Source: a virus. From it: 21,333 bases of DNA. The stretch is taken from positions 1-21,333 of the IMG/VR virus record IMGVR_UViG_3300046167_000348; one strand, given 5' to 3'. Positions 1 to 21,333 of this stretch are shown here, one piece after another. The translations under genes were made by a program, and so were the position numbers. How positions within the stretch are numbered: position 1 is the first letter of the stretch; every line of letters starts with the position of its first letter. The notes beneath the pieces were generated by a model. It searched no databases, was not told the DNA's origin, and saw only the letters and a program-made list of their open reading frames with translations.

Positions 1-258
1 CATGGCTTCTTCCATCGCTTCTTGCTGCGCAGGGCTGGCCCACATCTGGCGCTTTAGCCCTTCATATAAAATAGTTTGAGCAGCCGTTCCAGATATGCTC
101 CCAAAGTCTGCGCCCATAGAATCGTAAAGCTTTTTCATATCAATGGGGTCTAGTACCTGCCGCAGCGTAGCCTCAGACACAGTGTCTGTGCTGTCTAAAG
201 GAAACAACAAGATTGAAAGCCTTTGTGTTTGATTTCCCCACTTCTTCTTCCCGCTCAT
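1..258 (-). CDS. Internal virion protein, C-terminal part (third frame segment; runs off window)
   Basis: This reading frame is open from position 258 to the window edge (86 codons, no stop) and begins MSGKKKWGNQTQRLSILLF. It has an ATG at 258, but no good ribosome binding site precedes it. It overlaps the end of the 173-889 segment by 86 nt. Removing one G from the GGGG run at 236-239 joins that segment to this one as ...REEEVGNQTQRLSILLFPLD..., so I read it as the continuation of one internal virion protein rather than a new gene. The rest lies outside the window. The role (part of the ejected core, like T7 gp15) is inferred from its place after a gp14-like gene. No domain is recognised. 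Confidence 0.6.
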   Translation of the reverse strand, partial: MSGKKKWGNQTQRLSILLFPLDSTDTVSEATLRQVLDPIDMKKLYDSMGADFGSISGTAAQTILYEGLKRQMWASPAQQEAMEEAM

Positions 259-889
259 CGTCTATTTTTTCTTGAGCGGTAAAGAACGTAGAGGCCATCT
301 GTATTGTGTCCTGCACAACTGCATTGGCCTCTTCCGCCGGCACAGCCATAAGCATATTCAGAACATGAGGCGGCAAGGTGGAAATACCGACCATGTCTCC
401 CGCGCTCATTTTACCACTACGCACCATTTCAATTTGGCTCAAAACTGATGAAAGACCTATTGCCTTGTTTAAGTCAGTGCCTGCGTATGCTGGAACAAGG
501 TTTTTAAAAGCCTTTGACAAAACCTTTTGGGTGACATTGCCCATAATTTCTGGGTTCACACCGCCGTTTCTAACAGCTTGCTCAACCATAGACTGTAATT
601 GAGACTGCTCCATAGCAAGCTCATCAGATGTAATGTCCAAGTAAGGATTAGAGTAAATAGAAACCTGCTGGTCTTCCCGAGCCTTCAGTGCAGCCTGCCT
701 GCGCTTTTCAATCTTTAGGTCAATAACCTCTTGCAGCCTAAACTTGATAGGTATTTCCATTTGGCGGAAGCTGTTGTCAAAGTCTTGCAGCGCGTATTTG
801 TTTTTGCCGACAGTAGATCGCATCGTATCATAAACGCTTTTGACGCCCTGCGCATATTTAAGCTCACCGTCAAAAATGTTTCCCGACAT
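173..889 (-). CDS. Internal virion protein, middle segment (frameshifted at both ends)
   Basis: This 238-aa segment is largely helical and rich in Glu, Gln, Lys and Ala, with no recognised domain. Its apparent start (MSGNIFDGE) overlaps the end of the 870-1148 segment by 20 nt. Removing one G from the GGG at 882-884 fuses them as ...EKDRDVGNIFDGELKYAQG.... Its last 20 or so residues (SFRQHRHCV) look like out-of-frame reading after a second break at the GGGG run 236-239. After a tail tube B gene and a gp14-like gene, podoviruses usually carry one or more large internal virion proteins. This segment most likely belongs to such a protein, which forms the head core and is ejected with the DNA. 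Confidence 0.7.
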   Translation of the reverse strand: MSGNIFDGELKYAQGVKSVYDTMRSTVGKNKYALQDFDNSFRQMEIPIKFRLQEVIDLKIEKRRQAALKAREDQQVSIYSNPYLDITSDELAMEQSQLQSMVEQAVRNGGVNPEIMGNVTQKVLSKAFKNLVPAYAGTDLNKAIGLSSVLSQIEMVRSGKMSAGDMVGISTLPPHVLNMLMAVPAEEANAVVQDTIQMASTFFTAQEKIDDEREEEVGKSNTKAFNLVVSFRQHRHCV

Positions 890-1148
890 CCCTGTCTTTT
901 TCGAGCTGGCTAGACAAAGCCATCAAGCCTTCTTTGGCTGAAAAGATCGCCTCGTTCTTTTGTGTCTCGGTAATCATCTTATAGCGCATGTTGGCATACT
1001 CACCAACTTGGTTCGCAACCTCTGTTGCAATCGCGCCCTTCTGCAATTCAGCCTGGACAAAAGGCTGGGCATTCATCCTAGCTGTGATACGGGCGCCAGG
1101 GGCTTCAGAAGTTGGACGGCCCTGTGATCTATAAACTGGTATTCTCAT
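870..1148 (-). CDS. Internal virion protein, N-terminal segment
   Basis: The segment begins MRIPVYRSQGRPTSEAPG and its ATG overlaps the stop of the upstream gp14-like gene in a TAATG arrangement, which suggests translational coupling. The 92-aa reading ends at a TGA just after GTC GGG AAA CAT TTT. One G fewer in GGG (882-884) would continue into the 173-889 segment without loss of sense. The sequence is helix-forming (NQVGEYANMRYKMITETQKNEA). I infer that this is the real start of the internal virion protein that continues to the window edge. The family is not recognised beyond position and composition. Confidence 0.75.
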   Translation of the reverse strand: MRIPVYRSQGRPTSEAPGARITARMNAQPFVQAELQKGAIATEVANQVGEYANMRYKMITETQKNEAIFSAKEGLMALSSQLEKDRDVGKHF

Positions 1149-1663
1149 TATGCGAACATTCCACTAGAGGAAGCAAACCGGCCTGCCGTTCCAAAACTCT
1201 GGATCAAGCTAGTTGTGCCTTGCGCTCTTAGACCAGCAGCCTGCGCCCCGCCTTCCATGCGTGACAGTTCAGCACTTAGCCTAGAACTTTCTTGCTGATC
1301 GTTGATCTGCATGTTTGTGACCGTGTTATTAAAGTCATTGATAGCCTGGTCATATTCAAACTCTCGCGCAGCCTGACGCATAACTCGCATCGGAGTGCCG
1401 TGAGATATGTCTATGCCAGCTCCGCTATACTGAGCGACAACAGAACCCTGAGCTTCTCTAAAACGAAACCGATCAACGCGCTCCTGCAAAACTGCATTGC
1501 GGTTAATGATCTCACGTTGCTTTTCAAGTAATTCAATGTCGCGTTCAATCAAGCCGGCGTTAAACTCGCCAACTCTTGCAGCGGCAGCAGCAGCTTTGTT
1601 TGCAGAGCTTTTTGCGCTCATGCCACCAAGGATTGTTGCCCCTAGCGTTAAGATCTCAAACAT
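1148..1663 (-). CDS. Internal virion protein, T7 gp14-like
   Basis: The 171-aa protein has a short hydrophobic, Gly-rich N terminus (MFEILTLGATILGG) followed by an Ala/Gln/Arg-rich helical body containing SGAGIDISHGTP, a pattern I associate with gp14-type internal virion proteins of T7-like phages (T7 gp14 is 196 aa). Those proteins leave the capsid first and help form the DNA channel through the host envelope. I chose ATG 1663 over TTG 1669 because AGGTGA lies at proper spacing before it. The gene sits between tail tube B and a larger internal virion gene, and its stop overlaps the next start (TAATG). The family call rests on position, length and composition. Confidence 0.7.
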   Translation of the reverse strand: MFEILTLGATILGGMSAKSSANKAAAAAARVGEFNAGLIERDIELLEKQREIINRNAVLQERVDRFRFREAQGSVVAQYSGAGIDISHGTPMRVMRQAAREFEYDQAINDFNNTVTNMQINDQQESSRLSAELSRMEGGAQAAGLRAQGTTSLIQSFGTAGRFASSSGMFA

Positions 1664-1674
1664 ACTCAATCACC

Positions 1675-2715
1675 TCACAAATCAAATGTGTTCATGCGCG
1701 GATATAGCGCCAGAACAGTCATTGGCAGGGGCTGTGATTGCCGCACATAAATGCGATCACCGTCAACGAAACCGCCGTCAAACTCGATTTCCTTGTCTCC
1801 CGTGAATAATGGCACAGCTTCGTCCATATTCATAGAGCTGTCGCGGAAAAATATTCTATCCGCACTTTCTGAGTCGCTACCCACTTCAGCGCCAACCGTT
1901 TCATGGAATCGAACAGTGATGTCGTGTATGCGCTTTGGCTTGCCTTGGGAAGTGCCATCCTGAGATCCAGACTCTAAGCGCAGTGTTTGCATTTCACTGG
2001 TGTAGCCAAACCCAACGGCGCCCGTTGTAGCGGAAAAATCTAACGTCACGCCGCCGCCTGAAACTGTCTTGTTAGCATGTGTGGCGCCGTTAGCTAGTAT
2101 CGAAAGCTCTTCGCCCTCTAAGTGATACAAGCCAGAAAGAGTTGTGGTTGCAGATCCTGAGTAGACCAAACCGCTGTCCACAAAGAAAGCAGCAGTCGTG
2201 TCGCTGCCAAAGTCAAATGCCTTCATCACTTCGACATACTGCTTGGTCACGCCGTTGATTGTGCGCTTAACAATCATGTAAAGCTCATCTTCACCGCTGT
2301 CTGTCGGCAAGGTGATGATGCTTTCAACTTTAGCCTGACCGCTCTCAAACTCCCCGCCGATAATGTGCTTGTGCCAAGCAACAATCTCTTCCTCACGCCG
2401 GTAGGTCAATCCAAGCAAAGTGCCATCAGTGCGGCGCGCCCAGATTATGCTTTCAGGCTCTTGTTGGTACGCAAATTCTTTTATGCCGCCCTCAGTCAAA
2501 TGCTCGGATAGGATTGTAATGTCTGGGGCTGCATAGCCTGCAACATCCACTTCACCAATATAACGAAACTCTCTAACCTTGCGCGCACCGCGCTGGGCAA
2601 ACAATGTAACGTCAGCAACCTGGACAACTTCGCTGTCAATGCAACCGTAGTTAGAATACTTGCGGATCACTGTCTGCGTAGGCGTCACAGGCCCACCATT
2701 AGTTGTTGTCAGCAC
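1675..2715 (-). CDS. Tail tubular protein B-like, C-terminal segment (frameshifted)
   Basis: This segment is open for 346 aa and is beta-rich (for example HKHIIGGEFESGQAKVESI), as expected for the tail nozzle protein of T7-like phages. The preceding 2741-3685 segment ends out of frame at YCVQQSK. Removing one base at about 2798-2799 (coding ACACCTATTG) gives ...DALIYTIASNKVNAIRYLSATRILNIGTSGGEYV..., which runs directly into this segment. The repaired protein would span 1675-3685 and be about 669 aa (T7 gp12 is 794). It would form the tail nozzle together with tail tube A. The GTG at 2715 is therefore not a real start. Confidence 0.8.
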   Translation of the reverse strand: MLTTTNGGPVTPTQTVIRKYSNYGCIDSEVVQVADVTLFAQRGARKVREFRYIGEVDVAGYAAPDITILSEHLTEGGIKEFAYQQEPESIIWARRTDGTLLGLTYRREEEIVAWHKHIIGGEFESGQAKVESIITLPTDSGEDELYMIVKRTINGVTKQYVEVMKAFDFGSDTTAAFFVDSGLVYSGSATTTLSGLYHLEGEELSILANGATHANKTVSGGGVTLDFSATTGAVGFGYTSEMQTLRLESGSQDGTSQGKPKRIHDITVRFHETVGAEVGSDSESADRIFFRDSSMNMDEAVPLFTGDKEIEFDGGFVDGDRIYVRQSQPLPMTVLALYPRMNTFDL

Positions 2716-2740
2716 ATACTCACCACCAGACGTACCAATG

Positions 2741-3685
2741 TTAAGTATTCGAGTAGCTGACAGGTAACGGATTGCGTTTACTTTGTTGGACGCAATAGGT
2801 GTAGATCAGAGCGTCATTGTCAGCAGTGCCAGTGTGAAAATTTAAATAGTCAGCACTTTTAGAAAACCACAACGTCTGAGGATTGTTGTTAGTTGCCGCA
2901 AAAACCAACCGCTGTTCAAAAAACGTGACAACACTAGGGTAATTGTCGGCGCTAGTGAGAACTGGCGTGTTGTTCTCGTTAATACTAGGAGTGTCAAACG
3001 TCCAAGCATTATGATCGGTGCGAGACAATGTGCGGACAGCGTGGCTTGGATGCACCAAATACATAACATCCGCAGACTGTGCGAAACGCACATCACTTAC
3101 CTGCGCGGATGTGTAGGGTGTTGCAACCTCAAACAATTTGTCAACACTGACGCCAGAGCCAGTGTAGGTTGTAAAACCTGTGGTATCAATTGCATTGCCA
3201 AACAAGTCAGTCAGCGTAAACGTGTTAGCTGTAGAGTTAGCAATAAGATAATTTCGAGCAACTAGCTCGGTCATATCGCCACCTTCGTTGTAAAGGTAAA
3301 CTTCATCTCCATCGCTAAGGCCGTGGCTAGAGCTGGTAAAAACGCCAGGGCTTGCCTGCGTAATAGAAGAAACACTTTTTTCGCTATCAACCAAAACTTG
3401 CAAACCATTGCGGAAAACCCGCATGTACTGATCGCCAAACTCTAGCGCGTATGTGTCGGCTGTTTTAAATTCAAAAGGTATCAAGCGGGTAATGCTTGAG
3501 CTATCCTTTACTTCGCCCAAGTATTCTGTGCCTGGGCGGCGCGTAACGCCCCCATGAGGCTGCACTATCATGTTTGTAAGCTCGGACAAGCCTTCGCGGT
3601 ACTTCTCAATCGTAACGCGCCCCTCAAGACGCGGAGAAATCTCACCGGCTGTGAATGTGCTAATCGCTGGAGCTGATCGCGCCAT
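2741..3685 (-). CDS. Tail tubular protein B-like, N-terminal segment
   Basis: The segment starts MARSAPAISTFTAGEISPRLEGRVTI, and the stretch FTAGEISPRLEGR...Y..GL..L.N...QPHGGVTRRPGTEY is typical of the nozzle/stabilisation proteins of short-tailed phages. The rest is beta-rich. Its ATG overlaps the stop of tail tube A (TAATG at 3685). The last 17 residues (YCVQQSKRNPLPVSYSNT) are out of frame, and the gene continues at 2715 after a one-base correction near 2798. It would act in the tail knob, at the exit for DNA. The family is confident, and the break is most likely an assembly error. Confidence 0.85.
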   Translation of the reverse strand: MARSAPAISTFTAGEISPRLEGRVTIEKYREGLSELTNMIVQPHGGVTRRPGTEYLGEVKDSSSITRLIPFEFKTADTYALEFGDQYMRVFRNGLQVLVDSEKSVSSITQASPGVFTSSSHGLSDGDEVYLYNEGGDMTELVARNYLIANSTANTFTLTDLFGNAIDTTGFTTYTGSGVSVDKLFEVATPYTSAQVSDVRFAQSADVMYLVHPSHAVRTLSRTDHNAWTFDTPSINENNTPVLTSADNYPSVVTFFEQRLVFAATNNNPQTLWFSKSADYLNFHTGTADNDALIYTYCVQQSKRNPLPVSYSNT

Positions 3686-4290
3686 TAGAACCTCGACTCA
3701 ATAAATTCGCTTGCTTCTAGGCGCTGCGGCGCGCCTTCAGTGCCGTCAACAAATGCAGCCTGTTTTAATTTGTCAGAGTATTCTGCCGCCATCATTTGCT
3801 TGACAGTGTTGGAGCCAGTAATAGCGTAACTGACCTCAAACGCTATAGCCGCTGCCAAAGTGTCAATTAGATTGGCGTCATACTCTTGAGGGTCTGTGAC
3901 CCGAGCAACATATTTTATTTTGGCAACGCCTTCGTCAGAAAGCAGCTTTCGCCCCTCAATAACGAACACAGGGCCACCTGTGTTGCTAAACATGTTGTCC
4001 TGCGGGTATGACAAATTTCCGTTGCTAAACTCTAGAACTCTAAGGCAGTATGGATTTGTCGGCAAAGCAAACTGATTTGCATATCCGAAAGGAGGGGAAT
4101 CGCTTTCCTTTGCCAGCTCTGCGCGGCGCAAAAGACAGTTCCAAGGATGCGCACGAAACACGCTGTCGCGGACACTATCAAACCTCTGGTTGATTAAGCG
4201 CGCTGGCTTGCTGTTTTCCTCGAAGCTTGAAATGTTGTTCGCACCCAAGCTGTTCAGCGCGTAGTTTGCAATATCAACCGTACTGGTCAT
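3685..4290 (-). CDS. Tail tubular protein A-like (gatekeeper/adaptor)
   Basis: The 201-aa protein matches the length and pattern of T7 gp11-like tail tube A (T7 gp11 is 196 aa). It has an N-terminal helix with IANYALNSLGA, then AR..NQRFDSVRDSVFRAHPWNC, which is a hallmark of this family, then a YCLRVLEF segment and C-terminal helices. It would connect the portal to the nozzle as a 12-fold ring. The gene follows the capsid after a 12-bp hairpin and overlaps tail tube B by one base (TAATG). Confidence 0.9.
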   Translation of the reverse strand: MTSTVDIANYALNSLGANNISSFEENSKPARLINQRFDSVRDSVFRAHPWNCLLRRAELAKESDSPPFGYANQFALPTNPYCLRVLEFSNGNLSYPQDNMFSNTGGPVFVIEGRKLLSDEGVAKIKYVARVTDPQEYDANLIDTLAAAIAFEVSYAITGSNTVKQMMAAEYSDKLKQAAFVDGTEGAPQRLEASEFIESRF

Positions 4291-4308
4291 CAGCTCTCTC
4301 CATGTGAA

Positions 4309-4336
4309 TTTAAGGGGCGGCGAACCGCCCCTTAAA
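4309..4336 (-). terminator. 12-bp hairpin after the capsid gene
   Basis: TTTAAGGGGCGG (4309-4320) and CCGCCCCTTAAA (4325-4336) form a perfect 12-bp stem with a CGAA loop, which reads UUCG in the minus-strand transcript. It lies 2 nt after the capsid stop codon and before tail tube A. There is only a weak T tract, so it may be a partial terminator, an RNA-stabilising or processing hairpin, or both. A signal just after the major capsid gene is common in T7-like phages. Confidence 0.75.
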
Positions 4337-4338
4337 CC

Positions 4339-5205
4339 TTATGATTCTACGCACAAAAGCTCAACAACCTTAGACTCTTCCATGCGTGTCGCACCGAGAG
4401 TTTGGCAGTAGTAAACTTGAGTTGCGTAAGACTTGTCGGCACGTTCATCAATGCGCGCTGTAGGTTCTTTACCCATAGCAACTTTGATGCCGTCTTCAGC
4501 CCATGCAAAGCAACGGCGGTCAGAAGAAGAGTCAACGCCCAAGCGGTTTGAAACAATAAAGTTAAAACCAACAAACGTATTGATTTCGCCCATCGCCAAA
4601 GCTTTTACAGTGTTGTAATCGCTTGAAGTTACAGTTGTGTTGTTCAACAGATCAGTGACCTGCTTAGGTGAACAAGCAATGTAACGTGGGATAGATGGAT
4701 CAACATTTCCAGAATCCAAGATTTCCTTGGCTTCAATCAATTTCGCCAATGTTAAGCCAGCAGCGCCAGCAGCGATTTGATTGTTTGTTGTGTCAAACCC
4801 TGTAGTTGTTGAGCCATCTTTGCCTGTGAGCGAGTCGCCCAAAGCCGCAGCGATAATAACATCATCCGTTGCCCGACCCATAGCAGCCGCAGCGGCACGG
4901 GAATATGTGGACGTTGGATCGACAAGCATACGAACCTTGTCCTGATCGTCGATCAGGTCAGCATATTCGTAGTCTGCCATAGTTACCATGCGCCGTGAGT
5001 GCGGCGTATCAATCAAAGGCGTGTCTGAGTGACGAGTTGTACGCAGAACAGCAGCAGCTGCTCCAACTTGATCGAAAAATGCTTTTTCGCCGTTTACGCT
5101 TTCGACATCCACTGCGTTGCGCAGCAGAGAACCCATCTGCTGAGACAGCATCTGGATGTTTGACGAAAACTGATTGACGAAAGCTGTGGTTACTTGTGTG
5201 GACAT
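4339..5205 (-). CDS. Major capsid protein
   Basis: The 288-aa protein starts MSTQVTTAFVNQF and shows the HK97-fold capsid pattern of T7-like marine podoviruses: a glutamine-rich N-terminal arm, VESVNGEKAFFDQVG, the HSRRMVTMADYEYADLIDDQDKVRML segment, a helical spine with AAAAAMGRATDDVI, and a C-terminal beta region with FAWAEDGIKVAMG. It is close to intact family members in length (T7 gp10A is 345 aa). The start has a strong AGGAGGACATC ribosome binding site, matching the need for high expression. It follows the scaffold gene after a 129-bp gap with a small hairpin. Confidence 0.93.
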   Translation of the reverse strand: MSTQVTTAFVNQFSSNIQMLSQQMGSLLRNAVDVESVNGEKAFFDQVGAAAAVLRTTRHSDTPLIDTPHSRRMVTMADYEYADLIDDQDKVRMLVDPTSTYSRAAAAAMGRATDDVIIAAALGDSLTGKDGSTTTGFDTTNNQIAAGAAGLTLAKLIEAKEILDSGNVDPSIPRYIACSPKQVTDLLNNTTVTSSDYNTVKALAMGEINTFVGFNFIVSNRLGVDSSSDRRCFAWAEDGIKVAMGKEPTARIDERADKSYATQVYYCQTLGATRMEESKVVELLCVES

Positions 5206-5291
5206 GATGTCCTCCTAGCTTTGTTCAGTTAATGTTACTGCGCTTGGTTGTCCCTAGGCGGGGCCGTGCTACTGCTTAGGGCAGTTAGTCC

Positions 5292-5306
5292 ACCTGTCTC
5301 ACAGGT
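5292..5306 (-). other. Small hairpin in the scaffold-capsid gap
   Basis: ACCTGT (5292-5297) and ACAGGT (5301-5306) form a 6-bp stem with a 3-nt loop in the 129-bp gap 5206-5334. No T tract follows. I see no ORF of note in the gap. It may be an mRNA processing or stabilising element for the capsid message. Confidence 0.35.
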
Positions 5307-5334
5307 TTGATGTCGTGGGCCAAAGGGTTATCCA

Positions 5335-6144
5335 CTAAAGATACTCGCGAAGCCTTAGCACTTCTTCAACGTATGCGCTATGCTCTGCGTGCATCTTATC
5401 AAAATATGGGCCGTCCCGTCTAGTCATCTCTGTAATTCGAGACTGAGCCTCACTTGGGGTCATTACAAGCTCGGTTGGTTCGCCAACCAAATTGTCCTCT
5501 CCAATCTGATCTGCCAAGGCAGAAAACATTTTTATAACTTCTGGGAGATCTCCAAGCATGCGGCCATCCGAAAGCTGCACATCCTCGAACATGTCCATGC
5601 CCTTTTCGCCCAATAGCGTCCTAGCGGCGCTCTGAGCCATTCCTATGCGCTGTTCATACGCTTGGCCGAACTCTTGCCGCAGAGCTTGCTCTGACTCATA
5701 TACGGCGCTCTCAGAGCGGCTCTGAGCATCTGCCTTGGATGTCTCGCCTGTCTCATTGATAAACTTGGCAATGCGATCTACCTGCCGCGGCTGTAGCCCC
5801 GCTTCCCACATAGCCTGTTTAAGGCCAGAGATAGCATCTTCGTTCATGCCATCGCCTAAGTTCATTTCATAAGCGTCAGCACTGTCTGGCCGGCCAACAG
5901 AATTATAAAACTCATTGTACTGGTCATCTGTCCAGCTCTTACCAGGCTTTGCAATTTTATCAGCGCCAATCATGCGCTGCGCGTTTACATAGCTTTTCGC
6001 CAAGCTGGCTGGGTCTGTAAACGTCCGCAGTGACGGCTCGCCACGCAAATCCTCTGGTAAACTGTCCAAAAATCCTACAGGCGCAGCTTCTGCACCCCCT
6101 GCGACTTCTTGAGATCCAGTGTCTTGGATTGCCTCTTCGCTCAT
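5335..6144 (-). CDS. Capsid assembly scaffolding protein
   Basis: The 269-aa protein is acidic, rich in Glu, Asp, Gln and Ala, and lies directly before the capsid gene, as T7 gp9 (307 aa) does. A recognisable N-terminal motif is FLDSLPEDLRGEPSLRTF followed by LAKSYVNAQRMIG, which is shared by many phage scaffold proteins. The middle is helical and the C terminus is charged (YVEEVLRLREYL). It would guide procapsid assembly and then leave. It overlaps the preceding small gene by 4 nt (ATGA), so translation is likely coupled. Confidence 0.88.
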   Translation of the reverse strand: MSEEAIQDTGSQEVAGGAEAAPVGFLDSLPEDLRGEPSLRTFTDPASLAKSYVNAQRMIGADKIAKPGKSWTDDQYNEFYNSVGRPDSADAYEMNLGDGMNEDAISGLKQAMWEAGLQPRQVDRIAKFINETGETSKADAQSRSESAVYESEQALRQEFGQAYEQRIGMAQSAARTLLGEKGMDMFEDVQLSDGRMLGDLPEVIKMFSALADQIGEDNLVGEPTELVMTPSEAQSRITEMTRRDGPYFDKMHAEHSAYVEEVLRLREYL

Positions 6145-6350
6145 TGTTTTTCCTTCTCTTCGGTCAGCATACGGACAATCAGCAGCACCGCTGCGCGCTG
6201 ACCTTCATTAAATGCAGTTTCATAAGGATTGTCCGAAAACGTGGTTGTCTCATATCCAAACCTGGATTTGAGATCACTTAAAACTTTTGCGCCATCCTCT
6301 GTATTAAAGGTGCGCCGGTAAGCTAACTTCAGATCGTCTATTTGCTTCAT
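6141..6350 (-). CDS. Bbp19-like small structural-module protein
   Basis: The 69-aa protein MKQIDDLKLAYRRTFNTEDG has the pattern AYRR.F.TEDG..VL.DL...FG......NPYETAFNEGQRA.VL.I, which fits the Bbp19-like family of small phage proteins found between portal and scaffold genes. The function of the family is not established. It overlaps both neighbours by 4 nt (ATGA at 6347-6350 and 6141-6144), so it is translated as part of a portal-Bbp19-scaffold unit. Confidence 0.8.
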   Translation of the reverse strand: MKQIDDLKLAYRRTFNTEDGAKVLSDLKSRFGYETTTFSDNPYETAFNEGQRAAVLLIVRMLTEEKEKQ

Positions 6351-7405
6351 TGACCACCACCCTGAGTAGCCTTAACCAAAGGCGCAACATTGCCAGCAGC
6401 CTCAGACGCCATCATCTCACGCTGCATCTGCTCCTGAACCTGGGCCTGCTCGGCCTGCTCCTTGCGAACCTGCTCAACCTCATCAGAACCCCTGATGACC
6501 CGAGCCGGCAAGCCTGCTGTCTCAACCAAATACTGAACCATCTTGTCGCCGTCCAAGTAATCAGTAACAGGCGCAACCTCACTAACTTGCAGCAAGATCT
6601 CAAACCCACGCAGCATCGCTTGCAGATCTGTAAGCTTCTGAGCTTTAGCAAGTGGAGAAACGTATTCAATATCAATGCTTTGGCCTTGCAGCTCTTCAGG
6701 TGGCTCTGGAAGCAAGCCAGCTCGAAGAAGTAAAGCAAAGGAACGGTCGATCAGCGGCTGGAGAAGCTCGGCTTGTAAACGCCCCAAAACAGGGCCGAGC
6801 AAACGCATTTTCTCCTCGTTCCTCTGCAATACCTCAGTCGCTGTCATGTTGGCGCCTTGGCCTAACAGCAACTGATCTACATAAAAAGCTTGACGGATCG
6901 CATTTCGACGCTGCTCTTCCATGTTTAAGCCCAAAGGATTGTTCGCGCCAATGTTCAAAGGCTCCAAGCGATCCCGTGTCCCCGAGCGGTAAAAGTTTAA
7001 CGCGCCTGGTGTAGTACGCACAGGCATCATAAAACCGTCATCTGGAACCATCAAAGGCGGATCAATCTGCTTTTGAGCCGCCTTGATCGTGGTTTCAGAC
7101 ATCTTGTTCAACATCTTAACATCAGGCAAGGCAGTCATCGCCGGCGATCTGCCGTAAGTAGAAACGCTGTCTTTTACAAAGCGCGGACACATAAACGGAA
7201 ATTCGTCAAAGCCACCCTCAGAAAGCAGCTCACGATTGTCAGCCAAATAATAAACAGACGCAACAGGCTTGTTCTTAGCTAACTTGCCAGACGCCTCTGC
7301 GCGCGGAAAGACAGCATGAATGACTTGATGCTCCTTGTATGGATCATCCTTCAAGTCTTTTTCTACTTGGCGAGGCATCTTAACATTAGGGAAACTGCAT
7401 GGCAA
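6347..7405 (-). CDS. Head-tail connector (portal) protein, C-terminal segment
   Basis: The segment carries the conserved second part of T7-like portals: FDEFPFMCPRFVKDSVSTYGRSPAM, LPDVKMLNKM, IDPPLMVPDDG and GANMTATEVLQRNEEKMRLLGPVLGRLQ.ELLQPLIDR. It starts out of frame with the 7386-7949 segment. Skipping one base at the CCC at 7389-7391 gives ...AIAMQFPNVKMPRQVEKD..., and a protein of about 533 aa (T7 gp8 is 536). It would form the dodecameric ring at the DNA-packaging vertex. The TTG at 7405 is not a real start. Confidence 0.9.
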   Translation of the reverse strand: MPCSFPNVKMPRQVEKDLKDDPYKEHQVIHAVFPRAEASGKLAKNKPVASVYYLADNRELLSEGGFDEFPFMCPRFVKDSVSTYGRSPAMTALPDVKMLNKMSETTIKAAQKQIDPPLMVPDDGFMMPVRTTPGALNFYRSGTRDRLEPLNIGANNPLGLNMEEQRRNAIRQAFYVDQLLLGQGANMTATEVLQRNEEKMRLLGPVLGRLQAELLQPLIDRSFALLLRAGLLPEPPEELQGQSIDIEYVSPLAKAQKLTDLQAMLRGFEILLQVSEVAPVTDYLDGDKMVQYLVETAGLPARVIRGSDEVEQVRKEQAEQAQVQEQMQREMMASEAAGNVAPLVKATQGGGQ

Positions 7406-7949
7406 TCGCCCGAGCCGTCAGCTTGAACTTGCGGTAAACAGTATCAACCCTACCACTAGGATCTTCGCTTATGCAAACCTCGGCAATGTGGCGACACGCA
7501 AACCGCAAGCCATCGCCTTCAGACTCAACGTAAAAAGACCCCGTGCCAAAAACAACCAAATCATAATACAGCTCATGGATCTCTTGCTGGAAGTTGGAGC
7601 GATTGAAATGCTGGTACATCTGATCCATGCAAATTTCTAACCACTCATTCGCAGCATCGTCACGCTGCAAGGCAGTGTCGCGGTAACGCATTGAAAACCA
7701 AGGAGTACTTGGCGAAGTCAACATGCCGTGCAACGAAGAGGCCAACAACTCAACAGCGTGAATTGCCGTACCGTCAAAAATCATCTCAGTGCGCTTGTCG
7801 CCCTGGGTTCGCTTCTTGGTAATATCTGCCTTACGAGGCAGCATAAAATCAGCAAGCTCCTGCCAGTGAGACTCCCAATTGGATCGCTGGCTTTGTAACG
7901 TCTTGTATCGCTTATCTAACCGAGCGACTAAGGGTTTTACTTCTGCCAT
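7386..7949 (-). CDS. Head-tail connector (portal) protein, N-terminal segment
   Basis: The segment opens with LVARLDKRYKTLQSQRSNWESHWQELADFMLPRKA, the usual N terminus of T7-like portals, followed by FDGTAIHAVELLASSLHGMLTSPSTPWF and the YYDLVVFGTGSFYVE region. The ATG overlaps the upstream stop (TAATG). It ends at CAG TTT CCC TAA, where a one-base forward shift would continue into the 6347-7405 segment. The break is either an indel error or, less likely, a CCC-stop +1 frameshift site. Confidence 0.9.
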   Translation of the reverse strand: MAEVKPLVARLDKRYKTLQSQRSNWESHWQELADFMLPRKADITKKRTQGDKRTEMIFDGTAIHAVELLASSLHGMLTSPSTPWFSMRYRDTALQRDDAANEWLEICMDQMYQHFNRSNFQQEIHELYYDLVVFGTGSFYVESEGDGLRFACRHIAEVCISEDPSGRVDTVYRKFKLTARAIAMQFP

Positions 7950-8164
7950 TATTTCATCCCATAACTTGTCATCAGTGTGCGCTTAGGACGCGACTTGGAG
8001 TCCTTAACGCCTTCAACCGCACCGCCTTGCGTCCGACCAGCCATCTTTTGCTGCGCGCGCTCCAAAGGATCTACAGTCGATTGCCCCATCAACGCAGCAG
8101 GCTGGGCAGCATTACCGCCCATAATCCCTGCAATGTTGCCAAGTTTCTTTTTCTTAATAAGCAT
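7949..8164 (-). CDS. Small hypothetical protein before portal
   Basis: The 71-aa basic protein MLIKKKKLGNIAGIMGGNA... ends RPKRTLMTSYGMK. I chose ATG 8164 over TTG 8176 because a GGATAG stretch precedes it at plausible spacing and the protein then starts right after the previous gene's stop. It overlaps the portal start by one base (TAATG). Short, basic, Gly- and Lys-rich proteins often sit between the terminase and portal genes of such phages, with no known role. Confidence 0.7.
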   Translation of the reverse strand: MLIKKKKLGNIAGIMGGNAAQPAALMGQSTVDPLERAQQKMAGRTQGGAVEGVKDSKSRPKRTLMTSYGMK

Positions 8165-8168
8165 AATT

Positions 8169-8432
8169 CTATCCAATCAAAGAACGGCGGCGGCGCGTCT
8201 TGCCATCTTCTTCACCAACCCCAAGCAAACCGCCAGGTGTCGTGAGAATAGTTGATCGGCGCCCCTTCTTCATAAGGTCAATCGCTTCATCTTCAGCAGC
8301 GCCAACAGAAGTCGCACTCGCAGCAGCAGCCTGTGACTCACCACCACTAGCAGTGCCAACAGACGCGCCAGAACCAGCATTGCCAGTAAAGTCACCACCG
8401 CCAAACGTAGTATTCGCTGATCGTTTCAACAT
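8169..8432 (-). CDS. Gly/Ala-rich small protein, C-terminal segment
   Basis: The segment reads MLKRSANTTFGGGDFTGNAG and contains GRRSTILTTPGGLLG, then a basic C terminus (TRRRRSLIG). The (R)GRRSTILT..GLLG and KT.LG pattern is one I associate with a small protein located between terminase and portal in many phages. No good ribosome binding site precedes its ATG, and it overlaps the 8392-8763 segment by 41 nt in another frame. The two may be one protein split by an indel near 8424-8426, with a C-rich Gly tail, or two genes. Confidence 0.55.
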   Translation of the reverse strand: MLKRSANTTFGGGDFTGNAGSGASVGTASGGESQAAAASATSVGAAEDEAIDLMKKGRRSTILTTPGGLLGVGEEDGKTRRRRSLIG

Positions 8433-8763
8433 TTGTCAAAGCAGTGTCAGTTCCGGTATCAAGCGTGGTGGTTGTGTCTGTGCCTGTATCAGTTGTGGTG
8501 TCAGTCGTAGTAGCAGTCGTTGCAGCAGTAACAGAAGAATCATTGTTGTCGTTCTTCATCATTTCTGCGTTAGCAGCGTTTGCTCTGGCCTGCCTACCAG
8601 CAAGGTCTCGTTGATAAGAAGCATTCTGCTCTTTAACGCCCAAGTCCATTAAAAGAGTGTCAGTCGCACTGTTCTTAGGAAGATCCGACACACTCCCGCC
8701 GCCGCCTTGGCTCTTGCCGCTCTTTGGTTGAGAACTTCCACCACCACCACAAAAACCACCCAT
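8392..8763 (-). CDS. Gly- and Thr-rich small protein, N-terminal segment
   Basis: The segment begins MGGFCGGGGSSQPKSG, typical of the small Gly-rich protein upstream of portals, and contains a low-complexity Thr/Asp tract of about 30 residues (TTTDTTTDTGTDTTTT). A good AAGGAT site precedes the ATG. Its final residues (ISEYYVWRW) look out of frame, and the family's expected GRRSTILT tail lies in the next frame at 8169-8432. I think the full gene is 8169-8763 with one indel near 8424-8426. Function unknown. Confidence 0.6.
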   Translation of the reverse strand: MGGFCGGGGSSQPKSGKSQGGGGSVSDLPKNSATDTLLMDLGVKEQNASYQRDLAGRQARANAANAEMMKNDNNDSSVTAATTATTTDTTTDTGTDTTTTLDTGTDTALTNVETISEYYVWRW

Positions 8764-8765
8764 AA

Positions 8766-9230
8766 CTAAACATCCTTATATGTCAAAGTTCCCGCAGAAA
8801 CATAACCCAGGCGCCCCAACAAGGCAGCGCCCCTTTCAGTGTTAACGCCAGAAGTCGCACCTGTCAAAATTTGACTTGCACCAGCGTCCCGCGCCCAATC
8901 TTCAAAAATCTTCATAAGCCTGACACCAATCATGCCGCCTCTATATTCAGGCTTGACATACCATATATAATCGGCAGCGACTAGAGTGTCGCTATATGGC
9001 TGCTTGAGCGTCATGCCAATAATGCAGCCGGCAAGGTCTTTGCCAGACCAACACCCCAAAACTAAACTATCATCGCTGCAAATACGGTCATCAACCCAAT
9101 CGCACATCTTGTCCCAATTGAAATCAATAACGCGCTGGTAAGACTGAGAATGAAATTGCTGCGCCAAATCAGTCACAGCCGCAGCGTCTAAAGAAGACGC
9201 TTCCCTATACTTACGCCGCAAATGGATCAT
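8766..9230 (-). CDS. GNAT-family N-acetyltransferase
   Basis: The 154-aa protein has the GNAT fold pattern: SYQRVIDFNWDK near residue 30, a beta strand pair LVLGCWSGKDLAGCIIGM, then the core YIWYVKPEYRGGMIGVRLMKIFEDWARDAG, where the R-G-x-x-G-x-R-L loop binds acetyl-CoA, and the closing ERGAALLGRLGYVSAG. Acetyltransferases at this spot, between large terminase and portal, occur in many marine podoviruses. The substrate is unknown and could be a host or phage protein. Its start overlaps the repaired C terminus of the large terminase by 20 nt. Confidence 0.88.
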   Translation of the reverse strand: MIHLRRKYREASSLDAAAVTDLAQQFHSQSYQRVIDFNWDKMCDWVDDRICSDDSLVLGCWSGKDLAGCIIGMTLKQPYSDTLVAADYIWYVKPEYRGGMIGVRLMKIFEDWARDAGASQILTGATSGVNTERGAALLGRLGYVSAGTLTYKDV

Positions 9231-9236
9231 AATCCA

Positions 9237-10487
9237 TTACCGCCATTTTCTGAGAAACCGCCATGCGATCCCTGCTTTCTCGCAAACCAACTGCCAAATA
9301 CCTAAAAGCATCCGCTGCATGGCTCGACCAATCATGACAGGCGAAGACCTAAAGCTCCTAGTGCGCTCGTTATACGCTCTATGATACTGACGCAAACACT
9401 CCAAACCATGTCCGCACTTCTCCCTGTCAAACCATAAGCGCGGGATCAACATCTGACCCGCATGTATGCCATCTTCAATCGGCAACTTAGGAACAACTCG
9501 AAAGTTCAAACCCAAGTCCCAAGCAACCTCACGCCGGCTCTTCCCAGATCCTAACTCCCGAACCTCAATGTCGTGCGGCGCATTGTGGTCGCCATACAAA
9601 TAGTTCTTAGACGTTAAAATTTTGCAGTAATGAGGCAACCCCTCACCACGGGCCTCGTAAAAGTCTATCACATGTATAGCACGACCAACCGATTGCGTAA
9701 ACCATATCGCTGTGCTGTCGCCAACACCCAAGTCCCACCAAGTGTCAACACGCACACTCGGGTCATAAGGAACATTGGAAATCCGCCCATCCAACTGAGC
9801 AACCTCCATCTCCTTGCCATAAACAGCACCAGGAACATTCGCATTCCAAGAACACTCAAATTCCTGCTGATACTGGTCATGCGTCATCATAGACTTGGCA
9901 GCGTCCAATTCCTCATCGTCCAGCAAGCCTGTCTCACTCGCCTTGTAAACCGCAGCCAACCAATCAGGATTAGAAGCCGCCTCCTCATACTTATCAAAAA
10001 AAGCATTGTGACCCTTCGGCGTCCCGACAAACACACACCAACCCTTGCGATCAGATAACGCCGGCCTCAACACTTCAGGAAAAACATTCTCAGGCATGTC
10101 GGCAACCTCATCCATAACACAACCGTCAAGATAAATCCCACGCAAGCTGTCTGGATTCTCAGCGCCAAGCAAGCTGATCCTAGCACCATTGGGCAAATCA
10201 CAACGCAATTCAGTCTCATGAAACCGAACATTCGGGATCTTGCCAGCAAACTGTTTTATATAATCCCAAGCAACATTCTTCGCCTGACGATAGGTGGGCG
10301 CCATATAGGCATACCGGGGGTTCTCTTTTCCAGACATCAAGGCATCGCGTAAAACATGGTTGATCGCCCAGACCGTTTTGCCAAAGCGGCGGTGGCAAAC
10401 AACAACGCCCCAACGCTTTTGAGACATCTCATTGTGCAACCGTAGCTGTAACTCCCTCGGCTCATAAGGAATCTCAATGTGCGTCAA
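9237..10487 (-). CDS. Terminase large subunit (C terminus frameshifted)
   Basis: The ATPase-nuclease that packages DNA into the procapsid. Seen here: a Walker A-like CHRRFGKT at residues 31-38, Walker B YLDGCVMDEVADM, the coupling motif FVGTPKGHN, and nuclease motif WWDLGVGDSTAIWF. As it stands it ends in 26 residues unlike the family (MIGRAMQRMLLG...). Adding one base at about 9335-9340 gives SSPVHDWSSHAADAFRYLAVGLRESRDR...DYDPFAA with a stop at 9211, restoring the HAADAFR motif that holds the third catalytic Asp. The repaired protein is about 425 aa. The start ATG overlaps the preceding stop (ATGA). Confidence 0.95.
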   Translation of the reverse strand: MTHIEIPYEPRELQLRLHNEMSQKRWGVVVCHRRFGKTVWAINHVLRDALMSGKENPRYAYMAPTYRQAKNVAWDYIKQFAGKIPNVRFHETELRCDLPNGARISLLGAENPDSLRGIYLDGCVMDEVADMPENVFPEVLRPALSDRKGWCVFVGTPKGHNAFFDKYEEAASNPDWLAAVYKASETGLLDDEELDAAKSMMTHDQYQQEFECSWNANVPGAVYGKEMEVAQLDGRISNVPYDPSVRVDTWWDLGVGDSTAIWFTQSVGRAIHVIDFYEARGEGLPHYCKILTSKNYLYGDHNAPHDIEVRELGSGKSRREVAWDLGLNFRVVPKLPIEDGIHAGQMLIPRLWFDREKCGHGLECLRQYHRAYNERTRSFRSSPVMIGRAMQRMLLGIWQLVCEKAGIAWRFLRKWR

Positions 10488-10678
10488 TGCTCCGTAACCC
10501 TCTTCTGATCTCTAAATATCAATATTTCGTTACTCTCAAGGATAGCCTCGTACAAATCAATAAGCAATATTGCCGACTCAATCTGCTCAGACACGCTGCG
10601 GCCAGTGACAACAGTATCCCTCAAGGCCTCCAAGTGGCCTAGCATGGCTTGTTGCGAAGGCGACAGGGAGTAAGTCAA
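10484..10678 (-). CDS. Small hypothetical protein between small and large terminase
   Basis: The body of this protein (SPSQQAMLGHLEALRDTVVTGRS, then IESAILLIDLYEAILESNEIL) is clearly protein-like and helical, and its stop overlaps the large terminase start (ATGA). The start is unsure. I give TTG 10678, preceded by GGAG at rather long spacing (64 aa). ATG 10645 (53 aa) has no ribosome binding site, and the frame stays open to 10756 across a C-rich stretch. It could also be joined to the 10675-10980 frame by an indel in the C tract. Function unknown. Confidence 0.6.
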   Translation of the reverse strand: MTYSLSPSQQAMLGHLEALRDTVVTGRSVSEQIESAILLIDLYEAILESNEILIFRDQKRVTEH

Positions 10679-10980
10679 AGTGTCTCTAGCTCCGGTGTAA
10701 TATAGAGGTATAAGGGCGCGCGGTTTTGCGGGGGGTGGGGGGGTCGGTTTGCGCAAAACGCATGGCTTAACCGTAGCGTCATAATAACTATTATGTTAAA
10801 TAGAACGTAAGGCATTGTTGTCGCTGTAGATTTTATTCTAGACTGCCATGCATTAAACGCAAACCACAAGATGTTGTGCCTACCCTGCCTCGCTGACCTG
10901 GCGCCGAGGTGTCTCAGCATGCCGGCCTCACGCGCGTAGCTGTCAACGACAGGATGTGTTGTATACACATGATCCGACAT
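10675..10980 (-). CDS. Doubtful ORF after small terminase
   Basis: The ATG at 10980 overlaps the small terminase stop (TGATG), which would suit coupling. The first 50 or so residues (MSDHVYTTHPVVDSYAREAG...) could be protein. The later part (NRPPHPPQNRAPLYLYITPE) reads like translated non-coding DNA and contains a promoter-like site and a 16-bp palindrome. No family is recognised. Either a short gene broken by an indel, or chance. Confidence 0.2.
   Translation of the reverse strand: MSDHVYTTHPVVDSYAREAGMLRHLGARSARQGRHNILWFAFNAWQSRIKSTATTMPYVLFNIIVIMTLRLSHAFCANRPPHPPQNRAPLYLYITPELETL
10780..10795. promoter_or_regulatory. 16-bp palindrome in the 301-bp stretch without a confident gene
   Basis: CATAATA-AC-TATTATG is a perfect dyad of 7-bp arms with a 2-bp centre. 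It lies about 35 bp downstream of a promoter-like site (10835-10862) and upstream of the large terminase unit. It could be an operator or a short hairpin in the leader. The stretch 10679-10979 also holds a G6-T-G7 tract at 10730-10743. Confidence 0.4.
10835..10862 (-). promoter_or_regulatory. Promoter candidate before large terminase
   Basis: Reading on the minus strand, TTGCGT (10862-10857) and TAGAAT (10840-10835) are separated by 16 bp and resemble sigma70 -35 and -10 boxes. It would start a transcript about 150 bp before the small gene at 10678. Pattern only. Confidence 0.35.
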
Positions 10981-11444
10981 CAATGCTTTGTTACTCTCTC
11001 TTCCTTTTGGTCAGGCACAACCTCAGTTGTATTGACCTCAACATCTCCACCAGCCCAACTGATTGTGAACGTCTGGGCTTGTGGTTGGTCTTCCTTCTTG
11101 TCCCTTACGCCCCAAGGCATGTTCCGTGCTAGCGTCCATTTCAATGTGTCGATCTCAAGCCTACGCCGTTGCACCTCTGCGTTAGCCAGCCTGTTATCCT
11201 CAAACGTAGGAAGTGGCGACACTGCCAGGTTGTTGATGTGGTCAGTGAAGTATTCTGACTGCATCACTCTGCCTCTGCGGTAGACCTCATACAGATCATC
11301 GTCACGCAGCACGGCTTGCATGACGCCTTGATAGGTTGGCATGCCTGCTGTCTTGAGTATGTCTTTGAGTGTTTCGCCTACTGCCAAGCGGTCAGCGATC
11401 TTGTGCATCAGCTCGGCGTTAATTTTTACTGGTTTCTTTGCCAT
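10980..11444 (-). CDS. Terminase small subunit
   Basis: The 154-aa protein begins MAKKPVKINAELMHKIADRLAVGETLKDILKTAGMPTYQGV, an N-terminal helix-turn-helix of the kind that recognises the packaging site, then a DLYEVYRRGRVMQSEYFTDHINNL helix and an oligomerisation segment VQRRRLEIDTLKWTLARNMPWGVRDKK. This order matches Sf6-type small terminases. It binds phage DNA and hands it to the large subunit. It is the first gene of the leftward late operon, with a GAGG ribosome binding site at good spacing and a promoter candidate 24 nt upstream. Confidence 0.85.
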   Translation of the reverse strand: MAKKPVKINAELMHKIADRLAVGETLKDILKTAGMPTYQGVMQAVLRDDDLYEVYRRGRVMQSEYFTDHINNLAVSPLPTFEDNRLANAEVQRRRLEIDTLKWTLARNMPWGVRDKKEDQPQAQTFTISWAGGDVEVNTTEVVPDQKEERVTKH

Positions 11445-11467
11445 GTGTGCCTCATCTGTTTTTTGGG

Positions 11468-11495
11468 ATCATAGCACAAAAAAGGCCCAGCGCAA
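11468..11495 (-). promoter_or_regulatory. Late-operon promoter candidate, extended -10
   Basis: On the minus strand TTGCGC (11495-11490) is followed after 16 bp by TATGAT (11473-11468), preceded by TGC to give an extended -10 (TGCTATGAT). It sits 24 bp before the small terminase start. The -35 lies inside the terminator hairpin at 11478-11507, so the replication operon ends where the late operon starts. Confidence 0.6.
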
Positions 11496-11507
11496 TAATG
11501 CTGGGCC
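11478..11507 (-). terminator. Rho-independent terminator of the replication operon
   Basis: On the minus strand, GGCCCAGC (11507-11500) pairs with GCTGGGCC (11491-11484), an 8-bp stem with an 8-nt loop, followed by six T residues. It is about 60 nt after the stop of the last replication-operon gene at 11569. Confidence 0.85.
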
Positions 11508-11568
11508 AGTTGTTGAGTGTTGAGCTGTGGAAACAGGTGGAAGCAGCTCAACGGGCAATTACTTTTTA

Positions 11569-12156
11569 TCAGAATGGGATGTCATCATCAAACACTTTCG
11601 GCTTTGCTCGGATGTCGATCACCTCTGCTGCTGGAAAGGATTCTTTGACTGCCTTCTCGAACTCTCCTGCTTTGTGATCTCGGAAGTTTCGGTATGCGAG
11701 TGCCACCTCTCTGAGCGTCAGCAGCTCTAGGTCTGGCCGTTGTTCTTTGATCTTCTGCCACGACCTTCCGTCTTTCATGATGCCAAAGGTCTCGCCATCC
11801 AGTTCCATCTCCCAGATGTCTGTTGAGGCTCTCTGTGCTCCAAGGCGCTCTGCTTCTGCATCCATTGCTTTGAGGCCTCTTACGACGACCTCTGCTCTGA
11901 CCTTACATTCTTCTGGATTGTTTTCTTCTATAGCCTTGTTCATCTTTGCCATTGCTGATCCATACTTCTGCGCTGTCTCAACGCTTACCAATTCTGGCAG
12001 CATGTCGATGCCCCACTTTGTGTCCATCTGTATTGCCAGCCGATCCATTGGTGCGATTGCATAGTCACACATGATTTGATCCTTATGTGCTTGCGGGTTG
12101 AATATTCTGTCTGCCTTCTTTTGGCGCCTTGGCCTCTTGGGCTTCTGCGTGTTCAT
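11569..12156 (-). CDS. Replication-operon protein with SSB-type C-terminal tip (DDDIPF)
   Basis: The 195-aa protein starts with a basic, disordered-looking segment (MNTQKPKRPRRQKKADRIFN), has a helical middle and a compact region WEMELDGETFGIMKDGRSWQK, and ends KPKVFDDDIPF. The last six residues equal the tip of E. coli SSB, which docks to PriA, RecQ, ExoI and other SSB partners. The body is not an OB-fold SSB that I can recognise. ATG 12156 is chosen because GGAG precedes it by 6 nt; upstream ATGs at 12159 and 12162 and GTG 12168 are alternatives. It is the last gene of the replication operon. I infer a role in recruiting or blocking host repair/replication enzymes. Confidence 0.75.
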   Translation of the reverse strand: MNTQKPKRPRRQKKADRIFNPQAHKDQIMCDYAIAPMDRLAIQMDTKWGIDMLPELVSVETAQKYGSAMAKMNKAIEENNPEECKVRAEVVVRGLKAMDAEAERLGAQRASTDIWEMELDGETFGIMKDGRSWQKIKEQRPDLELLTLREVALAYRNFRDHKAGEFEKAVKESFPAAEVIDIRAKPKVFDDDIPF

Positions 12157-12162
12157 CATCAT

Positions 12163-12310
12163 CTCCACAGTTCATCCACCACAGTTTCGTTTAATCCACA
12201 TTCCACCACAGTAGTATGTCTAATACATACAACTACTGTGGTGGAACTATCTGTGGCCTTTTCTTCCACAGTTCCACAGTTCATCCACAGTTCAGAAAAA
12301 CAACTGTGGA
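12163..12310. repeat. Candidate replication origin: TCCACAGTT iterons, DnaA-box-like sites and a long hairpin
   Basis: TCCACAGTT occurs at 12164-12172, 12265-12273, 12273-12281, 12284-12292 and inverted at 12302-12310. CCACAGTT is at 12179-12186 and CCACAGTA at 12206-12213. Two 9-mers differ from the DnaA box TTATCCACA by one base: TAATCCACA (12192-12200) and TCATCCACA (12281-12289). A perfect 14-bp inverted repeat pairs 12201-12214 with 12233-12246, and a nested 6-bp stem (12214-12219 / 12225-12230) has the loop CTAAT. It lies between the primase-helicase and the SSB-tip gene. RSF1010-type Rep systems also use iterons next to RepA/RepB genes, so an origin is a reasonable inference. Confidence 0.7.
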
Positions 12311-12325
12311 AGTGTGGAAAGCGCA

Positions 12326-13471
12326 TCAAACTTCCTCCCAATTGATCCATTCGCCGACCACTACGCACGGCACATCTCTTCCGCTTCGGCTGTCTCTTAT
12401 CTCTGCGACTTTGAGGTTGCCTGTGCTGATCCACTTCTTGACGATTGCCTTTGCCTTTGCTTTGTCCCCTGGCTTTTCTGTGTCGAGGTCGAGCTGTTCT
12501 GCGACTGCATTGCCGATCCAGTTCTTTGCCCTGATGTCTGATCGGTATGCCTTGTCGTTCTCCTCTGCCTTGCCAACTGTTCTCTGGACATCGTAGAGGT
12601 CTTTGGCTGTCACGCCGTCGAATAGATTAGGAAGCTTAAATTCTGTGGCTACACCAATCAACTCAGAGTTTGCTATTTCGACTGAGATCATGCGGCGGTA
12701 AGTTGCCTTGTCTGATGGCGGTGCGAGGTTTGCTTTGCCATCGTCCTGGCGGAAGATGCCGAGTGCTTCTTGTTCGTCCACCCCGAGTGCCATTGCGTCT
12801 TCTGGAGTGATCCTGTTTATCACTCTTGCTGCTCTTGCTGCACCGATCAGACTGCCTGCGCCGCGCACTGAATCAACCGTTGCGTCTTCTCCGTTGCCTT
12901 TACGGATGTGATGCACAAGCTGTACTGAGCTGTTGGTGTCTCTTGCCAGCTTCCTGAGCATTGCTACGACTGCCTGGATGCTGCCATTATTATTCTCATT
13001 GACCAGGTGGGCTGATATGAATGGATCTAATATTACGACACCTATGTTGTTCTCTTTGATCTTGCGGATCATAAATGCCAGCAGCTCATCGTTCTGGATC
13101 AGGCCGTCCCTGCCTTCTGCTGCCAGCGTGATCTGCATGGTGTCCTCACCGTCCATGAACAGCTTTCCTTTGATGTCATCTGGCTTGAGGCCATAGTGCT
13201 GCATGGCTGCTATGGTTCTCATTTGAAGTTCTGAGATAGGATCTTCCAAATTTATGACCCAGGTGTTGCACTGCTCCTTGACCCTTACGCCAAGCAGGTC
13301 TTTGCCTGTCGATATTGCCAGTGCTTCCACAATGATTGCGGATGTCTTGCCTATGCCGCCGGCAGATGCTGTGACGCTGATATACTTCTTGATGTAATCG
13401 TATCCATAGACCCACTCTCTGCGCGGGCAGTGTGAGCGCATCAAACATTTCGTAGGGCGTGGGCCATTCAT
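12326..13471 (-). CDS. Primase-helicase, C-terminal RepA-like helicase segment
   Basis: This segment carries a RecA-fold hexameric helicase domain of the AAA_25/RepA type: REWVYGYDYIKKYISVTAS leads into Walker A ASAGGIGKTS, then a WVINLED strand, Walker B-like VVILDPFISAH, and the sensor region VQLVHHIRKGNG followed by DSVRGAGSLIGAARAAR. The first 15 or so residues of the open frame are out of frame. The true protein continues from 13176-14516 through ...ALTLPRREWVYGYD... after removing one C at 13425-13427. The repaired fusion spans 12326-14516, about 729 aa. It would unwind DNA at the phage fork. Confidence 0.88.
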   Translation of the reverse strand: MNGPRPTKCLMRSHCPRREWVYGYDYIKKYISVTASAGGIGKTSAIIVEALAISTGKDLLGVRVKEQCNTWVINLEDPISELQMRTIAAMQHYGLKPDDIKGKLFMDGEDTMQITLAAEGRDGLIQNDELLAFMIRKIKENNIGVVILDPFISAHLVNENNNGSIQAVVAMLRKLARDTNSSVQLVHHIRKGNGEDATVDSVRGAGSLIGAARAARVINRITPEDAMALGVDEQEALGIFRQDDGKANLAPPSDKATYRRMISVEIANSELIGVATEFKLPNLFDGVTAKDLYDVQRTVGKAEENDKAYRSDIRAKNWIGNAVAEQLDLDTEKPGDKAKAKAIVKKWISTGNLKVAEIRDSRSGRDVPCVVVGEWINWEEV

Positions 13472-14516
13472 TGCCTGTGTCAGGCTCTGTGTAGCTCTGT
13501 GTTGGCTCTGTGGCTATTTGCAGTGTCTGGTTCTGCTGCTCCATGCGCTCGGCTGCTGGGTCTGGCGGTGGCGTCCAGCCTTTTGCTCTGGCTCCGTCGA
13601 TTGCCTTCTGCACCTCTGCCCTTGTTTCGTCCACTGTGTAGCCGCCCAAGGTGAAGCCATCTGTGATCGCGTGGATCTCTTCGTCTGCCAAGCCTTTGTT
13701 AACGTATGATCCAACCAGGCGCACCATATTGTGATGCCAATCCTCGCCTGCTAGCACGTTCTGGACTGCCAGTTGCCTGTCCATTGCTTGCTGGCCGAGG
13801 TCTATACTCATTGTGCTAGCAGCCTGTGGCTCTGCCTTTGGGAAGGCGCGCATCATACGTTCAAACTCTACTGGTTCTCTGTCTGTTGAGAACTCTGTCC
13901 GCATTGTGACCAGCTCTGGAACATATCCTTTGTCTTGTTTCTTTTGGTTGGGCCATGAGACTGTGCCTGCCACGCGCATGATGCGTGATGGGTTAACGAC
14001 TGCTGCATCTGTTTGGAGCGATGCGGCGATTGCTTTTTGTACATCACGCCATGCTTGCATGTTTTGCACTGGCTCTTCTAGCTGCCAGTATGCGTGGCCT
14101 CTTGCGAATGGCGTTGTTCCTGTCTTGATCGACATGGTGAACTTTGGGCCGGCGAAAGACAGGATGTTTTCCATTGCGCCTGCTGTGTCTGCGTCTGCGA
14201 AACAGTAAAACGCGGCGAGGATGTCTGTGTCTTTGGCTGCTTGGCCTGCCGGTATGTCTATGATTGGGTCAATTGGATTGATGCACATGTATATGTTTTG
14301 CTTGGCAGCGTTCATTGCCTCGGCATGCTGGGCTGCGTCTTCTATGTTTTTTAGTGCAAATCTTGCGGCGTTTGCTGATCCAGATTGCGATATAGAACGT
14401 ATCTCTATGAGCGGTTGGCCTACAGTGTTCCAATTTTCTGTGATCTGTGCTATGAACTGCTTAATGATTTCGGTTTTGGGAGCCATTTCCATTTGTTCTT
14501 CCACTTCCATTTTCAT
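13176..14516 (-). CDS. Primase-helicase, N-terminal RepB-like primase segment
   Basis: Residues to about 360 are genuine. They hold a RepB-like primase pattern: IYMCINPIDP, FYCFADADTAG with acidic metal-binding residues, MSIKTGTTPFARGHAYWQLEEP, and DAAVVNPSRIMRVAGTVSWPNQKK, as in RSF1010-type primases. A flexible linker leads to the helicase. The last 80 or so residues (GLWIRLHQEVYQRHS...) are out-of-frame reading of the helicase. The ATG at 14516 follows a very strong GGGGAGGA site. The gene lies after the DUF669 gene and a hairpin at 14535-14564. A primase fused to a helicase is a familiar phage solution. Confidence 0.87.
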   Translation of the reverse strand: MKMEVEEQMEMAPKTEIIKQFIAQITENWNTVGQPLIEIRSISQSGSANAARFALKNIEDAAQHAEAMNAAKQNIYMCINPIDPIIDIPAGQAAKDTDILAAFYCFADADTAGAMENILSFAGPKFTMSIKTGTTPFARGHAYWQLEEPVQNMQAWRDVQKAIAASLQTDAAVVNPSRIMRVAGTVSWPNQKKQDKGYVPELVTMRTEFSTDREPVEFERMMRAFPKAEPQAASTMSIDLGQQAMDRQLAVQNVLAGEDWHHNMVRLVGSYVNKGLADEEIHAITDGFTLGGYTVDETRAEVQKAIDGARAKGWTPPPDPAAERMEQQNQTLQIATEPTQSYTEPDTGNEWPTPYEMFDALTLPAQRVGLWIRLHQEVYQRHSICRRHRQDIRNHCGSTGNIDRQRPAWRKGQGAVQHLGHKFGRSYLRTSNENHSSHAALWPQAR

Positions 14517-14534
14517 TGATTCCTCCCCTGAACT

Positions 14535-14564
14535 GCCCAGCGGCTATGACCGCTGGGCTTTTTT
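14535..14564 (+). terminator. Rho-independent terminator facing rightward
   Basis: GCCCAGCGG (14535-14543) and CCGCTGGGC (14550-14558) form a 9-bp stem with a 6-nt loop, followed on the plus strand by six T residues (14559-14564). All nearby genes are on the minus strand, where the hairpin has no T tract after it. It would stop antisense transcription, or act only as an mRNA hairpin before the primase-helicase start. The stem core matches the 11478-11507 terminator. Confidence 0.65.
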
Positions 14565-14567
14565 CAT

Positions 14568-15188
14568 TTAAAACTCTGCGTCAACCGGGGCTGGTGCAGG
14601 AGCTGGGTCAGGCTTGGTCTCGGGCGCGGGTGCAGCTTCTTCGACTGCTATTCCTGCGGCGACACCTTCTTTCAGGCTGTCTGGTTTGTCTACAGCACTA
14701 ACCTCAAAAATTGGTACGCATGTACCGCCCTTAGTATACTTAACACTTTTCGCATCAATAAGTTTTAGCTTTGCTGCTTTGCCTTCTGGAATTTTAGAAA
14801 GCTCTGGCGCAAGGCTTGTGAGAGCATCCCAAACGCCGGCGCCTGCCTGCTCCCACATGGCGACCTTGCCGCCACCGATAGCGCACTTGACCGAAAAGCC
14901 TTTCTTGTAATCATCTCCAGGCTTAGTCATCATTTGACTGACTGTTGGGTTCCACTTCCATTCTGGAGCTACGCCGACCATGCCGTCCGACCTCTGCCAA
15001 CCTGTCTTGAGGCTTTGCAAGTCAAGAATAAAACCGGCTGTGCTTGCAGCTTCAAACTCAACCTTCGCTCCACCGTCACGGGTGTAGAACTGCTTTGCGC
15101 GGACAGCGCCGTCCTCTGTTCCTTTAGCTGACCATTGCAGGAAGGTGTTAATATCGGAGCCTGATGCCCCTAGATCTATTTCAAACAT
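14568..15188 (-). CDS. DUF669 family protein (ssDNA-binding-like)
   Basis: The 206-aa protein starts MFEIDLGASGSDINTFLQWSAKGTEDG and contains the DUF669-like pattern F.L.WSA..T......A..F and a long beta-rich domain (FILDLQSLKTGWQRSDGMVGVAPEWKWNP). The C-terminal 30 residues are Pro/Ala-rich and end PVDAEF, resembling the flexible acidic tail of single-stranded DNA-binding proteins. DUF669 proteins sit in phage replication/recombination operons, often beside exonucleases, and may bind ssDNA. The start has an AAAGGATACAAA leader. It lies between the nuclease and the primase-helicase. Confidence 0.75.
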   Translation of the reverse strand: MFEIDLGASGSDINTFLQWSAKGTEDGAVRAKQFYTRDGGAKVEFEAASTAGFILDLQSLKTGWQRSDGMVGVAPEWKWNPTVSQMMTKPGDDYKKGFSVKCAIGGGKVAMWEQAGAGVWDALTSLAPELSKIPEGKAAKLKLIDAKSVKYTKGGTCVPIFEVSAVDKPDSLKEGVAAGIAVEEAAPAPETKPDPAPAPAPVDAEF

Positions 15189-15248
15189 TTTGTATCCTTT
15201 ACGTTGTTTGATTGTTGGAGTTGTTGTGCGCGTAACCCTGCGCGGGGA

Positions 15249-15998
15249 TTAGATGCCATACATTTCTTCCCGAAGATCTTCTGCCCCGTTCCAATAGAAC
15301 GTGTTAGGGTTGACGGGTATGACCTCTCTAATATCTTCTGCGCTGCCTGCGCGCAGGAACTTTTCAAGCCGAGCGATCTGCTTCTTGGCCTTGCCAAGGA
15401 TCTCTGTTGGATCGCCGTCTTCAAGCATGTTGGTTTTCTTTGATGACACATAAAGAAACTTGACCACCTGGTTGCCTCGGGCCTTCTGATAGATCGCGCG
15501 TTGCAGTTGATGCTCTGGGGACATCTTGCTTGGGATGCGTCCCGTTGTTTTTAGATCAATCACTACGCCGTGATCGGGAAACACAAAGTCAAGGTAGCCG
15601 ATCACAGGGATCTCAAAGTCATCTGTCTTGGCTGTGATGCTGATCTTTGTTTGCCCGTCTTCAGGGAACTCAGGCTTGCCGTAATGCTCAAGCTCTTGGA
15701 GTGTAAGCTCCATGCACGGCTCAATCATGGCGCGCTCTTTGGTAATCTTTTCGTCAGCCATGAAGAACATGCTGTCAAACTTTTCCAATGCCTGATCCAG
15801 CGCGCCGGCTTTGTGCAGCTTGCCGGTCAGTGTGTTGGCAACTGCTTCCTCTGTGCATATGCCACGCATTGCAGCGGCGCCCATAGGTGTGCGCTTCTTG
15901 AATAGATATGAGGCCACCCAAACGTCTGGCGCGTTAGTCCAGAGGTTGATTGATGATGCTGACAGGTGCTTTATGCCGTGCTTTTCAAAACCGTTCAT
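15249..15998 (-). CDS. PD-(D/E)XK nuclease (Cas4/RecB-like)
   Basis: The 249-aa protein has the core motifs of the superfamily: SASSINLWTNAPDVWVASYLF near the N terminus, GYLDFVFPDHGVVIDLKTTG with the metal-binding Asp and the D-x-K catalytic pair, and QLQRAIYQKARG matching the QxxxY motif. No cysteine cluster for a Cas4 iron-sulfur site is evident. It would act as a phage exonuclease in recombination or end processing. Its ATG overlaps the stop of the RuvC-like gene (ATGA), so they are coupled. Confidence 0.85.
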   Translation of the reverse strand: MNGFEKHGIKHLSASSINLWTNAPDVWVASYLFKKRTPMGAAAMRGICTEEAVANTLTGKLHKAGALDQALEKFDSMFFMADEKITKERAMIEPCMELTLQELEHYGKPEFPEDGQTKISITAKTDDFEIPVIGYLDFVFPDHGVVIDLKTTGRIPSKMSPEHQLQRAIYQKARGNQVVKFLYVSSKKTNMLEDGDPTEILGKAKKQIARLEKFLRAGSAEDIREVIPVNPNTFYWNGAEDLREEMYGI

Positions 15999-16465
15999 GC
16001 TGTTAGCTTTCCGTATAGGGCCAAGAGACAGGCCTCACTTCTGCCATCGTCCTTGACACGTTTAAACAGGTCAGCCTGTGCAGGCCATCTCTGGCTTGCG
16101 AGTGATCGGCTGAGTCCTTTTTCTTTGTTCAGTCCAAGGTGCGACTTCCACTTAGCCGGCGTGACCATTGTCATGGGCAGCTTGTGCGCTGCGATAGCCA
16201 TCTGCGTGGCGCCGTAGGCCTGGCCGAAACGGAACATGCTGCTGACACCGTTGCCTCTGACGGCACTGACCTGCTCCAAGATAACATGATGCGGCTCATC
16301 GCCCTCGGGTGTGAGTATCTCGTGCAGCTCATACAGGTTCAGCTCTGTCTTGCCTTTGATGTTTTTATAGACCGGCATGTCATGCACCTCGACGCTGTTG
16401 CTGTCAGGCCAGTAGAATGCAATCGCACCAGTGAAGCCTGGGTCTATGCCGACAAAGACTGTCAT
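15995..16465 (-). CDS. RuvC-like Holliday junction resolvase
   Basis: The 156-aa protein opens MTVFVGIDPGFTGAIAFYWP, the RuvC GIDPG motif with the first catalytic Asp at residue 8. A second acidic residue is in HHVILEQVSAV, and the closing motif is DDGRSEACLLALYG, where phage members often have Glu in place of the bacterial Asp. It would resolve branched DNA during replication or packaging. It overlaps its neighbours by 4 nt on both sides (ATGA). Confidence 0.88.
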   Translation of the reverse strand: MTVFVGIDPGFTGAIAFYWPDSNSVEVHDMPVYKNIKGKTELNLYELHEILTPEGDEPHHVILEQVSAVRGNGVSSMFRFGQAYGATQMAIAAHKLPMTMVTPAKWKSHLGLNKEKGLSRSLASQRWPAQADLFKRVKDDGRSEACLLALYGKLTA

Positions 16466-16644
16466 GCTTGATCTCGGATCTTGATGCCGTTGAAGTTAAG
16501 AAAGAAGAAGATTGCTTCTTCAGTTAGATCGCGCAGGGTTGGGTCTTGCCCATCCATCTTTGCCCGATTGTCTTGCAGAACGCGCATGCCGTCAGCAAGC
16601 TCACACTTGATGCGGTGGTTCCACTGCTCTTTCTTTTGTTTCAT
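16462..16644 (-). CDS. 60-aa ribbon-helix-helix-like protein, candidate regulator
   Basis: MKQKKEQWNHRIKCELADGM... is the first gene of the leftward replication operon. Its layout suits a ribbon-helix-helix fold: a short strand HRIKCEL with alternating polar residues, a helix MRVLQDNRAKM, a turn, and a second helix RDLTEEAIFFFLN. This resembles Arc/CopG-type repressors, which bind short repeated operators. The start is preceded by GGGGGAAAG. It lies 14 nt from the first of four TTGCTAGCAA-like sites in the divergent promoter region. The fold is inferred by pattern and could be wrong. Its stop overlaps the RuvC-like start. Confidence 0.65.
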   Translation of the reverse strand: MKQKKEQWNHRIKCELADGMRVLQDNRAKMDGQDPTLRDLTEEAIFFFLNFNGIKIRDQA

Positions 16645-16657
16645 CTTTCCCCCAGGG

Positions 16658-16746
16658 TTGCTAGTCGTTCCCCATACATAGTGCTAGCAATTATTTTAAT
16701 CAAGTGCAATTTTTTGCTAGCAAAGGTATTGCAAAGTTGCTAGCAA
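16658..16746. promoter_or_regulatory. Four TTGCTAGCAA palindromic operator sites
   Basis: Perfect 10-bp palindromes TTGCTAGCAA lie at 16714-16723 and 16737-16746, with variants GTGCTAGCAA at 16681-16690 and TTGCTAGTCG at 16658-16667. Centres are spaced 23, 33 and 23 bp, so two pairs are arranged symmetrically. One site of each pair sits in the spacer of a promoter candidate. This is a strong operator arrangement. Confidence 0.75.
16675..16703 (-). promoter_or_regulatory. Leftward promoter candidate of the replication operon
   Basis: On the minus strand TTGATT (16703-16698) and TATGTA (16680-16675) are separated by 17 bp. The palindrome at 16681-16690 fills part of the spacer, and the site at 16658-16667 would lie at the start point. 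A bound regulator would block this promoter. Confidence 0.55.
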
Positions 16747-16757
16747 GATTCTATATG
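16729..16757 (+). promoter_or_regulatory. Rightward promoter candidate of the early operon
   Basis: TTGCAA (16729-16734) and TATATG (16752-16757) are separated by 17 bp, with the palindrome 16737-16746 in the spacer. The first early gene starts at 16791 behind an AAGGGAG site. The -10 is a 4/6 match, so the exact placement is unsure. Confidence 0.45.
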
Positions 16758-16790
16758 TAATGTATAGACAGAAACAAGGGAGACACGGAC

Positions 16791-16997
16791 ATGATTTTAA
16801 AGATGACAGCAATTCCGTTTGAAGGCGCAAACATCATTGTTGATTTTGGTGACGACTGCTACGCAGTCCAGCACTCAAACGGTAACGTCGGCATTTACGC
16901 AAAAGATGAAGATGAATTGTTGCGCATTAGCGACCGATTGATCCGCAACCCCAACAAGTCTGGCGAACAAATCGCAAAAGAAATGTGGGGCGCCTAA
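16791..16997 (+). CDS. Early hypothetical protein, 68 aa
   Basis: MILKMTAIPFEGANIIVDFG... is the first gene of the rightward early operon, with a clear AAGGGAG ribosome binding site. The N-terminal half looks like beta strands (NIIVDFGDDCYAVQHSNGNVGIYA) and the C-terminal half is helical (DEDELLRISDRLIRNP). No family is recognised. First early genes of phages often affect the host, but nothing in the sequence shows a target. Confidence 0.75.
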   Translation: MILKMTAIPFEGANIIVDFGDDCYAVQHSNGNVGIYAKDEDELLRISDRLIRNPNKSGEQIAKEMWGA

Positions 16998-17004
16998 TCA
17001 AACC

Positions 17005-17022
17005 GGGGAGCTGCGGCTCCCC
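17005..17022 (+). other. Hairpin after the first early gene
   Basis: GGGGAGC (17005-17011) and GCTCCCC (17016-17022) form a 7-bp stem with a TGCG loop, 7 nt after the stop at 16997. There is no T tract, so it may attenuate, protect the upstream message or control the next start rather than terminate. Confidence 0.5.
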
Positions 17023-17047
17023 CCTATCACTTAGAAAAGAATATACC

Positions 17048-17344
17048 GTGAAATATAAACTATCAGATAAAATTAGGTTTGATGCGTCACCAAAAGGCGA
17101 AATCATGCTGAAGGATTTAGTCGGACGTTATGTATATGTCCCATTAGGAAAGGCAGCTAAGACAGTCTGCCTAGATCACGTTGCCTCTGATGACACAGAT
17201 AATGTCTTTTACAATCGTGATGAAAGCATAGGGTTTGACATAAATTATATTTGGCAGTGCCTTATATATACAGATGAAGAAAGATCTCACTTTAGAGATT
17301 TTTATGAGTCAGCCAGAGATAAACAATGGGGAACACGCTTATGA
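17048..17344 (+). CDS. Early hypothetical protein, 98 aa
   Basis: The frame is open from an ATG at 16985, but that start lies inside the previous gene and would run through the hairpin at 17005-17022. I chose GTG 17048, giving VKYKLSDKIRFDASPKGE.... The protein has a strand-rich N-terminal part (LVGRYVYVPLG) and an acidic, aromatic C-terminal helix region. Start confidence is moderate because only a weak GAAAAGAA precedes it. It ends ATGA over the next start. No family is recognised. Confidence 0.65.
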   Translation: MKYKLSDKIRFDASPKGEIMLKDLVGRYVYVPLGKAAKTVCLDHVASDDTDNVFYNRDESIGFDINYIWQCLIYTDEERSHFRDFYESARDKQWGTRL

Positions 17345-17559
17345 CAATAGACGAAATCAAATCCGCAATTGCCAAGGAGACCAGTTTCATTGACAATAAA
17401 TTAAAGGTCATTGACGAACTAAAAAAATACTATGGAGAAGGTGTCCGATCATCATCGGCCAGCGCCGACATAGGAATGGAAGCAGCCATGCTGCAAACCG
17501 CAATTGCAACTCGCAAAAACTTTGAGCAGTTACTGAAGGAGATGACAGATGAAAGCTGA
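17341..17559 (+). CDS. Early hypothetical protein, 72 aa, helical
   Basis: MTIDEIKSAIAKETSFIDNK... starts at the ATG that overlaps the previous stop (ATGA). An in-frame ATG at 17326 is less likely. The protein is almost entirely helical with heptad-like leucine/isoleucine spacing and a central SSSASAD linker, so a two-helix coiled coil is probable. Function unknown. Confidence 0.7.
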   Translation: MTIDEIKSAIAKETSFIDNKLKVIDELKKYYGEGVRSSSASADIGMEAAMLQTAIATRKNFEQLLKEMTDES

Positions 17560-17641
17560 TTGGGAAGATTATGTAATTATCATCAGCGCGTTTTTCGCTG
17601 CAAACGCATGGATCGCAGGCATTGTGTGGGGGTGGTGGTGA
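17549..17641 (+). CDS. Tiny membrane protein, 30 aa
   Basis: MKADWEDYVIIISAFFAANA... is an acidic start followed by one hydrophobic segment ending IVWGWW. The ATG overlaps the end of the previous gene by 11 nt, behind AAGGAGATGAC, and its TGA overlaps the GTG start of the next gene (GTGA). This tight packing between two genes supports a real gene. It would be a single-pass inner-membrane peptide of unknown role. Confidence 0.6.
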   Translation: MKADWEDYVIIISAFFAANAWIAGIVWGWW

Positions 17642-17820
17642 GCGAACTAACTCCTGCCGATCAGGCCATACTGCGATACCTGCGCACTCAAGTGGATCGC
17701 TTGCAAGATGAGCGGTATCGGCAAGACGCAAGGCCGAGCATTGCCAATGAGCTTCAGATTGCCCAGCGTGATCTGAAGCAATACACATCTGACCTTAGAA
17801 AAAAAGGATACAATATATAA
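17638..17820 (+). CDS. Early hypothetical protein, 60 aa, coiled coil
   Basis: Starts at GTG 17638 (GTGA overlap with the 30-aa membrane gene), reading VSELTPADQAILRYLRTQVD.... The body is charged and helical (RLQDERYRQDARPS...LQIAQRDLKQYTSDLRKKG). An upstream in-frame start at 17560 would read through the membrane gene in another frame and looks non-coding. It ends TAATG over the next gene. Function unknown. Confidence 0.65.
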   Translation: MSELTPADQAILRYLRTQVDRLQDERYRQDARPSIANELQIAQRDLKQYTSDLRKKGYNI

Positions 17821-18212
17821 TGGTCAAAGTAGTAGGCGTTGAAATAAACGTCATGTCATTTAAACGCGCATTTAATCGGGAACCCACTGAGGCAGAGATG
17901 GGCGCCTTGATGAGACTGAACGCCAAAAGAAACGAGGGGCAATGCGGTGGCAAGAATACAATCGAAAAGATTGACAGGCGCTTGGCGTCTGCATCCAAGG
18001 CTCGGGATTACATTAAGAGCCAGCCGCTCAAGCGCAACATTGTAGTCACCCGCACTGCTTGGTCTGTTAATTACCTGCTCAAGTTAGACTTGAAAAAATC
18101 ACAAATCATGGACGTTCTGCACATAAGTGAGATCGCTTATGATCGGGCCGTCAAGCAATACAATCTACCGCGTGACGGGATTGAAAGAAGGTTTAAAAAT
18201 GACAAGAAATGA
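17820..18212 (+). CDS. Early hypothetical protein, 130 aa, possible HTH
   Basis: The protein MVKVVGVEINVMSFKRAFNR... starts at the TAATG overlap. It is basic, with NREPTEAEMGALMRLNAKRN near the N terminus. A C-terminal segment, LKKSQIMDVLHISEIAYDRAVKQYNLP, has the spacing of a helix-turn-helix (K-x-Q-I-x-x-V-L-x-I-S...Y-x-R-A). This makes it a candidate DNA-binding regulator, but no family is identified. It overlaps the DUF6378-like gene by 14 nt. Confidence 0.7.
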   Translation: MVKVVGVEINVMSFKRAFNREPTEAEMGALMRLNAKRNEGQCGGKNTIEKIDRRLASASKARDYIKSQPLKRNIVVTRTAWSVNYLLKLDLKKSQIMDVLHISEIAYDRAVKQYNLPRDGIERRFKNDKK

Positions 18213-18468
18213 AATACTCAAAGAAGCCGCGCGCATAATCAGCACTGAAAGAGCGGACGATTATGGGCCGGCAGATGAATCGTTCAAGCGCATTGCTCAA
18301 CTTTGGACATCTTATCTTGATGTGGCTGTCAGCCCTATGGACGTTGCCAATATGTATATACTGAGCAAGGTGCAGCGTACATTAACGTCACCAAGCAAAG
18401 ATGATACATGGACAGATATTTGCGGTTATGCTGCATTGGCAGGGGAGATGATGACAAATGAAAAGTAA
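18199..18468 (+). CDS. DUF6378-like protein
   Basis: MTRNEILKEAARIISTERAD... carries the pattern R...YG....F..IA..W..YL......DVA...IL.K..R.......DTW.DI.GYAAL, matching DUF6378, a family common in phages with no assigned activity. The helix arrangement and acidic residues recall MazG-like nucleotide pyrophosphohydrolases, which is only a suggestion. I chose ATG 18199 behind a GAAGG site rather than the upstream ATG 18127, because the family starts at ...NEIL.EA. Confidence 0.8.
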   Translation: MTRNEILKEAARIISTERADDYGPADESFKRIAQLWTSYLDVAVSPMDVANMYILSKVQRTLTSPSKDDTWTDICGYAALAGEMMTNEK

Positions 18469-18568
18469 ATTCACAGAACATGAGATCCACATAGCTGGCC
18501 TGGTCGGCGCCCTTGTAGGATTTGTTTCTGGAGCCGGCCTGATGGCGCTAGTCGCTATAATATTTTGA
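18458..18568 (+). CDS. Tiny membrane protein, 36 aa
   Basis: MKSKFTEHEIHIAGLVGALV... has a charged N terminus and one long hydrophobic, Gly-rich segment ending ALVAIIF. It overlaps the DUF6378-like gene by 11 nt with GGGGAGATGATG ahead of the start, the same arrangement as the 30-aa membrane gene at 17549. A single membrane span is expected. Unknown role. Confidence 0.55.
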   Translation: MKSKFTEHEIHIAGLVGALVGFVSGAGLMALVAIIF

Positions 18569-18578
18569 AGTCGTGTGA

Positions 18579-18671
18579 GTGGCCGTTGATATTAAAAAGA
18601 TTGGCGCTTTTGGTAGCAACGTCATCCGAGTAAACAACCGCCCAATTGGGACAAAGCGATTTGTATTGTGA
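18579..18671 (+). CDS. Possible 30-aa ORF
   Basis: GTG-started VAVDIKKIGAFGSNVIRVNN... has sensible composition and fills the space after the last clear early gene. The ribosome binding site is weak. It is enclosed by the inverted repeat GTGAGTGGC (18575-18583) / GCCACTCAC (18677-18685), so it may instead be part of a structured RNA. Confidence 0.3.
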   Translation: MAVDIKKIGAFGSNVIRVNNRPIGTKRFVL

Positions 18672-18696
18672 TGATAGCCACTCACCAGAGATTTAT

Positions 18697-18748
18697 AGCA
18701 GCGCATGAAATTGCTTCAAGCTTTTTATGCGCTGCTTTTCTTTTTATT
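18697..18748 (+). terminator. Terminator between convergent operons
   Basis: AGCAGCGCAT (18697-18706) pairs with ATGCGCTGCT (18727-18736), extended inward by a G.T pair and AAA/TTT, around a loop of about 12 nt. TTTTCTTTTTATT follows on the plus strand. This suits a rho-independent terminator for the early operon. It overlaps the last codons of the minus-strand gene at 18725 and may also act weakly on that side. Confidence 0.7.
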
Positions 18749-18937
18749 CATCATGGAAATTCTCTTGCCTTTTGCAACGGCTTCGCCCTTCGATGATGCG
18801 CCCCAGGCTTTCAAAGATTTAAGGAGCGGCGTGTCTGTACCGTCCTTCTTCTTTGTCGGCCCAGGCATGTTCCCCATGCGTTGCAGGAACGCTGCACGCC
18901 GGCCACTGTTGCCGGTTCTTTCTGGTGGCCTGCTCAT
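18725..18937 (-). CDS. Small basic protein, DUF6321-like
   Basis: The 70-aa protein MSRPPERTGNSGRRAAFLQR... contains F..RMGNMPGPTKKKDG, then LLKSLKAWGASSKGEA and a Lys-rich end. The RM..MPGP.K...G.......SL..W order resembles DUF6321 proteins of marine phages. No activity is known. It starts one base after the stop of the preceding 56-aa gene, with AAGG at 6 nt spacing. Its last codons overlap the terminator hairpin at 18697-18748. Confidence 0.7.
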   Translation of the reverse strand: MSRPPERTGNSGRRAAFLQRMGNMPGPTKKKDGTDTPLLKSLKAWGASSKGEAVAKGKRISMMNKKKSSA

Positions 18938-18938
18938 G

Positions 18939-19109
18939 TTAAGCCTTACTGGTCATTATGGTTTTTTTCTTCGCGGTCTTCTCGCTGTCCTTGAAGGCCT
19001 GGGCAGTTGGTGCGCCTGGTGAACCGGGCTTGCGCATCTTCTCTCCAGATCCAGCGGCGATCCGCTTTTTCTTTTTGTGAATATTTGAGTACAAACCATC
19101 TTTAGCCAT
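18939..19109 (-). CDS. Conserved small basic marine-phage protein, 56 aa
   Basis: MAKDGLYSNIHKKKKRIAAG... continues SGEKMRKPGSPGAPTAQAFKDSE. I associate this pattern (MAKDGLY.NI..K..RI.AGSGEKMRKPGS.GAPTA.AF) with a widespread small protein of marine phages. Its role is unknown. A good AGGAG site precedes the ATG at 19109. It is highly basic, so nucleic acid binding or packing in the virion is possible. It lies directly downstream of the endolysin gene. Confidence 0.85.
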   Translation of the reverse strand: MAKDGLYSNIHKKKKRIAAGSGEKMRKPGSPGAPTAQAFKDSEKTAKKKTIMTSKA

Positions 19110-19120
19110 GTCTCTATCTC

Positions 19121-19576
19121 CTATGTCATTAGTTCAAAGTGGGGGCCGTCAATGAATGGCCTGCGACCCTGCGACCTACGCAAATCAATATAACTATTCA
19201 TTGCATCTTCCATATTGCCCTCATCGTACTGAGCAATGTTTGGCACAGACCAAGCTGCACCCCAGCGAATAGGAACGTCTACCTCACGCGCAGCCTCTGA
19301 CATAGCGTCAGCAATCTCGTCATAAAGATTAAGCTCCCACCGGCCACCGTCAACGTAAGCCATAAGGTCTACAGCCAAGCCATCAATATGCTTTGACTTC
19401 ATTGTTTGACTAGCCCCCTTAGCAACAAGAGCCCTTTGCTCTTCGATGGTGCGCAGCCCACATATCACAGAGAAGTCTTGCTTGGTAACATTGATTGCAT
19501 ACTTAACAACAGCAACCATACGCTCATCAACACCAATCAGCCTATCAAGACTGCGCTTGCCTAACTTGTAACTCAT
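19121..19576 (-). CDS. Endolysin, peptidase M15 (VanY-type) family
   Basis: The 151-aa protein has the zinc-peptidase motifs SKHIDGLAVD (His63 and Asp70) and GPHFEL (His146), as in L-alanyl-D-glutamate and D-Ala-D-Ala peptidases used as phage endolysins. The N-terminal helix region includes VICGLRTIEEQRALVAKG, typical of the family. No signal peptide is seen, so release through a holin is expected. It overlaps the holin-like gene by 4 nt (ATGA), and together they form the lysis cassette. Confidence 0.92.
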   Translation of the reverse strand: MSYKLGKRSLDRLIGVDERMVAVVKYAINVTKQDFSVICGLRTIEEQRALVAKGASQTMKSKHIDGLAVDLMAYVDGGRWELNLYDEIADAMSEAAREVDVPIRWGAAWSVPNIAQYDEGNMEDAMNSYIDLRRSQGRRPFIDGPHFELMT

Positions 19577-19917
19577 CGTTTGAATCCTCTCATTGTTCTA
19601 ATTCCAAAGCTGGCAGCTATACTAGCATAACAGCTCCATTGAAACCACTGAGGCGCAGCCTCAATATTAGCGAAGCCCTCTTTCATATAGGGCTGAAGCG
19701 GAGGCACGAATGAGCATACAATTATAGCTATAAAGGCTATGGTCCATGCCTCATCTTTCCAAGAATTATTACTGGCTTGTATCGCAGCTTGCTCCCAGCC
19801 TATCTCACCAGTGGCGATTTTCATCTTGGTCTCAGCTTCAGCCTTTTTGACGGCAGTCTTCCCATCAATATAACTAGCAGCCAAACTGCCAAGCGATCCT
19901 ACTATTTGACCAATCAT
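19573..19917 (-). CDS. Holin-like membrane protein (GTA holin type)
   Basis: The 114-aa protein has an amphipathic N-terminal part (MIGQIVGSLGSLAASYIDGK, then a Lys/Glu-rich helix), the motif ASNNSWKDEAWTI, and two hydrophobic segments at about residues 58-75 and 92-108 (FIAIIVCSFVPPL; YASIAASFGIRTM). The NSWKDE...C.F.P pattern matches the 3-TM holin family used by gene transfer agents and many marine phages. It would permeabilise the inner membrane for the endolysin. It overlaps its neighbours by 4 nt on both sides. Confidence 0.8.
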   Translation of the reverse strand: MIGQIVGSLGSLAASYIDGKTAVKKAEAETKMKIATGEIGWEQAAIQASNNSWKDEAWTIAFIAIIVCSFVPPLQPYMKEGFANIEAAPQWFQWSCYASIAASFGIRTMRGFKR

Positions 19918-20213
19918 TTCTTAGCCCCCATTGCGCTGAAGCCAAAGAAGGCAGCAACCAACCCGCTGATTGCTATGAAGTATGTGGGTGCGATGTCAGC
20001 AAGAAGCTGCCCTGTTGTGTCGTATCCGTACATATCTGCCGCAACAATGCCGACCGGATAAATCAGCAACCCAAACAAAGCAAACCAAGTCATTCTAAGT
20101 TGAGCATCTCGCTTGTGATCCGCATCTTCCATGCGCAAGCGACGATCCTCAAGCATAAGCTCTCGCTCGTCGGCGTCGATCTTTCCGTTCTGATTCAGAT
20201 CATAGTCAGTCAT
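19914..20213 (-). CDS. EF-hand membrane protein in the lysis cassette
   Basis: The 99-aa protein starts with a canonical 12-residue EF-hand calcium loop, DLNQNGKIDADE (residues 5-16; liganding D5, N7, N9, D13 and E16), then a charged helix and two hydrophobic segments (ALFGLLIYPVGIVAAD; YFIAISGLVAAFFGF). The arrangement suggests a membrane protein with a cytoplasmic calcium-binding tip. It overlaps the holin-like gene by 4 nt. It could be a holin partner or antiholin. Calcium sensing is only inferred. Confidence 0.8.
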   Translation of the reverse strand: MTDYDLNQNGKIDADERELMLEDRRLRMEDADHKRDAQLRMTWFALFGLLIYPVGIVAADMYGYDTTGQLLADIAPTYFIAISGLVAAFFGFSAMGAKK

Positions 20214-20328
20214 CTTCTAAACTCCTGGCATGCGCTATCGCGTAGTGCTTGTGATGCGTTATTATAACAACTTTTCCGTCTTTGTCATATATAACGTAAT
20301 CACCCTTTTTATTTTGGTATAACCTCAA
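20206..20328 (-). CDS. Small ORF, 40 aa, TTG start
   Basis: The frame reads (L)RLYQNKKGDYVIYDKDGKVV..., ending HARSLEDD. It looks like real beta-rich protein and fills the gap between two genes: its TGA overlaps the EF-hand gene start by 8 nt, and its start overlaps the 54-aa gene. No ATG is available, and TTG 20328 is the best start, with only a weak ribosome binding site. Another indel may hide the true start. Unknown function. Confidence 0.45.
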   Translation of the reverse strand: MRLYQNKKGDYVIYDKDGKVVIITHHKHYAIAHARSLEDD

Positions 20329-20473
20329 AACAATAAACCGTCGTTTGACTTGTGGTTATTAAAACCTTTGCATCCTCAAGAGCTTCAGCACACGCCATCT
20401 CAGTGGTGAACTGATTAAGCTGATAATGATCTATATTGTTATTGATTACTACAAACCAAACCAAAACCCACAT
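20309..20473 (-). CDS. Small hypothetical protein, 54 aa
   Basis: MWVLVWFVVINNNIDHYQLN... has a short hydrophobic N terminus (MWVLVWFVV), then FTTEMACAEALEDAKVLI, ending VYCFEVIPK. The two Cys residues and secretion-like N terminus suggest a small envelope or periplasmic protein of a type often seen near phage lysis genes. The ATG at 20473 overlaps the previous stop (TAATG). Function unknown. Confidence 0.6.
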   Translation of the reverse strand: MWVLVWFVVINNNIDHYQLNQFTTEMACAEALEDAKVLITTSQTTVYCFEVIPK

Positions 20474-20946
20474 TACCATTTCCCCTGATAGCGCCCAAGA
20501 TAATAAAAGCCTGTTACAATCCCCGCACCAGCAACAACAAATATAATAGTGCCAAGGGTGAAATTGATAGCATTGTCGATCATCTCTTGTTTCTTGTAAG
20601 CCTCTTCCTTGCGAATGCGGCGCATCTCACCTTCTATTTGAAGCACCTCCTCCCAAGCAGATGGCCCGTAAGTCCATGATATATGGTCTTTTATTTCTTT
20701 TCTCATGGCTTCCATTTTCTTTTTCTGGGCGAAGATTTCTATAGCATTTTGGCTATTGTCAGACATCATCTTATAAAATGGAGGGTTTTTTGTTTTGTCT
20801 TCAGCATACTGAAAATCAGAAAAAGCGGCTCCCCATTTAGCTAAGGTGCCGCTCATTTCTTGAATATCTTTGCCCGCACTAATACCCTGCTTCAGAATAT
20901 TAAACGCACTGGTGGCTAGACCGACCGCTGTTACAGGGTCAATCAT
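20473..20946 (-). CDS. Membrane-anchored helical protein, conserved in marine phages
   Basis: The 157-aa protein starts MIDPVTAVGLATSAFNILKQ, has a charged helical middle with FYKMMSDNSQNAIEIFAQKKKMEAMRKE and a SWTYGPSAWEEVLQIEGEMRRIRKEE helix, and ends with one membrane span (FTLGTIIFVVAGAGIVTGFYYLG). I recognise this as a protein common in pelagic phages, without known activity. Its position next to lysis genes suggests a role at the cell envelope, perhaps spanin-like. It ends TAATG over the 54-aa gene. Confidence 0.7.
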   Translation of the reverse strand: MIDPVTAVGLATSAFNILKQGISAGKDIQEMSGTLAKWGAAFSDFQYAEDKTKNPPFYKMMSDNSQNAIEIFAQKKKMEAMRKEIKDHISWTYGPSAWEEVLQIEGEMRRIRKEEAYKKQEMIDNAINFTLGTIIFVVAGAGIVTGFYYLGRYQGKW

Positions 20947-20950
20947 TTTG

Positions 20951-21145
20951 TCAGCCCATCTTTGTCAGCACTGCTACTAAGAGTGCAATGATAAAGCCTG
21001 TTGTGCCAATCATAATTGCTTCCATGCGCTTAACGCGGCCAAACAGATCTTTGAATTGAATTCGCATTTCTGTTTGCATGGCAATCACCTCTTTCTCTAA
21101 GCCATCAATCCGCTCATGGGCAGATGCTACTGTACGTTTGTCCAT
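20951..21145 (-). CDS. XhlA/holin-like small membrane protein
   Basis: The 64-aa protein has a coiled-coil N terminus (AHERIDGLEKEVIAMQTEMRIQFKDLFGRVKRME) and one C-terminal membrane span (IMIGTTGFIIALLVAVLTKMG). This layout matches XhlA-type hemolysin-like proteins that assist holins. It starts 9 nt after the tail-related gene stop at 21155, with an AGGAAT site. A second membrane lysis factor is likely, and the exact family is not certain. Confidence 0.65.
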   Translation of the reverse strand: MDKRTVASAHERIDGLEKEVIAMQTEMRIQFKDLFGRVKRMEAIMIGTTGFIIALLVAVLTKMG

Positions 21146-21154
21146 TTTTTATTC

Positions 21155-21333
21155 CTATGGTTTCGTCGGCCAATCAGCGTCTTCTAGGTTAGGCCAATTC
21201 TCATGCGCCGTAAGGTCACGCAACGCAGATCCTGTATGTAACCCACAAAGCCTTCGCTTCATCCGTCAATGCACTGTCTGGTATCTGTGTCCAATCGCTG
21301 TCACTGAGTAGTTGATTGCGTGTGTCACGGTTA
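21155..21333 (-). CDS. Tail-fibre-assembly-like protein, 3' part (frameshifted, runs off window)
   Basis: From the right edge the frame reads NRDTRNQLLSDSDWTQIPDS then ALTDEAKALWVTYR, and then goes out of frame to a TGA at 21216. Removing one base from GG at 21231-21232 gives VTYRSALRDLTAHENWPNLE, then DADWPTKP with a stop at 21155. The RNQLL..SDWTQ...A.W..YRQALRD......WP..P pattern is typical of the C-terminal end of small phage tail fibre assembly or chaperone proteins. The 5' part is outside the window. Confidence 0.75.

Follow-up and report, generated by a model that had tools for sequence, protein, structure and literature searches.

An SSB-type docking tip on a predicted helical phage protein, and its possible exchange with the SSB gene of the same operon

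Why should a phage protein that does not look like a single-stranded DNA-binding protein (SSB) end in the docking tip of a bacterial SSB? In bacteria, this tip is a hub that recruits many replication and repair enzymes. The question is raised by a gene at 11569–12156, minus strand, in a 21,333-nucleotide stretch of viral DNA (IMG/VR record IMGVR_UViG_3300046167_000348, positions 1–21,333), which we refer to as the window. The ORF runs from an ATG at 12156 to a stop codon at 11569–11571, with an in-frame GTG at 12168 as a possible alternative start. Its 195-aa product, which we call the “partner,” ends ...KPKVFDDDIPF (...RAKPKVFDDDIPF), and the translation bears out the VFDDDIPF ending reported by a sequence-only reading of this DNA. 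The codons of the DDDIPF tip occupy 11572–11589 on the minus strand. The partner was delineated from the ORF, its relatives, and a helical model; the tip from the ORF, its conservation, and synonymous codon variation.

By homology, the partner is close to anonymous. It has no match to PF00436, the canonical SSB family, in the Pfam search, and nothing above cut-off in Pfam as a whole (best E 0.65), NCBIfam (best E 0.092), or PADLOC (none). Its best PHROG match is a family of unknown function at E 0.015, and the best E in a sequence search of the PDB was only 0.19. The AlphaFold2 model, built from an eight-sequence alignment, shows a helical bundle (residues 14–104), a beta hairpin (114–127), and further helices, with a mean pLDDT of 77, a pTM of 0.58, and pLDDT below 50 at residues 1–13 and 184–195. 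The partner is therefore predicted to be a helical protein without an OB fold, and its tail (184–195) is probably disordered; the earlier reading had seen no OB fold and suggested structure prediction as a check, which returned helices and a small hairpin. The partner shares with canonical SSBs an acidic C-terminal tip ending I-P-F at the free end. It also has what a ligand of SSB-Ct pockets needs, a flexible free C-terminus with D-x-I-P-F/W, as judged by pLDDT <50 and conserved sequence.

Some candidate identities can be set aside here. Structural matches in the PDB are common helical bundles, such as the DnaK lid (Z 8.8), within the range that the tool itself warns about for helical proteins, and we have read no function from them. 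One of 13 viral structural matches is labeled terminase small subunit; the partner has no Pfam TerS match, and it is not TerS because the TerS gene is the next one (10980–11444, minus strand; PF20901, E 1e-16) and lies beyond a terminator. An antitoxin or defense protein was also rejected, as the BrnA-like antitoxin match (E 0.092) is below cut-off and PADLOC gave nothing.

The genes around the partner belong to a replication operon. In order, all on the minus strand, these are a RuvC-like Holliday junction resolvase (15995–16465; phrog_1770, E 6e-33), a PD-(D/E)XK nuclease (15249–15998; PF12705, E 6e-7), an SSB-like protein (14568–15188), a RepA-type primase-helicase, and the partner; then come a terminator and the small and large terminase genes. 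That the partner is the last gene of this operon had been proposed from the sequence, and the terminator 3′ of the gene agrees. This intrinsic terminator (11484–11507, minus strand) directly follows the partner gene and has an 8-bp stem with seven GC pairs, then TTTTTT. Terminator-like sites in the region number 8 versus 7.2 in shuffles, that is, no excess, and a 96-nt stretch folds at z −4.9. The primase-helicase (12326–14516) is split into two overlapping frames, the first holding the N-terminal part (13176–14516, minus strand; weak PHROG helicase/primase matches) and the second the RepA/AAA_25 part (12326–13471, minus strand; PF13481, E 5e-31). It is a single 717-aa ORF in relative L043, and the split in the window is either a frameshift or an assembly error. 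The large terminase (9237–10487) is up to 58% identical to those of Pelagibacter phages (56.5% for HTVC010P).

Is the tip more than a coincidence of six residues? Relatives of the partner were sought in IMG/VR, one genome set, and GenBank phages, and both close and distant ones were found. The family is abundant in IMG/VR, where a single scan yielded 358 matched stretches that encode a partner relative. Named carriers are five Roseobacter phages (CRP-811, 821, 822, 823, and 831) and MW202711, in all of which the protein is annotated solely as hypothetical; among bacterial genomes, a relative occurs in one Betaproteobacteria MAG (L166) and in one Roseovarius (L167). Counting partners that are distinct and no shorter than 100 aa, the pooled set comes to 186; of these, 185 are complete and one is cut by a contig end. 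Among the 185, the tip is present in 126 (122 exact, 4 with an extra Gly). An earlier subset comprised 138 distinct partners, with the C-terminus known in 137: 123 carry the exact tip, 4 the tip plus Gly, and 10 neither. When partners are clustered by core identity and the Gly is allowed, the tip is found in 38/43 representatives at 70%, 19/22 at 50%, and 9/10 at 40%.

Within the 123 exact-tip partners, the last position is F or W throughout, −2 is P in 122, −3 is I, L, or V, −5 is D in 120, and −6 is D or E in 107; position −4 varies (P, E, or D), and the entropy amounts to 1.7–3.3 bits from −7 to −30. The same residues are written with different codons: 32 DDPIPF ends occur in 13 synonymous versions, 25 DDDIPF ends in 5, and 13 DDEIPF ends in 10. 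As a control we took 1538 other ORFs of the collected loci (distinct, complete, stop-to-stop, at least 150 aa, leaving out loci L046–L165, which had been selected for DDDIPF). Only five show the tip pattern, every one a gp2.5-like SSB of CRP-type phages. Because the tip is conserved in distant relatives, its codons differ synonymously, and the pattern is rare in other ORFs, we reject chance as its origin. Loss of the tail among homologues and an ordinary SSB with an OB fold had been named beforehand as the results that would sink the idea; most homologues keep the last residues and the model shows no OB fold, and neither check sank it.

A few members of the family stand apart. The partners of L233, L234, L257, and L258 end EDEIPFG, one Gly beyond the tip, which should disturb docking via a free terminal Phe. 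The partner ORF of L356 is 374 aa long, the sole one above 280, and ends NKLKEFLENV; it is possibly a fusion or a read-through. No partner–SSB fusion protein was found among the ORFs of the collected loci. Among named phages, queries with the window SSB-like protein or with either of two distant partners gave no matches. By profile, no partner was detected in Pelagibacter phage HTVC010P, Rhodoferax phage P26218, or Methylophilales phage Venkman, all of which share a related TerL. A profile search did not find the SSB-like gene in HTVC010P, and neither HTVC010P nor P26218 has a tip-pattern ORF among those of at least 60 aa. P26218 has a gp2.5-like match (E 3e-6) without a tip, and its record lists polymerase A; Venkman has one tip-pattern ORF, of 101 aa, ending SEDVPF.

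If the partner carries the tip, what does the SSB of the same operon carry? The 206-aa product of 14568–15188 ends PVDAEF, has no host-type tip, and at E≤1 finds no family in either Pfam or PHROG. It had been labeled DUF669, a label that finds no backing, as there is no PF05037 match among these Pfam results. Nor does it match phrog_112 (gp2.5-like SSB), to which the CRP-811 SSB does match at E 5.8e-16. Its model is beta-rich (pLDDT 69.5), and Foldseek found no PDB match for it at E≤0.001. A second structure aligner gave the phiC31 recombination directionality factor as the best match (9teh_I, Z 6.7 over 142 residues); Rim1, RPA70N, and bacterial SSBs, all with an OB fold, came next with Z of about 2–3.4. 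With moderate confidence, and on the strength of the model, we take it to be an OB-type SSB. The phiC31 match hints that this directionality factor and phage replication SSBs may have a fold in common.

The PVDAEF ending had been described as a weaker version of the tip, and this holds in part. Where the partner has the tip, the SSB-like protein ends [DE]F in 59/70 loci (DAEF, DDMEF, DDDEF, etc.), SW in 5, and otherwise in 6, whereas the full tip sits on the SSB itself in some related phages; SSB-like relatives in L069, L088, and L094 (hhalign probability 96%) end DDDIPF. The two genes lie on the same strand in 187/187 pairs, near copies counted, at a median distance of 2.4 kb.

This leads to the distribution of the tip over the two proteins. 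Where both tails are known, 70 loci have it only on the partner and 56 only on the SSB; 2 loci (L293 and L250) have it on neither protein, and no locus has it on both. The 70/56 ratio should not be read as a frequency because 49 of the 51 home-type SSB-tip loci came from a search that used tip-bearing SSB queries; the other 5 SSB-alone loci have a gp2.5-type SSB. Not part of the split are partners from stretches without a detected SSB-like gene: 56 that bear the tip and one that does not. In loci without a detected partner, the tip is found on 17 distinct home-type and 18 distinct gp2.5-type SSBs, and 31 distinct gp2.5-type SSBs are tipless and lie in stretches where no other ORF ends in a tip. 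“Never both” therefore holds in the sample, and “always one” does not.

Has the tip been exchanged between the genes? Trees from which the tails were left out show 4 changes in the tip state of the partner and 2 in that of the SSB. Independent partner/SSB switch pairs number 1–2 on supported branches and 4 on all branches, and the SSB never changes in the same way as the partner. With so few independent switches no significance is attainable, and an exchange of the tip between partner gene and SSB gene in this phage group is suggestive, not proven. The best, still suggestive, case of a switch is the CRP type, in which the partner is tipless with a GLFEQS-like end and the gp2.5-like SSB ends LDDALPF or LDDDIPW. 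CRP-type partners nest inside the tip-bearing group in a midpoint-rooted tree, on branches of 87–89% that are not starred. The SSB-alone cases otherwise amount to one lineage, the L094 type, with 51/56. Its members are only probable homologues of the partner family: hhalign gives a probability of 19%, an un-iterated profile E 1.3e-5 for L094, and an iterated one E about 1e-25, and the gene is preceded by the SSB-like gene and by a 646-aa ORF, a position like that of the partner elsewhere.

Does the tail matter to the phage at all? It could be truly conserved yet physiologically dispensable. A precedent is Deinococcus DdrB, whose C-terminal motif resembles that of SSB and is reported in the available part of PMC3834827 as not necessary for radioresistance. 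In keeping with this, CRP-type phages lack the tip on the partner and the 31 gp2.5-type loci show none at all, but the CRP-type SSBs carry the tip instead. Since strong conservation together with synonymous codon change argues for selection, we give a dispensable tail hardly any credence. A different proposal makes the partner a decoy, its free tip filling the SSB-Ct pockets of host ExoI, RecQ, RecO, and PriA and so shielding phage DNA or blocking host replication. An exposed tip on a protein without an OB fold would be able to act in this way. The gene, however, sits in a replication operon and its core is conserved well beyond the tail, the partner has no PADLOC match, and a tip split with the SSB would be unexpected of a decoy, which we consider very unlikely. 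The suggestion in the sequence-only reading that the tail might sequester host proteins gained no specific support.

Which proteins, then, would the tip meet? The 18 phage records available (21.7–39.5 kb, possibly incomplete) have no match to PF00436, PF00476, or PF07733 (canonical SSB, polymerase A, and Pol III alpha); PF00136 (polymerase B) gave one 14-bit match, below cut-off. No polymerase A was found in eight L094-type records. As no phage polymerase of the three families searched reaches the cut-off, the fork probably has to be supplied with replisome parts of the host, and judging from gene content these phages probably depend on the host replisome. Likewise, members of the CRP-822-type family without a polymerase rely on host machinery according to the available part of PMC12629253. 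The two bacterial genomes with partner relatives have main SSBs with the endings DYDDEIPF and DLEDDIPF; the Betaproteobacteria MAG has a second, weak PF00436 match without such a tip. Both genomes encode Pol III chi. This subunit is a known SSB-Ct binder. Recruitment of host proteins by the partner tip fits the absence of recognized polymerases and canonical SSBs from the phages and the presence of SSB tips and chi genes in the two bacterial genomes, and the clients of the tip are probably host enzymes. Taken as a whole, the interpretation in the sequence-only reading is partly supported.

Alternatively, the tip may have its docking site within the phage's own set of proteins, on the primase-helicase, the nuclease, or the DNA groove of the SSB-like protein, or it may fold onto the partner's own core, and it would then never meet host enzymes. 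Acidic tails of phage SSBs do fold back or dock on own proteins. The preservation of a separate [DE]F ending on the SSB-like neighbor in those 59/70 loci speaks for such docking, since each tail could have its own customers; so does T7 gp2.5, which requires its C-terminal Phe with T7 polymerase (reference cited in the available part of PMC9917605). Against it, the partner tip follows the bacterial consensus, its I-P-F included, and none of the three polymerase families is found above cut-off in the phage records. On balance we regard own-protein docking as unlikely.

We favor a reading in which the partner is an adaptor at the replication fork or origin, presenting an SSB-Ct-type docking tip in trans, and give it a probability of roughly 0.5. 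It is favored because the tip is conserved, the model lacks an OB fold, the gene has its place in the operon, the tip is never on both proteins in the sample, and no polymerase is recognized. The partner core would bind the SSB-like protein, DNA, or the helicase, and so have its place at the origin or fork of the phage. There the tip would be presented in trans, at a fork coated by a phage SSB without a host-type tip, and would draw in enzymes with an SSB-Ct pocket, such as host Pol III chi, DnaG, PriA, RecO, and ExoI, or phage enzymes. Where the phage SSB has its own tip, the partner has none and would need none, as one tip per module would suffice. L293 and L250, without a full tip on either protein, run counter to the adaptor, and the 31 tipless gp2.5-like SSB loci mean that not every related module carries a tip.

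A broader version is possible, and we hold it only tentatively: a split SSB, in which the DNA-coating part and the host-docking tip reside in two genes of one operon, and the tip has moved over evolution among the helical partner, an unrelated gp2.5-type SSB, and the home SSB-like protein, with at most one tip per replication module. If this is true, coating of single-stranded DNA and recruitment of the host replisome are separable functions.

Where the partner might bind brings us to the gap between the helicase and partner genes. Repeats of the TCCACAGTT type, both inverted and direct, form an array there (12160–12320, no strand), a candidate origin or operator. Upstream of the partner, the longest inverted-repeat arm is at least 11 nt in 85/126 distinct relatives, many of them near copies, versus 0/126 within-gene control stretches. 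The layout is similar in the window, L193, L206, L044, L190, L219, L166, and L152, with short units in inverted pairs, often ~20 nt apart. The unit itself drifts among relatives (TCCACAGTT, TCCACACTT, TCCTCACCT, TTTGTAGTT, and CTGTCCGA). From its sequence, we take the array to be a candidate phage origin with a co-evolving binder.

The partner could be that binder, an initiator on the upstream array whose tip calls in host replisome parts. An array of similar layout and drifting sequence in the helicase/partner gap of many relatives would suit an initiator, as would the basic N-terminus of the partner (PxRQKKxDR in the alignment consensus). The array adjoins the helicase equally, however; in L166 it lies by the helicase, with an HNH-like ORF (by eye) separating it from the partner. 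There are no repeats upstream of the tipless L094 partner, and the window partner has no HTH match in Pfam. An initiator role seems to us quite unlikely.

How does the proposed adaptor compare with what is known? It shares with the bacterial SSB-Ct (E. coli ...DDDIPF) the same six residues, a free C-terminus, and a probably disordered tail; it differs in being helical and predicted to lack an OB fold, and its low-confidence tail is short (184–195). The gp2.5-like phage SSBs (phrog_112; CRP-811 type) carry the tip in the equivalent operon of CRP-type phages, but those are SSBs by family annotation, whereas the partner is a different gene of that operon. For phage HK620, the available part of PMC5928155 describes the last six SSB residues (NDYPPF) as required for Sak4 binding to SSB-covered single-stranded DNA; a phage tail likewise brings in a partner enzyme there, but the tail is on the SSB itself. 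DdrB is a non-phage protein, and no exchange with an SSB gene is described for it in the available part of PMC3834827. The PriB–SSBc chimera likewise puts an SSB tail on a protein normally without it, but it is a laboratory construct and PriB resembles SSB structurally (PMC8509808, available part).

Other phage proteins also bear the tip, among them helicases, ERF, and DnaB_C. A scan of IMG/VR for DDDIPF followed by a stop gave at least 120 stretches, from which 114 distinct ends no shorter than 60 aa were searched against Pfam; among those listed, 30 are PF00436, 3 DUF669, 6 DEAD/ResIII helicases, 1 ERF, and 1 DnaB_C, and many have no Pfam family. The helicases (L082, L105, L110, L118, L157, and L161, picked by eye) form a second non-SSB tip family, and L051, L070, L078, and L116 encode short phage proteins (73–75 aa), probably helical by eye, that end DDDIPF. 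The non-SSB proteins with a Pfam family resemble the partner in having the tip outside SSBs, but they belong to known enzyme families. In the available open-access literature we found no description of the partner family or of a tip shared between an SSB and another phage protein, and the available part of PMC12629253, on CRP-822-type phages, does not mention the partner gene. What seems to be new here, set beside these systems, is a tip conserved through a non-SSB family, together with its apparent exchange with the SSB gene.

Follow-up and report, generated by a model that had tools for sequence, protein, structure and literature searches.

A divergent early control region in a marine phage: a candidate 60-residue autorepressor, four GCTAGC sites and signs of their joint exchange

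A divergent gap and its four palindromes

What controls the two operons that diverge from a 146-bp gap in the DNA of an uncultured marine phage? The window, meaning the whole stretch analysed, is the 21,333-base IMG/VR record IMGVR_UViG_3300046167_000348. Its terminase is about 50-58% identical to those of HTVC010P-type pelagiphages, which makes the window phage a relative of theirs, and phages of its group were found here in metagenomes only. The gap (16645-16790) separates a leftward operon, which comprises the replication genes and those beyond them, from a rightward early operon, and it is framed by the following genes.

15995-16465, minus strand: gene for a RuvC-like Holliday junction resolvase (PHROG 1770, E = 5.8e-33), second in the leftward operon
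16462-16644, minus strand: open reading frame for the 60-aa protein, a proposed DNA-binding autorepressor; it leads the leftward operon and its stop overlaps the RuvC-like gene
16791-16997, plus strand: open reading frame for a 68-aa protein, which leads the rightward early operon and has other genes in its place in many relatives

The RuvC-like gene served as the marker for finding relatives of the locus. Among the close relatives (L001-L030) the first rightward gene, from 16791 onward, varies beside an unchanged array and unchanged promoters, which makes the early region look like a site where small genes are swapped in and out. In the product of a further early-operon gene (18127-18468, plus strand) Pfam identifies DUF6378 (E = 1.5e-29); the phosphofructokinase label that related families carry in PHROGs looks doubtful. 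Elsewhere in the window a 123-aa open reading frame (8392-8763, minus strand) carries a threonine/aspartate-rich low-complexity stretch, TTTDTTTDTGTDTTTT.

An earlier, sequence-only reading had described two perfect and two imperfect palindromes in the gap, spaced 23, 33 and 23 bp, with one site of each pair in the spacer of a divergent promoter candidate. Both descriptions were borne out. The gap holds four CTAG-centred sites with those start spacings, and O2 and O4 lie within the spacers of the leftward and rightward promoter candidates, respectively.

16658-16667: candidate operator O1, TTGCTAGTCG, three mismatches with the CTAG core intact; a full GCTAGC in L062-L069
16681-16690: candidate operator O2, GTGCTAGCAA, one mismatch, within the leftward promoter spacer
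16714-16723: candidate operator O3, TTGCTAGCAA, perfect, upstream of the rightward -35 element
16737-16746: candidate operator O4, TTGCTAGCAA, perfect, within the rightward promoter spacer
16675-16703, minus strand: leftward promoter candidate, TTGATT-17-TATGTA, a consensus match with O2 in its 17-bp spacer
16729-16757, plus strand: rightward promoter candidate, TTGCAA-17-TATATG, a consensus match with O4 in its 17-bp spacer

An A-rich stretch lies between O2 and O3. Both promoter candidates recur in diverged relatives, again with a 17-bp spacer that contains a site: the rightward one as TTGACA-17-TATATA (L063) and TTGACA-17-TACATT (L144), the promoter scan recognising none in L062, L143 and L154, and the leftward one as TTGATA-17-TATATC (L142), with TTGATA/TTGCAA-17-TATATC and similar forms in other relatives.

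Conservation of the sites and their pairing with the regulator

The number of sites is weak evidence on its own. It does not convince because matches to the palindrome with up to two mismatches are not enriched in the whole window (16 against 17.9 expected) and because 79 of 1000 Markov-simulated windows contained a cluster of at least four CTAG within 90 bp. It is conservation, rather than count, that makes the array real as judged by comparison with relatives. All thirty close relatives, in which the 60-aa protein is 90-100% identical, keep the four sites. Diverged relatives were found through the RuvC-like anchor and protein alignment, the small protein being 48-71% identical, and in 13 of them the sites are the best-conserved part of the gap: mean conservation is 0.96 in site columns versus 0.76 outside them (p = 3e-5; 13 intergenic sequences less than 90% identical). 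Six relatives (L062, L063, L064, L066, L068 and L069) have full GCTAGC at all four sites in the layout of the window, and the imperfect copies in the window are therefore weakened versions of a four-fold array. Across 10 genome records, perfect or near-perfect clustered sites occur at this locus only. L145 and L154-L157 carry one more CTAG in the pair closest to the regulator gene, at its midpoint (12 + 11 bp), which hints at a third register of binding.

We compared 78 RuvC-anchored loci, which are mutually related and in part redundant. The sequence-only reading had proposed a search for the repeats beside homologues of the small protein in related phages, and they were found there: all 41 loci that encode a protein of this type, recognised by its WNHRI motif, carry four or more CTAG in a 90-bp stretch upstream, and none of the 37 lacking it has two. 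Part of this co-occurrence is shared descent, the gene and the sites being adjacent, and taken alone it could all reflect descent. Variation in layout is the stronger evidence that protein and sites are paired. Class A proteins go with site spacings of 23/33-34/23, class B proteins (L060, L061, L067 and L070) with 12/44-46/12, and L141 is intermediate at 22/34/13. Spacings of 12, 23, 34 and 46 roughly fit multiples of about 11.5 bp; we make no claim for such a periodicity, as a helical repeat of 10.5 bp with a constant offset of 1.5-2.5 bp describes them almost equally well.

Two further occupants of the regulator slot come with gaps of a different kind. In L149, L150 and L163 it is a fused protein of about 197 aa with an N-terminal segment that is RHH-like (ribbon-helix-helix-like) by eye only and has no Pfam match, a T5orf172/MUG113 GIY-YIG domain (E = 5e-8) and a C-terminal KEQWNHRI domain. 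The fusion, 196-197 aa long, lies at positions 1078-1671 of L149 and 1081-1671 of L163 and is also found in L150 and L251-L253. In the gap beside the fused form, TGTGCAA direct repeats (TGTGCAAGATGTGCAA, 55 bp apart) replace most GCTAGC sites; a single GCTAGC persists in the rightward promoter spacer, and in L149 and L163 this one retained site is O4. In L071-L081 the slot holds a NikA-like protein of 53 aa (Pfam E = 8.5e-6, just under the cut-off). This NikA/CopG-like protein resembles the 60-aa protein in being small and RHH-like and in its position upstream of the RuvC-like gene, but its sequence is different and the GCTAGC array is missing from the gap. Facing GTCAAC and TTGAC elements are retained there and may serve another pair of divergent promoters as their -35 boxes.

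Regulator type and phage background come apart in pairwise comparisons. L065 (class A) and L067 (class B) are 97% identical in RuvC and 54% in the regulator, and L060 (class B) and L149 (fused) are 96% and 40% identical, respectively; the two class B loci L060 and L067 share 74% identity in RuvC and 87% in the regulator. The type of regulator and that of the operator thus travel together between phage backgrounds, as would be expected for a cognate pair. The RuvC tree also scatters the regulator classes, several of its forks being weakly supported. This pattern indicates that related phages swap the regulator and its sites as one unit.

Fold and family of the 60-aa protein

The sequence-only reading had seen in this protein the strand-helix-helix layout of Arc/CopG repressors and had proposed structure prediction as a check; the helices were recovered in the models but the strand was not. 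The family has invariant residues K5, Q7-I12, E15, A17, M20, Q24, R38, T41-E43 and G53, so that an invariant QWNHRI block precedes two helices. AF2 monomer models, of low confidence overall, place these helices, themselves mostly at pLDDT 70-90, at residues 14-31 and 37-51 in the window protein and 14-27 and 33-47 in the L063 protein, which agrees with the RHH layout of two helices of about 15 residues each joined by a short loop. Residues 7-11 (5-9 in L063) are modelled as a short low-confidence helix rather than a strand (pTM 0.49 and 0.46), and a monomer modelled from few sequences can say little about an intertwined dimer. The DNA-reading ribbon of RHH proteins forms between two chains. 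Foldseek found no RHH match in the PDB with these low-confidence query models.

Sequence searches of Pfam, PHROGs and PDB with the protein and 25 relatives returned noise only. Pfam gave no RHH family match for the window protein, RHH_3 appeared below the cut-off (E = 0.2) in two of the 25 relatives, and none of the 25 family members matched PF03869 (Arc) at E values up to 10. A weak PHROG 3624 match to the first 20 residues led nowhere. No relatives of the protein were found by tblastn in annotated phages or in one genome per species from 84,980 bacterial and archaeal species.

Arc contacts DNA through Gln9, Asn11 and Arg13 (PMC12645479). In an hhalign comparison QWNHRI falls on Arc QFNLRW in register, with Q7, N9 and R11 on those three residues; the match is weak (P = 0.024, probability 2%), and an Arc family profile built from alphaproteobacterial genomes also matched in the expected register, at a score that column-permuted controls reached in 7/200 and 2/200 cases (1-4%). 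We regard an RHH fold as plausible, unproven and on balance probable, and we file the protein as an Arc-type autorepressor in function, not as a member of PF03869.

Known systems offer partial parallels. The immI region of P22 (Lederbergvirus), with Arc and Mnt, likewise has tiny repressors beside divergent promoters and operators overlapping those promoters, and the Q-x-N-x-R DNA-contact motif of Arc has a possible counterpart in register in the invariant Q-W-N-H-R. However, Arc and the 60-aa protein show no significant sequence relationship, Arc binds a single 21-bp operator that has TAGA boxes whereas there are four GCTAGC palindromes here, and P22 is temperate whereas the phages studied here are apparently lytic. 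The E. coli antitoxin RelB is an RHH protein that controls its own expression by binding repeated short sites, and relO consists of two adjacent 12-bp half-sites (PMC2812701) that resemble the 12-bp pairs of class B. Unlike the 60-aa protein, for which no toxin partner was identified, RelB has one, and relO accepts no extra spacing whereas the sites of a class A pair lie 23 bp from each other. Because that distance is wider than the roughly 11-12 bp separating adjacent Arc or RelB dimers, it is not obvious that dimers on a class A pair would touch directly.

A proposed early switch and its alternatives

Our findings point to the 60-aa protein as, very probably, an autorepressor of both divergent promoters. 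The repeats overlap the promoter candidate of the proposed repressor's own gene, itself a consensus match, and the two are conserved together, as autoregulation would have it. From the conserved sites, the promoter candidates, the co-occurrence and the joint exchange we infer binding and repression by a protein of RHH-like fold. We consider it likely that this is a divergent early control region in which the leftward promoter drives synthesis of the 60-aa protein and this protein binds the four GCTAGC sites and shuts both promoters, protein and sites forming a cognate, exchangeable cassette. As the protein accumulates it would occupy O1-O4 in the form of a small oligomer, RHH-type dimers being the likeliest. 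Since O2 and O4 lie between the -35 and -10 elements of the leftward and the rightward promoter candidate, respectively, occupancy there would shut both promoters, ending early rightward transcription and limiting the protein's own operon of replication genes and onward, an effect that is most likely Arc- or Cro-like. O1 and O3 would add strength through cooperativity, and exchange of cognate protein and sites as a unit would yield differing binding specificities or spacings.

The palindromes might instead be bound by a regulator from the host, or by some other phage protein, that times the divergent promoters, leaving the 60-aa protein as a mere neighbour with another role. That binding by the 60-aa protein is a prediction, that AF2 and Foldseek do not confirm its fold and that the promoters look sigma-70-like, hence reliant on host machinery, would all suit this reading. 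We think it unlikely, however, given that layout tracks the class of the 60-aa protein even where the neighbouring gene does not, that the NikA-like replacement in the slot goes with loss of the sites, and that clustered sites are confined to this locus in the 10 genome records. It is very unlikely that the array consists of iteron-like origin-binding repeats for replication initiation. It does head the replication operon, with repeats at roughly whole helical turns and an A-rich stretch between O2 and O3, but two of its sites lie within the spacers of two divergent promoter candidates that are conserved even in diverged relatives, and repeat sequence and spacing differ between classes while the divergent layout stays constant. 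We know of no replication initiator function for so small a protein.

The self-contained, autoregulated switch that the sequence-only reading had proposed is well supported as a divergent control unit, its sites, its promoters and the gene for the 60-aa protein being jointly conserved and jointly exchanged; what the evidence does not support is a switch of the lysogeny type. It is most improbable that the 60-aa protein is the prophage repressor of a classical lysogeny switch, even though the arrangement is like that of immunity regions and the cassettes are exchanged like immunity modules. The 13 relatives (31-35 kb, records that may be incomplete) contain no tyrosine or serine recombinase above the cut-off, one integrase match in the L163 record being sub-threshold, and the survey of one genome from each of 84,980 bacterial and archaeal species returned no relatives. 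Because no integrase or serine recombinase rose above the cut-off in these 13 relatives, the proposed autorepressor system looks less like a lysogeny switch than like a means by which lytic phages time early shut-off or, possibly, impose superinfection immunity.

It is quite possible, and we advance it tentatively, that these marine phages, which appear to be lytic, exchange their early control region in the manner of an immunity cassette. Its basis would be a new family of small repressors, each type with an operator layout to match: GCTAGC pairs at 23 bp or at 12 bp, or direct repeats of TGTGCAA. One fused form would carry the repressor domain after a GIY-YIG nuclease domain and a second DNA-binding-like segment, and would keep one old site in the early promoter. 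The variants of protein and operator on nearly identical backgrounds make up a ready-made set for learning how a tiny repressor reads the sequence and spacing of its sites. They also prompt one to ask what phages that seem to be lytic would gain from diversifying and trading such cassettes, for example an escape from superinfection immunity or a way to impose it.
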